Shown: piece after piece, positions 1 to 51,275 of the stretch
Layout of the letters: every line of letters begins with the position of its first letter
How positions within the stretch are numbered: the stretch's first letter is position 1
IMG/VR virus record: IMGVR_UViG_3300010299_000006
Span: 1 to 51,275 of that record
Length of the DNA stretch: 51,275 nucleotides
Strand: one strand, 5' to 3'
Source: a virus
The notes under the pieces: model-generated
The model's input: only the letters and a program-made list of their open reading frames with translations
Told to the model about the DNA's origin: nothing
Databases searched by the model: none
Position numbers and translations under genes: made by a program

Positions 1-417
1 ATAAAGAGAAGTACCTTCCAAGCTTACGACATCCCTTATCAGAGGCTAGACAAGATTGCCATTGGTGTGGAGATCAATGCTTGGGGATGGCTCGAAGAAA
101 AGAACGGTAAGTTCTACAACTACGTTGACAGAACAGTTCCGAAGGAAGAGGTGTGTGAGCTCGAGACTCCGTACAAAGGACACAGATTCTACCATAGATA
201 TTCTGACGAACAGATACGCAGTGTAGAAAATCTGTTGAGATACTGGAACGAGATCTACGGCATCCCGTTAGACTACAGCGAAGAAGATATGTGGAGCGTA
301 TCTAAGAAGGCATTGCGTGGCGAGGCTGGACTGTACACCCACAACTCTGTACGTAAGGACAAGACAGATATCTTCCCCCAACCTGAAATGATTGAAATGA
401 TTAAATCGTTATCTTAA
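1..417 (+). CDS. N-acetylmuramoyl-L-alanine amidase (endolysin), C-terminal part
   Basis: The frame is open from the first base, so the true start lies upstream of the window. The visible 138 residues include IGVEINAWG and, near the end, a THNSVRKDKTDIFPQP segment. Both resemble the zinc-dependent Amidase_2 family, in which a late His and the KxD motif take part in metal binding and catalysis. Such enzymes cut the bond between MurNAc and the stem peptide of peptidoglycan and act as phage endolysins. The stop overlaps the next start (TAATG at 415-419). That neighbour is a spanin-type protein, which supports a lysis role. The catalytic N-terminal half cannot be seen, so an exact subfamily is not claimed. 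Confidence 0.82.
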   Translation: MKRSTFQAYDIPYQRLDKIAIGVEINAWGWLEEKNGKFYNYVDRTVPKEEVCELETPYKGHRFYHRYSDEQIRSVENLLRYWNEIYGIPLDYSEEDMWSVSKKALRGEAGLYTHNSVRKDKTDIFPQPEMIEMIKSLS

Positions 418-848
418 TGAAATGGCTGGTACAGTTAATTATGATAAGCTCATTGATGAGCTGCAGCGCTCAGTGGCACCTAAAGCGAGCGGTGAAAAAA
501 GATCCTATGATTCTGGAAAAAGACACGCTGGTTGTGACGGACACGGTTGTAGTGCCGCCTGTGGTTACCACGGATACTGTGATTACGAAGCAACAAGATA
601 CTATAGTAGTAGAAAAGGAAAGGCTGAAAGTGAAAGTAATAAGGAATGTGGACACACTTATTATAGACGCGAAATGCGACTCGGATACGATAGTGAAACA
701 GATTGAAGTACCATTTGAAAAAGTTGTATATGTTGAACAAAAAACATTCTTGCAAAAGATACAGGGATTAGTTTTTTACTTTGCGCTAATACTCTTAGCA
801 CTGGCAATAGGAAAAAGACTAATCGATAAGTATCTGTTTAATGAGTAA
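417..848 (+). CDS. Unimolecular-type spanin (lipoprotein with C-terminal membrane anchor)
   Basis: The protein has 143 residues. It starts with a short hydrophobic segment ending in a lipobox-like LMSC-S (Cys16), predicting lipidation and outer-membrane anchoring. A periplasmic stretch rich in Val, Asp, Thr and Lys follows. A transmembrane segment lies near residues 118-134 (FYFALILLALAIG) with a short charged tail. An N-terminal lipid anchor plus a C-terminal transmembrane helix is the hallmark of u-spanins such as T1 gp11, which span the periplasm and fuse inner and outer membranes in the last step of lysis. The position directly after the amidase with a 1-nt stop/start overlap agrees. The call rests on topology and context, not on recognised sequence homology. 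Confidence 0.72.
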   Translation: MKWLVQLIMISSLMSCSAQWHLKRAVKKDPMILEKDTLVVTDTVVVPPVVTTDTVITKQQDTIVVEKERLKVKVIRNVDTLIIDAKCDSDTIVKQIEVPFEKVVYVEQKTFLQKIQGLVFYFALILLALAIGKRLIDKYLFNE

Positions 849-960
849 GAGAAAGAAAGACAATACCCCCAGAAAGATTGAGTATTGTGAAATAGAGCCA
901 AAGGAGTGTGACGGGCAATGCTGTTACGCTAAGGCTAAAAAAAAGAAGGGTTCCCGTTAA
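841..960 (+). CDS. Small Cys-rich basic protein (39 aa)
   Basis: An ATG inside the end of the spanin gene (ATGAGTAA, 8-nt overlap) opens a 39-codon frame. The product has a basic N-terminus (MSKRKK), four cysteines in the pattern C-x6-C-x3-CC, and a Lys-rich tail. The stop codon lies in the loop of the hairpin that ends this transcription block. The Cys spacing could bind a metal, but no known family is recognised. The overlap and correct frame favour a real gene; the small size leaves doubt. Confidence 0.5.
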   Translation: MSKRKKDNTPRKIEYCEIEPKECDGQCCYAKAKKKKGSR

Positions 961-970
961 GGAACCCTTC
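936..970 (-). terminator. Intrinsic terminator for leftward transcription
   Basis: A perfect 10-bp stem (GAAGGGTTCC / GGAACCCTTC, 945-970) has a 6-nt loop. Read on the minus strand it is followed by a run of eight T (the A-run at 936-943). It would stop leftward transcripts arriving from 1031 and beyond. On the plus strand no T-run follows, so rightward termination is weaker. Confidence 0.8.
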
Positions 971-1030
971 GCTGCTTAGAGATGACTATGAGAAAAGCAG
1001 GATAAGAATCAGGTCAAAGATACGCAAAGG

Positions 1031-1507
1031 TTAGTCTTCCTCTACATACTCTGGTGCGAAAGTTCTTAACACATCTATTAAGACGTCTCCTACTTCTTCC
1101 TTGAGTATAAGCGAGTCTGTGATGCCATCACTAATAACAGCTGTTATTCTATTCTTTATTGTGTGTGTTGTGTCCTCACTATCGGATACTTCTATGTCGT
1201 TCCTTTTGAATATACGCTTCCAATTCTCTAGTGACTTAACGTACTGTGCATTCCTAACAGCTATCTGTTCCTCTGCCTTCTTGTTTCCGTAGAGTATGTT
1301 GGCGTGGTCGCACCCTATCAGGGAGCTGATATCTGTAGCGCCCATATGGAATTCATCCTGCAGGATCAGACCTAGGCAGTGCCTGCTGATCACGTTCTCC
1401 CTCTTTCTGGTGGCTTCTAATGGATTAAGTTTATATCGGCGCTTATATTCTCTAGTTATTTTTTTAAACAGCTTAGGCGGCATTTTAATTTTTGAGTGAG
1501 TACCCAT
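1031..1507 (-). CDS. DnaA domain IV-like DNA-binding protein (paralogue 2)
   Basis: The protein has 158 residues. A helix-turn-helix segment near residues 43-80 (RHCLGLILQ ... IGCDHANILYGNKK) matches the layout of the C-terminal DnaA-box-binding domain of bacterial DnaA, whose signature contains (R)DHxTV. Here the Arg is replaced by Cys and the signature reads CDHAN, so specificity may have drifted. There is no AAA+ ATPase domain. The upstream neighbour encodes a clearer paralogue, and both start after an AATTAAAT-type leader. It may bind the phage origin or compete with host DnaA for boxes; either role is inference from the domain. Confidence 0.7.
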   Translation of the reverse strand: MGTHSKIKMPPKLFKKITREYKRRYKLNPLEATRKRENVISRHCLGLILQDEFHMGATDISSLIGCDHANILYGNKKAEEQIAVRNAQYVKSLENWKRIFKRNDIEVSDSEDTTHTIKNRITAVISDGITDSLILKEEVGDVLIDVLRTFAPEYVEED

Positions 1508-1524
1508 AGTATTTAATTTAATTG

Positions 1525-2073
1525 TTAGAGTAGATTCTTTAATCTAGATAATTCTTTATTAAGCCTTTGATTTTTAGCTTGAAGTTCTGCGATATGCTTC
1601 TTGTACACCTCTACCTTCTTGATCTCCATCTTGTAGCTGTTGACTGTATTAATGGATCTTCTTAGCTTTTTTGACAGATCTAGAAACTTGAAGTGTACAT
1701 CTCTGACATCGTTACCATCGGCTATGGTCTTGGGGACCACGCCGTTCTCCAGAAGCATATGCTGTATCTCTTGGTTGATGTTGTCGTATACAATCCTATA
1801 ATCAGAGTCGAACCTATAGTTCATCTCGTGATTCTTGCATCCCCATATAACTGTTGCGTGATCACGCCCAATGATCTTGCCGATTTTCTGCAGGGACATT
1901 CTAGCATTCTCCCTTACTGCGTGGCAGAATGCGTGTCGGTGTATTACATTTTCGTGTAGTCTGCTGCTAGTGACGTTGTTGTTCTTTGAGTACTTGTTCC
2001 AGTAATCCTCTAGCTGCATAAAGGATAGACGTACCTGTAGCACGTCCTCGATTTCTCGTTGAGTTTTATTCAT
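1525..2073 (-). CDS. DnaA domain IV-like DNA-binding protein with C-terminal coiled coil
   Basis: The chosen ATG at 2073 gives 182 residues; a TTG two codons upstream is less likely. Residues about 47-80 contain RHAFCHAVRE ... IGKIIGRDHATVIWG, close to the DnaA domain IV signature (GRDHxTV) that contacts DnaA boxes. Residues about 136-182 are a Lys/Glu/Leu-rich coiled coil, which suggests dimerisation. The ATP-binding part of DnaA is absent. It lies upstream of a shorter, more divergent paralogue in the same leftward unit. A role in origin binding or in interfering with host initiation is inferred. Confidence 0.78.
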   Translation of the reverse strand: MNKTQREIEDVLQVRLSFMQLEDYWNKYSKNNNVTSSRLHENVIHRHAFCHAVRENARMSLQKIGKIIGRDHATVIWGCKNHEMNYRFDSDYRIVYDNINQEIQHMLLENGVVPKTIADGNDVRDVHFKFLDLSKKLRRSINTVNSYKMEIKKVEVYKKHIAELQAKNQRLNKELSRLKNLL

Positions 2074-2093
2074 AGTCAATTAAATTAAGTGGT

Positions 2094-2118
2094 GAGAGGG
2101 GTTGTAAAGACCCCTCTC
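2094..2118 (-). other. Hairpin before the DnaA-like gene leader
   Basis: GAGAGGGG and CCCCTCTC form an 8-bp stem with a 9-nt loop. On the minus strand it is followed without a T-run by ACCACTTAATTTAATTGACT and the ATG at 2073. The order hairpin, ACTTAA leader, ATG is the same as in the cassette array at 12-15 kb, but the GGTYACTGATA part is missing here. Confidence 0.6.
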
Positions 2119-2136
2119 TTGAATTACATTCTTCGC

Positions 2137-2259
2137 TTAGCTCCCACAGCCTTCGCATTCCGGGTTGTCGATTGAACACGCATTGCTATTCTTTTCGCTG
2201 GTTGCTAGTTCGTTTACGAAGTCTGCGAAGTCTTCGCTGAGGTTGATATCTTCAGCCAT
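2137..2259 (-). CDS. Small acidic protein with Cys-rich C-terminus (40 aa)
   Basis: A 40-codon frame runs from the ATG at 2259. The N-terminal two thirds are acidic (MAEDINLSEDFADF). The tail has three cysteines in the pattern C-x6-C-x2-C, ending CGS. A promoter-like TATATTTTG lies about 45 nt upstream. The pattern could bind a metal, but the family is not recognised. It fills what would otherwise be a 240-bp gap in the leftward operon. Confidence 0.55.
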   Translation of the reverse strand: MAEDINLSEDFADFVNELATSEKNSNACSIDNPECEGCGS

Positions 2260-2303
2260 ATCATAATGTATTTTACAGGGTTAAACAAAGGAGATGCAAG
2301 GTA

Positions 2304-2312
2304 CAAAATATA
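2304..2312 (-). promoter_or_regulatory. Promoter-like element TATATTTTG
   Basis: On the minus strand TTATATTTTGTACC lies upstream of the 40-aa gene. It resembles the Bacteroidota -7 element (TAnnTTTG) with one extra T. The same TATATTTTGTA string precedes the leftward lipoprotein gene at 21932. No clear -33 TTTG is visible at the usual distance, so this is tentative. Confidence 0.4.
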
Positions 2313-2321
2313 ACCTGACAG

Positions 2322-2726
2322 TTATTTAATTTTGTCCGTAATCTCCACCCCTAAATCGATATGATAATAGCCTACAACCTTGTCGATAAACTGGCGCTGT
2401 GAAAACTCTGAGGTCTTTGGCATACCCCTTGTTTCCCAAGAGGGTTCACCTATCTCAAGTATCCTGAACGCCCATACACCAACGGGTGTTGAATTGATAT
2501 ACACCGGTGTGGTGCCGAAGTTAACAGCTCTTAATATGAGTGCATCATACTTCTTCTTTTCAATCAGTAAATCATCGTAGTGTCTCTTCCTACACTTAAG
2601 CTCTACGTCTAAGTTGTGAGACTTAGAGTAGCAGTCATACCTTGCCATCTGTTTATGGCTTGGCGTTAGGTCTGGTATGAAGCTGTTCTTTAAGGCTTCG
2701 AACAGCTCTTGTTCTTTGATAAACAT
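2322..2726 (-). CDS. Possible PD-(D/E)XK-type nuclease
   Basis: The protein has 134 residues. A stretch around residues 28-60 reads ARYDCYS ... DVELKCRKRHYDDLLIEKKKYDAL. The Asp followed by E-x-K (ELK) and a downstream Tyr/Lys-rich helix resemble the small PD-(D/E)XK fold of phage resolvase or VRR-type nucleases. The gene sits among recombination and replication genes (glycosyltransferase, RusA, helicase). The call depends on a short motif. A non-enzymatic restriction-like fold protein is an alternative. Confidence 0.45.
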   Translation of the reverse strand: MFIKEQELFEALKNSFIPDLTPSHKQMARYDCYSKSHNLDVELKCRKRHYDDLLIEKKKYDALILRAVNFGTTPVYINSTPVGVWAFRILEIGEPSWETRGMPKTSEFSQRQFIDKVVGYYHIDLGVEITDKIK

Positions 2727-2727
2727 A

Positions 2728-3696
2728 TTAAAGTCCTAGAGAGTCTGTTCGTATCTTATTCAACTTATCTAAATCGTAGTGCTTCTTGATGTGCTTGTTC
2801 AGATTACCTGACAGCTCACGATGCTTTTCCTTAGTCATAGATTCGATGGCGTGCTTCCAGTCCCTTGGTGTAGAGCATAGCAAACCTGTTACGTTGTTCT
2901 CTATGCTTTCCTTGTAGGGAGTGGTGTTGGAAGCTATGATAGAGCTCCTTGTGTATCCTGCCTCAACAACCTTTAGGTCACTCTTAGATTTGTTGAAGGT
3001 GCCGCCTTGAAGCGGCGCCAGAGAAACATCGAAGTTCTCATACATCTTTCCGTAGTCTCCAATGGTTCCGGGTTGCATTATGTGTGAAGCCTTGAACCTA
3101 GCTGGGTAGTCTTCTATATTCACGCAGTGCATTTGCTTTCCGGTGAAGTCATAAGATATCAGGTTGATGTCCTTGCCGTGGTTCTTCGCACCGAGGTAAC
3201 CAAACCTTACTTCCTTGCTGGGCTTCTTCTTCTGTTGCCACTGACTGTGGGTAAGGTCCAGTGTGTTAGGTATGATGTGAACCTCTGCCTTTGGGTTAAC
3301 CTTTGACATACGGTTACCAAGATACCTAGAAGGTGTCCAGATAATATCACACATCTTTATAGACTCTAGAATCTCAATAGACTTGTGCTTCTTATAAAAG
3401 TCGTGTGCCGCATTATGCTTTGGTAGTTCCCAGTAGTCATCGAGATCAAGCACCAGCTTGATGTCGTTAGCCTTGAGCCATTGGCTGAATGCCTTGTAAT
3501 TGTTTACAGTACATCTTCGTGATACCACGATATGTGAGATGACTTCAGTATTGAATGTCTTCAGCTCATCGAAGTCCTTGAAGAAGTGCACACGCATACC
3601 TCTAGACATCAGCCTCAAGAATGGTGTCTGTAATCTGTGGAAGTTCACACCTTGCAGTGCGTCCAAAAATACTAGTACTATCTTATCTTGACTCAT
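2728..3696 (-). CDS. Glycosyltransferase, GT-B fold (GT4-like)
   Basis: The protein has 322 residues without a signal peptide or membrane segment. The N-terminal half has a Rossmann-like start (IVLVFLDALQG) and a LDLDDYWE segment. The C-terminal half has KVVEAGYTRSSIIASNTTPYKE followed by NVTGLLC. This matches the donor-nucleotide-sugar site of GT4 enzymes, where the Glu of the E-x7-E region holds the sugar nucleotide. Acceptor candidates are modified phage DNA bases, virion proteins or host surface glycans; the sequence does not decide. It overlaps the next upstream gene by 14 nt and belongs to the leftward operon. Confidence 0.75.
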   Translation of the reverse strand: MSQDKIVLVFLDALQGVNFHRLQTPFLRLMSRGMRVHFFKDFDELKTFNTEVISHIVVSRRCTVNNYKAFSQWLKANDIKLVLDLDDYWELPKHNAAHDFYKKHKSIEILESIKMCDIIWTPSRYLGNRMSKVNPKAEVHIIPNTLDLTHSQWQQKKKPSKEVRFGYLGAKNHGKDINLISYDFTGKQMHCVNIEDYPARFKASHIMQPGTIGDYGKMYENFDVSLAPLQGGTFNKSKSDLKVVEAGYTRSSIIASNTTPYKESIENNVTGLLCSTPRDWKHAIESMTKEKHRELSGNLNKHIKKHYDLDKLNKIRTDSLGL

Positions 3697-3898
3697 TGTA
3701 CTGGGCTGCTGCAGATTTAATCATATCTAGTTCTCCACGAACGATCTTCTTGTACTGCTGTATCAGCTGGTATAAGAACTCTTCGTCTAGGATAGGATTG
3801 CCTTTGTCATCGTGGATGGATTCGTAAAGGTCTGTTGTTAAATCGTGCACCATATAAAGAGCCGTGTAGTAGGATTTACTCACGGCTTTTATATCCAT
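3683..3898 (-). CDS. Small helical protein of unknown function
   Basis: The start at 3898 (MDIKAVSKSYY, 71 aa) is preferred because it follows an AAATTAAATGCT leader typical of this phage. An upstream ATG at 3925 would give 80 aa and a 50-nt overlap with the RusA-like gene. The product is predicted mostly helical with mixed charge and no recognisable motif. It overlaps both neighbours (RusA-like gene and glycosyltransferase), implying translational coupling. Confidence 0.6.
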   Translation of the reverse strand: MDIKAVSKSYYTALYMVHDLTTDLYESIHDDKGNPILDEEFLYQLIQQYKKIVRGELDMIKSAAAQYNESR

Positions 3899-4253
3899 AG
3901 CATTTAATTTTTGCTCTGAACTCATCTTTCTTTAATTCTGGGTTATATGTTGTTGACTGTGAAGTGAAAAACTTGGGGTTGTCATCTTCAACATATCCCT
4001 CAGCACGTAAGTAGTCTGCAAGAAACTTGGCACAGGTGATAGCATTGTCTACATCATAGCGACAGTTATAGGTAACGTCAATTGCGAAACGATCCACACA
4101 GAATGGATCGATCGTATCTAACTGTTCTTTAATGTGCTTGGTGTAGCTTTCCTTCTGGCTCTTTCTAATAGACCAGTGCTTGCCTGAATACCACTTGTTG
4201 AGGCTTGGCGGCTTAGGGAGGATGATTATGACTTCGTTATAATCTACGTACAT
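3876..4253 (-). CDS. rusA-like: RusA-like Holliday junction resolvase
   Basis: The protein has 125 residues, a normal length for RusA. It has the N-terminal PPSLNKWYSGKHW segment and, near residues 66-92, YDVDNAITCAKFLADYL followed by EDDNPKFF. The conserved Asp residues (D-x-D-N and the DD pair) form the metal site in RusA, which resolves Holliday junctions as a dimer. It lies beside the helicase and upstream of the annealing/exonuclease module. It probably clears branched DNA before packaging. Confidence 0.85.
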   Translation of the reverse strand: MYVDYNEVIIILPKPPSLNKWYSGKHWSIRKSQKESYTKHIKEQLDTIDPFCVDRFAIDVTYNCRYDVDNAITCAKFLADYLRAEGYVEDDNPKFFTSQSTTYNPELKKDEFRAKIKCYGYKSRE

Positions 4254-4276
4254 ATAACAAATCTAATCAATAGCAA

Positions 4277-6100
4277 TCAGATTTCAAAATAAGTTTGCTC
4301 ATTTTTTATCACCAATGGCTCAAATAATCTCCTGTGGGTATCAAGTGTCTCAAATCCAGTGCGCTCTATGTTCATCCTGAATAGGAATGGCTCGTCTAAT
4401 GGGGTAGGTTCACCGCCAGTTTCTTGTGAGCGTACCTTACGAACGTGGAACTCCATAGTTCTACGTTCATCAGAGGTAGGTGCTTGAACTTTCCGGTGAA
4501 ACGTTAAGAACGAATCAGAGCGGTTCACGAATTTACCGCCTCCTTCAGTCTGCTCTGCAAACGGAGCAACAGGTAATCCATCTGGACCCTTCTGTCTCTG
4601 CGCTTCAGTCACCGAGTGTGCGTTAAGCCACATAGCCATATCGTGTCTATTGGTGAAGGTCAACAGCTCACTAGCCGCTTCGTAGTGGTAGTCGTGGGTA
4701 GATAGTGCTGAGCCTTGACTCATCTGTATCTTCAAGCTGTTGTAAGGATCTATAAAGAAGCCTTGGTAGTTGCCCTCGTATTGGATGAGCTTCTCAGCAA
4801 AGATGATCAGATCCATATAGCTGTACACATCTGAGTTCGATATCACCTTGAAGTGTTCTGACACCCAGCTGAAAGCAGCTGTGCGCTCGGCATAGGTCAT
4901 CATATTGATAGGGATGTCTAGTATAAACTCCATCAGTCGCATCTTAATAGCGGCTGTCTTATTCTCAGAGCTGTATATAATCCATCTCCATCCGTGGCGT
5001 ATGGATGAATTCACCATCAGGTACAATGCCATCGTAGTCTTACCTACGTTAGAGTGTCCGTTGATAATAACAAACTCAGACTTGTATCTGAAGTACTGGT
5101 CTAGCCTTGCGTTGCCAGTGTCGAGACCTTTGGGGATCTCTCCAATGGCAAAGCGGTGTATCCATTGGTAGTCTGAATCAGAGTCGGAAATAAAAGACAT
5201 ATCCCCATCGTTGATGAGCATCTCTCTTTTTATCCGGTTCTCATTGTCAACCACGTCCTGCACAGGCATAGTCTTTCCGTGCTCAATACCTTCTCGTATG
5301 GTATTGACAGCTACCTCCTCGCTGTCAATATCTCGCTTGAGTATCTCTTTGATGAGTACACGCTTAGCTTCGTCTTCCTCTATACGTCCTGCAGCGATGA
5401 AGCCTCCTGCAAGATTCGCCGCCTTCAGCAGCTCTTGGTGTTTGGCTCCGTCCCCTGCCCTACGAATCATAGCGGCAAGAACAGCTAACTTATTGTAGTC
5501 TGTGTGTGGTGCGGACTGTGCAGTTTGGTTTTCACTGCGCTCTGAAAGAAGCGAAGAGAAAACCTTAGCGTCCTCGTTAATGATTATCTCTGGGTCGTAT
5601 GACTCAAAGCATAGACGAGCTTCATTCTGTCCTGTAGGGTCTACTTCTAGCCCGTACTGACGTTCCATATAAGAAGATATGGCACGGAAGTGATCACGGT
5701 GTTTGCTAGGTGTAGATACTTTAACCAAAGCTTTAAGTCCGTCTCCACTTGGAGACACCCAACAGGCGAGTACGTAGTCATCTGTAGCTAGGACACGCTT
5801 GGATTCATCTACGTTTATGTGGTCAAAGTCTAATACGATGACACTGCTGTGCTCTTCTAAGTCGTTGTCTTTACGTCCAGAGAACTTCCCGCTGTACATC
5901 ACTACAGGAAGCTCAAGCTTAGCTTCTTTGTCAGGAATCGGATTCCCGTTCTGGTCCACGCTGTGTACTCCACGGACCCTCTCTATCAAGGACTTCTGTT
6001 TGCCACTCTTGATACGCTCCAGTGAGGTTTGTATGGTAGTGTGTTGTGGGTTGGTCGTATCTCTGACGTTCTTGAACATCGTTATGGTTTTCTCTAGCAT
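4277..6100 (-). CDS. Primase/helicase: BT4734-like N-terminal domain plus DnaB-like RecA-fold ATPase
   Basis: The protein has 607 residues. The N-terminal part (about 1-200) has the layout of the BT4734/VirE N-terminal domain common in Bacteroidota mobile elements: an early KxGKQKSLIERVR stretch, VVMYSGKFSGR, then VIVLDFDHI. The C-terminal half has a Walker A GHSNVGKTT near residue 347 and a Walker B-like GFFIDPYN, typical of replicative helicase RecA folds. It likely unwinds DNA at the fork and may have primer-synthesis capacity. The N-terminal coding region overlaps the end of the preceding gene by 170 nt. The ATG at 6079 (MFKNVRD) is an alternative start. Confidence 0.78.
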   Translation of the reverse strand: MLEKTITMFKNVRDTTNPQHTTIQTSLERIKSGKQKSLIERVRGVHSVDQNGNPIPDKEAKLELPVVMYSGKFSGRKDNDLEEHSSVIVLDFDHINVDESKRVLATDDYVLACWVSPSGDGLKALVKVSTPSKHRDHFRAISSYMERQYGLEVDPTGQNEARLCFESYDPEIIINEDAKVFSSLLSERSENQTAQSAPHTDYNKLAVLAAMIRRAGDGAKHQELLKAANLAGGFIAAGRIEEDEAKRVLIKEILKRDIDSEEVAVNTIREGIEHGKTMPVQDVVDNENRIKREMLINDGDMSFISDSDSDYQWIHRFAIGEIPKGLDTGNARLDQYFRYKSEFVIINGHSNVGKTTMALYLMVNSSIRHGWRWIIYSSENKTAAIKMRLMEFILDIPINMMTYAERTAAFSWVSEHFKVISNSDVYSYMDLIIFAEKLIQYEGNYQGFFIDPYNSLKIQMSQGSALSTHDYHYEAASELLTFTNRHDMAMWLNAHSVTEAQRQKGPDGLPVAPFAEQTEGGGKFVNRSDSFLTFHRKVQAPTSDERRTMEFHVRKVRSQETGGEPTPLDEPFLFRMNIERTGFETLDTHRRLFEPLVIKNEQTYFEI

Positions 6101-6419
6101 CTGAAATTAATTTTGTTGTATTGCTATCGTCATCACACACAGAATCGAAGCTGTTTAGGTTTTCTTTTCTTTCGATTGCAATAATAAGTAAAGTTATGTA
6201 TCCGTGTAGGTCGTACAAAGTATCTATCGATTCTTTGCCTATCCCAAGACCCTTCAGCCGCATCAGCTTGTCATCCATCCTAGCTCCTAGAGACACGACG
6301 GCATCTCCATTTCCGAAGATGCCTAGTGGGTTGAGTGCGCTGTCGCCGTATGCCTCGTTCTTTTTTACTAAGAGATTCTTTGTGTTGTCACAAACTCTTT
6401 TGATATCATCCTTAGTCAT
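5931..6419 (-). CDS. DUF1599/NMAD1-type nucleotide-metabolism protein with overlapping tail
   Basis: The first about 100 of 162 residues match the family pattern KNEAYGDSALNP ... FG, RMDDKLMRLKGL, DTLYDLHGYITLL. I associate this with DUF1599 (nucleotide-modification-associated domain 1), related to MazG-like all-alpha pyrophosphatases. A role in nucleotide pool control or modified-base metabolism is inferred. The last about 57 residues are hydrophilic, have no family resemblance and are encoded out of frame inside the helicase gene. They look like read-through into overlapping sequence after loss of an earlier stop. Confidence 0.7.
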   Translation of the reverse strand: MTKDDIKRVCDNTKNLLVKKNEAYGDSALNPLGIFGNGDAVVSLGARMDDKLMRLKGLGIGKESIDTLYDLHGYITLLIIAIERKENLNSFDSVCDDDSNTTKLISDARENHNDVQERQRYDQPTTHYHTNLTGAYQEWQTEVLDREGPWSTQRGPERESDS

Positions 6420-6618
6420 CGAGTGAGTCTTTAATTAGTCTACCTATTTTCTCAGGATCTAAATCCATTATCCTACGTAGCTTCCTACGTTCTTCCAGCT
6501 TTGCCTTTTCATACTCTGCCTTGGAGCAGTCCTTGCCCAAGTTCTGGAACAGCTTTGCGTTCTGTTCGAGTACGCAGTCGATAATCTTCTTGTGTTCTTT
6601 GTTGTCTAAATAGGACAT
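6412..6618 (-). CDS. Small charged helical protein (68 aa)
   Basis: A Lys/Glu-rich, probably coiled-coil protein (residues about 30-50 KAEYEKAKLEERRKLRR). Its stop overlaps the start of the NMAD1-type gene (ATGACTAA), so the two are translationally coupled. No family is recognised. Leader: AAACTTTTTTAATT before the ATG. Confidence 0.6.
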   Translation of the reverse strand: MSYLDNKEHKKIIDCVLEQNAKLFQNLGKDCSKAEYEKAKLEERRKLRRIMDLDPEKIGRLIKDSLDD

Positions 6619-6645
6619 AATTAAAAAAGTTTAGTTTGATTGTCA

Positions 6646-6912
6646 TTAGTACCATCCAAAGTCATCTATCCACACTGGAGTGCTCTTTCCCACGTATGTA
6701 TTAAATGTATTGTACTCAAGGTAATCGATAGCTTCTTCTTCGCTCATATCTTCTTCACATAGTATCGAAATGCATTTCCTGCGTGAGTATACAACCTTCC
6801 AATTGTTTGGGTCAAACCCAACAATTGCATTATCAAAACCATCGGCAAACAAGATGTCATCTGTGTCTGCGTAGTGTTCTATGATAGCGTCTTTAATCTT
6901 GTTCGATTCCAT
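6646..6912 (-). CDS. Conserved phage protein of unknown function
   Basis: The pattern ADGFDNAIVGFD ... VVYSRRKCISIL ... MSEEEAIDYLEYN ... YVGKSTPVWI is familiar from many tailed phages and is always annotated hypothetical. The start is set at the second ATG of an ATGACTATG double start (88 aa); ATGs at 6918 and 6939 are also possible. It overlaps the preceding 57-aa gene by about 20 nt. The compact acidic alpha/beta protein has no catalytic motif that I can name. Confidence 0.72.
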   Translation of the reverse strand: MESNKIKDAIIEHYADTDDILFADGFDNAIVGFDPNNWKVVYSRRKCISILCEEDMSEEEAIDYLEYNTFNTYVGKSTPVWIDDFGWY

Positions 6913-7066
6913 AGTCATTGATATCACGCATACACGCATCGATAATCTTTGCGTATTGCTCTGATTTGTTTTTGGTTCTCATCATATTCTTACTGGCGTA
7001 GCGAGCAATCCTAATGATTGTCTCACGAGCTTCAGCTGTTCTGCTTGTCTTGTAGTTTGTCTTCAT
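6893..7066 (-). CDS. Small basic protein (57 aa)
   Basis: A frame of 57 codons from the ATG at 7066, starting MKTNYKTSRT and containing RETIIRIARY and an MMRTKNKSEQY stretch. The product is strongly basic in its first two thirds, so it could bind nucleic acid. It starts 4 nt after the stop of the HTH gene and overlaps the next gene, which supports expression as part of the operon. No family recognised. Confidence 0.55.
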   Translation of the reverse strand: MKTNYKTSRTAEARETIIRIARYASKNMMRTKNKSEQYAKIIDACMRDINDYGIEQD

Positions 7067-7069
7067 AAA

Positions 7070-7261
7070 TTATTCTTTTACCTTGTAACCTAAAGACCGT
7101 ATGTAGGATATTTTCTCATCGATCTCAGCTTTTTTTCTGATCAAATTTCTGGCGCTACATCCAAGGGCATCTGCCGCCTCCTGCTGTGTATCAAATTTTT
7201 TCAAGGCATACAGTATCATCCTAGTATGCCACCATTCAATGTTTAAGTTCTCTTCTTTCAT
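7070..7261 (-). CDS. Fis-type helix-turn-helix protein
   Basis: The ATG at 7261 (MKEENLNIEWW, 63 aa) is chosen because an upstream extension would overlap the small membrane gene at 7273-7362. Residues about 22-45 (LKKFDTQQEAADALGCSARNL) fit the HTH_8/Fis C-terminal helix-turn-helix: a Q-x2-A-A-x2-L-G turn followed by a recognition helix rich in Ser/Arg/Asn. It is probably a small DNA-binding regulator. No ligand or dimerisation domain is present. Confidence 0.65.
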   Translation of the reverse strand: MKEENLNIEWWHTRMILYALKKFDTQQEAADALGCSARNLIRKKAEIDEKISYIRSLGYKVKE

Positions 7262-7272
7262 CTCTATTATAT

Positions 7273-7362
7273 TTAATTGTTCTCGTCCTTTCCTGTGAGG
7301 TATATGAATATCACACTCAATGCGATAGTCAAAAAAACCACAAACCATTTTAGCTGTATCAT
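7273..7362 (-). CDS. Very small membrane protein (29 aa)
   Basis: A 29-codon frame follows a full CACCAAAGAGA leader, the same start-associated sequence that precedes four neighbouring genes. The product starts MIQLKW, then has a hydrophobic helix (FVVFLTIALSVIFIYL), then a short polar tail. That is one transmembrane segment. The shared leader is the main evidence that it is translated. Function is unknown. Confidence 0.55.
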   Translation of the reverse strand: MIQLKWFVVFLTIALSVIFIYLTGKDENN

Positions 7363-7386
7363 TCTCTTTGGTGTTAAAGGTTCACA

Positions 7387-7941
7387 CTATTTGATAGACA
7401 AACTTTTTTGATGCTCCTCTTTGAACTTCAAAACTTTTTGTAGATCTATAGACGATTTAAGATGATGCTGCTTTTTGTTAATGTATGGTGTGTAATAATA
7501 CTTCAACTTGCTCCTGTCGTAGTGGTAAGGACTAGCTGTAATGTACTTAGGTAAGTTGTACTTGTTTGCTTTCCCCTTCATAACATTTTCCCATTGCGAG
7601 ACAGATTGAAGGTTATCTAATCTATTGTCTAAAGGGTCGCCATTAATGTGATCTACTACATATTTATAACCACTTGGCTCACCATTGTTAAAGGAGTAGT
7701 ATACTAACTGATGGATGTTAATTGCTTTCTGTTTCCCATCAATGGTGAGATTCACTTTAAGGTAGCCAGTTTTACATAGGAATAACTTCCTTGGTCTTGC
7801 TTTAAGAAACTTTCCGTTAACGCTAAACCTGTCTACACTCCGTACTCTTCCCAAGTTACTAACTTCGTAGTTATCCGAACAGTAAGTAGCTGTCCATTTT
7901 TCTTTCTTCTCTCTGGTAAATAATTTTTTTAGCCAATTCAT
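7387..7941 (-). CDS. HNH homing endonuclease with NUMOD4 domain
   Basis: The protein has 184 residues. The NUMOD4 motif YEVSNLGRVRS lies at about 25-35. An HNH nuclease core VDHINGDPLDNRLDNLQSVS lies at about 95-114, with the catalytic His in DHINGD and the Asn residues of the NRLDNL helix. Free-standing HNH proteins of this type nick or cut DNA at intron-less or intron-containing sites and spread by gene conversion. It sits between members of the CACCAAAGAGAG-linked small-gene array and its ATG overlaps the preceding stop (ATGA). It probably invaded the array and uses its leader. Confidence 0.88.
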   Translation of the reverse strand: MNWLKKLFTREKKEKWTATYCSDNYEVSNLGRVRSVDRFSVNGKFLKARPRKLFLCKTGYLKVNLTIDGKQKAINIHQLVYYSFNNGEPSGYKYVVDHINGDPLDNRLDNLQSVSQWENVMKGKANKYNLPKYITASPYHYDRSKLKYYYTPYINKKQHHLKSSIDLQKVLKFKEEHQKSLSIK

Positions 7942-8180
7942 CTCTCTTTGGTGTTAAAGATTTCTTCAAAGTATTCTTCAGCAGTCCATCTTGACTCAAC
8001 TGCTCCGTGTCGTGCATCACTGAATGCGTTACAGATGACTTCTTTCTCTCTATTGAGTTTCATCTCTGCTAAACTCTTGGCGACTTGTAGAAGTCTCATT
8101 ATCTCAAAGTCTCCTCTTTGTTCTGCTCTTGTAGTCTCTTCGTTGAACTGCTCAATCAGTTCTTGCATTGGTGTTTTCAT
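7938..8180 (-). CDS. Small array protein, MKTPMQELIEQ family (80 aa)
   Basis: The N-terminus MKTPMQELIEQ, the middle LNREKEVICNAFSDA and the YFEEIFNTKER tail belong to a family of short helical proteins common in Bacteroidota phages. A longer relative lies at 8570-8899. The last residues NTKER are encoded by the repeat that also forms the next leader. The stop overlaps the HNH start (ATGA). Function is unknown. Confidence 0.72.
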   Translation of the reverse strand: MKTPMQELIEQFNEETTRAEQRGDFEIMRLLQVAKSLAEMKLNREKEVICNAFSDARHGAVESRWTAEEYFEEIFNTKER

Positions 8181-8192
8181 CTCTCTTTGGTG

Positions 8193-8372
8193 TTAAAATT
8201 CTTGATTTATCATTTTCATAACCGATTCTTCAGTAAACCCAGCACCTTTAAGTACTTGTTCTAAAAGGTTTGCTACTTCAGACAAATCAACATCTGAGTG
8301 GTCAACTTCCACACTAACTTTTTGGTTGTAGTGTTCAATCGTAATTCTAAATGGTTGTTTTATATCCTTCAT
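8193..8372 (-). CDS. Small array protein (59 aa)
   Basis: A 59-codon frame from the ATG at 8372, starting MKDIKQPFRITIEHYNQK, with a central acidic beta-strand region (VSVEVDHSDVDL) and a C-terminal helix (ANLLEQVLKG). A complete start-associated repeat lies directly before the ATG, and the TAA stop is inside the next copy. The pattern suggests a small alpha/beta protein. No family recognised. Confidence 0.6.
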   Translation of the reverse strand: MKDIKQPFRITIEHYNQKVSVEVDHSDVDLSEVANLLEQVLKGAGFTEESVMKMINQEF

Positions 8373-8384
8373 CTCTCTTTGGTG

Positions 8385-8573
8385 TTAAAGGTTATAATAC
8401 TTTGTATTAGTCATCTCATCCCTCTCTTCTTTACTCAAAAAGAATAGGTTAAGAAGTGATAACCCCGTAATAAAAGCCATAAAGGAAACAAACTTCTCTG
8501 CTCTCTCCATATTTTTAGGGTCTTCTTTTTTACACTGCTTGTATTTCTGTTCTAATTTCTCTTGTATTTTCAT
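8385..8573 (-). CDS. Small single-pass membrane protein (62 aa)
   Basis: The N-terminal half is charged (MKIQEKLEQKYKQCKKED). One transmembrane helix follows near residues 30-46 (SFMAFITGLSLLNLFFL), then a short polar tail. It follows the diverged copy of the start-associated repeat (8571-8591), and its ATG overlaps the stop of the preceding gene. Function is unknown. Confidence 0.6.
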   Translation of the reverse strand: MKIQEKLEQKYKQCKKEDPKNMERAEKFVSFMAFITGLSLLNLFFLSKEERDEMTNTKYYNL

Positions 8574-8899
8574 TTCTCTTTTGTGTTTAAGAATTCAGAT
8601 AAGTTATCATAAAGAGATATAATTTCATCATCACTGAGTTGATTGACTTGTTCCAATAATGATGCTCTTATCTCGTTGATGTTAAATTGTTTGTCGTACC
8701 ATTTAGTAATCTCCAAAAGCGGTTCATCTCCGAACTTGTAGGCGAAGCCAATCATAACCTCTTTCTCTTTTTCAAGCATAGGGTGTGCAAGTTCAATTGC
8801 ATCTTGTACATACATAGCGGCTACAAGGTCTCCGCTCTGTTGTAGTTGTTCGTATTTGTTTTGGAGTTGTTCAATCAGTTCTTGCATTGGTGTTTTCAT
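8570..8899 (-). CDS. Array protein, MKTPMQELIEQ family (109 aa)
   Basis: It shares the first eleven residues and the EKEVMIGFAYKFG segment with the 80-aa protein at 7938-8180, but carries an additional helical region (residues about 75-105, ASLLEQVNQL ... LYDNLSEF) before the repeat-encoded LNTKEK tail. It is the first gene of the linked array. The two copies probably arose by duplication. Function is unknown; it is predicted to be helical and soluble. Confidence 0.7.
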   Translation of the reverse strand: MKTPMQELIEQLQNKYEQLQQSGDLVAAMYVQDAIELAHPMLEKEKEVMIGFAYKFGDEPLLEITKWYDKQFNINEIRASLLEQVNQLSDDEIISLYDNLSEFLNTKEK

Positions 8900-9149
8900 C
8901 TCTCTTTGGTGTTAAAGGTTCTATTAAAGACACAAAACCTTATCGTTCTGTATCATTATTGTCAGGTTATACTCTTACTTTATACAATCTTTTGTCAGGT
9001 TCGTGATTTGCGAATCACGAATGTGTACCAAAATGGTACACCTATGAGTAAATGTGGGGAGGTGCCTTCACCACGAAGGCAACGTCAAACCAAAAAATAC
9101 TCCTCCCCGACATTATAAGTGTTACTGCTCCCAGTATATAAATATCTGA
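8900..9149. promoter_or_regulatory. Regulatory-looking gap with nested inverted repeats
   Basis: No convincing gene is present. Four inverted repeats follow one another: TTCGTGATT / AATCACGAA (9000-9021), GTGTACCA / TGGTACAC with a 3-nt centre (9023-9041), TGCCTT / AAGGCA (9063-9081), and an outer GGGGAGG / CCTCCCC pair (9056-9062, 9102-9108) around the third. Two TGTCAGGTT copies lie at 8960-8969 and 8993-9001. The first two palindromes look like operators for dimeric regulators. The last two together could fold as one RNA arm. The gap precedes the small-gene array, so it may contain its promoter. Confidence 0.55.
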
Positions 9150-9356
9150 TCACCAGTTGGTGTATCCGATTCTTTTTTTGCTGATGACTCTATCGATTCT
9201 GAGTCCTCTCTGTCCTTTGAATTTTGACCCATAGAGTTCCTCGTTGAGTCTGGAGTTTGTTTTGAAGTCATCCTTAAGTATTCTGTCTTTATCCTCCACG
9301 AAGGTGACCACCCACGTGTCTATCTTTCTCCAAGCTTTTGCCTTGAAGTAAGCCAT
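9150..9356 (-). CDS. Small basic protein (68 aa)
   Basis: The start is set at 9356 (MAYFKAKAWRKIDTW). The longer frame upstream would read through the hairpin at 9383-9404. The product is basic, with beta-strand character (WVVTFVEDKDR) and a C-terminal RIDRVISKKRIGYTNW. It might bind DNA or RNA. It follows the SSB-like gene in the replication module. No family recognised. Confidence 0.55.
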   Translation of the reverse strand: MAYFKAKAWRKIDTWVVTFVEDKDRILKDDFKTNSRLNEELYGSKFKGQRGLRIDRVISKKRIGYTNW

Positions 9357-9382
9357 CTCTACCTCTAGGTAATAGATAGGAA

Positions 9383-9404
9383 GGCGGAGCCTCTCAGCTC
9401 CGCC
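9383..9404 (-). terminator. Hairpin between SSB-like gene and next gene
   Basis: GGCGGAGC and GCTCCGCC form an 8-bp GC-rich stem with a 6-nt loop, placed after the stop of the gene at 9424. On the minus strand only TTCCTATC follows, so termination would be inefficient; RNA 3'-end protection is equally possible. Just upstream, at 9409-9419, the plus strand reads TCACTGATAAC, an inverted match to the cassette repeat. Confidence 0.5.
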
Positions 9405-9423
9405 CCTATCACTGATAACCTGT

Positions 9424-9687
9424 TTAGAACGGAAGGTCACCGCTTGGTGTTGTTGGGTTGTGTGTCGCCGTAGCGCCGCCTTTCGGCTCCCAAGTATCAA
9501 GCTCTAGGTAATAGCTACCTTTCTTTGATTGCTTGATGTCAAGGTTGACCCAACCGTTCTTTTGATGCTTGTTCAGAAAGCTGATAGCATCGTCAACCTT
9601 GATTGATTGATTCCCGATAATAAAATCAGGAGCGTTCTCTTTTCTCTTAAAAGAGAATCCGTTTGCAAAAATTTTCTCTTCTGCCAT
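9424..9687 (-). CDS. Probable single-stranded DNA-binding-type protein
   Basis: The protein has 87 residues. It has the pattern GFSFKRKENAPDFIIGNQSIKVDDAISFL and NGWVNLDIKQSKKGSYYLELD. It ends in SGDLPF, which resembles the acidic-aromatic tail (DDxxPF) that SSB proteins use to recruit partners. Its position directly before the exonuclease and ERF annealing genes supports ssDNA handling. The family is common in Bacteroidota phages but I cannot name it with certainty. Its leader has the order hairpin (9706-9726), AACTTAAAT, ATG. Confidence 0.6.
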   Translation of the reverse strand: MAEEKIFANGFSFKRKENAPDFIIGNQSIKVDDAISFLNKHQKNGWVNLDIKQSKKGSYYLELDTWEPKGGATATHNPTTPSGDLPF

Positions 9688-9753
9688 AACTAATTAAATT
9701 TAAGTTGTGAGACAAATGTATGTTGTCTCGGATTAATAAACAAATTTATACAC

Positions 9754-10563
9754 TCATATCTCTTGGTAGATAGCAAATGTCTCCGTGCCCTTTGATGGGT
9801 CTCGGAGCCATCTCTCGATGTTTCTAACGCCAGACCAAAACTTACGTTCCCCAGAAGAAATAATCTGCGGAGAAGCTTTGTAAACAGCTGTTAGATAGGG
9901 CTTAGACTTGCCTTGAGCTACCCAATAGAAGGTATCTGTCTTCGCTACCTGAGTGTAGATGTAGGCTTGGATGTCATAGTCAAAGGACTTGACATCGTAC
10001 TTGAACCCATATACGTTTCTTGTGGACTTGCTGTCCGTTACGAAGCCGTCACCCAATACATCGAAGAAACCTCGTACCGGTATCTCTTCTATCCAAGTGT
10101 TGAATTCAACCTGAGCTTGTCCCTGAAGGAAGTTGCGTACCGGGATCATCTCCCCGGTCTCAGGGTCAACAATCTCGGAGCTGTCCAAACGATTAATCAT
10201 ATCGACAGCCATCTGCCAATCCTCCTCGTTCACCTGAGTGCGCTCACCCGATTCTTGTGATGCCTTCCATTCCTTGTAGGCTTTCGAGGCTCTAGGATTC
10301 TTGTACTCGTCTTTCAGTTCAGCGATGATTTCGCTGTCATCAAGAACGTAGAAGCTCTCATCAACCTTTTCCGGTTCGAGTAGCATCATATCGTATAAGC
10401 TACCGAAGGTTAGCGCTGGGCTATCCTTTTTCAGTAACCCCCGCACATAGAGTTCAAACAGCTTCATATCCTGCTGTTTCCCCCCATCTGCGGCGTATTT
10501 TAGGGCGGAGTAGGACAGGTATGGTTTACCTGTCCGCTCCACCAATAACTTAGCAAACTCCAT
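9754..10563 (-). CDS. PD-(D/E)XK exonuclease (RecE/Cas4-like, DUF3799-type)
   Basis: The protein has 269 residues. SYSALKYAADGG at the N-terminus and LTFGSLYDMMLLEPEKV match the start of RecE-like phage exonucleases. The catalytic motif is PVRGFFDVLGDGFVTDSKST (Asp, then D-x-K), followed by a conserved helix with YDIQAYIY. These enzymes resect dsDNA ends to give ssDNA for annealing. It overlaps the ERF gene by one base (TAATG), the classic exonuclease/annealase pair of phage recombination. Confidence 0.83.
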   Translation of the reverse strand: MEFAKLLVERTGKPYLSYSALKYAADGGKQQDMKLFELYVRGLLKKDSPALTFGSLYDMMLLEPEKVDESFYVLDDSEIIAELKDEYKNPRASKAYKEWKASQESGERTQVNEEDWQMAVDMINRLDSSEIVDPETGEMIPVRNFLQGQAQVEFNTWIEEIPVRGFFDVLGDGFVTDSKSTRNVYGFKYDVKSFDYDIQAYIYTQVAKTDTFYWVAQGKSKPYLTAVYKASPQIISSGERKFWSGVRNIERWLRDPSKGTETFAIYQEI

Positions 10564-11144
10564 TAGACAAACTTTCTAAGTGCAGCTACTTGTTTCTCAG
10601 AAAACTTGTTGCCGTATTTGTCTAGAATCATCTGCAGTACAGCTCCCTTCTTGTCATCTGGTGTAGACTTCAAGTAATCGATAGACTGCTGGAAGCTGTC
10701 ATCCTTCTTCGCAGGGGCTTTGCTTGGAGCCGTGGACTTGCCGTGACTGTTCGTAGCATCTGCATCTGCGGTATCATCAATCAGCAGTAGGTTTCCAAGT
10801 GCGTACTTCTTACCATAAGAAGAAGCACTACCGAACGCTTGTGGTATCTGCATACCCTTCTGTGCTAGGTCAACGCCTACTATAGCTGTTGCTGAGACTG
10901 ACGCATCACTTTCGATGTCGTGTATCGTAGCCTTAGAGACCATCACCGGAGTCGTTGCTCCAATGAAAGAGGTGGTTACCTCTTCTTTAACCACAAAGTA
11001 TACCTTGTACTTCTTATTGAAAGGTTTCAACCCTTCTAAGATGTCTTCAGCTGAACGGAAGTTGTACTTACCGAAGCTGTTGTAACGGCTCTTTTGAGCC
11101 TTGAATTCTTGCTGTATCAAAGACAGCTTTTCTCCTAACGTCAT
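10563..11144 (-). CDS. erf: ERF-family single-strand annealing protein
   Basis: The protein has 193 residues. KYNFRSAEDILEGLKP near the N-terminus and PQAFGSASSYGKKYALGNLLLIDDTADAD (about 100-128) are the ERF-family signature. A Ser/Lys/Ala-rich linker and a small C-terminal helical domain follow. ERF proteins anneal complementary single strands during phage recombination and genome circularisation. The partner exonuclease is encoded next. The leader is AACTAAATTAAATTAAATAT before the ATG. Confidence 0.9.
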   Translation of the reverse strand: MTLGEKLSLIQQEFKAQKSRYNSFGKYNFRSAEDILEGLKPFNKKYKVYFVVKEEVTTSFIGATTPVMVSKATIHDIESDASVSATAIVGVDLAQKGMQIPQAFGSASSYGKKYALGNLLLIDDTADADATNSHGKSTAPSKAPAKKDDSFQQSIDYLKSTPDDKKGAVLQMILDKYGNKFSEKQVAALRKFV

Positions 11145-11166
11145 ATATTTAATTTAATTTAGTTAC

Positions 11167-11367
11167 TTACTCAGTCTTAGCTAGAATCTCGTAGTTCTCT
11201 AGTAGACATTCGATGCGTACTACATCCAACAGATTTAGAGCGTCGTAATCTGCTTCAGCTCTATTCTTCATCCTTTCGATTACTACGTATAGCTCATCGA
11301 TCATCTGACCCTTGGTCATAAGGCTAGTGCCTTCATTCATTTTCTGAATTGTTTCTTCTTTTGTCAT
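11167..11367 (-). CDS. Small acidic helical protein (66 aa)
   Basis: The start at 11367 (MTKEETIQKMNEG) is chosen because the longer frame overlaps a small membrane gene in another frame. A helical, acidic sequence with MIDELYVVIERMKNRAEADYDAL and RIECLLENYEIL; it is probably a helical hairpin. It lies between the ERF gene and the cassette array. Function is unknown. Confidence 0.55.
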   Translation of the reverse strand: MTKEETIQKMNEGTSLMTKGQMIDELYVVIERMKNRAEADYDALNLLDVVRIECLLENYEILAKTE

Positions 11368-11378
11368 CTCTTTTGTTT

Positions 11379-11516
11379 TTATCTGGTGAATAAACCAAAC
11401 AGCTTTTGAATAGCTGTTACTATAATGTAACCTATAGCCATCGGCAATAGCATTACGATTATAAATACGGTAACGATATTCATATCCTTGAATACCTGAA
11501 TTAAGTCTTCTCTCAT
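11379..11516 (-). CDS. Small membrane protein (45 aa)
   Basis: Begins MREDLIQVFKDMN, then a long hydrophobic helix (residues about 15-36, VTVFIIVMLLPMAIGYIIV), then a short basic tail. One transmembrane segment is expected. The ATG is the second of an ATGACTATG pair (first at 11522). The gene fills a gap that a longer frame on the same strand would otherwise cover as a shadow. Function is unknown. Confidence 0.5.
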   Translation of the reverse strand: MREDLIQVFKDMNIVTVFIIVMLLPMAIGYIIVTAIQKLFGLFTR

Positions 11517-11527
11517 AGTCATATGTA

Positions 11528-11731
11528 TTATTCCATCCCCTTTTCACGTACCTTTTTAAGTACGCTGTAAAGTACTTCTAAGACCTCCCTTGAGGTCTGC
11601 ACGGCTTCATCCATCCGTGACTCTTCGTAGTGCTTAAGCTCTTCTGTTATGTCATCCAATAGGAATCTCAAACCTAGCTCAACAGCTTTTAGTTCAGCCT
11701 TGCTTAAGCTGTTCATAAATTCAGTTTCCAT
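11528..11731 (-). CDS. Small helical protein (67 aa)
   Basis: The ATG at 11731 (METEFMNSLSKAELK) is preferred to an upstream TTG. The product is acidic in the middle (DDITEELKHYEESRMDEA) and basic at the end, and likely forms an antiparallel coiled coil. The start lies inside the end of the preceding gene (11-nt overlap), so translation is coupled. No family recognised. Confidence 0.55.
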   Translation of the reverse strand: METEFMNSLSKAELKAVELGLRFLLDDITEELKHYEESRMDEAVQTSREVLEVLYSVLKKVREKGME

Positions 11732-11984
11732 AGTCAAATCTACTGTTTAATTCGTTAACGTGCAAGCTTTTAGTCTCTTCGTACTTGTCGATCAGGCTTT
11801 CTAGCTGTGCCTCTGTTAGGTGCTGGTAGTGTTTTATCTTTGACCACGTGCCCTCTATGAAGGTTATCCCTATGATGCTAGTGTAGTGTATTGTTACACC
11901 ATCCACGTTCGTTGTGCATCTGTAAGATGTCCCCATAGGAGTTTGTGTGTACACTACTCCGGTTACTTCTAAATCGTATTTCAT
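11721..11984 (-). CDS. Cassette protein 1 (87 aa), beta-rich
   Basis: Two ATGs lie after the repeat. The one at 11984 gives the 23-nt spacing seen in the other cassettes and is preferred to 11990. The first half has alternating strands (LEVTGVVYTQTPMGTSYRCTT). The end is a charged helix. This is the last cassette of the array and its stop region carries the start of the following gene. No family recognised. Confidence 0.6.
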   Translation of the reverse strand: MKYDLEVTGVVYTQTPMGTSYRCTTNVDGVTIHYTSIIGITFIEGTWSKIKHYQHLTEAQLESLIDKYEETKSLHVNELNSRFDYGN

Positions 11985-11994
11985 AGTCATTTAA

Positions 11995-12011
11995 TTAAGT
12001 TATCAGTGACC
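11995..12011 (-). repeat. Cassette repeat copy 1 (GGTC variant)
   Basis: GGTCACTGATAACTTAA. It follows the hairpin GCCCCTC/GAGGGGC at 12012-12028 with no gap. One of only two copies with C instead of T at position 4. The start codon at 11984 is 23 nt from the C/A junction. Confidence 0.9.
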
Positions 12012-12033
12012 GCCCCTCAATGAGGGGCTTGTT

Positions 12034-12495
12034 TTATTTCTTGACCCAATAGCCTTTTACCAATAGTTTTCCGTCTTTGTTTCGTAGTCGGATTTTCTTG
12101 GTTTCGTCAGGGTTGAAGGTGTCGTTTACCACTCCGTCTATAACAGCTACGTAGTGGCGCTCTACCCAACAAATAATGTTTCCCTTTGGTATCTTGCTAG
12201 AGCCTAGGGTTATATTCTCATAAGTCTTACACTCTTTAAATACCCATCCCCAATCTTGCATTTGCTTTCTAAACCATTTAGACCTTGTTCGCACTCCATT
12301 GCGTGCAGATTTTTCGCCTCTATGACGATTCTTCTTAGGGTCTTTTGAATTACCTCTTGCTATTACGTTGTAAACCTTTAGATAATCCATTCCTGAAGCT
12401 ATTGCTACAGCTCGTGTTACGCAGTCGCCTGCGTGTTTCCCGCTGAAGTAGTTTGACCTACCCCCGTCGTTGTAAACCCATTTTTGGCTTTCCAT
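12034..12495 (-). CDS. Papain-like-fold cysteine peptidase-like phage protein
   Basis: The protein has 153 residues. Pattern: W-x2-NDGGR near the start, GKHAGDCVTRAVAIASG at about 20-36, a basic R/K-rich middle, a GNIICWVERHYVAVIDGVVNDTF segment and a GYWVKK end. The DC (candidate nucleophile Cys), the HYVAV His and the ND that follows fit the Cys-His-Asp arrangement of C39/papain-like folds, as in a widespread phage family. Target and activity are unknown; deamidase, peptidase or transglutaminase-like roles are possible. It belongs to cassette 2. Confidence 0.68.
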   Translation of the reverse strand: MESQKWVYNDGGRSNYFSGKHAGDCVTRAVAIASGMDYLKVYNVIARGNSKDPKKNRHRGEKSARNGVRTRSKWFRKQMQDWGWVFKECKTYENITLGSSKIPKGNIICWVERHYVAVIDGVVNDTFNPDETKKIRLRNKDGKLLVKGYWVKK

Positions 12496-12506
12496 AAAAC
12501 ATTAAT

Positions 12507-12523
12507 TTAAGTTATCAGTGACC
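12507..12523 (-). repeat. Cassette repeat copy 2 (GGTC variant)
   Basis: GGTCACTGATAACTTAA. It follows the long hairpin of the ORF-less cassette (12524-12573). The start codon of the peptidase-like gene at 12495 is 24 nt from the C/A junction. Confidence 0.9.
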
Positions 12524-12599
12524 GGAGGGCGCAAGCTCACACATTGGCCCTTTGGCCCACTTGCACCCCCTCCTTAGATTATAAATTTAAGTTATCAGT
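12520..12599 (-). ncRNA. Candidate structured RNA in an ORF-less cassette (80 nt)
   Basis: Two cassette repeats (12587-12603 and 12507-12523) enclose about 63 nt with no start codon at the usual 23-25 nt spacing and no sensible frame. The sequence folds into one long imperfect hairpin. GGAGGG (12524-12529) and CGCAAG (12530-12535) face CTTGCA (12560-12565) and CCCCCTCC (12566-12573), with a GGCC-CTTT-GGCC hairpin at the tip (12546-12557). If both repeats are processing sites, an 80-nt RNA would be released. It could instead be a cassette that lost its gene. Confidence 0.5.
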
Positions 12600-12603
12600 A
12601 ACC
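12587..12603 (-). repeat. Cassette repeat copy 3
   Basis: GGTTACTGATAACTTAA. It follows the hairpin CTAGGC/GCCTAG at 12605-12619, whose loop contains the stop codon of the upstream gene. This is the only copy without a following start codon at normal spacing. Confidence 0.9.
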
Positions 12604-12610
12604 ACTAGGC

Positions 12611-12964
12611 CTAGCCTAGCTTGATAAGATCGGTTTGGCGTAGGAATTCCGTGCGGTATCCATCGCTGAATTTAACCTCCATAAATCCGTTCGGACTCTT
12701 ATCGATTAAGTGCCCCATACGACCGGTGTTACGGCACATCACCTTGGGCATCGTGCGTTCGGCTTTGACCGGGACAACGATTCTAGTTTCAGGTACTTTG
12801 CTGTAGGTTTCGTAGAGGGCATCACCCTCTACGCCAAGCTCCTTTCTAGCCTTGTTAATGGCTTCACGTTGAGCCTGACCTCGTTTGTACTTGTTGGGGT
12901 CATCGCTGTATTGGTATGTCCAATCGTGCGCTTGTAACAGCTGTATAAAATCTACTTTGTTCAT
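12611..12964 (-). CDS. Cassette protein 3 (117 aa)
   Basis: The ATG at 12964 is chosen because it lies 23 nt from the repeat junction; an in-frame ATG at 12970 would give only 17 nt. The N-terminus FIQLLQAHDWTYQYSDDPNKYKRGQ and REAINKARKEL is a pattern I know from other phage hypothetical proteins. The C-terminal part (MGHLIDKSPNGFMEVKFSDGYRTEF) looks like a small beta-barrel. The TAG stop is in the loop of the next hairpin. Function is unknown. Confidence 0.68.
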   Translation of the reverse strand: MNKVDFIQLLQAHDWTYQYSDDPNKYKRGQAQREAINKARKELGVEGDALYETYSKVPETRIVVPVKAERTMPKVMCRNTGRMGHLIDKSPNGFMEVKFSDGYRTEFLRQTDLIKLG

Positions 12965-12974
12965 AAGCATTTTT

Positions 12975-12991
12975 TTAAGTTATCAGTAACC
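12975..12991 (-). repeat. Cassette repeat copy 4
   Basis: GGTTACTGATAACTTAA, directly after the hairpin GGAGGG/CCCTCC at 12992-13008, which itself abuts the stop codon of the upstream gene. Leader to the ATG at 12964 is 23 nt. Confidence 0.9.
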
Positions 12992-13008
12992 GGAGGGTGA
13001 TACCCTCC

Positions 13009-13236
13009 TTAGAACAATTGTTCAAATACGATATTTGAATCATCAAACACGACCTGAAACAATTCAGTCCAATCCTCGTTGCCTTCATCATCCAATGTTT
13101 GGTTGACTACTATCACATCTTCCTCGGTGTAGTGGTACAAGGTGTACTTATCGTTTAGAGGTCTCTCCTCACCATAATCCAAGCTATTTAGTAGCTTGAC
13201 ATCAATTTGCTCAATTGCATTGTCTAGTAGTGACAT
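13009..13236 (-). CDS. Cassette protein 4, strongly acidic (75 aa)
   Basis: The start is the ATG at 13236 (MSLLDNAIEQID); the longer frame beginning VTDNL is only translation of the repeat. The product is very acidic in its second half (EEDVIVVNQTLDDEGNEDW). Small acidic proteins of this kind in phages are sometimes DNA mimics or host-enzyme inhibitors, but nothing here proves that. Confidence 0.62.
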   Translation of the reverse strand: MSLLDNAIEQIDVKLLNSLDYGEERPLNDKYTLYHYTEEDVIVVNQTLDDEGNEDWTELFQVVFDDSNIVFEQLF

Positions 13237-13247
13237 AAGGTATAAAT

Positions 13248-13264
13248 TTAAGTTATCAGTAACC
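13248..13264 (-). repeat. Cassette repeat copy 5
   Basis: GGTTACTGATAACTTAA. It lies 2 nt from the hairpin CCCTC/GAGGG at 13267-13279. The TGA stop of the upstream gene is inside that hairpin. Leader to the ATG at 13236 is 24 nt. Confidence 0.9.
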
Positions 13265-13269
13265 ACCCC

Positions 13270-13536
13270 TCAACGAGGGATTTTTTTAGCACTAGCCTCA
13301 ACAGCCTCTGCAAGTTCATCAAATGTGATGTTTCGAGATTCTGCCTCTTCACGTGTTTTGAAGTACACTTTGTTAGGGTCTTCATCGTGCATCTCTTCAC
13401 TAACGAAGTCCCAAGTGCTCTCCACCACTGTAAAGATGTAAGGGTTCTCTCCATTGCTGTTTAACAGCTCAAGCTCTTTGAAGGATATTCCTTCTAAGGT
13501 GAAGTAAGTATCACCTTCTTCGAATGGGTATTCCAT
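13270..13536 (-). CDS. Cassette protein 5, acidic (88 aa)
   Basis: The start is the ATG at 13536 (MEYPFEEGDTYFTLEG), 24 nt after the repeat junction. Acidic, with a YFKTREEAESRNITFDELAEAV helix typical of short phage proteins that end in an Asp/Glu/Ala helix. The last codons (KKIPR) and the TGA are part of the hairpin preceding the next repeat, so coding and structure overlap here. Confidence 0.62.
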   Translation of the reverse strand: MEYPFEEGDTYFTLEGISFKELELLNSNGENPYIFTVVESTWDFVSEEMHDEDPNKVYFKTREEAESRNITFDELAEAVEASAKKIPR

Positions 13537-13547
13537 AATACATTTAA

Positions 13548-13564
13548 TTAAGTTATCAGTAACC
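13548..13564 (-). repeat. Cassette repeat copy 6
   Basis: GGTTACTGATAACTTAA, directly after the hairpin GCCACC/GGTGGC at 13565-13580. The hairpin lies before the stop of the upstream gene, which ends at 13586. Leader to the ATG at 13536 is 24 nt. Confidence 0.9.
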
Positions 13565-13585
13565 GCCACCCGAAGGTGGCTTTTG

Positions 13586-13807
13586 CTATTCGTACACCAC
13601 TTGAAATCTGGTTGGCGTTGCACGTTCAATCAGGTGCTTGATGTAGTCTCTAAATTGTGGTGCATCATCACAATCAAAAGGCGATACAATGACCTTGCAA
13701 TCATCGATGTTGGCATCGATTTCGTAGTAGTAGGTGTCCTCGTAATTATCTCCTGAGATAATGTACGTTATGGTGTTTCCTAGTTGGTAGTACATTGCGT
13801 AAAGCAT
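13586..13807 (-). CDS. Cassette protein 6, acidic (73 aa)
   Basis: The product begins MLYAMYYQLGNTITYIISG and continues with a Tyr/Asp-rich stretch (DNYEDTYYYEIDANIDD). It is likely a small beta-sheet protein with a C-terminal helix (FRDYIKHLIERA). Net acidic. Leader spacing 25 nt. No family recognised. Confidence 0.62.
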   Translation of the reverse strand: MLYAMYYQLGNTITYIISGDNYEDTYYYEIDANIDDCKVIVSPFDCDDAPQFRDYIKHLIERATPTRFQVVYE

Positions 13808-13819
13808 AGTTCAATAAAA

Positions 13820-13836
13820 TTAAGTTATCAGTAACC
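13820..13836 (-). repeat. Cassette repeat copy 7
   Basis: GGTTACTGATAACTTAA, directly after the hairpin GAGAGGC/GCCTCTC at 13837-13853. Leader to the ATG at 13807 is 25 nt. Confidence 0.9.
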
Positions 13837-13857
13837 GAGAGGCTTAGCCTCTCTTAA

Positions 13858-14157
13858 TCACAAGTAGTCGTTGCATATCTTGTCGTGTGCAAGGTTCTCA
13901 ATGTAGTCATCAGAGAAACCTTCATCGGTTTCTCTTTCCCAAAATCCTCTACGCTCTCTCGCAGTAGACTTTAGAAACTTTTGAATCAGATCGGACTCAA
14001 AAATATCTCCAGCAACAGATACAATACAATCGCAAGACTCGATATTGTCGTAAGGCATTTCTTTATGTTCTCGTTCTACCCTTATACGCTCCCAAGTTCT
14101 CGCTGTGTGTATCAATACATCGTTAAAGACCATAGTCTCATTAGCATTAGTCATCAT
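13858..14157 (-). CDS. Cassette protein 7 (99 aa)
   Basis: Two adjacent ATGs occur; the first (14157) gives the standard 24-nt leader. Contains an IHTARTWERIRVEREHKEMP helix, a CDCIVSVAGDIFESD segment and an acidic C-terminal region. No recognised motif. The pair of cysteines separated by one residue is unlikely to bind a metal alone. Confidence 0.62.
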   Translation of the reverse strand: MMTNANETMVFNDVLIHTARTWERIRVEREHKEMPYDNIESCDCIVSVAGDIFESDLIQKFLKSTARERRGFWERETDEGFSDDYIENLAHDKICNDYL

Positions 14158-14168
14158 AATACATTTGT

Positions 14169-14185
14169 TTAAGTTATCAGTAACC
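14169..14185 (-). repeat. Cassette repeat copy 8
   Basis: GGTTACTGATAACTTAA, directly after the hairpin CCCTCC/GGAGGG at 14186-14201. Leader to the ATG at 14157 is 24 nt. Confidence 0.9.
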
Positions 14186-14208
14186 CCCTCCATCAGGAGG
14201 GTTGCTCA

Positions 14209-14403
14209 TTAAAAATCGATGAGCTTGTCCAAATCAACAAAGGAGTTTCCACTCACCTCTTCTGCACATTCAAAGTGTCTCACAATCTCAATCTCTACTT
14301 GGTAGAATTTGCTGGTTTCGGGGTCTTGGTACACCTCGAATTCAACGCCATCTCCATATACGTATTCTAGGCGTTCGATGATTTCGTTTGTTAGCTTTTC
14401 CAT
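14209..14403 (-). CDS. Cassette protein 8, acidic (64 aa)
   Basis: The start at 14403 (MEKLTNEIIERLEYVYG) lies 24 nt after the repeat junction; upstream VTDNL is the translated repeat, not protein. Acidic alpha/beta composition, with strands FEVYQDP and KFYQVEIEIV and an acidic C-terminus. No family recognised. Confidence 0.6.
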   Translation of the reverse strand: MEKLTNEIIERLEYVYGDGVEFEVYQDPETSKFYQVEIEIVRHFECAEEVSGNSFVDLDKLIDF

Positions 14404-14414
14404 TGTAAAAGGTT

Positions 14415-14431
14415 TTAAGTTATCAGTAACC
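14415..14431 (-). repeat. Cassette repeat copy 9
   Basis: GGTTACTGATAACTTAA, one base from the hairpin CCCTCC/GGAGGG at 14433-14447. Leader to the ATG at 14403 is 24 nt. The base before GG is T, which would allow a fourth stem III pair with the ribozyme arm ACCA. Confidence 0.9.
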
Positions 14432-14453
14432 ACCCTCCAACGGAGGGCTTTGT

Positions 14454-14699
14454 TTAGTACTCTATGTAAGAGTCTTTGTGGGGGTACACCACATTGCGGT
14501 TTTTGTCAAACATACCACACTCAAATCTGCGTGCCTGTAGTGTTTGAGCTATGTCTATTAGCTCTTCATCGACAGCCCACTCTCTAAGAATGACCTCTAA
14601 CATCTGACCGGCAGTCCAATGTTCTGCTTCCCGTGTAATTGCATTCACAGCTCTTTCCGAGTGTGAGTCGTTGTGTAAATCTACAGCTGTTGCTTCCAT
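14454..14699 (-). CDS. Cassette protein 9 (81 aa)
   Basis: Contains NAITREAEHWTAGQMLEVILREWAVDEELIDIAQTL, a helical region, and a C-terminal YPHKDSYIEY. Composition is moderately acidic. Leader spacing 24 nt. No family recognised; a helical bundle is likely. Confidence 0.62.
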   Translation of the reverse strand: MEATAVDLHNDSHSERAVNAITREAEHWTAGQMLEVILREWAVDEELIDIAQTLQARRFECGMFDKNRNVVYPHKDSYIEY

Positions 14700-14710
14700 A
14701 TCAATATAGT

Positions 14711-14727
14711 TTAAGTTATCAGTAACC
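14711..14727 (-). repeat. Cassette repeat copy 10
   Basis: GGTTACTGATAACTTAA, directly after the hairpin GAGGAGC/GCTCCTC at 14728-14745. Leader to the ATG at 14699 is 24 nt. Confidence 0.9.
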
Positions 14728-14750
14728 GAGGAGCTGTTGCTCCTCTTAGA

Positions 14751-15119
14751 CTACTCGTAGTGGTTATTCAGGTCGTACAGCAAGTACGTAGTAACACACG
14801 TTGAGTCGGCATTGATTAGTGAGAGTTCGAATGGCTCACCTTCTTCATTGTTGCCCTCTTTGAAGTCCACTACACTCAAGTAGTCGAATGATTGAGTCAC
14901 CACCAATTTGTTGTCCTGACCTACAGCTTCCATCAGGAAGATGCTGTCAGGAGTCATTTTGATATCGGTGCGGACGAAATCCCTAGTGGATGAGTAGACC
15001 TCTATAGGTCCTTCGTTCGGCTTGGTTACCATTCCGGTAACCTCGTACAAATCTCCGTAGACATTAGGAGCGCAAGACCCAAAGGTCAGCGCTACAATAA
15101 CAGCTAATAAAGTTTTCAT
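14751..15119 (-). CDS. Cassette lipoprotein (122 aa)
   Basis: The ATG at 15119 (MKTLLAVIVALTFGSC) is chosen. It gives the normal 23-nt leader and a proper lipoprotein signal, with a lipobox-like TFGSC and Cys16 as the lipidated residue. The mature part is small and beta-rich (YEVTGMVTKPNEGPIEVYSS). An exported phage lipoprotein from an early or middle region may change the cell surface, for example in superinfection exclusion; this is inference. Confidence 0.66.
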   Translation of the reverse strand: MKTLLAVIVALTFGSCAPNVYGDLYEVTGMVTKPNEGPIEVYSSTRDFVRTDIKMTPDSIFLMEAVGQDNKLVVTQSFDYLSVVDFKEGNNEEGEPFELSLINADSTCVTTYLLYDLNNHYE

Positions 15120-15129
15120 AGTCATCAAT

Positions 15130-15146
15130 TTAAGTTATCAGTAACC
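15130..15146 (-). repeat. Cassette repeat copy 11
   Basis: GGTTACTGATAACTTAA, directly after the hairpin GCCTCC/GGAGGC at 15147-15161. Leader to the ATG at 15119 is 23 nt. Confidence 0.9.
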
Positions 15147-15170
15147 GCCTCCAGCGGAGGCTTAAGTCAA

Positions 15171-15341
15171 TCAAGAAAGCCCCTCAAGGGATTTCTTTGC
15201 TTTCTTCAGGTACTTGTGGGTAGCCTGAGCAGATTGAAAGTGTGCGTAGCTCTCACCCAATCCAATGAGGGTGTCGAGGTCTCTACGGATGCAATCGAGT
15301 AATTCGTTAGCTTGTTTCGGGGTGATTTGTTGCGTTGTCAT
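15171..15341 (-). CDS. Cassette protein 11, helical (56 aa)
   Basis: A 56-codon frame starting MTTQQITPKQANELLD, with LDTLIGLGESYAHFQSAQ and a basic end (KYLKKAKKSLEGLS). It is probably a two-helix protein. It is the first protein-coding cassette downstream of the ribozyme RNA; its 5' leader is the 3' product expected from cleavage at copy 12. Leader spacing 25 nt. Confidence 0.58.
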   Translation of the reverse strand: MTTQQITPKQANELLDCIRRDLDTLIGLGESYAHFQSAQATHKYLKKAKKSLEGLS

Positions 15342-15353
15342 AAAGCAATAGTA

Positions 15354-15370
15354 TTAAGTTATCAGTAACC
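15354..15370 (-). repeat. Cassette repeat copy 12, cis substrate of the second hammerhead strand
   Basis: GGTTACTGATAACTTAA. It lies after the hairpin CGGAAGC/GCTTCCG at 15373-15394 with TT between. The TTGGTT context gives stem III pairing with the ACCA at 15430-15427. Predicted cleavage is between 15367 and 15366. Leader to the ATG at 15341 is 25 nt. Confidence 0.88.
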
Positions 15371-15597
15371 AACGGAAGCACCGAAGCGCTTCCGCTGTTA
15401 TTAGTTGATATGCTCCCCATATCCCGTGGTTTCGCCCCATCTCAGGGGTCGAGCTCGTATGAGCTCAGGGTAGTAGATTGCTACCCCTCATCAGACTGAT
15501 TATAACTTAGTATCCAATAAGCAAAGAACGTCACTAGACCTAACTAGTCGGAGTCAGCGTTACGGCGCTTTGTCCCTTTTAACTAATTTAAGTTACA
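15367..15597 (-). ncRNA. Ribozyme-bounded RNA carrying a second hammerhead catalytic strand (about 231 nt)
   Basis: The 5' end would be made by the hammerhead at 15592-15641 and the 3' end by cleavage at repeat copy 12. Inside are TAAGTTA (15509-15503), a 3-nt bulge, TCAGT (15499-15495), the core CTGATGA (15494-15488), a G-C closing pair (15487/15434) and GAAACC (15433-15428). In place of a simple stem II, three hairpins lie between the core parts: GGGTAG/CTACCC, GAGCTC/GAGCTC and CCCC/GGGG. The arms are complementary to the conserved cassette repeat (UCAGU with ACUGA, UAAGUUA with UAACUUA, ACC with GGU). It has no open frame. Cis cleavage is likely; action in trans on the other repeats is inference. 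Confidence 0.75.
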
Positions 15598-15641
15598 GAC
15601 GCCTCTCGGCGTTTCGTCCTCTCAGGACTCATCAGTGTAAC
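15592..15641 (-). ncRNA. Type I hammerhead self-cleaving ribozyme
   Basis: On the minus strand all conserved elements are in order. Stem I is GTTACA (15641-15636) with TGTAAC (15597-15592). Core CTGATGA follows, then stem II GTCC-TGAGA-GGAC, core GAAA, stem III with ACGCC-GAGA-GGCGT closed by a GNRA tetraloop, and the cleavage triplet GTC. All stem pairs are Watson-Crick and no core base deviates. Cleavage is expected after the C at 15598, leaving a 2',3'-cyclic phosphate upstream and a 5'-OH at 15597. It lies 16 nt after the stop of the gene at 15657-15860, so it would trim that mRNA's 3' end. The 3' product begins UGUAACUUAAAU, matching the second half of the cassette repeat. Confidence 0.95.
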
Positions 15642-15656
15642 TGCGATACTGGAACG

Positions 15657-15860
15657 CTATTTTATCTCTTTTCTAGCTTCTTCGATGACTGGAGCAAATG
15701 TACTCAGGTCGCCACCAGTTAGGTGTAGCTCGTAGAACTGCTTGGCAAGTCTTCTTGATACTCGTGCGCCAAGGTCATTAGCATTTACCGAAGCGATTTT
15801 TACATTAAGTACATCAGCAAATACTTGAGTCAGTGTTTCAATGTTTAGTGGATTTCTCAT
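15657..15860 (-). CDS. Small protein at the head of the leftward operon (67 aa)
   Basis: A helical protein beginning MRNPLNIETLTQVFADVLN, with RVSRRLAKQFYELHLTGGDLSTF and a charged end. Leader ACTAAATTAAATGCCTT lies before the ATG. It is the first gene of the leftward transcript and the hammerhead ribozyme lies directly after its stop. Function is unknown. Confidence 0.6.
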   Translation of the reverse strand: MRNPLNIETLTQVFADVLNVKIASVNANDLGARVSRRLAKQFYELHLTGGDLSTFAPVIEEARKEIK

Positions 15861-16090
15861 AAGGCATTTAATTTAGTCGTTGATTCGTTTCAACAATACA
15901 ATGGTACGACAGCTTTTTTAATTACACAAGGGTTATACACACTTTTTTTCACAATTGAGTATAAATACCTAGGCATCTAAATCTTGCCGTAGTATGACCC
16001 GTGCGCACGTAAGGGGCTGACCCAAGGTTGGTATCCATCAGCCCAAAGAAACGCCTGGAGCGTGGATGTGTGAGAGTGTGAGAGTGTGTT

Positions 16091-16116
16091 GGGTTGGGGT
16101 GTATGGTGGGGTGGGG
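16091..16116 (+). other. G-quadruplex motif
   Basis: Four G-runs (GGG, GGGG, GGGG, GGGG) are separated by TT, an 8-nt loop and T on the plus strand. This fits the usual intramolecular quadruplex rule except for the slightly long middle loop. It directly follows the GTGTGAGA repeats in the divergent region and could influence origin firing or transcription. Confidence 0.6.
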
Positions 16117-16722
16117 ATTGTTCCACCTAAGGACAGAACACCTCCGGCAACTAGTCTGTTCCACCTGATCAGCCAACCGATTGAAAGCTAGATAGTTACA
16201 TAGCTATAGCTGAACCAGTACTCTAGATAGCAAACGCTAAAAGTTTTGACAATCAATGCTTTATGTGTAGGGGGTGGGTTTGCAGATTCCACTTCGGGTT
16301 GCGTGCGCCAACGTTCTATACTATATATTATCCCCCACCTACGTATTACTCATCCCTTTTTTAACGGGTATATCAGTTGTTTAGAGCGCTTTTCAAGGGA
16401 CAAAAAGCTGTTAAGTAGGATCAAGCCGGTCGGGGGAGGTTTTCGTGCAGGAGAAAGGAGGATGCTGGCAGGAGCAAACAGCTACTCAAAGCTGTGCGAA
16501 CTGACAGTATCCGTGCCTCTTTTTTTTAGGGATAGTTCTTGCCGCTCTCACAAAGTAGCTGAGCGGGTCTCTGCTTGGGGCTCCGACCCTCCAGCTACAG
16601 AATGAGTAATTAGATGAAGCAAGAAGGATTCAAGTGGAAAGAATCCTGATTGCGTGAAGGAATCTAGAGCGAAGTTACAACTTTTTTCGGAGAAAGTCAA
16701 ATCAATATTTACGGGGGTTACA

Positions 16723-16748
16723 GAAGGTTTAGCTTAAACTAAACCTTC
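16723..16748 (+). other. Perfect 10-bp hairpin upstream of virion promoter
   Basis: GAAGGTTTAG and CTAAACCTTC with loop CTTAAA. No T-run follows on either strand, so it is not a normal intrinsic terminator. It stands about 75 bp before the first rightward promoter and could be a protein site or the end of a structured RNA. Confidence 0.55.
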
Positions 16749-16823
16749 CATTCCTTCTAGTTTAGGCAAGCCTAACAATATAACAGCTAATTATGCCTCT
16801 CTCTATATATGTTATGCATTTTG

Positions 16824-16831
16824 TACCTTTG
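16824..16831 (+). promoter_or_regulatory. Bacteroidota -7 promoter element, leaderless arrangement
   Basis: TACCTTTG matches TAnnTTTG. Only four bases (CGCT) separate it from the ATG at 16836. If transcription starts about 4 nt after the element, the mRNA begins at the start codon. No clear -33 TTTG is seen. Confidence 0.6.
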
Positions 16832-16835
16832 CGCT

Positions 16836-17537
16836 ATGATTCTAAAGAAGAAAACAACCAACGATCCTATCAAGATCAAAAAGAATAATGGTAGTGGGTA
16901 CGATGCTATGATGAAACACCTGATCTCTAAGAAAGGTGGAACGCCACAGCAGTACGAACAGCTAATGGATATCATCGCATATCACGAAACAGGTCCACGT
17001 CAGCGTATGAAAGCTGACGCTGTACAGTTGATAAAAGATGCCGAGGGGAACTTAGTACCTCAAGGTGTTGGAAGGGGACTGTTTATGTTTGAGGCTGGTG
17101 AGAAAGCAGACGGCATAACTTCAGTGAATAGAACCTACAGAGAGTTCAAGGATAATAACATACCTATCCCTGATTGGCTAGAAGAAGCCTACAAGCAAAA
17201 AACACTAGATGCTTCTAAACTAACAGCTGAACAGCAGAAGGTATTGTTTATTGGAAAGTACCTGCAGCATCCTAGTGCAGACCTCGGCAAGTATGCTAGC
17301 GGCGATATCACCGCTAAAGACTTCTGGGGTAAGTACCACCACGCAGGTGGTGCGTCCACAGACTACGATCTGTTTGAAGATTCTACGGCAGCCTTTATGG
17401 AGAGCGATTACTATAAAGGTGATACAGCTAAGAAGGAGGAAGAAGGGGTTGATGACGATGACGCTATTGACGATGATATGTTCTCGTCTCTGTCTCGTGT
17501 AGCACAGATAGCTGTGAAGGCTGCAATGAAGAAATAA
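16836..17537 (+). CDS. Lytic transglycosylase-like virion protein
   Basis: The ATG at 16836 gives 233 residues; a start at 16809 would place the promoter element inside the gene. Near residues 50-85 IIAYHETGPRQRMKADAVQ followed by GVGRGLFMFE resembles the catalytic Glu region of lysozyme-like/lytic transglycosylase folds (Y-H-E-T-G with a downstream G-R-G-L-F-M-F). A long acidic stretch (EEEGVDDDDAIDDD) precedes a C-terminal helix. It is probably a virion peptidoglycan hydrolase that helps genome entry. Overall fold assignment is from pattern only. Confidence 0.55.
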   Translation: MILKKKTTNDPIKIKKNNGSGYDAMMKHLISKKGGTPQQYEQLMDIIAYHETGPRQRMKADAVQLIKDAEGNLVPQGVGRGLFMFEAGEKADGITSVNRTYREFKDNNIPIPDWLEEAYKQKTLDASKLTAEQQKVLFIGKYLQHPSADLGKYASGDITAKDFWGKYHHAGGASTDYDLFEDSTAAFMESDYYKGDTAKKEEEGVDDDDAIDDDMFSSLSRVAQIAVKAAMKK

Positions 17538-17554
17538 TCAATACAATAAATAAC

Positions 17555-17562
17555 TATCTTTG
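17555..17562 (+). promoter_or_regulatory. Bacteroidota -7 promoter element
   Basis: TATCTTTG followed by CA, about 50 nt before the ATG at 17612. The leader contains AATAAAGAGAAGT directly before the start codon. Confidence 0.55.
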
Positions 17563-17611
17563 CATCTACAAGTGTAAAACTAATACTCAAGTATATACAA
17601 TAAAGAGAAGT

Positions 17612-18598
17612 ATGAAGACAAAAAAGAAATCGTTGTACGCTAAATATGGTACACTGGTTAAAGCGATGAAACGCTATGAGAATGGCGGAGAAACAGATCC
17701 ACCAAAGAAAGGCGGAACATTACCCACACAAACAGTTGTTGAAGATAAGCCCGGAAAAAATGAAGGTTTGGTTACAACCTACCAATGGAAAGGTGATTCC
17801 TTGAACAAGGCTATTGACAAGGTAGACTTCCTTATTGACTACAACATAAAGGCAGGAACCCTTAGCGGAAAAGAAGCAGAAGCGTTTAGAGAGAAAGCTC
17901 ACAAACAACTAGCTATGGGTAATATGGGTAACCTTCGGAGTATGCTCACCAAAGGTGATTTTATGTACTACCCGCAAGGTGTTACTGAGGGGACTCCTTC
18001 TGGACGCAGAATGCACAGTAAGGATTTCGAGAATCTAAGACTTGGAACAGGATTGGTAGAGGTTGAGCCTACTATGTTATCAAGAACCGATGAAGGCGTA
18101 AGCTTCGAGCAACTAACTCCTGAGCAAGCTGCAGAGGTAAAACGTATACAGGAAAAAACTGGTAAACCTCAAAGAGGGGAGATAACAAACGCTAAAACCA
18201 CTCAGTTGCCTGACGGTACACCTGCTGGTCAATTCTCAGAGGAACAGCTATCACAGTTCGCTGAGTTAGGAGCTTACAGAGATCCTAACGCTCCAAAGCC
18301 TAAGAAGCAGTTCCAGCCTAGCCCTGAGTACAATGCAGGGGTTAAAGCTTATCAAGCAGACCTTAAAGCGGCTAACGAAACACTCAGGAACTTGCGTATG
18401 GAGTTTAGCCAGCTAGGAAGACTTGGTAAAAACAGCAAGAAGGGTCAGGCTCTTCAAGCTGAGATCGATGCGATTACTAACGACCGCAAGAAGTTGCGCC
18501 GACTAGGTAGTGATTTATCAGATTCTAAAGGCTTCGAAAATTACGAGAGCCAGAGAAATGAGATTAAGTTTGAATACGCTTCAGACTTCTTCGATTAA
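17612..18598 (+). CDS. Putative virion protein of unknown function (328 aa)
   Basis: Begins with a basic segment (MKTKKKSLYAKYGTLVKAMKRYENGG) reminiscent of small phage head proteins, then a Pro/Lys-rich linker. Helical regions follow, including KAYQADLKAANETLRNLRMEFSQL near residue 260, a probable coiled coil. No catalytic motif. A strong terminator follows and a promoter precedes, so it is a single-gene transcription unit. Confidence 0.6.
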   Translation: MKTKKKSLYAKYGTLVKAMKRYENGGETDPPKKGGTLPTQTVVEDKPGKNEGLVTTYQWKGDSLNKAIDKVDFLIDYNIKAGTLSGKEAEAFREKAHKQLAMGNMGNLRSMLTKGDFMYYPQGVTEGTPSGRRMHSKDFENLRLGTGLVEVEPTMLSRTDEGVSFEQLTPEQAAEVKRIQEKTGKPQRGEITNAKTTQLPDGTPAGQFSEEQLSQFAELGAYRDPNAPKPKKQFQPSPEYNAGVKAYQADLKAANETLRNLRMEFSQLGRLGKNSKKGQALQAEIDAITNDRKKLRRLGSDLSDSKGFENYESQRNEIKFEYASDFFD

Positions 18599-18613
18599 TC
18601 ATCATCCAAATAA

Positions 18614-18646
18614 AAAGCCCCCTCAAACGAGGGGGCTTTCTTTTTT
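18614..18646. terminator. Bidirectional intrinsic terminator
   Basis: Perfect 11-bp stem AAAGCCCCCTC / GAGGGGGCTTT with loop AAAC. On the plus strand CTTTTTT follows; on the minus strand TTTTT follows. It separates convergent genes ending at 18598 (plus) and 18645 (minus). Confidence 0.92.
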
Positions 18647-18986
18647 ATAGCTCTTCAGGGTGCCTTGTGTAGATGATCGCTAATCGATCGACGTACTTAT
18701 TGATACATAGTATACCTCTTAGTCCGGGGCGTTCAAATTCAAATACCTCTTCATCATCAGTCTCGAACAAGAATGGCGCTCCGATTGTAGACATATCAGC
18801 TACAATATCGTAGATAGCGTAGATGCTGTCGATGTGTCCGTAGAATGCGTAGCATTCGTTTAGTCCGAATTTTGTTTCGTTGACGTGATCCAACTCAATG
18901 CCTAAGCCTTGGAGTTCTTTCGGTAGTTGCTGTGCAATTGCTTGACTCCCCAAGCACATTGCTAAAACGATCATTAATTTTCTCAT
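18645..18986 (-). CDS. Secreted protein with signal peptide (113 aa)
   Basis: The ATG at 18986 gives MRKLMIVLAMCLGSQAIAQ, a clear Sec signal with an AIAQ cleavage site; an upstream in-frame start would hide the signal. The mature part is acidic, with ETKFGLNECYAFYG and two more Cys that could form a disulfide. The role is unknown; an exported phage protein could modify the cell surface or exclude other phages. It is one of two leftward genes inside the rightward virion region. Confidence 0.68.
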   Translation of the reverse strand: MRKLMIVLAMCLGSQAIAQQLPKELQGLGIELDHVNETKFGLNECYAFYGHIDSIYAIYDIVADMSTIGAPFLFETDDEEVFEFERPGLRGILCINKYVDRLAIIYTRHPEEL

Positions 18987-19085
18987 AGTATTAAAGTTTG
19001 ATTCTGATACAATGATAAACAAATAAAATCATACCAACCAAAAAAAATGTGAAGAAAATTTAAAATTATTTTCTAAAGTGTTGAT

Positions 19086-19562
19086 TTACAGCTTTGTGCC
19101 GCCTTTTGCTCTGGGATCTACAGGTACATTTATTTGCTCCTCCCCAGCCATCTTCCTATAGAACTTGCTGACCATCAGCCTGCCGTTCTGTGATAGCGCA
19201 TACCTGATACGGTAGCTGTACTTTGTTTCTTCACGAAACATATACTCCTCCATAGTCCCGGATCCAGACAGCCTGTCGAAGTGCTTATATATGTAGCCCT
19301 TCGCCTTGAGGGGTTGGATAAGGCGTTGCCACATCTTCCGCTTACTATAGAAGTAAGCCTTCGATGCGTAGTCGATGGTAAAAAACTCTAGATCGTATAT
19401 AAATACCATAAACCGGATCTCCGCCTCGGATATGTTGTAGTTCTTAGCCATATCACGTAGGGCTAGATTCAGGTACTTCAGGTCGTTGGATTTTATGTAT
19501 CTGTCCTTGATAACGGAGAAGTCTCGATACATCTTCTTCCTAGACACCTCGCTCTTAGGCAT
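19086..19562 (-). CDS. Winged-helix (MarR/PadR-like) regulator candidate
   Basis: The ATG at 19562 (MPKSEVSRKKMYRDF) gives 158 residues; the upstream start would lie inside the promoter overlap. Pattern: LRDMAKNYNISEAEIRFMVFIYDLEFFTIDYASKAY, then MWQRLIQPLKAKGYIYKHF and RYALSQNGRLMVSKFYRKM. This is the helix-turn-helix plus wing plus C-terminal helix layout of MarR-type regulators (S-Q-N-G-R-L near the end of the wing). It is transcribed away from the fibre-like gene with overlapping promoters, so it may control that switch. Confidence 0.62.
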   Translation of the reverse strand: MPKSEVSRKKMYRDFSVIKDRYIKSNDLKYLNLALRDMAKNYNISEAEIRFMVFIYDLEFFTIDYASKAYFYSKRKMWQRLIQPLKAKGYIYKHFDRLSGSGTMEEYMFREETKYSYRIRYALSQNGRLMVSKFYRKMAGEEQINVPVDPRAKGGTKL

Positions 19563-19576
19563 AACATTGAATTTAA

Positions 19577-19594
19577 TATCTTTGTACAAAATTA
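19577..19594. promoter_or_regulatory. Overlapping divergent -7 elements around TTTGTACAAA
   Basis: The plus strand carries TATCTTTG (19577-19584) and the minus strand TAATTTTG (19594-19587), both matching TAnnTTTG and sharing the palindrome TTTGTACAAA (19581-19590). The elements point away from each other: rightward to the ATG at 19601, leftward to 19562. Polymerase could occupy only one at a time, making a simple mutually exclusive switch. -33 elements are not clear. Confidence 0.6.
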
Positions 19595-19600
19595 ATATTT

Positions 19601-20341
19601 ATGAGCACGCTCTCAGGACAAAAGATAAAAGATAAGTTCGGGAACCTCCTTCACGTGGAAGGTGGGCTTACCTCAACCACTAAAGATGTAGAGGACGGAA
19701 CCGGCGACGCATCAGCATTAAAACTGTCAACAACTACGGTAGAGGTGGACGGAACACTAAACTTTACCTCAGCCCCTTCTACAGACAACACAGAATCTAC
19801 AGCGCTATTGATAGATGGCTCGGATAACGTAGTAAAGCGTGAGCTAAACAGCGTAGCATTTAACGGTCAGGCATTTCCAGAAACGGTTATAGGAACTGTT
19901 GAAACAGATCAAGCTATTACAGGATCCACTACTGAGACACTGGTATTTGCAGCTATAGACAATGGAAACGATGGTAAAAGCTTCCACTTATATAGCGGAA
20001 CATCTGTACTTACTCTTACCCCAGCCAGCGGTGAGGTTCTTGTAGGTCAAGACGGTCTACTGAAGATATCTGGCAGCTTTAGAGCTGTGGTGCCTACCAA
20101 CAACACAACTATAAATTATACCCTTGAGCGTAGCACAGACAGTGGATCCACTTGGTCTACCTATAGCGAGGTTGATGTAATCAAATCCGTAGGGGATGCA
20201 ACAGCTGTACAGGTACACTCATTCTTCGGTACCTTCCTTGTTCGTGACGGATACATCTATAGAATACGCATCACTCCATCGTCAAGCATCACTGTCAAGC
20301 CGGGAACACAAGTAGAGTTTAACAGACGCCAACCACAATAA
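19601..20341 (+). CDS. Virion fibre-like protein (246 aa)
   Basis: Starts MSTLSGQKIKDKFGNLLHVEGGLTST, a pattern I associate with N-terminal attachment parts of Bacteroidota phage fibre proteins, then VEDGTGDASALKLSTT repeats rich in Thr/Ser/Gly. The C-terminal half is beta-rich (YTLERSTDSGSTW, YIYRIRITPSSS). Likely a trimeric head or tail fibre/appendage. The stop overlaps the next start (TAATG). Confidence 0.6.
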   Translation: MSTLSGQKIKDKFGNLLHVEGGLTSTTKDVEDGTGDASALKLSTTTVEVDGTLNFTSAPSTDNTESTALLIDGSDNVVKRELNSVAFNGQAFPETVIGTVETDQAITGSTTETLVFAAIDNGNDGKSFHLYSGTSVLTLTPASGEVLVGQDGLLKISGSFRAVVPTNNTTINYTLERSTDSGSTWSTYSEVDVIKSVGDATAVQVHSFFGTFLVRDGYIYRIRITPSSSITVKPGTQVEFNRRQPQ

Positions 20342-20667
20342 TGAAAGATAGCCATAGAGACTGCATCGAGGAGATTCAGGAGCTGATGCTCCAGATCCTT
20401 GAGGTAGTTAAAAAATACGAACTAGAGGACGAGGTTCTTGTAGCTATGGCTGTGGGGTTCTTGAATATGGACACCGCTGAATTTGCCGCTGATGGTGAGG
20501 GCGTAGAAGTAAATATGAATCTACTATCTTCAATATCTGTGGATAGTGAAGAGGAGCTAGACGACCTACTATCATATTTAGTAGAAGCATACAGAATAGA
20601 ACAGCAAGACAATCCCAGTAACATTAATTACTGGATCAACCGTATGGGCGGTAACGAATTAAATTAA
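20341..20667 (+). CDS. Acidic helical protein (108 aa)
   Basis: Strongly acidic with helices (CIEEIQELMLQILEVVKKYELEDEVLVAMAVGFL) and a second acidic helix (EEELDDLLSYLVEAY). Coupled to the fibre-like gene by a 1-nt overlap. No family recognised; assembly chaperone or regulator would fit the composition, without proof. Confidence 0.6.
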   Translation: MKDSHRDCIEEIQELMLQILEVVKKYELEDEVLVAMAVGFLNMDTAEFAADGEGVEVNMNLLSSISVDSEEELDDLLSYLVEAYRIEQQDNPSNINYWINRMGGNELN

Positions 20668-20672
20668 ACGAA

Positions 20673-20903
20673 ATGATACGTAAAATAATCATTGGGGTAG
20701 ACCCCCTGAAAGCTATGGCTTACTATGTAGGTCAGAAGGCCGGAGACTCTAAAGTAGACGCCATCATCCTAGACGATGCCTACCTGCACAAATACAAAGA
20801 AAAAAGATACCTAGTATATATAAAGCACCCTAAGAATGGTGTGATGCTATGGAAGAGCGTGGAGAACGTTCCCGTACTTATTGAGTACGACCTAGAGTTT
20901 TAA
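20673..20903 (+). CDS. Small basic alpha/beta protein (76 aa)
   Basis: Begins MIRKIIIGVDPLKAMAYYVGQKAG and ends with a beta region (LVYIKHPKNGVMLWKS, LIEYDLEF). Conserved-looking phage hypothetical upstream of the GroES-like gene. No catalytic motif seen. Confidence 0.6.
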   Translation: MIRKIIIGVDPLKAMAYYVGQKAGDSKVDAIILDDAYLHKYKEKRYLVYIKHPKNGVMLWKSVENVPVLIEYDLEF

Positions 20904-20923
20904 GGAAACTAAATTTAATTTAT

Positions 20924-21511
20924 ATGCGTAGTATATACGACTTCTTTGTGCACCTGCCCAAGGCGTTCAATGACGAGATACAGATGGGCGATACCAGCCT
21001 ATATCTCGACCCGAAATTCAACGAGTTTAAGAACAGAAAGATGGAGGCCGAGGTGGTAGCCATCCCTGAAAAGTATGAGACCAACGTGAAGGTTGGAGAC
21101 ACGCTGTATTTTCATCACCACGTAGTCATTGCCGGTAACGGTAGAGGACAAGTAGTAAAAGATGATATCTACTATGTACGCTTCAACCCTAACAATGGAC
21201 AGGCTTGTCAAGCCTACGCCTTCAAGTGTAAAGACACCGGCAAGGTGGAGCTCATCTCTGATTGGATCTTCCTAACGCCAGAAGAGCAGAAGGACGAGGA
21301 GGTCACAGAATCAGGCATCGTAGTATCTACCAAGAAACCTAAGTACAACCAGTTCGGGTATGTGCTGTACGATTCCCCACGTGTGCAGGAGCTAGGGCTA
21401 AAGTCCGGAGATAAGGTGATGATAATGAAGAACACCGACTACGAGATGGAGGTAGATGGACAGATACTCTACCGTGTACATATGGACGATATCTACGCCA
21501 CTGGATTCTGA
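20924..21511 (+). CDS. GroES-like co-chaperonin domain protein
   Basis: The protein has 195 residues in two similar halves. The first half has VKVGDTLYFHHHVV. The second ends LKSGDKVMIMKNTDYEMEVDGQILYRVHMDDIYATGF, which follows the Cpn10 pattern GDKV ... G-x-E-V ... DGxxY ... R-x-D-I-(Y/L)A. Phages such as T4 encode their own GroES replacement (gp31) so that the host GroEL can fold the capsid protein. The place shortly before the packaging and capsid genes fits. Other Cpn10-fold uses cannot be excluded. Confidence 0.68.
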   Translation: MRSIYDFFVHLPKAFNDEIQMGDTSLYLDPKFNEFKNRKMEAEVVAIPEKYETNVKVGDTLYFHHHVVIAGNGRGQVVKDDIYYVRFNPNNGQACQAYAFKCKDTGKVELISDWIFLTPEEQKDEEVTESGIVVSTKKPKYNQFGYVLYDSPRVQELGLKSGDKVMIMKNTDYEMEVDGQILYRVHMDDIYATGF

Positions 21512-21807
21512 TGGGACGCAAGAGAATGTTCAGCAGTGTAAGGGCTGGTGAAGAGCTGCTGGATGCTATGGCTCAGGCCATACGCAACATCACCGAAGAG
21601 ATCAAAAAGCCCGTAGACTCGGACCTCACAGGGTCCGGTCGTAGGGCGGAACTCAAGAGCATAAAAGAGTCAGCTCTAGATGCTAAAGAGTTGATCACAG
21701 AATACCAGAAGCTCGAAACAATGATTAAAGAGCTGAAGGAGACTGGAGGGATTGAGGATGCTAGAGATTTCTCTGGCGGGTTAGCAGAAAGGTATGCTCA
21801 GCGTTAG
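21511..21807 (+). CDS. Candidate small terminase subunit
   Basis: The protein has 98 residues. Basic N-terminus (MGRKRMFSSVRAGEELLD), long helix, and a coiled-coil region (AKELITEYQKLETMIKELKETGG). It is coupled to the GroES-like gene (TGATG) and stands next to the large terminase, where small terminase genes usually lie. No helix-turn-helix is obvious, so the name rests on position and helical character. Confidence 0.4.
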   Translation: MGRKRMFSSVRAGEELLDAMAQAIRNITEEIKKPVDSDLTGSGRRAELKSIKESALDAKELITEYQKLETMIKELKETGGIEDARDFSGGLAERYAQR

Positions 21808-21932
21808 TATAAGTGGTGGTGAACAGCTGCAATCTCGCAGTCTGCTTTCACACAATTTGTATATACGTGGGATCCTGTTGCACAGGACGTAAGCATTAAC
21901 ATACCGATGATAACTAGAATAATTTTCTTCAT
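21804..21932 (-). CDS. Antisense-oriented small lipoprotein (42 aa)
   Basis: The frame from the ATG at 21932 encodes MKKIILVIIGMLMLTSCATG, a clear lipoprotein signal with a lipobox LTSC (Cys17), and a short mature part with two cysteines and HHH near the end. It is leftward between two rightward genes and has its own TATATTTTG element at 21962-21970. Its end overlaps the preceding rightward gene by 4 nt. Possibly a moron-type surface gene. Confidence 0.6.
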   Translation of the reverse strand: MKKIILVIIGMLMLTSCATGSHVYTNCVKADCEIAAVHHHLY

Positions 21933-21961
21933 AGTCCTAATGTTAATTTAATGTAAAGCTA

Positions 21962-21970
21962 CAAAATATA
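21962..21970 (-). promoter_or_regulatory. Promoter-like TATATTTTG for the small lipoprotein
   Basis: On the minus strand TATATTTTGTAGC lies about 30 nt upstream of the ATG at 21932. The same string occurs upstream of the leftward 40-aa gene at 2259. Confidence 0.4.
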
Positions 21971-21976
21971 ATTTAA

Positions 21977-24100
21977 ATGGCAGGTCTAAAAGACATAGAA
22001 GGTTACGACGAGAAGGTGATCAACATCTGTCCGGACGATACATCTGGCGAGATAATAGAGCTTGCTGACCTGTTTATACAGCTACCTAAAGTACCGGCAA
22101 AGAACAAGATCTTATACCACGACAGACCCAAGAAGGATCAGCGTTGGGAGCGTCAGGAGATGCCTACCGAGCTGTCCAGAATACGCAGTATGGATGAGTG
22201 GTACGATATGCCTAAAGAGTTTAAGAAGAAGTACGAGCCATACATCGAGCAAGAATTTGAAAGACGTAAAAAGGGGTTGTGGTTTTTCAATAACGGTGAG
22301 CCCACCTATATAACGGGCTCCCACTATATGATGCTCCAGTGGAGTAAGATCGATGCCAGCTTCTATGGATACTATATGCGATTCCAGAGAGACATCTCCT
22401 ACCATATGGAAGCGTGCTTCATAGACCCTAGGTGCGCTGGACAGCTATACACCAAGTGTCGCCGCTCTGGATATACAAACATCGCTGCCAGCAAGGTTGA
22501 CGACGTAGGTACGTCAACCTACGATGCTACCATAGGGATTATGTCGAAGACCGGTAAAGACGCACAGGAGAACATCTTTATGAAGAAGGTGGTGGGGATG
22601 TACCGACAGTATCCATTCTTCTTTAAGCCTATCCAAGACGGTACCACAAACCCTAGAACGGAGCTCGCCTTCCGTGAGCCGAGTAAGCGCATCACCAAGA
22701 ACAATAAGACCAGCTTCAAGGGTCAAGCCCTGAATACTATAGTAAACTGGCGCAACACCACCTCCAATGCATACGATGGGGAGAAACTAAAGCTGTTGTT
22801 CATCGATGAGGGCGGTAAGTTTGAGAAGCCTGAAGACATCCTAGAGGTGTGGCGCATCCAGCGTACCTGTCTTATGGTAGGGCGTAAATTTGTCGGCAAG
22901 GCGATCATCGGATCAACAGTTAACCCACTGGATAAGGGCGGTAGAAACTACCGTGACCTGTGGGATATGTCTAACCCCAACGACCGAAACTCTAACGGTA
23001 GGACCAAGAGTATGCTCTATCGCATATTCGTCCCTGCCTACGAAGCCCTAGAAGGCTTCTTTGATATCTATGGTAATCCTGTTATTGAAGATCCTGAAGA
23101 ACCTGTAATGGGTGTGGATGGCGAACAGATAGATATAGGGTCTAAAACCTATCTCAAGAATGAACGCAAAGGATTGTCAGGTGATAGCAATGAGCTTAAC
23201 GAAAGCATACGCCAGTTCCCTTTTACGGCAGAGGAAGCCTTCAGAGACTCCACTAAGTCTAGCCTCTTTAATATCGCAAAGATCTACGAGCAAATAGAGT
23301 ACAACCAAGACCTCTACCCACAGCCCGTAATCAGAGGTAACTTCGTATGGGTAGACGGAAAGCAGGATACCAGCGTAATCTTTAAGCCTGATATCAACGG
23401 TAGGTTCCGTGTGTCGTGGATGCCACCTGCAGGACTCCGCAATAAGATGGATCTGGAGCGTGGGAAGAAATCTCCGGGCAACGACTGGCTAGGTGTAGGC
23501 GGTGTCGATAGCTACGACCTTGACGCTACAGTTGATGGAAGAGGCTCTAAGGGAGCCTTCCACCTCTACAATAAATTCAATATGGAGTACCCCTCTAATA
23601 TGTTTGTAGTAGAGTACGCATCACGCCCACCACTGGCTAGGATCTTCTACGAGGATGTGCTAATGGCTGCAGTATTCTATGGGTATAAAATACTAATAGA
23701 GAACAACAAGTACGGCATCGCACGATACTTCGAGATGCGTGGCTACGACGAGTACTTGATGGACCGCCCTGAGCATCTCAAGTCAACAGCTAGAGTAACG
23801 GTAAAGACTAAAGGTATCCCATCGAATTCACAGGACGTGATACAGGCACACGCACAGGCAATAGAGTCTTATATCCACGAGTATGTGGGTATGGATGATA
23901 ACGGTAACTACCAGCCTATGTACTTCAATAGAACGCTGGAAGATTGGATCAATTTTCGCATAGATAATCGTACACAATATGACCTTACGATATCTTCTGG
24001 ATTGGCATTGCTGGCTGCACAAAGAGTCAAGAAAAAGAAAGTTAAAAAAGACAACTCAGACAAGACGTTCTTCAGAAAGGGCAAGATTATCCAGCGTTGA
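21977..24100 (+). CDS. terL: Terminase large subunit
   Basis: The protein has 707 residues. An N-terminal extension leads to the ATPase: TKCRRSGYTNIAASK stands where the Walker A motif is expected (about residue 157) but lacks the usual GK(S/T). A good Walker B LLFIDEGGKF follows near residue 273, and a coupling-motif candidate IIGSTVNP near 312. The C-terminal RNase H-like nuclease has GVDSYDLDATVDGRGSK, with the metal-binding Asp residues, and further downstream EYASRPP. It packages DNA into the prohead through the portal, which is the next gene. Family identity is sound; the altered Walker A is unusual. Confidence 0.88.
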   Translation: MAGLKDIEGYDEKVINICPDDTSGEIIELADLFIQLPKVPAKNKILYHDRPKKDQRWERQEMPTELSRIRSMDEWYDMPKEFKKKYEPYIEQEFERRKKGLWFFNNGEPTYITGSHYMMLQWSKIDASFYGYYMRFQRDISYHMEACFIDPRCAGQLYTKCRRSGYTNIAASKVDDVGTSTYDATIGIMSKTGKDAQENIFMKKVVGMYRQYPFFFKPIQDGTTNPRTELAFREPSKRITKNNKTSFKGQALNTIVNWRNTTSNAYDGEKLKLLFIDEGGKFEKPEDILEVWRIQRTCLMVGRKFVGKAIIGSTVNPLDKGGRNYRDLWDMSNPNDRNSNGRTKSMLYRIFVPAYEALEGFFDIYGNPVIEDPEEPVMGVDGEQIDIGSKTYLKNERKGLSGDSNELNESIRQFPFTAEEAFRDSTKSSLFNIAKIYEQIEYNQDLYPQPVIRGNFVWVDGKQDTSVIFKPDINGRFRVSWMPPAGLRNKMDLERGKKSPGNDWLGVGGVDSYDLDATVDGRGSKGAFHLYNKFNMEYPSNMFVVEYASRPPLARIFYEDVLMAAVFYGYKILIENNKYGIARYFEMRGYDEYLMDRPEHLKSTARVTVKTKGIPSNSQDVIQAHAQAIESYIHEYVGMDDNGNYQPMYFNRTLEDWINFRIDNRTQYDLTISSGLALLAAQRVKKKKVKKDNSDKTFFRKGKIIQR

Positions 24101-24109
24101 TAAAATGGT

Positions 24110-24117
24110 TATATTTG
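24110..24117 (+). promoter_or_regulatory. Bacteroidota -7 promoter element before portal gene
   Basis: TATATTTG followed by CAG, 25 nt before the ATG at 24143. It starts in the short gap after the terminase gene. Confidence 0.55.
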
Positions 24118-24142
24118 CAGTTGATAAAGATTCAGCGAAACG

Positions 24143-26551
24143 ATGAATAATCAAAACAAGTATACTTTTCCAGACCCTTTAGCGCCCACGGAAGAGAAAA
24201 TGAAGAAGGCATACGGGCTAGCGTATGCAAAGTCATTGATGGCTCAATGGGGCGGCATAGATACCGAGGGCAGCCTCTATAAGCGTAGATACAAGGAGTT
24301 TGAAACTTCAAGGGCTTATGCCAATGGTACTCAGGACACTACGATCTATAAACAGATCTTAAATTCGCTGGATCCAAACAATGGTGACGGTAGTATGATG
24401 ACGCTGGACTGGACTCCAGTTCCTATCGTTCCTAAGTTCGCTAAAATCGTTGTTAATAAAATCATCTCCTCATACAGATACCCACAGGTAGAAGCTATCG
24501 ATCCACTCTCTAGATCAGAGAAGGACGTTAAAAAGAAAAAGGTAGCGCTACGCATTGAGAACAAGGAGATGTTCGAAGAGGCAAAAAAATCTGGACTTAA
24601 GGTTGATGTAGATCCGGACTCACTTCCAGAAACACCAGAAGAAGTAGAAATCTTCTTGGACACAAATATTAAGACTGACGCAGAGATCGCTGCACAGCTA
24701 GCTACCAATATGACACTCAGTTGGAACAACTTCGACGAGCGTGTATACCGCAGATGTGTGGAGGATTTGGTGAGCTGTGGTATGGCAGTGACTAAGCGTA
24801 GCAACGATCCCAACTACGGGATCAACGAAGAGTATGTAGACCCGGCGTTCTTTGTGCACAGCTACACTGACGACCCTACATTCTCAGACATCGTATATGC
24901 AGGGCACATCAAGCGCATCTCTATCCAAGAGCTGAAGCGCCTTTGTGGCGACCAGCTCTCTGAAGAGGAGTACCAGAAGATCGCTAAGACAGTGATGAAC
25001 AAGTACGGTAATAATGCTTCTCGCTTTATGGAGAACTATTACGACCAGCGCCTCAGCCGTTACACTTACGGCTACGATGAGTTTACCCTAGAGGTATTGG
25101 ACTTCGAGTTCTTATCTGTTGACTCTATGATCTACGAGAAGAAGAAGTCTAGATTCGGAAACATCGGATTCTACTACAAGGGCAATACCTACGAAACGCC
25201 AAAGAACAGCGTATACGATAGAGAGCCTGTACAGATGAATAACGCCACCGTGTACGGAGGTATGTACATCATTGGTACAGAGCACATCTTGAACTACGGA
25301 CAAAAGAACAACGTCCCTAAGAATATCCACGACATCACACGTGCACAGATGTCCTACTCTGTGGTAGCGACAAACATTAGAAATATGGTTCCTAAGAGCC
25401 TTGTTTCTAGCGTCATTGGTTTCGCAGATCAACTACAGCTGTCGCACCTAAAGATTCAACAGGCCATTGCTAAGGCGAAGCCTGACGGCATCATCATTGA
25501 CGTTGAGGGTCTAGAGAATGTAGACCTTGGTCGTGGTGGAGATTTACAACCATTAGAGATTCAAGACATCTACGAGCAAACAGGTGTGTTCTACTACCGC
25601 AGTAAGAACCCAGAGGGCGGTTTCCAAAACCCGCCCGTTCGTCAGATCGACAACAGCATTAGAAACATCAACGAGCTTATCGCCCTGTACAACCACTACC
25701 TACGTATGATCCGTGATGCCACGGGTATCAATGAGGTGGCTGACGGTACCACACCTAAAGGTGAAGCCTTAGTAGGGGTAAACCAGATGGCAATGGCAGC
25801 AGCAAACAATGCGCTATACGATGTTACTAACGCTAGTATGATATTATACAGGAAGGTCTGTGAAGACATTATAAAATGTCTACAGATCCTTCCTTCGCAA
25901 TCTGTCTTGTATAGCGTGTACGAGAAAGCCATTGGCAAGACCAATATGGAGGTGTTGAACAGCTTCAAGGATCTTCCGATGTACAACTTCGGCATCCGTG
26001 TATTATCAGACCTTAGTGATAAAGATCGTCAGTACCTAGAGCAGAATATTCAGATCGCCCTAGGTCAGAGAGAGATAGATCTTGAAGACGCCATCGCTAT
26101 TAGAAACATCAAGGATGTTGATCAGGCAGAACGCCTATTGATCATCCGCCGCAAGAAGCGTATCGCTAAGCAGCAGGAGATGCAGCAGATGAATATCCAA
26201 GCGCAAGCTCAGGCTAACGCTCAGGCATCTCAGGTAGCTGCCCAAGCTGAGGTTCAGAAGCAGCAGGCGCTAGTACAACTAGAGATGCAGAAGAAGCAGA
26301 TGGAGTACCAGCTCAAGTCTCAGTTGGCACAGCTAGAACACCAGATGCGTATGGAGCTTGAGAAAATGAAAGGCGAGTTTGGTGTGATGGAGCAGCAGAT
26401 CGAAAGCCGAGTAATCTCTGATAGAGAAGCTATGAAGGAAGACCGTAAAGACGGCCGTGTTAAGAAGCAGGCTGTAGAGCAGTCTAAGCTTATAAGCCAG
26501 CGTAAGGGTTACCGAGGCGAGCTCCCCGATGAATCAGATATATTTTCATAA
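24143..26551 (+). CDS. Portal protein
   Basis: The protein has 802 residues and directly follows the large terminase. The N-terminal and central parts show the helical stem/clip layout of large podovirus portals (PKFAKIVVNKIISSYRYP, GVNQMAMAAANNALYDVTNASM). The last about 130 residues are a Gln/Ala/Glu-rich coiled coil (IQAQAQANAQASQVAAQAEVQ), probably a barrel extending into the capsid as in P22-type portals. Its role is to form the dodecameric ring through which DNA enters and leaves. Confidence 0.83.
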   Translation: MNNQNKYTFPDPLAPTEEKMKKAYGLAYAKSLMAQWGGIDTEGSLYKRRYKEFETSRAYANGTQDTTIYKQILNSLDPNNGDGSMMTLDWTPVPIVPKFAKIVVNKIISSYRYPQVEAIDPLSRSEKDVKKKKVALRIENKEMFEEAKKSGLKVDVDPDSLPETPEEVEIFLDTNIKTDAEIAAQLATNMTLSWNNFDERVYRRCVEDLVSCGMAVTKRSNDPNYGINEEYVDPAFFVHSYTDDPTFSDIVYAGHIKRISIQELKRLCGDQLSEEEYQKIAKTVMNKYGNNASRFMENYYDQRLSRYTYGYDEFTLEVLDFEFLSVDSMIYEKKKSRFGNIGFYYKGNTYETPKNSVYDREPVQMNNATVYGGMYIIGTEHILNYGQKNNVPKNIHDITRAQMSYSVVATNIRNMVPKSLVSSVIGFADQLQLSHLKIQQAIAKAKPDGIIIDVEGLENVDLGRGGDLQPLEIQDIYEQTGVFYYRSKNPEGGFQNPPVRQIDNSIRNINELIALYNHYLRMIRDATGINEVADGTTPKGEALVGVNQMAMAAANNALYDVTNASMILYRKVCEDIIKCLQILPSQSVLYSVYEKAIGKTNMEVLNSFKDLPMYNFGIRVLSDLSDKDRQYLEQNIQIALGQREIDLEDAIAIRNIKDVDQAERLLIIRRKKRIAKQQEMQQMNIQAQAQANAQASQVAAQAEVQKQQALVQLEMQKKQMEYQLKSQLAQLEHQMRMELEKMKGEFGVMEQQIESRVISDREAMKEDRKDGRVKKQAVEQSKLISQRKGYRGELPDESDIFS

Positions 26552-26557
26552 AAACAC

Positions 26558-26565
26558 TAACTTTG
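26558..26565 (+). promoter_or_regulatory. Bacteroidota -7 promoter element
   Basis: TAACTTTG followed by CA, 16 nt before the ATG at 26582. It would start the transcript of the two small genes and the fibre genes. Confidence 0.6.
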
Positions 26566-26581
26566 CAAAAAACAAATAATA

Positions 26582-26848
26582 ATGGCTCAAAAATTACAGA
26601 GAGACGCTAACTTCAATCTTCAGGCTTTTGGTCAGGCTGGATTCGATTTGGTGGCTGCATCAGAAACGGTAAACTCTCATAACTATATTGCTATCACCGC
26701 TTTGGAAGACGCTCAGATTGACGCTACCGCAACAGAAGGTGATAGCCTTACAGATATAACAATACCAGCGGGACTCACAATCTTCGGAAGGTTTACCTCT
26801 GTCACTTGCGACTCAGGTAAAATATTAGTATATAGAGAGGTACTATAA
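26582..26848 (+). CDS. Small virion protein, beta-rich (88 aa)
   Basis: Sequence MAQKLQRDANFNLQAFGQAGFDLVAAS followed by an Ala/Thr/Asp-rich beta region (IAITALEDAQIDATATEG ... TIFGRFTSVTCDSGKIL). This resembles short head-decoration or spike-base proteins of phages. Coupled by TAATG to the next gene. Confidence 0.55.
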   Translation: MAQKLQRDANFNLQAFGQAGFDLVAASETVNSHNYIAITALEDAQIDATATEGDSLTDITIPAGLTIFGRFTSVTCDSGKILVYREVL

Positions 26849-27111
26849 TGTTAGTCTCAGGCTCATCAATACTTACCGGCGGTGTTCTCCGCCCATACTA
26901 TGTCGTTGCCGCCTCATATTTTAAAAAGCGTGCGGTAGACGATGGCGCTATAGTAGAGTCTATTAGCTGCGTAAAAAATGGAATTAAGTCTATGGGAGAC
27001 GCAGACTCTGGGCGGGTATTGTTTGACGCATATGATCTTAGAGTTGAAACAGCAGGTGGCTCTACAGAGGCTCGTACTTGCACGATTAACGAACTAAACG
27101 AACTATTATAA
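26848..27111 (+). CDS. Small virion-associated protein (87 aa)
   Basis: MLVSGSSILTGGVLRPYYVVAASYFKKRAVDDGA and a C-terminal VETAGGSTEARTCTINELNELL. Coupled by single-base stop/start overlaps on both sides, so it is made together with the fibre proteins. No family recognised. Confidence 0.55.
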   Translation: MLVSGSSILTGGVLRPYYVVAASYFKKRAVDDGAIVESISCVKNGIKSMGDADSGRVLFDAYDLRVETAGGSTEARTCTINELNELL

Positions 27112-28838
27112 TGAGCAAATTATTTGACGATGCAAGTTTAGTAATGATACCCTCTGCCTACAAGGATGGTAAGCTGTATAGTGTACGCCCTACGGATGGT
27201 AGTGGGGATTTTACCTTTAGTAGGGGTTCAAATCTTGCTGCTACTAGGGTAGCCTCATCGGGCTATATTGAGAAGGGTAGAGAGAATCTCTTGCTGCAAT
27301 CAAATAGTTTTGATACTACTTGGAGTGGGGCAGTAACAACGACAAGCGGTCAAAGCGGATATGATGGTACATCAAATGCTTGGCTTATTCAAAACACTTC
27401 GGATTCTGCTTACATAAGACAAACTAATACAACAAGTGGTGTCCTTACTGCCTCAATTTATGCAAAGGCAGGAAATGTAGATTGGATGAGATTTGCGGTT
27501 AGCAATAGCCCTATTGTCTCTATTTATTTTGATTTGGTTAATGGCGTAGGATATGGTGCTTCTAACTTAATATCACACGACATTGAAGATGTAGGTAACG
27601 GATGGCATAGATATTCGGTATCGTTTCTTGCGAGTTCAATGAGTGGAATGCAATGGTATCCTGCTGACGCCAATAATGATTTAGGAGAAGTAGGAGATAA
27701 CATCCTAATTCAAGACGCTCAATTAGAGCAAGGCTTGGTAGCAACGGATGTAATTACTACAACCACTACAAGCGTATCGGCAGGTATCTTGGAGGATATG
27801 CCTCGCCTTGACTATTCGGGTTCGTGTCCTAGTCTCTTACTTGAACCACAACGCTCAAACCTGATAACGCAGTCAGAGTATTTTGGGGCGTGGAGTACAT
27901 TAAATTCATCCGTAACAAATAATTCAACCACCTCACCCGAAGGGCTTACAAATGCGGCATTATGTGAGTATAACATTACTTCAAGTAATGGATATATAAG
28001 ATTAGCTCATACTGCGGCACAAACTATTAGCTTCTATATAAAATATAAAGATGTTCAATGGGTAATGGTATACCTTTCGGGATTAGGTGCAGGAAAGTTT
28101 ATTGATATACAGAATGGCGTTGTAGGTGGTAATGTTGGTTCGGGTGCAACTGCTGAAATCGTTGATGCAGGAAACGATTGGAAAAGAGTTATTTTAAAAT
28201 CATCTTCAGCGAACATTACACAAACAAGTATATACGCAGCAGCTTCTGACGGCTCTTATGCTTCAATAACTCTATCGGGTGGAATTTATTTATATGGCGC
28301 ACAAGCAGAAGATGCGACTTACCCTACCTCATATATACCAACATATGGTTCAAGTGTAACGAGGTCTGTCGATACTTTTGAAGTAACAGGTATTAGCGAC
28401 CTTATAGATTCTCAAGGAGGGGTAATGCTTTTGGAGTCTCAAGCACTTGATAGAAATCAAGGATATAGTGGCATCTCTTTAAGCGATGACACATTTACTA
28501 ATAACGCTCAAATTCGTTATGGTAGTTCGACTGACCAAGTTCAAATACAATATCGTGTAGGTGGTGTGAATGAGTGTTTAGCATCCAACTCCGAAAATGA
28601 TATTACGAATAACCTTAAAATTGCATTTAAGTACGAGGCTAACTCTTTTAAGATGTTTGTTAATGGTGTATTAGAGGCTACCGATACAAGCGGTTCAGTA
28701 AATGCAGCAAATACTTTTGACACTATTAAAAGCAATAGAGGAGATGGTAGCGATAAGTATTTAGGTAAAATAAAGCAATTAGCAATCTTCCCAACGGCAT
28801 TAACTGATAGCGAATGTATCGCCTTAACAACTTTATAA
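27111..28838 (+). CDS. Head/tail fibre with lectin-like domains, copy 1 (575 aa)
   Basis: The N-terminus DASLVMIPSAYKDGKLYSVRPTDGSGDFTFSRGSN is a known start of Bacteroidota phage fibre proteins. Two carbohydrate-binding-like repeats (ENLLLQSNSFDTTW ... VQDAQLEQGLVA-type; ITQSEYFGAWS ... YGAQAEDATYPTSYIPTYGSSVTR) and a C-terminal concanavalin/LamG-like domain with LKIAFKYEANSFKMFVNGV follow. A receptor-binding or host-glycan-binding role is likely. It is paralogous to the next gene. Confidence 0.68.
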   Translation: MSKLFDDASLVMIPSAYKDGKLYSVRPTDGSGDFTFSRGSNLAATRVASSGYIEKGRENLLLQSNSFDTTWSGAVTTTSGQSGYDGTSNAWLIQNTSDSAYIRQTNTTSGVLTASIYAKAGNVDWMRFAVSNSPIVSIYFDLVNGVGYGASNLISHDIEDVGNGWHRYSVSFLASSMSGMQWYPADANNDLGEVGDNILIQDAQLEQGLVATDVITTTTTSVSAGILEDMPRLDYSGSCPSLLLEPQRSNLITQSEYFGAWSTLNSSVTNNSTTSPEGLTNAALCEYNITSSNGYIRLAHTAAQTISFYIKYKDVQWVMVYLSGLGAGKFIDIQNGVVGGNVGSGATAEIVDAGNDWKRVILKSSSANITQTSIYAAASDGSYASITLSGGIYLYGAQAEDATYPTSYIPTYGSSVTRSVDTFEVTGISDLIDSQGGVMLLESQALDRNQGYSGISLSDDTFTNNAQIRYGSSTDQVQIQYRVGGVNECLASNSENDITNNLKIAFKYEANSFKMFVNGVLEATDTSGSVNAANTFDTIKSNRGDGSDKYLGKIKQLAIFPTALTDSECIALTTL

Positions 28839-28839
28839 G

Positions 28840-30519
28840 ATGAGTATATACGACAAATCAAGTTTGGTACTTATACCAAGCGGAACTAAAACAGGAAAGG
28901 TCTACTCGCAGAAGCCTGTTAGTGGTGATGGTGATTTTACTTTTACTCGTTCGTCTGCTGCTACGAGAGTTAATGCAGATGGGTTTATAGAGAAGGAGAC
29001 TCAAAACCTCTTGCTGCAGAGTAATACTTTTAGCAATGCGGTATGGGTAGATAATGCAGGAACTTGTACGAGGACATCGGGGCAATCGGGATATGACGGC
29101 ACTACCGATGCTTGGTTACTTACTCAAGACACGGCAGGATATGATAATATAATTCAATCAGTCAGTTCTTCGGGAGTTAACACATATAGCATTTATGCTA
29201 AAGGAAGTTCAACTGCGTTTACATTGCGTATTGCAAACACGGGAGATCGGGTTTTATTTAATTTAAGTACAGGTAGTGTAGCAAGTACATTCGGTAGCAA
29301 CCTCGTAGACTATGGTATGACCGATGTCGGAGGGGGTTGGTATAGATGTTACTTGACGGCAAACGCAACAATCACAGACTTAAATATATACCCTTACTTT
29401 AATAGCACTACTGCAACAAGCGTTACAATCCAAGATGCCCAACTTGAGCAGGGACTTGTAGCAAGAGACTATATAGAAACGACTACTACTGCCGTAGAGG
29501 GAGGTATTACTGATAATGTACCAAGATTGGACTATACGGATAGTTCGTGTCCTGCTTTGTTGTTAGAGCCACAGCGTACAAACTTGGTAACGCAGTCAGA
29601 GTATTTTGGAGATTCTTCTTGGTCTAAAACTTCATCAGGAAGTGGCTCAAATGCTATTGTAACTGATAACTACGGAACATCTCCCGAAGGTATACAAAAT
29701 GCTTCTAGGCTACAATTAAATCTAAATGGAGGAACTTCGGGTTCTGACATATCGTATATCGCTTACTATTATACAGCAACAGGTGTTACTACTACCAACA
29801 GCATTTATATGAAATCTTTAAGCGGCACAAGTAATGTGCGCATAAGATGTGGTTCAACATTCAAGAGCGTAGATGTTACGACTGATTGGCAAAGATTTGA
29901 TGTAACAGATTCAAGCACTTCGGATAGGCTTCAAGTGCTTATCTATGGAGGTATTAATAGCGATACAGCAGACTTGCTTGTTTATGCAGCCCAAGCAGAA
30001 GCAGGAAGTTACGCAACATCCTACATCCCTACCTATGGGAGTAGTGTGACTCGTGTGGTTGATTCGTGTCTTGCTACTTCAGTAAGCGATTTGATAGGTC
30101 AAACGCAGGGAGCGTTTTTTGCTGAATTTAAAATTGAAAATTTAGAGAACTTGGCTACTCGTAGACTGCTTACTTTGAGTGATGGTACTTCAAACACAAG
30201 AATGGTTGTATACCTTAATTCTCTAAATAAAATTAGTATCTACATAGTAGATGGTGGTGTTGCTCAATGGGATTATACAGGAACTATACTGACGGAAGGT
30301 ACTTACAAAATTGCTGTTGGATATGCGGCAAATGATTTCGTATTATATTTAAATGGTAGCGTTGAAGCAAGTGATAGTTCGGGTTCAGTACCCGCAACAA
30401 ATAGAATTGATATTGGAAGTCAGCTTGGTTCTAATGTAGGTGAGCAACCAATAAAGCAATTATCAGTATTCAAGACACGACTAACAAACGCTGAATTAGC
30501 AGACTTAACAACACTATAA
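28840..30519 (+). CDS. Head/tail fibre with lectin-like domains, copy 2 (559 aa)
   Basis: Same architecture as its neighbour: LVLIPSGTKTGKVYSQKPVSGDGDFTFTR, two binding-module repeats (NLLLQSNTFSNAVWVD; TNLVTQSEYFGDSSWSK), the conserved junction SYIPTYGSSVTRVVDS and a LamG-like end (YKIAVGYAANDFVLYLNGS). Framework residues are shared but module interiors differ. That suggests duplication followed by divergence of binding specificity. Confidence 0.68.
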   Translation: MSIYDKSSLVLIPSGTKTGKVYSQKPVSGDGDFTFTRSSAATRVNADGFIEKETQNLLLQSNTFSNAVWVDNAGTCTRTSGQSGYDGTTDAWLLTQDTAGYDNIIQSVSSSGVNTYSIYAKGSSTAFTLRIANTGDRVLFNLSTGSVASTFGSNLVDYGMTDVGGGWYRCYLTANATITDLNIYPYFNSTTATSVTIQDAQLEQGLVARDYIETTTTAVEGGITDNVPRLDYTDSSCPALLLEPQRTNLVTQSEYFGDSSWSKTSSGSGSNAIVTDNYGTSPEGIQNASRLQLNLNGGTSGSDISYIAYYYTATGVTTTNSIYMKSLSGTSNVRIRCGSTFKSVDVTTDWQRFDVTDSSTSDRLQVLIYGGINSDTADLLVYAAQAEAGSYATSYIPTYGSSVTRVVDSCLATSVSDLIGQTQGAFFAEFKIENLENLATRRLLTLSDGTSNTRMVVYLNSLNKISIYIVDGGVAQWDYTGTILTEGTYKIAVGYAANDFVLYLNGSVEASDSSGSVPATNRIDIGSQLGSNVGEQPIKQLSVFKTRLTNAELADLTTL

Positions 30520-30884
30520 TGAAAACATTTAGAAAATACTCTTTCGGCAGCAAGGGTGCTGCGACTACAAAGATTAACGCACTAGGAGTCGATGAGGAAG
30601 GAAACCCTACGCATAGCCACGCTATCGTACATCTCGGTAACCTCGTAGAGCAAGAAGGTACATACGATGAAGAAGGAAACGAACTCACCGCACCTGTACT
30701 ATCTTCTACCTACCATATAGATGTATTGTGGGATGGTGAGGCAGACAGCTCTTGGGATGGGCAGCTAGTATGGTGTGCGCCTATGGGTGTGCATACCTTT
30801 GGCTCTAGCTCTGCTATTAGAGAATGGACGGAGAAGTGTAAGGAGTTGCATCCAGAATACTTCCCAGAACCAAGTGATCTATAA
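30519..30884 (+). CDS. Virion-associated protein of unknown function (121 aa)
   Basis: Begins MKTFRKYSFGSKGAATTKI, continues with TYDEEGNELTAPVLSSTYHIDVLWDGEADSSW and a C-terminal helix. Coupled to the fibre gene by TAATG and last before a terminator. This kind of small protein often follows fibre genes in Bacteroidota phages; function is unknown. Confidence 0.6.
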   Translation: MKTFRKYSFGSKGAATTKINALGVDEEGNPTHSHAIVHLGNLVEQEGTYDEEGNELTAPVLSSTYHIDVLWDGEADSSWDGQLVWCAPMGVHTFGSSSAIREWTEKCKELHPEYFPEPSDL

Positions 30885-30920
30885 AAAATAACAGCCTGAA
30901 AGTCAATAGATTATCAGTAA

Positions 30921-30951
30921 AGAGGTTGCAGAAATGCGACCTCTTTTTTTA
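30921..30951 (+). terminator. Intrinsic terminator fused to next promoter
   Basis: Stem AGAGGTTGCA / TGCGACCTCT (10 bp with one G-U pair), loop GAAA, then TTTTTT. The T-run continues straight into the TACCTTTG promoter element of the next gene. Confidence 0.85.
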
Positions 30952-30959
30952 TACCTTTG
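30952..30959 (+). promoter_or_regulatory. Bacteroidota -7 promoter element, near-leaderless
   Basis: TACCTTTG with only CTGTT between it and the ATG at 30965. It starts directly after the terminator T-run. The arrangement predicts an mRNA with almost no leader. Confidence 0.6.
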
Positions 30960-30964
30960 CTGTT

Positions 30965-31258
30965 ATGAAAGCAAAGAAGAGAGATTCAAGACTTGAACGG
31001 GCGGGTGTGAGCGGCTATAACAAGCCGAAGCGAACACCCAATCACCCCAAGAAATCTCACATTGTTGTTGCTAAGGTAGGCGACTCTATCAAGACAATCC
31101 GCTTTGGTGAGCAGGGTGCTAAGACCGCCGGTAAGCCGAAGGAGGGTGAGTCTGATAAGATGAAGAAGAAACGTGCTTCTTTTAAAGCACGACACGCTAA
31201 GAATATTGCAAAGGGTAAGCTGTCTGCTGCTTATTGGGCAGATAAAGTAAAATGGTAA
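30965..31258 (+). CDS. Basic conserved phage protein (DUF6321-like)
   Basis: The ATG at 30965 gives 97 residues: RLERAGVSGYNKPKRTPNHPKKSHIVVAKVG, TIRFGEQGAKTAGKPKEG and SFKARHAKNIAKGKLSAAYWADKVKW. The pattern is widespread in marine phages and I associate it with DUF6321. Highly basic, so DNA or capsid interior binding is possible. An upstream in-frame start would include the promoter and terminator. Confidence 0.75.
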   Translation: MKAKKRDSRLERAGVSGYNKPKRTPNHPKKSHIVVAKVGDSIKTIRFGEQGAKTAGKPKEGESDKMKKKRASFKARHAKNIAKGKLSAAYWADKVKW

Positions 31259-31368
31259 TGAAAGAACCTGAAGATTACTTCGACACAGTTGAGTTTAAAT
31301 CTTTACCACTAGGTAAAAGACTTTGGCGCAGGGCGGTAATCGCCTTTTGGTTAACAATCAGTTTATGA
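31258..31368 (+). CDS. Small membrane-associated protein (36 aa)
   Basis: A 36-codon frame joined to both neighbours (TAATG at its start, ATGA at its end). Sequence MKEPEDYFDTVEFKSLP, then KRLWRRAVIAFWLTISL, an amphipathic or short hydrophobic C-terminal helix. The double coupling is the main support. Function is unknown. Confidence 0.55.
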   Translation: MKEPEDYFDTVEFKSLPLGKRLWRRAVIAFWLTISL

Positions 31369-31745
31369 AGTTAAGAGGCATTAAAAAAGTAAAAGATTTA
31401 TTCTGGTACAGCGATAGTGAACCAAATGAGATCCTAATCTCATTTTGTCATTTGATAGCATTGCCTGCTAGTATCATTACAGAGCACCATACTCCTAGCT
31501 GGCTTCTCGTTGCGGGAGCTATAGCTGCAGGAGCATTTCAGATGTGGGCAGTAGTATGGAATGGTACTTTACGTATGCGTTTATTGGCTGTGCAAGTAGC
31601 TACTTTGATTGCCATTATGACTATTGTAAACTTGTGTATGGCGGGTCTTATGGAAGGTAGTCGTACAGGATGGATAGTCATTGGACTATTTGCTTGCTGG
31701 AATACAGTTAGAGTATTTAAAGAAAAGGTGGAGAAAGGTGTTTAA
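31365..31745 (+). CDS. Polytopic membrane protein, copy 1 (126 aa); holin candidate
   Basis: The ATG at 31365 overlaps the previous stop (ATGA). After a basic start (MKLRGIKKVKDLFWYSDSEPNE) about four hydrophobic segments follow (near 24-40, 46-64, 71-93, 100-115). A small multi-pass membrane protein in a phage suggests a holin or membrane-remodelling role, but it is far from the lysis genes. Paralogous to the next gene (WYSDSEPNEI against WRYSDSQPTEI). Confidence 0.6.
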   Translation: MKLRGIKKVKDLFWYSDSEPNEILISFCHLIALPASIITEHHTPSWLLVAGAIAAGAFQMWAVVWNGTLRMRLLAVQVATLIAIMTIVNLCMAGLMEGSRTGWIVIGLFACWNTVRVFKEKVEKGV

Positions 31746-32103
31746 TAGACTTCGTCAATTATGGAGGTATAGTGATAGCCAGCCTACAGAGATTACGCTA
31801 GGCGCAGCTCTTATGGTGCTTGCGCCTATAGCTACTTTTGTAGAACTTGGATTTATGCCTGTTTACCAGCTAGCTCTAATAGCCGCAGGAGTTTATCAGC
31901 TATACTGCATATCTAAAGGCAATTTAAATTGCAGGGTTATTGCAGCGACATTAACTTTTGGATTGTACACCACAAGCTTAACTATGTATTTAATGACTAT
32001 AGGTCTACCTACGCCATCTCATTACGGGTGGCTATTATTAGTTATATCTTCTTTTGGAAACCTCAAAAGATTAAAAACAGAACAGCTACACAGAAATGGA
32101 TAA
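31738..32103 (+). CDS. Polytopic membrane protein, copy 2 (121 aa)
   Basis: The start is taken as the GTG at 31738, inside the end of copy 1, because the YSDSQPTE motif then lies at the same distance from the N-terminus. Four hydrophobic segments are visible. The shared YSDS-x-P-x-E motif after a basic start marks it as a duplication product. Start codon is uncertain. Confidence 0.58.
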   Translation: MFNRLRQLWRYSDSQPTEITLGAALMVLAPIATFVELGFMPVYQLALIAAGVYQLYCISKGNLNCRVIAATLTFGLYTTSLTMYLMTIGLPTPSHYGWLLLVISSFGNLKRLKTEQLHRNG

Positions 32104-32407
32104 CATAACACAAATAATAATAACTATTGCTACAGTAGCTGGGTCTGCTGGTATATGGAAGTTCTTTGAAGCTAGGCTCAAAGTCAAATCAGAAGAAAAA
32201 AAATCAGAAAGAGAAAATAGTGACGGAGTGCAATACAGAGACGATTTAAAGAGCCGGGTGAGAAACCTAGAGCAGTTACTTGCTTCTAGCGCAGACGAGA
32301 AGGATGAACTCCGCAACCAAGTATTAGCACTTACACAAGAAGTATCTGCACTTCGTGTGAAGGTGGAATTCTTAGAAAAAGAAAACGATAGATTAAAAAA
32401 CAAATAG
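32096..32407 (+). CDS. Single-pass membrane protein with long coiled coil (103 aa)
   Basis: N-terminal transmembrane helix (IIITIATVAGSAGIWKFF), then a charged linker and a coiled coil to the end (VRNLEQLLASSADEKDELRNQVLAL). The topology equals that of inner-membrane spanins and of some holin-associated proteins. It overlaps the membrane protein before it by 8 nt. Confidence 0.6.
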   Translation: MDNITQIIITIATVAGSAGIWKFFEARLKVKSEEKKSERENSDGVQYRDDLKSRVRNLEQLLASSADEKDELRNQVLALTQEVSALRVKVEFLEKENDRLKNK

Positions 32408-32408
32408 T

Positions 32409-32591
32409 ATGAAACACCTAAAAGTATTTTGGCTTTGGATCAAGGAAACTCATAAGCGCTTTTGGTGCTATTGGTTAGGATTCACTGACCTAGATGAAAA
32501 GGCTCTAGCATCATACGCTGAAGCACGTCGCAGATACTCTAACGTTAAGGAAGAGTTGAAGGATGCTGTAGATGCAGCTAAAGGCAAGTAA
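32409..32591 (+). CDS. Small Trp-rich basic protein (60 aa)
   Basis: MKHLKVFWLWIKETHKRFWCYWLGF followed by a helical charged half (YAEARRRYSNVKEELKDAVD). An aromatic amphipathic N-terminus suggests membrane surface contact. Starts 2 nt after the previous stop. Function is unknown. Confidence 0.58.
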   Translation: MKHLKVFWLWIKETHKRFWCYWLGFTDLDEKALASYAEARRRYSNVKEELKDAVDAAKGK

Positions 32592-32596
32592 CAATT

Positions 32597-32779
32597 ATGA
32601 AGGCTAAGAAGTCGAGAGTAAACGAAGCCGGTAACTATACTAAGCCAACGCTTAGGAAAAAGCTGTTTAAGCAAATTATGGCAGGTAGCCGTGGAGGTAA
32701 TCCCGGACAGTGGTCTGCACGTAAGGCACAGCTACTCGCTAAAGAGTATAAGGCTGCGGGAGGCGGCTATAAAAACTAA
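32597..32779 (+). CDS. Small basic conserved phage protein (60 aa)
   Basis: The pattern KSRVNEAGNYTKPTLRKKLFKQIMAGSRGGNPGQWSARKAQLLAKEYKAAGGGY recurs in many marine phages (read here as short pieces: KSRVNEAGNYTKP, GGNPGQWSARKAQ, KAAGGGY). Strongly basic. Probably packaged or DNA-associated; exact function unknown. Coupled to the next gene by TAATG. Confidence 0.72.
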   Translation: MKAKKSRVNEAGNYTKPTLRKKLFKQIMAGSRGGNPGQWSARKAQLLAKEYKAAGGGYKN

Positions 32780-33021
32780 TGGCACTCAAGAAATCACAAC
32801 AGTCCCTGAGAAACTGGACAAAGCAGAAGTGGAGTACAGCCAGTGGTAAGAAGAGTAAAGATACTGGTGAGGCTTACTTCCCGGCTAAAGCTGTCGCTGC
32901 ACTGAAGAAGGCTGGGCTTTACAAAAAAGCCACAGCCCAAAAGAAAGCAGCGACTAGTAAAGGGGAACAGTTTGCTAAGTACTCTACTGACATACAGCGC
33001 ATTGTAAAAAGGTATCGTTAG
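32779..33021 (+). CDS. DUF5872-like small basic protein (80 aa)
   Basis: The pattern SQQSLRNWTKQKWSTASGK, TGEAYFPAKAVAAL and QRIVKRYR matches the family I know as DUF5872, often next to the preceding small basic protein in phages. Highly basic; a DNA-associated or virion protein is likely. Confidence 0.74.
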   Translation: MALKKSQQSLRNWTKQKWSTASGKKSKDTGEAYFPAKAVAALKKAGLYKKATAQKKAATSKGEQFAKYSTDIQRIVKRYR

Positions 33022-33027
33022 AATCGT

Positions 33028-33035
33028 TAATTTTG
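33028..33035 (+). promoter_or_regulatory. Bacteroidota -7 promoter element before capsid unit
   Basis: TAATTTTG followed by CA, with an A/T-only leader (ATTAATTAAATATATATT) to the ATG at 33058. It would drive the scaffold candidate and the major capsid gene. Confidence 0.6.
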
Positions 33036-33057
33036 CAACATTAATTAAATATATATT

Positions 33058-34182
33058 ATGAGTTCAGTTGAAAATGATTTATTGGAATCTATTGAAGATG
33101 CTGGTTTTGAGGTAAGTGATACACCAGAAGCAGTTCAAGAAGAGACCACAGCTCCAGCAGGAATCCCAGAAGGCGTAGCGCCTGATTTTGATTTTTCTGG
33201 AGGAGAGGAAAATACACAGCCTGTTCAAGAGCCAGTCTCTAATGAGCAGACTGAAACGGTTGGGGGTTACGACCCACAACCACAAAGTTCTTTTAATACG
33301 GAAAACAACGTAGAGTCGTATGACAACGAAGATGTTGACGGGCTTGTTATGGGATATCTCAGCGAAAAGCTAGGGATGGACCTAAGCAGTCTTGAAGATC
33401 TTCGAAATCCTACAACTCAACGACAAGCAGAGATTGATGAGCGAATTAAGGTAATTGCTGATTTCGTTGAACAAACAGGTCGATCTCCAGAAGACTGGTT
33501 CAGATACCAAGCTATGAACCCATCCGAAATGGATGACCTCACAGTGGTAAAGATGTCTATGACAGCTGAATATCCAGACTTAAATTCTGAGGAAATCGAT
33601 ATGTTAGTTGGAAACAAGTACAAGATCGATGAAGACCTGTATACTGAAGACGAAATCAAGTTGTCTAAATTACAGCTTAAGATTGATGCAAATAAATCTC
33701 GACAGTCTATTGAAGGTTTGCGTAGCAACTACACAATCCCCGAAGTAGAAAAAGAGACAGCTGTTCAAAGTCCTATTGACGATCAATGGATCAGCGCTAT
33801 GAAAAGAGAAACCAATGCTCTAGAAGCATTGAGTTTCGAGCTTCCCGGCGGGGAGTTTGAATTTGGAATTAGTGAAGATTACAGAGGTCAGTTAATAGAC
33901 AAGAATAGCAACATAGAAACCTTCTTTGATCAGTATGTTGGTCAGGATGGTCAGTGGGATTACGATCTGTTTAACTCACACCGAGCCTTGGTGGATAATA
34001 TAGATGCGATTGCAAAGAGTATTTACCAGCAGGGATTGAGTGACGGACAGCGTAGAATCGTTGATCAGGCTGCAAATGTATCGACAAAGAGCCCGAATGT
34101 TGGAACGGGTAATAATACCAATAATTTAGAGCAGCAAATACTTGATGCTCTGAATGTGGACAAAACATTAAGATTTTTATAA
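33058..34182 (+). CDS. Scaffolding protein candidate (374 aa)
   Basis: Acidic, Gln/Glu/Pro-rich N-terminal 100 residues, helical middle (ELKKLQLKIDANKS-type charge pattern; YTEDEIKLSKLQLKIDANK) and a C-terminal helix (LEQQILDALNVDKTLRFL). Low complexity, acidic, helical and directly before the major capsid gene: the usual properties of a scaffold. No sequence-level family recognised. Confidence 0.58.
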   Translation: MSSVENDLLESIEDAGFEVSDTPEAVQEETTAPAGIPEGVAPDFDFSGGEENTQPVQEPVSNEQTETVGGYDPQPQSSFNTENNVESYDNEDVDGLVMGYLSEKLGMDLSSLEDLRNPTTQRQAEIDERIKVIADFVEQTGRSPEDWFRYQAMNPSEMDDLTVVKMSMTAEYPDLNSEEIDMLVGNKYKIDEDLYTEDEIKLSKLQLKIDANKSRQSIEGLRSNYTIPEVEKETAVQSPIDDQWISAMKRETNALEALSFELPGGEFEFGISEDYRGQLIDKNSNIETFFDQYVGQDGQWDYDLFNSHRALVDNIDAIAKSIYQQGLSDGQRRIVDQAANVSTKSPNVGTGNNTNNLEQQILDALNVDKTLRFL

Positions 34183-34202
34183 AGCCTAAAAAATAAAATA
34201 CT

Positions 34203-35612
34203 ATGGCATTAGGAACTCCTCCTGTTAATGGCGGCGGCGTCTCAGCAGGATTTAAATCACTAGACCCAGCGAAGTATACTTCATTGGGTGACTTCATTGA
34301 TGAAGTAAACGCACCAGATAACCGTGACCTTTTGGTTAAAACTTACGGTAACCAAGGTATCACTGGTTTCTTGAAAATGACCGGAGCTGTAAAAGCTAGC
34401 GGTTCTAACGACGAAGTACAATACTGGGAAGAGTCTCGTCTTCACAGCAAAGCTACTATCACTCCTTCAGGTACTGCAGACATCGCTTCTGGCGCTGCAT
34501 CTTGTGAGATCGTAATCGCATCAGGTTCTACCTTCTTGCGTAACAACGACGTTGTATTGTTGAACGGATCTATCCGTGCGGTAATCGACGGTATCTCTGA
34601 TTCTGAAGGTATTGGTTCAGGAGCTGCTGCTGCATCTGCAACTGCTGTTGCCTTGACTGGATCATTCGGTGAGCTTATCGCAACAGGTACTGCTCAGGAT
34701 GTGCCAATCGTTGGTAACTTGTTCGCTCAAGGTTCAGACCAGCCTACTCAGTTCATCGAGTCTAACGTAGTTAAGCGCACTAACCCATATATGATCTTGA
34801 AAGAAACTTTCAAAGTTTCTGGTTCTCAAGCTACTAACATTGGCTGGATCAACTTGGGTAAAGGTGACTACCGCTGGTACGTTAAAGGCGAAATGGATAC
34901 TCGTCAGCGCTTCTTAGACAAGCGTGAAATGATGATGTTATTGGGTGAGAAAACTGCTGGATCAGGTCTCTCTATCAACGGAACAAGCGTTGTAGGTTCT
35001 GAAGGTTACTTTGCTGCTATCGAAGATCGTGGTATCGTAGCTTCTACAGCTGCTGACGGTGACTTCGCTACATTGTCTGACATCGACGCTATCGTTAAAG
35101 AGTTGGATAAGCAAGGTGCTGCTCCAGAATACTGTATCTACGCAAACAGCGCTACTATGCTAGCGTTGGATGATATGGTTGCTCAAGGTTTGGCTACTTC
35201 TGTTACTGGTGTAACTACAGGTGCTCAAGCTTTCGGTGCATTCTCTAACAGCCAGCAAGGTGCTATCGAGCTAGGATTCCAAAGCTTCCGTCGTGGTGGT
35301 TACACTTTCCACACTAAGTCTTGGAAATTGTTGAACGATCCAACATTGTTGGGTAGCTCTGACTACAACGGTGTTATGATTCCTTTGACTACTGTAGTAG
35401 ATCCTAAGAGTGGTAATCGTGCAGCTGCTTTGGAAATGAATTACAAAGCTGCTAACGGATACTCTCGTGAAATGGAGCACTGGATGACAGGTTCTATCTT
35501 GGGTGTTACTAACGCTAACACTGATAGCCTACAGTTCAACTACCGTTCTGAGTGTAACTTGATTACTCGTGCTGCTAACCAACACGTACTTATCAAGAAC
35601 AACGGTCTTTAA
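34203..35612 (+). CDS. Major capsid protein
   Basis: The protein has 469 residues in the standard place after the scaffold candidate. It has an HK97-like order: N-arm, an inserted Ala/Ser-rich domain (residues about 95-165), a P-domain helix (MDTRQRFLDKREMMMLLGEK) and A-domain strands. Codon choice is strikingly uniform (Leu mainly TTG, Gly GGT, Ala GCT), unlike the genes around it. That suggests very high expression. A strong terminator follows. Identity is inferred from position, size and composition, supported by a pattern familiar from Bacteroidota podoviruses. Confidence 0.78.
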   Translation: MALGTPPVNGGGVSAGFKSLDPAKYTSLGDFIDEVNAPDNRDLLVKTYGNQGITGFLKMTGAVKASGSNDEVQYWEESRLHSKATITPSGTADIASGAASCEIVIASGSTFLRNNDVVLLNGSIRAVIDGISDSEGIGSGAAAASATAVALTGSFGELIATGTAQDVPIVGNLFAQGSDQPTQFIESNVVKRTNPYMILKETFKVSGSQATNIGWINLGKGDYRWYVKGEMDTRQRFLDKREMMMLLGEKTAGSGLSINGTSVVGSEGYFAAIEDRGIVASTAADGDFATLSDIDAIVKELDKQGAAPEYCIYANSATMLALDDMVAQGLATSVTGVTTGAQAFGAFSNSQQGAIELGFQSFRRGGYTFHTKSWKLLNDPTLLGSSDYNGVMIPLTTVVDPKSGNRAAALEMNYKAANGYSREMEHWMTGSILGVTNANTDSLQFNYRSECNLITRAANQHVLIKNNGL

Positions 35613-35632
35613 TAGACTATTGATATGAATAG

Positions 35633-35668
35633 AGGGGGAGGCCAAACCTCCCCCTTATATTCTTTTTG
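35633..35668 (+). terminator. Intrinsic terminator after the capsid gene
   Basis: Stem AGGGGGAGG / CCTCCCCCT with loop CCAAA, followed by TATATTCTTTTTG. Nine perfect pairs. Confidence 0.88.
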
Positions 35669-35696
35669 TTTTTAATTATATTTAATACGAATAAAA

Positions 35697-36518
35697 ATGG
35701 CAACAGCTAAAGCTAAAGCTAGCCCTAAAGCTAGCGTTTCAAAACCTGCACCAGTTGCAGTACCTCAAGAAGCTAAGTCTAGCTTCAAGATCAAACAATC
35801 GTACAACCCTTCTACCACTACCGTTTACGAAGTAATTAAAGGCGGGGGTATTGTATGTAAAATCCCATCAGAAGTAACCATCTTTGACGAAGGCACAGGA
35901 CGTGTTCGTGCTATCCGTTACTGCCCTAACGAGCCTTCTATCTTTAGAGATGAGCAAGGTGAGTTCGCACGTCGTGAACACATTATGTTCCGTGACAAGA
36001 TGTTGGCAGTACCTTACACAAAGCCAAACTTGAAAGAGTTCTTGGACAGACACCCCGGCAATGCAGCCAATGGCGGTAGTTCATTTAAGACTATCGACAA
36101 GACAGCAACAGCTGAGGAAATGTTACAGAAGGAATTCTCTCAGCACGAAGCTATTTCATTGGTGCGTGAGAAGCCGATTGACGAGCTTTTATCAGTAGCG
36201 ATGTATCTGAACATCGACATCAACCAGAAAAACGCTGAGATCAAGCGTGAGCTACTCCTAGAGGCTAAGGGTGATCCTTCTAAGTTTATTCAGTTGTTCG
36301 ACAACCCGCAAGTGAAGTGTCGTTCAGCTGTTGTTCAAGCTACCCAGTACCAGATTCTTAACGCTAGAAAAGATGGTATGTATTGGTACGACAGTAATCG
36401 TCTCATCGTAATTGCTCCAGCAGGAACAGATGTTATCGATGTAGCTACTCGATTCTTCTTAACAGACAAAGGAGCCTCGGCTTATGAAAGAGTATTGGAC
36501 GAGTTAGAGAAAATCTAA
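35697..36518 (+). CDS. Virion protein downstream of the capsid gene (273 aa)
   Basis: Lys/Ala/Pro-rich N-terminal 30 residues (TAKAKASPKASVSKPAPVA), then a folded part (YEVIKGGGIVCKIPSEVTIFDEG; RAIRYCPNEPSIF) and a C-terminal helical region. Flanked by terminators on both sides, so a separate transcript that may be controlled independently. Could be a decoration, minor capsid or internal DNA-binding protein. Confidence 0.6.
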   Translation: MATAKAKASPKASVSKPAPVAVPQEAKSSFKIKQSYNPSTTTVYEVIKGGGIVCKIPSEVTIFDEGTGRVRAIRYCPNEPSIFRDEQGEFARREHIMFRDKMLAVPYTKPNLKEFLDRHPGNAANGGSSFKTIDKTATAEEMLQKEFSQHEAISLVREKPIDELLSVAMYLNIDINQKNAEIKRELLLEAKGDPSKFIQLFDNPQVKCRSAVVQATQYQILNARKDGMYWYDSNRLIVIAPAGTDVIDVATRFFLTDKGASAYERVLDELEKI

Positions 36519-36543
36519 TTCACTCATTTACATATACTTACAG

Positions 36544-36574
36544 AAAGGGGTTGCATTTTGCAGCCCCTTTTATT
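36544..36574 (+). terminator. Intrinsic terminator fused to next promoter
   Basis: An 11-bp stem AAAGGGGTTGC / GCAGCCCCTTT (one G-U pair), loop ATTTT, then TATTTATT running into the TATCTTTG promoter element. Confidence 0.88.
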
Positions 36575-36577
36575 TAT

Positions 36578-36585
36578 TATCTTTG
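36578..36585 (+). promoter_or_regulatory. Bacteroidota -7 promoter element before neck genes
   Basis: TATCTTTG with TTTG at 36557-36560, a 17-nt spacer that is near the 19-nt consensus for -33 TTTG. The ATG at 36607 is 21 nt downstream. Confidence 0.65.
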
Positions 36586-36606
36586 TCGTAGTAAAGCAAT
36601 TCTATA

Positions 36607-37350
36607 ATGGCAAGTGTAAATCGAGTGTATAGCACCCTCAAAGGGATAGTAAACAAAGACCAGAAAGGCTTTGTCACTCCAGCTATCTTTAACGAGTTTG
36701 CTTCAGTAGCACAGATGAATATATATAACAGGTTATTCGATCAGTTTAACAATGCGTTGCGTTTCAGACGTGCTAGTTTAGATGCGGGCAGAGACCTAAG
36801 TAAAGATAAGCAAGCGAAGGAGGATCTTAGCGTATTCGCTAAAACAGCCACCTTGACAAAGTCTGGTGATGTTTTTTCAAAGCCTTCTGATCTAGGCAGA
36901 ATCATCTCTATGAGAACAGCTGCTACATTTAGTGGTGGCTCATATTCTGGTAATCAGGTATCTATCCTTTATGATCAAGACGATATAGACAGAGTGCTCT
37001 CTAGCGATCTTTCTAAACCGACATCGACAAGCCCAGTGGCTTTGGTGTCTTCAGACATAGAGATATTCCCTACGGATGTCTCTACAATGGTAATGAGATA
37101 TTACAAGCTCCCGCAGGGGTTGAACCCCACCTCAGGTGCTAAATCTGTAGACCAGCCTAAGTTTGGGTATTCTACAGCTGTCGCTGGCGTAGAGCTATAC
37201 TCTGCCAGCTCTAGTGTAGACTTTGAATTGCCTGAGCACTATTTTGTAGATTTAGTTGTAGAGGTAGCACAGCTAATAGGTATTAACCTTCGTGATGCAG
37301 ATGTTGTGAATTACGCAACTAAAGAGATCACGGCAGAACAAGTTAAATAA
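36607..37350 (+). CDS. Head-tail connector/ring protein 1 candidate (247 aa)
   Basis: Starts SVNRVYSTLKGIVNKDQKGFVTPAIFNEFASVAQMNIYNRLFD, a pattern that precedes the second connector and the nozzle gene in Bacteroidota podovirus-like phages. Mixed alpha/beta with a C-terminal helix (FVDLVVEVAQLIGINLRDADVV). Probably an adaptor binding below the portal. Coupled to the next gene by TAATG. Confidence 0.6.
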   Translation: MASVNRVYSTLKGIVNKDQKGFVTPAIFNEFASVAQMNIYNRLFDQFNNALRFRRASLDAGRDLSKDKQAKEDLSVFAKTATLTKSGDVFSKPSDLGRIISMRTAATFSGGSYSGNQVSILYDQDDIDRVLSSDLSKPTSTSPVALVSSDIEIFPTDVSTMVMRYYKLPQGLNPTSGAKSVDQPKFGYSTAVAGVELYSASSSVDFELPEHYFVDLVVEVAQLIGINLRDADVVNYATKEITAEQVK

Positions 37351-38093
37351 TGTCACAGGAATCAGTATCTGTAACCCAAATAATAAACGACTTCATCCTT
37401 ACGCAAGGCTCTGATGACTACGCATCAAACGCTAGCGATACAACGCTGCGTAATATTGCATTGCGTGGGATTAGAGAGATGGGCTTTGATCTTAATAAAA
37501 AGATCAAAACAGCCCAGCTCACCGTAGATACAGCTCTAGGGAAGGTAGACTTTCCCTCAGACTTTGTTGCATTAACCAAGCTTGGTGTTCTAGGTACTGA
37601 CGGTATACTATACAGCTTTGTAGAGAACCCAAACCTCAACCTACTTCCCAACGAGGGACCAGATACGTTATCTGATTATATGGTAGGTTTTGAATCATAC
37701 GTATATAGAAACTATATCAGTGACAGCTCACAAGGTCGTCTATACGGTCTAGGTGGTGGTCAAGGATCTGGAGAGTATAGAATCAACTTTGAGGAGGGGC
37801 GTATTGAAGTAGCCTTGAACACCTCGGTTAATAAGGTACTCATAGAGTATGTAGCAGACGAAGCTAGAGCAACAGACCCATCTGTACACGTATTTGCTGA
37901 AGAGGCGCTTAGATCTTATATATACTACCGCATCATCGAACGTAAAAGCAATGTGCCTTACAACGAGAAGATGAGAGCGAGACAAGAATACTACAATGAA
38001 AGACGCAAGGCTAATGCCAGAATGAAGTCGTTCGGTAAGAATGACGCATTAGCGATGATAAGACGCAATAACAAACTATCGCCTAAGTACTAA
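37350..38093 (+). CDS. Head-tail connector/ring protein 2 candidate (247 aa)
   Basis: The N-terminal helix region TTLRNIALRGIREMGFDLNKKIKTAQLTV and the beta segment KVDFPSDFVALTKLGVLG resemble T7 gp11-type adaptor/ring proteins. The Arg-rich C-terminus (YNERRKANARMKS ... RRNNKLSPKY) is positively charged. Stands directly before the nozzle-like gene. Confidence 0.62.
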   Translation: MSQESVSVTQIINDFILTQGSDDYASNASDTTLRNIALRGIREMGFDLNKKIKTAQLTVDTALGKVDFPSDFVALTKLGVLGTDGILYSFVENPNLNLLPNEGPDTLSDYMVGFESYVYRNYISDSSQGRLYGLGGGQGSGEYRINFEEGRIEVALNTSVNKVLIEYVADEARATDPSVHVFAEEALRSYIYYRIIERKSNVPYNEKMRARQEYYNERRKANARMKSFGKNDALAMIRRNNKLSPKY

Positions 38094-38094
38094 T

Positions 38095-41000
38095 ATGGCT
38101 CTACATAAGTTAACTCCAAGATACCTTAACAGTGACGATGATGTCCGCTTAGTTAAGAGTACAGAAATGACTGATGCTCTTAACGTGCGTATTTCTTCTG
38201 ATGACGAAGGAGATGCCTTTGTCATTAAGAACGCATACGGTAATGACGAGATTACGTTAGATACCGCATTGCCTGCAGGTACCAACAAGGTTATAGGTTC
38301 TGTAGCTAACGATCAAAAAAACTCCATATTTTATTTTGTATGGAACAGCAATAATGATCATACCATATATAGGTATTCAGCAACAAAAGATGCGGCATAC
38401 CAAGTATACAAAGATTCTGTTTTAGGTTTTACGGAAAACACTTTTGTAAAGGCTAATATAGTTACATCATTAGACGGTGATGAGTTGGTTTACTTTAGTG
38501 CTGCAGACAGCTCACCTAAGAAGATCAATGCATCCAAGGCTTTGCGTGGCGGATATCCTTCTCAGTTTACCTCTGGTACAGATGAGGAAAAGCTGTTATA
38601 CTTAACGACAGCTAAACAGCCTCCTTTAGATCCACCTACCTACAGTATTGTAAATAACGGAAACCTAAAAGAAAATAGAATAAGCGATAAGGTTTTTCAG
38701 TTCGCTTATAGATACATATATCAAGACGGCGAGATATCAGCGTTATCACCATATTCATCTTTGACTACTTCAGTAGCGCAGCTGAGAGATGGATTCAACA
38801 CTCAGGAAGCTAAGGACTTTTATAATCAGATTAACGTGTTTGTTAAAAACACGGTAGCTGATGTAGATAAGATTCAAGTGTTTGCCAGAGAAGGTAACGA
38901 TGGTACGTTCTACGAGATCTCAGAGATCAATAACAGCTTCAATACTAACGCTGTTACAGTAGGTTTTAGTAATCAGTTTAAAGGCGGTGCATTAAGCACT
39001 ATAGATAAAAACAAGCTATTTGATAATGTGCCTCAACTAGCGGATTCTCAAGAAATCGTTGACGGCAGATTGATGTATGGTGGCTACACTGAAGGATACC
39101 CTAACTTTCTAGATGTTAACGATGTAGCTCTTGTAGCTAATTACAAAGACACGGAAACGATATACGATATAACTTTAACAGCTACCTCTAGCGGTACTTC
39201 GGGAGGTAAAACTATTTTAGACTTTAATGATCTAGATGATTTCCCTACCACATTTACAGAAGAGTCTACAATATATTTAAATGTAAATTTTTCTGGGGAT
39301 GCAGTGACTTTTAATGGCGGCTCAGGAACAAATGATCCATTGTCTTTTTCTGGTGTTAAAGTTGTTATCACTGATTTAGACGGATCAAATGCAAAGCAGG
39401 TAACCCTATCTGAAACTGATGATCCTGTATCATTTATTCCTTCAGGTATTTTTATATCTGAGATGATATCAATTCCAAGCGGCACAAGTAAACTTGGAGC
39501 TATGAATGCGATTAGATCTAGATTAACATCAAAAAAATACAATTTGATGTTAGCCCCCACTAGAGATCAAAATGTTGTGTTTACGACTTCTGGTTCGGCT
39601 TTCACAGACTTCACCGCTCAGGTAAGTGGTAGAGCTGTTATAGAGCCAAAATATTTATCTTCTTATAAAATCGAATTAGACGTTAGTGAATTAGAGATGT
39701 ATATCGGAGGTGTTTCCAGCCCTGTGAATAATCAGAATTTGTTAAAGGCTATATTAACTGGAAACCAAGACGTTATTTTAAAAAATATTGCAGCAGAAGG
39801 CGGATTCAAGGATGCGGCGGCAGTATTTTTTGAAGGAGGTAAAGAAAGAAGTGTTGTGGCTGCTGGTATTATATCGGTAACGCAAAGCGATGGACTTAAT
39901 TATGAATTTACTCAACCGTCTGTTATAGGCACTTCATTTACTTCTGCTTCTGTAGATTCCTCAGATAAGTCTTTTAAATCTGGTTCATCTCATAAGATGG
40001 GGATTGTTTATTATGACAGTAGAAATAGGAGCGGTGGCGTTCAGGAATTAGGGGATGTTTATATAAATTCTCTAAACAACAGAGCAGACGAGAATGATTT
40101 GTATGGAGCGGCCTCTATAGTAATGCGCCTTCCTGATAAAGCTCCAGATTGGGCTAGCAGATGGGCGCCTGTCTATCAAGGTAGAGGTTCGTCTAGGTTA
40201 AAAATAATGTACAGTATAGACGGTGCATTTATCCCGTACAGAACCAATTCTAGTTTAAGAAATTCTACAAACAACAATAGAATATACCTTTCTTTAAATT
40301 CTGTTTTTAAAAGAAGTATAGGCTATAACGACGCTGCAGGAGCCGATTTAAAATATGCGTTCCAAAAAGGAGACAGGCTTAGAGTCTTGGATTACGATGG
40401 CGGTAATAAATTATCAGATGAGTTTGTAGTTCTGGGTTATGAGACTTTAGGTCAAGATGACGATAACCCTATACTAGATACTTCAGCAGAAAGAACAGTT
40501 GAAAGAACTACTGGAAATTTTTTAGTCATTGAAGAAAAACCGGGTATTTCAGGATTTACCTCTACTTCTATTATAAATAGAGATACCAACTGGAATAAAA
40601 GATGTGTAATAGAAATTTATAATTCTGAAATTGATGATTCTGAGATATATTATGAAATAGGTAAGTCGTATCCTGTATCATCTGGAGTTCATTCAGGTGA
40701 AAGAGACGCTACTACTTTAAATCTAACCGTGTCTACATCTTCTGGCGATACTATATCAGGAACATCAGAATACAAGCTATTTAAAGGAGATATACTTACT
40801 GTAGGGTCCAATACCATAACTATTACAAACAGCTACGTTAGAAAAAATGTGAATTACTTTTTCGCTACTGATAAATCAGCAAGTCCTTTAGCTGTTGGAT
40901 CTTATACAGGCGCTACAGTCAACAACCCCGAAAAGGTTGTTGACATAAACCTAGGAGACGTTTACTTTAGAAAGAGATCTTTATTTACATCTATAGCTAA

Positions 41001-42855
41001 TGAGAAGCTGATTACTGGTCAGAAATCAAATATCCCGACTATTGGTATTGTTAGATATATAGAGGATTATAGCGTTAGTGATTTTTTTACCTCTGAGAGC
41101 TCTTCTATAGGCAGATCATTAGCACCTATACCTGACGCCAAAACAGTTAAGCGCAGCGGCTCTATAACGTATTCAGAGCCATATTTATATGAAGGCACAT
41201 TTAATGGTTTGTCTTCATTCAATTTGTCTCTAAGTAATTTTATGGACTTGGATTACGAATACGGCTCAATAAAAGGACTGGAAGGATATAATCAAAGACT
41301 ATACTTCATACAGGAAGGAAGAGCGGGTGTGATAGCTGTAAATAGAAATGTAATACAAGCTAGCAGTGGAGATAATCTTGTGGCATTATCTAATAACGTA
41401 CTTCAATCAGAGCAATATTATGTCGGAGAATATGGAACCTCACACTCAGAAAGCGTCTCTTCAAGAGATGGTATGGTATATTTTGTGGATGTTAAAAAGG
41501 GTAGGGTACTACGAATCGATTCGCAAGGGATTACGATAATTAGCGATGCTAATATGTCCTCTTACTTCAATAGTAAATTTGATGTAATTACAAAGTACTC
41601 ACCTACGAGCGTTGTCGGAGGTATAGACGTAGACAACGATGAATACATACTATCATCTAATACTATCACTGAAGCACAGGTAGCAATCAATACAGATGAA
41701 TATGTTTACACCACTCAGTTAGATGGTAGCGGCACAAAAGTATTAGCGCCTGTAGCTATAAACAACTCAGCTGTATTTAGTTTTAATACAGAGGAAAGAA
41801 CATTTGATGCAATCTGTGATCAGTTTGAAGATAGCCTTCAGGCTATTGCTTATCTAGACGAAATTGAAGATGGCGGCTCTATATTTATAGACTCGTCGGG
41901 GGTTGAATCAGCTACACTATATGGTGTAGCTACAAACTCCAACTTTGATTTCTTCGTTGCTATAACTGTTGATCCTCTTGCAGGAACATTTGTATTTAAC
42001 AATGCTTATTGTGCTTCTGATGATACTGGATCTATAAATTCTAGTGGTGTAGTGTTATCTGCGTTCACCATAGCTTACGGAACAAACGACAAAGCTTGGA
42101 CCACAAGATATTCGTTTACTCCAGAATCTATTGTATCTTTAAACAGTAATATGTATACATTCAAGTCAGGAAAGATATACAAGCATAGTGAAGATGCTGA
42201 TAGAAACACCTACTACGGTGGAGCTGTTGCAGAGTCTATTGTTGAAGCTGTGTCTAACCGTGAACCTTCCGCCATCAAAAGTTTTGAATCTCTATCTCTA
42301 GAGGGAGATGCTACTTGGCAGGTGGTCGCTACAACGACCAACCAAACAGCTACTTTAGCGGGGACTGTATACAATCCAGACACAGCGCCTAGCGGGGTAT
42401 GGACAGAAAAAGAAGGCTTTTATTACGCCTCTATTCACGGAGACACTACATCTCACGGATCGTCTATAACTTCTGTTACTAGCACTAGCGAGATATTCGC
42501 ATTGGGTAATGTAGCTTCAGATGTTGTTGGAGGTAACAGTGTTACCTTCGACAGTGCGATAAACACAATGCCATTCCCATTAGGCTCTACCGCCACGGTA
42601 TATAAACTTAACGGCTCACAGTTGGACAGCCTAAGTGTCTACCCGCTGTCTATAACAGCGGAGAAGACACTTACACTAAGTGGTAATGTCACGGTATCTG
42701 ATGGAGATCTATTAGTGGTTGTGGGTAACAGCTCTATTGAAGGGGATCAAATCAGAGATTATTATATACAGCTAAAACTTACAAAAACAACTTCGTCTCC
42801 AATTGAGTTGTACGCTATTAACACAGTATTTGCAGACTCTAAGTTGCATAATTAA
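38095..42855 (+). CDS. Tail nozzle/stabilisation protein (1586 aa)
   Basis: The start LHKLTPRYLNSDDDVRLVKSTEMTDALNVRIS is the typical opening of T7 gp12-like nozzle proteins (a first strand, then M-x-D-A-x-N). Long beta-rich sequence of propeller type follows, with a recognisable core near 1070-1180 (LEGYNQRLYFIQEG; MVYFVDVKKGRVLRID). At 1586 residues it is about twice the usual nozzle length; extra beta domains in the middle and C-terminus may be spikes. It closes the short tail and guides DNA out. Confidence 0.75.
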   Translation: MALHKLTPRYLNSDDDVRLVKSTEMTDALNVRISSDDEGDAFVIKNAYGNDEITLDTALPAGTNKVIGSVANDQKNSIFYFVWNSNNDHTIYRYSATKDAAYQVYKDSVLGFTENTFVKANIVTSLDGDELVYFSAADSSPKKINASKALRGGYPSQFTSGTDEEKLLYLTTAKQPPLDPPTYSIVNNGNLKENRISDKVFQFAYRYIYQDGEISALSPYSSLTTSVAQLRDGFNTQEAKDFYNQINVFVKNTVADVDKIQVFAREGNDGTFYEISEINNSFNTNAVTVGFSNQFKGGALSTIDKNKLFDNVPQLADSQEIVDGRLMYGGYTEGYPNFLDVNDVALVANYKDTETIYDITLTATSSGTSGGKTILDFNDLDDFPTTFTEESTIYLNVNFSGDAVTFNGGSGTNDPLSFSGVKVVITDLDGSNAKQVTLSETDDPVSFIPSGIFISEMISIPSGTSKLGAMNAIRSRLTSKKYNLMLAPTRDQNVVFTTSGSAFTDFTAQVSGRAVIEPKYLSSYKIELDVSELEMYIGGVSSPVNNQNLLKAILTGNQDVILKNIAAEGGFKDAAAVFFEGGKERSVVAAGIISVTQSDGLNYEFTQPSVIGTSFTSASVDSSDKSFKSGSSHKMGIVYYDSRNRSGGVQELGDVYINSLNNRADENDLYGAASIVMRLPDKAPDWASRWAPVYQGRGSSRLKIMYSIDGAFIPYRTNSSLRNSTNNNRIYLSLNSVFKRSIGYNDAAGADLKYAFQKGDRLRVLDYDGGNKLSDEFVVLGYETLGQDDDNPILDTSAERTVERTTGNFLVIEEKPGISGFTSTSIINRDTNWNKRCVIEIYNSEIDDSEIYYEIGKSYPVSSGVHSGERDATTLNLTVSTSSGDTISGTSEYKLFKGDILTVGSNTITITNSYVRKNVNYFFATDKSASPLAVGSYTGATVNNPEKVVDINLGDVYFRKRSLFTSIANEKLITGQKSNIPTIGIVRYIEDYSVSDFFTSESSSIGRSLAPIPDAKTVKRSGSITYSEPYLYEGTFNGLSSFNLSLSNFMDLDYEYGSIKGLEGYNQRLYFIQEGRAGVIAVNRNVIQASSGDNLVALSNNVLQSEQYYVGEYGTSHSESVSSRDGMVYFVDVKKGRVLRIDSQGITIISDANMSSYFNSKFDVITKYSPTSVVGGIDVDNDEYILSSNTITEAQVAINTDEYVYTTQLDGSGTKVLAPVAINNSAVFSFNTEERTFDAICDQFEDSLQAIAYLDEIEDGGSIFIDSSGVESATLYGVATNSNFDFFVAITVDPLAGTFVFNNAYCASDDTGSINSSGVVLSAFTIAYGTNDKAWTTRYSFTPESIVSLNSNMYTFKSGKIYKHSEDADRNTYYGGAVAESIVEAVSNREPSAIKSFESLSLEGDATWQVVATTTNQTATLAGTVYNPDTAPSGVWTEKEGFYYASIHGDTTSHGSSITSVTSTSEIFALGNVASDVVGGNSVTFDSAINTMPFPLGSTATVYKLNGSQLDSLSVYPLSITAEKTLTLSGNVTVSDGDLLVVVGNSSIEGDQIRDYYIQLKLTKTTSSPIELYAINTVFADSKLHN

Positions 42856-42861
42856 AATTAG

Positions 42862-42869
42862 TATTTTTG
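42862..42869 (+). promoter_or_regulatory. Bacteroidota -7 promoter element, leaderless arrangement
   Basis: TATTTTTG with only CACT between it and the ATG at 42874; third example of this spacing in the window. Confidence 0.55.
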
Positions 42870-42873
42870 CACT

Positions 42874-43830
42874 ATGGCAATCGATCCAGTAACAATATCA
42901 TTACTAGCGCTACAGGGCGCTACAGGATTAGGTAAGACTATTTATGGCGCCACCCAAAGAGCGGCTGGTAGAAAAGGCTTAGAAGATGCCTATGTAGCTC
43001 CAACGGGGAAGCCTAAAGAGTATGCCGAATTGCTAGCTCAAGCTAGGCAGAGCGATGTAAGACAGCGACAGCTAGACGAGATAAACAAGTCTATGGCTAC
43101 CTCTACGGAAGCTTTGCAGCGTGCAGGGTCACGAGGAGTGATCGGGGGTATTGGAGCTGTTACAGAAGCTGGCATCAAAGGTCGTACTGGGGTATTGGGT
43201 CAGCAGCAAGCAGATATAATGGCTGCAATGCGTGCTAATATTCAGGGCGCTGAGAACCAACGTACTAGAGATGTAGCAAGAGAGAATAGAGATCGTGCAG
43301 AAGCAACAGCTGCTATTTCAGCAGGAACACAAAATATTGTCGGCGGTCTTACAGATATAGCTAAGACAGCTATGGTGGGAATGGATGCTATGGGTGAAGG
43401 TGGAGAGAATAAAAGAGCTGCAAGAAGAGATGCTCAAAGACTTACACAAGAAGCTCAAGACGATCAATTCAAAGAAGTCTCAGCTATGACTGGCGGTAAC
43501 CGTTTCGAAACCCCTACTTTATCTGAGTTTAAAAAACTTGCAGAGGGTGTAGGTGAACTAGATGTAACTGAAGCAATGCTAGAAGAAGTTCCAGAAGAAT
43601 ACGACGGGGGAAAGGCCAATGGCGGTGTGCAGAAGACACCGGGTGCGTTTTCACATAAAACGAACCCTATAGATATTATGAAGGATGGCGCTAAGATCGG
43701 TGAAATGACTGGCGGCGAATACATATTCAACCCTAGCCAAGCTAAAAAACTAAAACAGCTATCATCTTCTGGCAACTCAAAATTGCATAAATTTGTAAGC
43801 TCTTTGCTGAATAAACCACAATTTAAGTAA
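42874..43830 (+). CDS. Internal virion protein candidate 1 (318 aa)
   Basis: Gly/Ala-rich N-terminus (LLALQGATGLGKTIYGATQRAAGRK) that is not a Walker A motif in context, then long Gln/Arg/Ala helices (ENRDRAEATAAISAGTQNIVGGL). The final GGEYIFNPSQAKKLKQLS motif occurs in many podoviral internal proteins. Corresponds in position and style to T7 gp14-type ejection proteins. TAATG coupling to the next gene. Confidence 0.62.
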   Translation: MAIDPVTISLLALQGATGLGKTIYGATQRAAGRKGLEDAYVAPTGKPKEYAELLAQARQSDVRQRQLDEINKSMATSTEALQRAGSRGVIGGIGAVTEAGIKGRTGVLGQQQADIMAAMRANIQGAENQRTRDVARENRDRAEATAAISAGTQNIVGGLTDIAKTAMVGMDAMGEGGENKRAARRDAQRLTQEAQDDQFKEVSAMTGGNRFETPTLSEFKKLAEGVGELDVTEAMLEEVPEEYDGGKANGGVQKTPGAFSHKTNPIDIMKDGAKIGEMTGGEYIFNPSQAKKLKQLSSSGNSKLHKFVSSLLNKPQFK

Positions 43831-45098
43831 TGTCAGATTTCGTACCAGCAAATATAATTGAGACACCAGATTTCGCTGGTCTCGCTCAACAGCGCATCAA
43901 TCAAAAGAGACAGGATGAAGCTGCTACAAATTCCTACTTAGATAAATTCGTAGAGGAGAAGAATCTGTACTTAGACGGAGACAAGGAAGCTGTTCAAACA
44001 GCTTGGGACAAGGTACAAAGCGCTATGGATATAGTTGCGGAGAATGATAACCTCGAATCCAGAAACAACTTAAAGAGTGCATACGCAGACTATACTCAGA
44101 TAGCAGGTACTGCTCAGGTGCTTGCCAAAGAGCACCGCAAGCAAGTAGCTGCTTTTAATGCGGATCCTACTAAGTTTGCTATGAGTGGTAGTGAGTTTTT
44201 TGAATGGGATCGAAGCTTCAAAACACAGAAGCGAGATCTTGCAGATATGGTAGCTGCCCTAGAGAATCCAAATGCATTACCTTCAGCGGGATCTTACGCC
44301 TTATTAAACCCTTACGATCAAGCTAGAATACTACAGAAGGAAACCTCTAATGTGGTTTCTACATTCTATGACAGAAGAGGTAACCTAGATGTAGATGGAT
44401 TAAGAGAACGTATTACAGACATCGCTACTAAGAAGATGTCTGGTTCTCCAGAGGCTTTAGAGCGTGCTGCTATATGGGGAGCAACAACAGCTAACAACCC
44501 TCAATCTGGTTTTGCCGGTGACGGTGACGGAAGAATCAACAGCTTAGAAGAGCTTGAGTTAGTTAGAAACTCTGAGAACAAGCAAGAATATATCGACTTC
44601 TACATAAATTCTTTAGTTGATAATTACATTGATCTTCTACCGCTTAAGGTAGCTCGACCATCACGCCCAAGAGGTGGTGGATCGGGTGGTTCTACAAGAT
44701 TAAAGAAGATGAGTGAAATGACACAGGAGGTCTACACTGGAGCTGTTGATGGTCCTTTTGCAGAGAGTGATCGCAGGGACCGTAGTAAATATGTTGAGAT
44801 TAATTTCCTGACACTACCTGCTAATGTAGATGGGGTATCTCAAATAGGTATGGGTGCTGACGGTGAGATATATGTAAATGTAGAGGAAGAAGTTGAGGTT
44901 GAGGTACCAGCAGAAAACGATTACGAAGCCCCAACGACAAAGAAAGAAAAGAGAATGGTCTACAGGCCAGCAACACCTTTAGAGATAAATAGGATTCAAA
45001 CTAAATATCAATACACTTACGACTTGCAACCCTTGACTCAGAAGCCCAGCTCTAGTGAAGGAGCCTCACAACAGGGCGGAAGAGGCGAATTAGATTAA
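43830..45098 (+). CDS. Internal virion protein candidate 2 (422 aa)
   Basis: Mostly helical, beginning SDFVPANIIETPDFAGLAQQRINQKRQDE, with a Gly/Ser-rich low-complexity linker (RPRGGGSGGSTRLKK) near residue 280 and an acidic C-terminal part. Likely packaged or ejected with the DNA, from its place between the previous protein and the giant polyvalent protein. Confidence 0.58.
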   Translation: MSDFVPANIIETPDFAGLAQQRINQKRQDEAATNSYLDKFVEEKNLYLDGDKEAVQTAWDKVQSAMDIVAENDNLESRNNLKSAYADYTQIAGTAQVLAKEHRKQVAAFNADPTKFAMSGSEFFEWDRSFKTQKRDLADMVAALENPNALPSAGSYALLNPYDQARILQKETSNVVSTFYDRRGNLDVDGLRERITDIATKKMSGSPEALERAAIWGATTANNPQSGFAGDGDGRINSLEELELVRNSENKQEYIDFYINSLVDNYIDLLPLKVARPSRPRGGGSGGSTRLKKMSEMTQEVYTGAVDGPFAESDRRDRSKYVEINFLTLPANVDGVSQIGMGADGEIYVNVEEEVEVEVPAENDYEAPTTKKEKRMVYRPATPLEINRIQTKYQYTYDLQPLTQKPSSSEGASQQGGRGELD

Positions 45099-45107
45099 TA
45101 CTAAGGT

Positions 45108-48100
45108 ATGGACGACGAATTAGTAAAACTTTATGACCTTCTTGTACGAGAAGGTTACTATACTAAAACTTGGGAAGAGTTTGCTTTCAAGTATCTAGAG
45201 GAACCAGAATATAAAGAAAAGGTTTTCGATGTTGTTAGCAGAGACGGTTTCTATACTAAGAGTAAGGAAGAATTCCTTAATCAGTATAAATTCCCTGAGC
45301 CTATAGTAAAAAAAAAAGACGACGCTATTCCTTCAGTATCTTTGGATGGCGATTCGACATATACAGAACAACCTGAGGATGCGTTCTTCCCTCAAGATAC
45401 AGTAGATAGTGAAAACATAAACGATTACTCACTTGACTTTTCTAAACAGCAAAATATTATTCGCAGCCAAGAAGATGTAGAAAAGGCATCGAATATATTC
45501 AACGAGGAAACCAAGAAATATAAAGAAGATATAGATTCTTGGACTGCCCGTGCTCAAGAGATTAAGGTTGAATACAACGATAAATTTGCAGATCTTACAG
45601 AAGAGCAGATAAACACCGATCCAACTCTTAGATTAGAGTACAACGATTTTAAAGAGAGAGACATAGCACTTCAGCAAGAGTATGCAGATCTTGTTGAGAG
45701 AGAAAAATATTTCAAGGAACAAGGCGCCCGTCTAGATAAGATGGTGGGTGATTTCGTCGATGTTCAGTCTCAGAAGGGTAACTGGGCCGGAGGTATCTGG
45801 AATAGTGTTTTATCAGGTGTGGGTTCTATTTCTGCAGGTCAGATGAGTATGCTCACAGACTTTATGGTGGAATACTTCCCAACACCAGCGATGGGAGAGA
45901 AGGGCTATAGAGAAACATTTGTAAGTGCTGCAGAACAGTTAGGATATTCAGACTACCTTCCTGAAGGTTATGAAGATATGACTGTAGCCGAGATTAAGGA
46001 GCAAATGAAATACAGTGTTCCAGAGGAGCCTGCAGAAACAACTGATGCTTTCGGATCAGAGTTTGGTCCAGTTAGCTTTCAGCAATATGGTACTCGCTCA
46101 GCTGGAAAAACCCTTGGACAGATTATAGACGAGAAGGCTAAAGACAACGCTAAGAAGGGCGTAAAGTTTGGCGAAGGATACTTCAGAAACCCCTATTCAT
46201 TTGTGGCTGCGAATACAGATCCAGAGATGGGTATTGTAGATGCGACACGTGCAGGTGCTCGTGAGCTGTTTGGAGATAAAGGAACCACAGAGCAGTGGCG
46301 TGATATGCAGAAGGAAGGCTTCTGGGGCGGTGCTATTCTTGGACTTGCTGAATCACTACCTGCTATGGCCGGTGGTGCTGGTCCTATGGGTTGGGCTCAG
46401 CGTACTGCGAATATGTATGCACTAACAACAGATCAGTTGAACCAAGAGATGGAAAGCAATCCAGAGTTTGACGATATATCTGAAAGTGAAAAATACTACA
46501 TTACAGCTCCAGTTGGTGTAACTGTCGCTGTGCTAGAGACCTACGGTTTTAGAAACGTCATAAACCAGAAGGGTCTACTTAACGGCTTAGTAGCAAGAGC
46601 CCTAGGCAGATCTACAAAGTCAACGTCAGCCAAGACATTTTCTCAGTTTATTAGAGAGGATGTTGAGGGTATGATGGCTCGTGGTATTCTTACCGTAGGT
46701 GCGGGGGGTCTTGCAGAATTCGAAACAGGTGCAGCGCAACAGGCTGCTGAAATCACCATAAAAGAAATATACAATATCTCCAAGGATAAGGATATGTTCC
46801 AGACTCCTAACACTTGGATTGAATTTGCTGGTGAAGTCTTAAAGGGTGGCGCTCAAGAAGCTGTAGGTGGTTTTGTACTGTCTACTCCGGGGGCTGTAAT
46901 TAATGCAGTGAATAACAAAGAGATGAGCTTGATAGACGATGATTCGTTTAATATGCTCAAGGATATGTCCGCTGACTCTGAGTTCACTACTATGTATGGT
47001 CAAAGTCTAAGACAAAAAGTCTCTGCTGGTGAGATGACAGAAGCTGAGGCGAAACAAAAGTTTGATGAGTTTAATAGAATCATTGGCGTAACCACACAGA
47101 TTCCAACCGACTTAAACATTGCCGATCAGAAGAAAGCTCTTGAGCTTCTTGTTGAAAAGCAAACTCTTGACGAGCAGATACAGGGTAAAGATAAAAACCT
47201 TGTTAAGGATAAGACTGACAGAATAAAAGAAATAGATGCTGAGTTGGTTAATATGGCTGAGCGAAGAAATGCCACATACCTTCGTGACGGCAAGTTCCTT
47301 AGCAGAGAACAATTTATACAACAGCTAGAATCAGCTACCCCTGAAGAGATTACTCAAGGTTCTTGGGAAGCTACAAATGATTCAGAGGTGACAGATCTAT
47401 TGGCTGATAAGTTTTCTGCAGTAGAGCAAGAAGCTGCTGTAGAGGAAGTCCCTGCAGAAGAAGCTGTTGCTGAGGAGCCAGTAGTTGAGGAGCCAACAGT
47501 TGTAGAGCCTGTGGTAGAAGAGGCTCCAGTCACAGCTGAAGAGGTTCTTGGAGAAGAGGCTCCAATAGCCGAAGCTCCTGCAGAGTTCTCAGCGGAAGAC
47601 CAAGCTGCCATATCAGATATCAATACAGAAATACGTGAGTTGTCTAGACAGTTCGGTGTAGCCGAAACTGTCGAAGAAAAGCAAGAGGCTAGATCTAAAC
47701 TTGTAGATGCTAGAAGCAGAAAGGCAGCGATCGAAAGTAAATACTTAGAAGATGTTAGTCAAGAAGAAGCAGGGGTACCAAGTCCTGTCGAAGAAGGGCA
47801 AGCCCCTATCCAAGAGCAACCTATCGAAGAAGCAGGCGTTGAAGAGGTTGCGGCAGATAGAGATGTTCAAGCACCTGAAGAAGTAACAGCTGAAGAAGCT
47901 GTTACAGAAGAAGTACCAGTAGAAGAAGCTGTTGCCGAAGAACCTGCTACAGGGCGAAGAAGATTCCCTGAAGAGGAAATGACCTACGCCACAGAAGAAG
48001 AGGCGATGGCAGCAGCGGCAGCCCTTCAGGAGAGATTGTCCGTAGAGGATCCAAGCCTACTTGTATTATCTACTGAGACAACTGGTAGAAGAGGCAAGAA

Positions 48101-51100
48101 GACATATGGCGTTGACGTAATGGTTAATGAGGCTGTAGCGGAAGAAGCAGCTGTAGCTGAAGAGCCAAGCGCCGATAGACAACAGCTAGAGACCAGATCT
48201 GTAGATGCTATCAACCTTAGCGACAAAGCACCACAGATGATTGAGAGTTTCAATAGTGCATTATCGTCTATTGGTGCTGCCCCTGTAAATGTATATGTAG
48301 TTAGCGATGCTGATATGCAGAACGTTACAGGGTCTTCGTCAAGAGCTCAATTCAGAACACTTGAGGATGGTACATCTGCAGTGATAGTAAACGCAGACAA
48401 AGCCAGCCTAGGTAGCTTGTCTCACGAGATGATGCACGCTTATGTTAAAGCTGTTGACCTAAACTCAAAACAGATTGTGCGATTCACTAATGAGGTGAGA
48501 TCACAATTAAGCAAGGGTACCAAGGTAGAGAAAGCGTTAGCCAATAAGCTAACAGCTTTCCAAAAAGAATACCTCAACAGAGAGGTGTATGGCAAGGGTT
48601 TAACTCTTGAGGATGCAGTAATTGCTGAGGAGTTCTTGGCTGAGTTTGTTGCAGAAGTCAAGGACGGCATTGACGTACAGAAGATGTCTCTATCAACCAT
48701 TGAGCAAATCAGAAAAGCTGTTGTTAGAATACTTAACGATATACTAGGACTCAAGATTGACGATACAGCTATCAAGTCTAAGGAGGAAGCGTTTGACTTT
48801 ATCAATGGATTCTTAGATGCTATAGAAGGACGTACAGCTGTTGCCGAGGAGGCCGCACCTACAGAGGGTGCGCCTATAGAGGAGCAGGGGGAGTCTGGAC
48901 AGGTAGGTACTATCATCATCCCTAGAGAACAGATCAAAGTCATCGACGCCCCTAAAGCGTCTGATGACCCTAGAGGATTTGTCAGCAAGTTTGTTACCGA
49001 CATAGATATCAATGAGCTAGAGGGTAGAAACTTTGTCACCAATATGTATGACTATACTAGTGCGGGTACAACCGAGCTAGGTAATGGTATTTCTATTGAG
49101 CTGTTGGGTGGTAGAAATTATGTACCTCTAATGCTTGAGCGCAATGGCAAAGAACTCGGCGAGGTTTCCAACCTAGCTGCGTTCAACTCTGAGTCACAGG
49201 CAGAAGGGTTCATCAGAAACGCCAAAGAAGGTAATGCTGATCTGTTCGCCCCACACTCAGGAACCTTGACAGATTCTTGGCAGTTCCAGCATCATATCTT
49301 TGAGGAGCTAGTAAAGACAGTGCTCGACAATAAGATTATGAGCAAGGCTAGATTGATGGAAGTGTTTAACGAAGCTATCAAGTCTAAAGAAGGTGCTAAA
49401 GCATTCGAAGCGTTTAACAAGAAGAATAACTCTAGACTCAAAAATCTAAACTCGTTTAAGAAGAACCCTATGAAACTAGTGGAGCTTCTTGATGCTGAGA
49501 ACAACTATTCTCCTAATTTACGTAAAGCTCTTAACCAGAAGATCGCTGCAAGTAAAGAGTTCCAAAGCGCTATCGGTATTAAGAACTTGAATCAGTTCTA
49601 TAATCTTATTGCAGACCCGCTTAATCAAGGTGTTGAAGGTGGTGAGATTATGAGCTTTGTAGAGTTTGATCCCAATACCTTCGAGATATCTAAGACTAAG
49701 CCGGGAGATCCAGATCACCACCCATCATTTGGATGGACTGTTAAAGCTGTAATCAAAAGTATCTTACAGCCAAACAAATACTACAAGTCTTACGACTTGA
49801 CTAATGAGTACACTAAGTACAATGTGTCTGGACCAGAGGTATCCACTAAAGCGGATCCTAAGTTTGCTGTATCTAATGTTACGTCAAGCGCTGGAGCTAT
49901 TCCAAAGGTAGCTAAGGTACAAGCTAGAGAACAGATAGACTTTGCTGGTTCTGAGATGATCAATGAGTTTAGCTGGACTGAAGAAGTAGTTGATCCCAAA
50001 ACAGGAAAGTTAAAGACAATCAATAGAACAGAGAAGAGTGATAAGCCTATTGGTATCAAGTTCCCTGATGGTACAGTAGCTCTAGTTAGATCATTTGATG
50101 CCGAGCTCAAAGAAGCACAAAGGGTACTCAAGGAGGTTAGGGGTGGTATATATGCTTATCTAGATGAAGATCAGGTTAAGGATAGAATAAACCAGATAAA
50201 GAAACGAATCAATCGCAATGACTTGGTTGTAGAGCTTATTGATGGTGATATGAAATACCATAAGGCTGCTAAGTATGGACGTTCAGCTATGCCTATGGGT
50301 AGTATCGAGCTAAGTAATAACCATTATAACTACTATTTCCCTAGGGTAGCCAAGATGTTGGGCAAGGATCACAAGGCTGGTCTTATGTACTCTCCAGATA
50401 ATACAAGGGGTACTAGCGCTGTTGAAATCTATGAAGAGTTTCAGGGGAAGGGTTTTGGTTCTAGGTTGTATTTTTCTGCACTTAGATTACTCCGTGAGCA
50501 AGTGCCGGGGGCTAGATTAATATCTAATCACGACTTTAACGTGAGAAGAAAAGCAAAAAATTTCTGGAGAAGTCAAGTTAACAACGGTCTAGCTAGAGTG
50601 ATTGCAAACACAGCTACCAAAAAAGAGATAGAGCAATTAGGTGGACCAGAAGTGTTAAAGCAACTCAAAGATATCGGCGCTGAATACACTGGAGACATCT
50701 ACGAGCTGTTAGACCCTACAGAGCGTACTACTCCATCAGAGCAGTACGATGTAGTTGATGAGACTACAATAAGAGAGCAGATAGACTTGAGTATCGAAGA
50801 AGTAAAACAAGAAGAGAACGCTAAGGAAACATACTCTGCTATTGAGAATAATAAAGAGGGTGTGTTTAGATCTCAGATAGACAATAAGGTAGATCAAGAT
50901 GTTGCTGCCTCAGATACTTGGAAGTCAAGAGAAAGAAATGCTTTCGAGCGTTTTGTAGATCTTACTAGACGTAGAATACAAGACAGCTACAGAGATATCA
51001 TTATCATCCAAGAAGATATTGAGTACACTACAGGTAAGCCTGTTGGCCTAGACCAAGACTTCCGTAATGCGGAAGTATTGATGCACGGTAAGGCTAAGAG

Positions 51101-51275
51101 CGAGCTAGACAAAACAGAAGACAGAATAAAAGATATCGTTGGCAAGATCAAGAAGTCTGGTCTATCGGTAGACGATGTTAACGAGTTGCTGTATGCTATG
51201 CACGCTCAGGAGCGTAACAGATATCTTCGCACTATCTCTACAGATATAGGCAAGAGCCTATCTGAAATGAGAAAG
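45108..51275 (+). CDS. Giant polyvalent virion protein with HExxH and GNAT-like domains (partial, over 2055 aa)
   Basis: Open to the right edge. The N-terminus has two repeats of the G-(Y/F)-Y-T-K-x4-F motif (residues about 16-25 and 47-56). A region with hydrophobic helices (about 225-260 and 400-620) may enter membranes. An Ala/Val/Glu/Pro-rich linker covers about 770-1030. A zinc-protease motif HEMMH is at 1106-1110 in LSHEMMHAYV, with AEEFLAEFVAEV downstream. A GNAT-like acetyl-CoA site QGKGFG is at about 1779 in a helix-strand context, and helical regions follow to the end. Large multi-domain proteins of this type travel inside the capsid and act early in the host. Domain calls rest on short motifs. 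Confidence 0.72.
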   Translation, partial: MDDELVKLYDLLVREGYYTKTWEEFAFKYLEEPEYKEKVFDVVSRDGFYTKSKEEFLNQYKFPEPIVKKKDDAIPSVSLDGDSTYTEQPEDAFFPQDTVDSENINDYSLDFSKQQNIIRSQEDVEKASNIFNEETKKYKEDIDSWTARAQEIKVEYNDKFADLTEEQINTDPTLRLEYNDFKERDIALQQEYADLVEREKYFKEQGARLDKMVGDFVDVQSQKGNWAGGIWNSVLSGVGSISAGQMSMLTDFMVEYFPTPAMGEKGYRETFVSAAEQLGYSDYLPEGYEDMTVAEIKEQMKYSVPEEPAETTDAFGSEFGPVSFQQYGTRSAGKTLGQIIDEKAKDNAKKGVKFGEGYFRNPYSFVAANTDPEMGIVDATRAGARELFGDKGTTEQWRDMQKEGFWGGAILGLAESLPAMAGGAGPMGWAQRTANMYALTTDQLNQEMESNPEFDDISESEKYYITAPVGVTVAVLETYGFRNVINQKGLLNGLVARALGRSTKSTSAKTFSQFIREDVEGMMARGILTVGAGGLAEFETGAAQQAAEITIKEIYNISKDKDMFQTPNTWIEFAGEVLKGGAQEAVGGFVLSTPGAVINAVNNKEMSLIDDDSFNMLKDMSADSEFTTMYGQSLRQKVSAGEMTEAEAKQKFDEFNRIIGVTTQIPTDLNIADQKKALELLVEKQTLDEQIQGKDKNLVKDKTDRIKEIDAELVNMAERRNATYLRDGKFLSREQFIQQLESATPEEITQGSWEATNDSEVTDLLADKFSAVEQEAAVEEVPAEEAVAEEPVVEEPTVVEPVVEEAPVTAEEVLGEEAPIAEAPAEFSAEDQAAISDINTEIRELSRQFGVAETVEEKQEARSKLVDARSRKAAIESKYLEDVSQEEAGVPSPVEEGQAPIQEQPIEEAGVEEVAADRDVQAPEEVTAEEAVTEEVPVEEAVAEEPATGRRRFPEEEMTYATEEEAMAAAAALQERLSVEDPSLLVLSTETTGRRGKKTYGVDVMVNEAVAEEAAVAEEPSADRQQLETRSVDAINLSDKAPQMIESFNSALSSIGAAPVNVYVVSDADMQNVTGSSSRAQFRTLEDGTSAVIVNADKASLGSLSHEMMHAYVKAVDLNSKQIVRFTNEVRSQLSKGTKVEKALANKLTAFQKEYLNREVYGKGLTLEDAVIAEEFLAEFVAEVKDGIDVQKMSLSTIEQIRKAVVRILNDILGLKIDDTAIKSKEEAFDFINGFLDAIEGRTAVAEEAAPTEGAPIEEQGESGQVGTIIIPREQIKVIDAPKASDDPRGFVSKFVTDIDINELEGRNFVTNMYDYTSAGTTELGNGISIELLGGRNYVPLMLERNGKELGEVSNLAAFNSESQAEGFIRNAKEGNADLFAPHSGTLTDSWQFQHHIFEELVKTVLDNKIMSKARLMEVFNEAIKSKEGAKAFEAFNKKNNSRLKNLNSFKKNPMKLVELLDAENNYSPNLRKALNQKIAASKEFQSAIGIKNLNQFYNLIADPLNQGVEGGEIMSFVEFDPNTFEISKTKPGDPDHHPSFGWTVKAVIKSILQPNKYYKSYDLTNEYTKYNVSGPEVSTKADPKFAVSNVTSSAGAIPKVAKVQAREQIDFAGSEMINEFSWTEEVVDPKTGKLKTINRTEKSDKPIGIKFPDGTVALVRSFDAELKEAQRVLKEVRGGIYAYLDEDQVKDRINQIKKRINRNDLVVELIDGDMKYHKAAKYGRSAMPMGSIELSNNHYNYYFPRVAKMLGKDHKAGLMYSPDNTRGTSAVEIYEEFQGKGFGSRLYFSALRLLREQVPGARLISNHDFNVRRKAKNFWRSQVNNGLARVIANTATKKEIEQLGGPEVLKQLKDIGAEYTGDIYELLDPTERTTPSEQYDVVDETTIREQIDLSIEEVKQEENAKETYSAIENNKEGVFRSQIDNKVDQDVAASDTWKSRERNAFERFVDLTRRRIQDSYRDIIIIQEDIEYTTGKPVGLDQDFRNAEVLMHGKAKSELDKTEDRIKDIVGKIKKSGLSVDDVNELLYAMHAQERNRYLRTISTDIGKSLSEMRK

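Follow-up and report, generated by a model that had tools for sequence, protein, structure and literature searches.

Introduction

The natural hammerhead ribozymes described so far mainly cut their own molecule. RNase P is a natural RNA enzyme that cuts many different RNAs in trans; it differs from the catalytic strand considered here, termed HH2, in being an unrelated, hydrolytic RNA with tRNA-shaped substrates and a protein partner. Type I hammerheads are clustered in (pro)phage genomes, where they lie between genes, with 13 nt between HHphage and the start codon downstream, and a role in dividing long phage transcripts into operon- or gene-sized mRNAs has been proposed for them (Perreault et al. 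2011, PMC3088659). Trans-cleaving hammerheads have been made artificially, split by Uhlenbeck and later by others, and the 3' UTRs of Clec2 in mammals contain a discontinuous hammerhead (Martick et al. 2008; both as outlined in PMC6155905). Among the satellite hammerheads of schistosomes and cave crickets, a trans-cleaving double hammerhead has been suggested for Dolichopoda, and PMC2837043 gives these RNAs no dedicated set of mRNA targets that covaries with the enzyme. In the literature searched, a natural hammerhead that acts in trans on a set of mRNA targets is not described, in agreement with the earlier note on this DNA, which knew of no such natural system.

The locus lies in the virus record IMGVR_UViG_3300010299_000006 of IMG/VR, whose whole 51,275-nt stretch is called the window. 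HH2 shares with the phage hammerheads of Perreault et al. (PMC3088659) the catalytic core, the intergenic location and a proposed role in cutting mRNA, but those are complete cis ribozymes, one per cut, whereas here one strand appears to serve many coreless sites; the cut sites of the window do not each carry a catalytic core of their own. The artificial systems likewise have separate ribozyme and substrate strands that recognize each other via flanking stems, but they are engineered, and the Clec2 hammerhead likewise has its substrate strand far from the enzyme strand, but it has a very large helix I and a single site in the same molecule (PMC6155905). Judged from sequence, one phage hammerhead strand very probably cuts a shared mRNA at matched sites, in cis and in trans or over long range; it is also probable, to a slightly lesser degree, that this is a natural trans-acting phage ribozyme processing about ten mRNAs, with a co-evolving recognition code that is orthogonal between clades.

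The catalytic strand

The earlier note had placed a second hammerhead strand at 15509-15427, and the sequence bears this out (Table 1): HH2 has the hammerhead core CUGANGA...GAAA with a 10.1-11.1 pair, and RNAcofold of the strand with a target predicts a complete hammerhead fold with stem I, stem II hairpins and stem III. Stem I and the stem II hairpins are also predicted in the cis fold. In the window, a 6-mer complementary to the sites directly precedes only one of 51 CTGANGA sequences, that of HH2. Stem II is elaborate, with two inserted hairpins and a kissing loop. Within the stem II region, 96% of cells are paired and 12 pairs show double changes, a covariation score matched by none of 500 shuffles, and the h1-h4 kissing loop covaries in one class of relatives (class A: UCU/AGA, UUC/GAA, UCC/GGA, UCU/GGA) and pairs as GUGC/GCAC in the other (class B); the predicted ribozyme structure thus has support from covariation in both classes.

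Rfam gives no match to HH2 even at E ≤ 5, presumably because of the inserted hairpins, a limit of the model rather than a defining chemical feature. At the gathering threshold nothing in the window is matched, and at E ≤ 5 only HH1, an ordinary cis hammerhead upstream of HH2, is found (RF00163, 29.7 bits, E 2.7e-4, just below the 34-bit gathering score). The GTTCTTTG(ACATT) element, with variants, precedes most HH2 copies, and a similar sequence occurs in a Spirosoma genome 67 nt before the 16S gene.

Table 1. Positions of the hammerhead strands, their parts and the sites in the window; all lie on the minus strand, and the slash marks the predicted cut
Feature	Position	Remarks
HH1, ordinary type I cis hammerhead	15592..15641	predicted cut between 15598 and 15597
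GTTCTTTG(ACATT) element	15514..15529	25-31 nt upstream of HH2 arm; resembles rRNA-leader boxA
HH2 catalytic strand, TAAGTTA-TAA-TCAGT-CTGATGA-G...C-GAAA-CCA (5'-3')	15509-15427	core 15494-15430
HH2 outer arm TAAGTTA	15503..15509	pairs with TAACTTA of sites; sequence and fold; not in all lineages
HH2 inner arm ATCAGT	15495..15500	stem I with ACTGAT of every site
HH2 catalytic core CTGATGA (C3-A9)	15488..15494	invariant in class A
HH2 stem II region	15434..15487	G10.1-C11.1 closing hairpins h1-h3; covariation
Hairpin h1	15486-15468	part of stem II region
Hairpin h2	15467-15450	part of stem II region
Hairpin h3	15448-15435	part of stem II region; ordinary stem II loop UGAGAU
HH2 GAAA core (G12 A13 A14 A15.1) and stem III strand CC(A)	15427..15433	
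Hairpin h4	15407..15423	loop 15416-15414 kisses h1 loop 15477-15475
Hairpin directly 5' of nearest (cis) site	15371..15397	sequence and fold
Site 1, GGTT/ACTGATAACTTA	15355..15370	cis-placed; predicted cut between 15367 and 15366
Site 2	15131..15146	trans
Site 3	14712..14727	trans
Site 4	14416..14431	trans
Site 5	14170..14185	trans
Site 6	13821..13836	trans
Site 7	13549..13564	trans
Site 8	13249..13264	trans
Site 9	12976..12991	trans
Site 10	12588..12603	trans; no gene between sites 10 and 11
Site 11	12508..12523	trans; H17 = C
Site 12	11996..12011	trans; H17 = C; last of series

The twelve sites

The strand is matched by 12 exact copies of GGTY/ACTGATAACTTA on the minus strand, each directly after a hairpin. 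All the copies counted in the earlier note were recovered: GGTYACTGATAACTTA occurs 12 times at 11996-15370, on the minus strand only and nowhere else in the record, and the 12 occurrences of TAAGTTATCAGT at zero mismatches all fall within the site block (at ≤2 mismatches there are 24 matches against 8.4 expected, a number reached in 0 of 100 shuffles). The details of that note hold as well, namely that ten copies have T and two have C at H17, the cleavage position, that a T before GG provides a fourth stem III pair in four of the 12, and that eleven sites lack their own catalytic strand, HH1 and HH2 being the only catalytic cores in the window. A gene starts about 24 nt downstream of 11 sites, no ATG following the site at 12588-12603; Pfam assigns no function to the small genes in between.

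A hairpin with a short invariant sequence behind it is typical of protein sites, so an endoribonuclease, or RNA polymerase at a promoter, might read the repeats, HH2 merely resembling a site. However, the Bacteroidetes-type TANNTTTG promoter element lies near none of 31 repeats, the hairpins lack a U-tract and are thus not intrinsic terminators, and the sites and the ribozyme arm that pairs with them have changed together (see below); this explanation has very little probability. Repeats as promoters were rejected, since no promoter element is found at them. A search for a T7-type RNA polymerase gave no match, and its control was silent as well. Class B ribozymes lie about 50 nt downstream of a TTG-N19-TANNTTTG promoter match (two contigs).

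Concerted change of arm and sites among relatives

HH2-type catalytic RNA is present in 12 further virus contigs, some of them near-identical to one another, of which eight have class A arms and four class B arms. The arm is ATCAGT and the sites GGTH/ACTGAT in class A, against ACAGAT and GGTY/ATCTGT in class B. The covariation check proposed in the earlier note thus came out in its favor: TCAGT/ACTGA in one clade is replaced by ACAGAT/ATCTGT in the other, and the arm and all 5-10 sites per class B genome differ from class A in concert, which is what trans recognition requires. In two classes and 13 contigs, the window included, the enzyme arm and the separate substrates change together. The case that the earlier note named as refuting, repeats kept in relatives with the complementary strand missing, was sought, and a matching catalytic strand was present in all ten virus contigs with at least two exact copies of either repeat class. 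The core reads CTGATGA...C-GAAA in class A and CTGAAGA, a position 7 variant, in class B, and is invariant within each; GAAACC is invariant across both. For 10 of 10 ribozymes the mean predicted binding is stronger to their own sites than to those of the other class, with a margin of only 0.2 kcal/mol in L430, and these energies are not exclusive, as some unrelated 20-mers of the genome score equally well.

A relaxed scan with hairpin and ATG context, allowing at most one deviation, yielded 92 sites (59 class A, 33 class B). Thirteen of the 15 single deviations affect H17 (12 C, one A, no G), in a count that takes every site singly even where the phages are related; of the other two, one keeps a G-U pair and one breaks its pair, the latter being a stem I pair of the class B site GGTTAGCTGT in L454. 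U16.1 is T in 88 of 88 distinct sites, though left free in the search pattern, so the sites combine an A15.1-U16.1 pair with a non-G H17 that is U, C or once A. A hairpin precedes 98 of 101 pattern matches, compared with 29% of random positions.

HH2 might instead cut its nearest site only, in cis, the other repeats being kept as copied spacers for a purpose such as translation initiation. Every HH2 does have a cis-placed site, AACTTAA also follows cis hammerheads, which makes part of the repeat a leader of general use, and the reshuffling of genes at repeats described below shows that spacers move. Yet class B shows a variable leader next to an unchanging GGTYATCTGT, so the conserved part is the ribozyme-paired part; it includes GGU, which would remain on the upstream mRNA; the arm and all distal sites have changed together; and the never-G rule at H17 is meaningless without cleavage. 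Restriction to cis is therefore unlikely. Even less probable is antisense regulation, in which the HH2 RNA would bind the leaders and affect translation or stability but leave them uncut. The leader is indeed complementary to HH2 at 10-25 nt upstream of the start codon, but such a regulator has no need for the CUGAnGA/GAAA core, U16.1 or a non-G H17, all of which are kept, and cis hammerheads stand at homologous genes instead.

The trans reading of the repeats is likely on this comparative evidence. In L265/L266, a cis hammerhead stands in place of the site, before genes whose homologs in L267/L269 follow trans sites (E 1e-7 to 5e-8, 28-29% identity), and the distance from cut to ATG is 22-31 nt at the former and 24 at the latter, a replacement based on one family of weakly similar proteins. 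Among the window, L267 and L269, neighboring genes are reshuffled exactly at the repeats, in units of an upstream gene with its hairpin and a downstream gene with its leader. The exact joining of gene units at the repeat would also suit repeats that are mainly recombination junctions for gene cassette swaps; nevertheless, this leaves both the ribozyme arm and the H17 pattern unexplained and may be a by-product, and as a main function it is the least probable of the explanations considered.

The stem I of 5 and 7 bp with a 3-nt bulge given in the earlier note is reproduced by RNAcofold in the window, while the outer 7-bp arm is absent in L006, L008, L014 and L075. AACTTAA, given its presence after cis hammerheads too, is more likely a translation leader, and the recognized core would comprise about 6 bp of stem I and, in stem III, two C-G pairs besides A15.1-U16.1. 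Similarly, the predicted cuts do delimit an RNA at 15597-15367, as noted before, but HH1 was not found upstream of HH2 elsewhere, even in the close relatives L267 and L269, so relatives do not generally share this 231-nt excised RNA.

BLASTN against annotated phages gave no match for the cluster or either ribozyme class. Six large relatives with portal proteins about 65-69% identical (G031, G032, G036, G038, G043, G044) show no HH2, and the parts of them examined have no such repeats. In genome contigs, the stem II/GAAACC pattern occurs in at least 119 stretches, and a model search of the 80 listed gave no convincing HH2; a loose viral scan for further class B ribozymes gave nothing new among the matches listed. 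Absence by model is weak, since G058 has a class B ribozyme that the class A model missed and a motif script found. The hosts of this phage family are probably Flavobacteria-like.

Proposed mechanism

In this reading, a single hammerhead strand is encoded ahead of a series of small early genes, and nearly every later gene boundary has a hairpin and GGUH, then the inner target, here ACUGAU, and a short AU-rich leader that runs up to the AUG. The ribozyme is predicted to fold around the extended stem II (h1-h3) with the h1-h4 kissing loop, to base-pair in cis with its closest site and in trans or at long range with all the remaining ones, and to cut after H17. The upstream mRNA would then end in the hairpin and GGUH-2',3'-cyclic phosphate, and the downstream mRNA would carry a 5'-OH on a leader about 24 nt long. 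We infer that the RNA is cleaved, that a single ribozyme serves several molecules, and that this functions to process or stabilize mRNA.

As counterpoints to trans cutting, stem III has just 3 bp in trans, and after cis cleavage the GGUH at the ribozyme's own 3' end would be a competitor for the CC with which the sites pair. With a single ribozyme on each transcript, that ribozyme would need to cut another 11 sites. With the 12-bp stem I of the window, product release should be slow.

Implications

Trans ribozyme activity has long been engineered, and its natural use with dedicated targets is not described in the literature searched. If cleavage is confirmed, HH2 would be a natural small nucleolytic ribozyme acting as a true enzyme on other RNAs. 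In this phage family, up to 14 neighboring genes each seem to be preceded by a tag for one ribozyme. If true, a set of cis ribozymes can give way to processing by RNA alone, orthogonal ribozyme/substrate pairs would have been shaped by evolution in cells, and hammerheads near phage genes would gain a concrete function.

Catalytic strands and the repeat series

Although HH1 has the textbook type I form, its Rfam score falls below the gathering threshold, and annotation pipelines would therefore miss it. For HH2, the catalytic strand proposed to act in trans, no Rfam model reports a match in a search of the window. Among the 51 CTGANGA strings of the window, that of HH2 alone is preceded by six bases complementary to the repeat GGTYACTGATAACTTA, and cofolding of the strand with a distal repeat yields a predicted full hammerhead fold. 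Relatives of HH2 were recovered from other IMG/VR contigs by pattern and model searches, and the core CTGATGA...GAAACC is unchanged across an alignment of eight class A sequences (arm ATCAGT, sites GGTH plus ACTGAT). The helices covary, with 96% of cells paired, 12 pairs changed on both sides and a covariation score that was never equalled in 500 shuffles. The stem II region is oversized, with h1, h2 and h3 enclosed by a G-C pair; another hairpin, h4, follows the stem III strand. Type I hammerheads of other phages (e.g., contig L255) have an ordinary stem II that matches h3 and its UGAGAU loop, which suggests that HH2 is a hammerhead of this type carrying two inserted hairpins. The h1 and h4 loops are able to kiss, with 2 of 3 pairs covarying in class A; those of class B (arm ACAGAT, sites GGTY plus ATCTGT) differ yet are complementary (GUGC/GCAC), the helix being invariant within that class. 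On sequence and predicted structure, HH2 qualifies as a hammerhead.

Features of the window
Feature	Position	Strand	Remarks
HH1	15641-15592	minus	Ordinary type I hammerhead upstream of the repeat series; Rfam score just under gathering threshold
HH2 catalytic strand	15509-15427	minus	Upstream of the repeat series; sequence, cofold
GGTYACTGATAACTTA repeats	11996-15370	minus	12 exact copies; 0 elsewhere in the 51,275-base record
Site pair	12508-12603		Sites just 80 nt apart; large hairpin but no gene between
GTTCTTTGACATT element	15514-15529		Before the HH2 arm
G-rich stretch	16060-16130		Low complexity (gtgtgagagtgtgagagtgtgttgggttggggtg), in the gap between divergent gene blocks
GroES-like protein	20924-21511		GroES-like (Cpn10) domain at the C-terminus; lies two genes ahead of the terminase gene

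The 12-copy repeat described in the earlier note was recovered in full and is confined to a single series. A hairpin, differing in sequence between copies, directly abuts each repeat with its 3' arm, and an ATG follows every copy except the one at 12588-12603, downstream of which lie only a large hairpin and then the next site. This gap may mark a lost gene or a small RNA that would be released.

Concerted change of arm and sites

If the distal repeats are substrates, the enzyme arm and the repeats must change together. A model search found a divergent HH2 (E 6e-5) in the 64-kb contig G019, in which the inner arm is ACAGAT versus ATCAGT and nine repeats read GGTYATCTGT versus GGTYACTGAT; three further class B contigs, G058 (10 sites), G090 and G091, have the same arm and sites. 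Arms and sites thus switch together between the classes, which is the covariation that the earlier note had proposed to look for. The note had also stated that related phages keeping the repeats without a complementary strand would refute trans cleavage. In the viral collection, six contigs have the class A 16-mer in at least two exact copies and four have the class B 16-mer likewise; every one of these contigs carries a ribozyme with the matching arm, so the refuting case did not occur.

Invariance at positions fixed by the search pattern is circular, and the evidence on constraint comes from free positions and a relaxed scan. In the latter, run on the early regions, a site was kept if its hairpin and start codon were in place and it departed from GGTT plus the six-base target at no more than one position; 59 sites of class A and 33 of class B passed. 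H17, the predicted cleavage nucleotide, accounts for 13 of 15 deviations (12 C, 1 A, 0 G), counts that take in sites of related phages and are hence non-independent; of the other two, that in L265 leaves a G-U pair and that in L454 disrupts a pair. U16.1, the site position pairing with A15.1, was left free in the pattern and is T in 88 of 88 distinct sites. Since class B bases past the six-base target vary while GGTYATCTGT is constant, the conserved block is what a hammerhead requires, down to the GGU expected to stay on the upstream product.

Several difficulties attend trans cleavage. With one ribozyme strand per transcript and up to 13 further sites, multiple turnover or an extra ribozyme supply would be needed. 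Slow product release would be expected from the 12-bp stem I of the window, versus about 6 bp in several relatives, and the GGUH tail left on the ribozyme by cis cleavage would compete for pairing with its stem III strand. By predicted energy, binding favors own sites over other-class sites in 10 of 10 ribozymes, by a margin of 0.2 kcal/mol in one, and unrelated stretches can bind HH2 equally by predicted energy alone. These kinetic and binding difficulties do not otherwise explain the concerted change of arm and sites.

Outer arm, leader and upstream signals

The 7-bp outer pairing of the earlier note holds in part: the window and contigs L018, L035, L048 and L039 have the outer arm TAAGTTA, and class B has a shorter equivalent, but L006, L008, L014 and L075 lack it, though many of their repeats retain AACTTAA. 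As cis hammerheads also precede the same leader (TGTAACTTAAATTA, directly after the cut), AACTTAA is probably a translation leader that would serve for extra pairing as well in some lineages. HH1 lies upstream of HH2 in the window but was not found there in L267 or L269, so the predicted excised 231-nt RNA would be restricted to this phage or its nearest relatives.

The Bacteroidetes promoter consensus is TTG-N19-TANNTTTG. A match lies about 50 nt upstream of class B HH2 in two contigs, which would make HH2 the first product of the early operon; no such element was found near the 31 repeats examined. The GTTCTTTGACATT element precedes the HH2 arm by 25-31 nt in most copies (the window; L249, about 1194; L430; L454; L457). 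A similar sequence stands 67 nt before the 16S gene of a Spirosoma genome (L468), which suggests a possible boxA-like role in antitermination of the operon. The hammerhead core string, CTGACGAG, also occurs within tandem GAGCTGACGAGCTG-like repeats that precede class B ribozymes (L249, 1030-1100; L430, about 13850).

Gene boundaries and known systems

The nearest annotated matches of the portal protein (29-32% identical) are one Caudoviricetes record and phages of Flavobacterium and other Flavobacteriia, making a host of that group likely; BLASTN of both ribozyme classes against annotated phages found no cultured phage with HH2. Phage hammerheads have been proposed to cut transcripts into gene-sized mRNAs (Perreault et al. 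2011, PMC3088659), and the cis type I hammerheads at gene boundaries in these phages and more distant relatives are in line with this. In more distant helicase relatives (L105, L120, L130, L131, L133, L438), early genes are interspersed with one to three cis type I hammerheads, and the leader after each is specific to the clade (TCAAACTTCAAA or TTAACCA). One protein family connects the two modes: its members in L265 and L266 follow a cis hammerhead, those in L267 and L269 a trans site (28-29% identity, E about 1e-7), with similar distances from predicted cut to ATG (cis 22 and 31 nt, trans 24 nt).

The phage hammerheads described previously act in cis (PMC3088659). Engineered trans ribozymes and the discontinuous Clec2 hammerhead are also known (PMC6155905). 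Trans-cleavage has been shown for a schistosome ribozyme, and for satellite ribozymes of cave crickets it has been suggested (PMC2837043). Among the openly accessible papers covered, none describes a natural hammerhead that has a set of mRNA targets, a negative that is not proof of absence. By its sequence and predicted structure HH2 is placed among the hammerheads, the new element being the proposed arrangement of one enzyme with many covarying substrates. The 3' hairpin and AU-rich leader suggest that, after cutting, the mRNA of each gene would start with a short leader and have its 3' end protected. Between the window and its close relatives L267 and L269, upstream gene plus hairpin and downstream gene plus leader have been exchanged with the repeat as the exact junction, so that the sites would also be joints for swapping small-gene cassettes.
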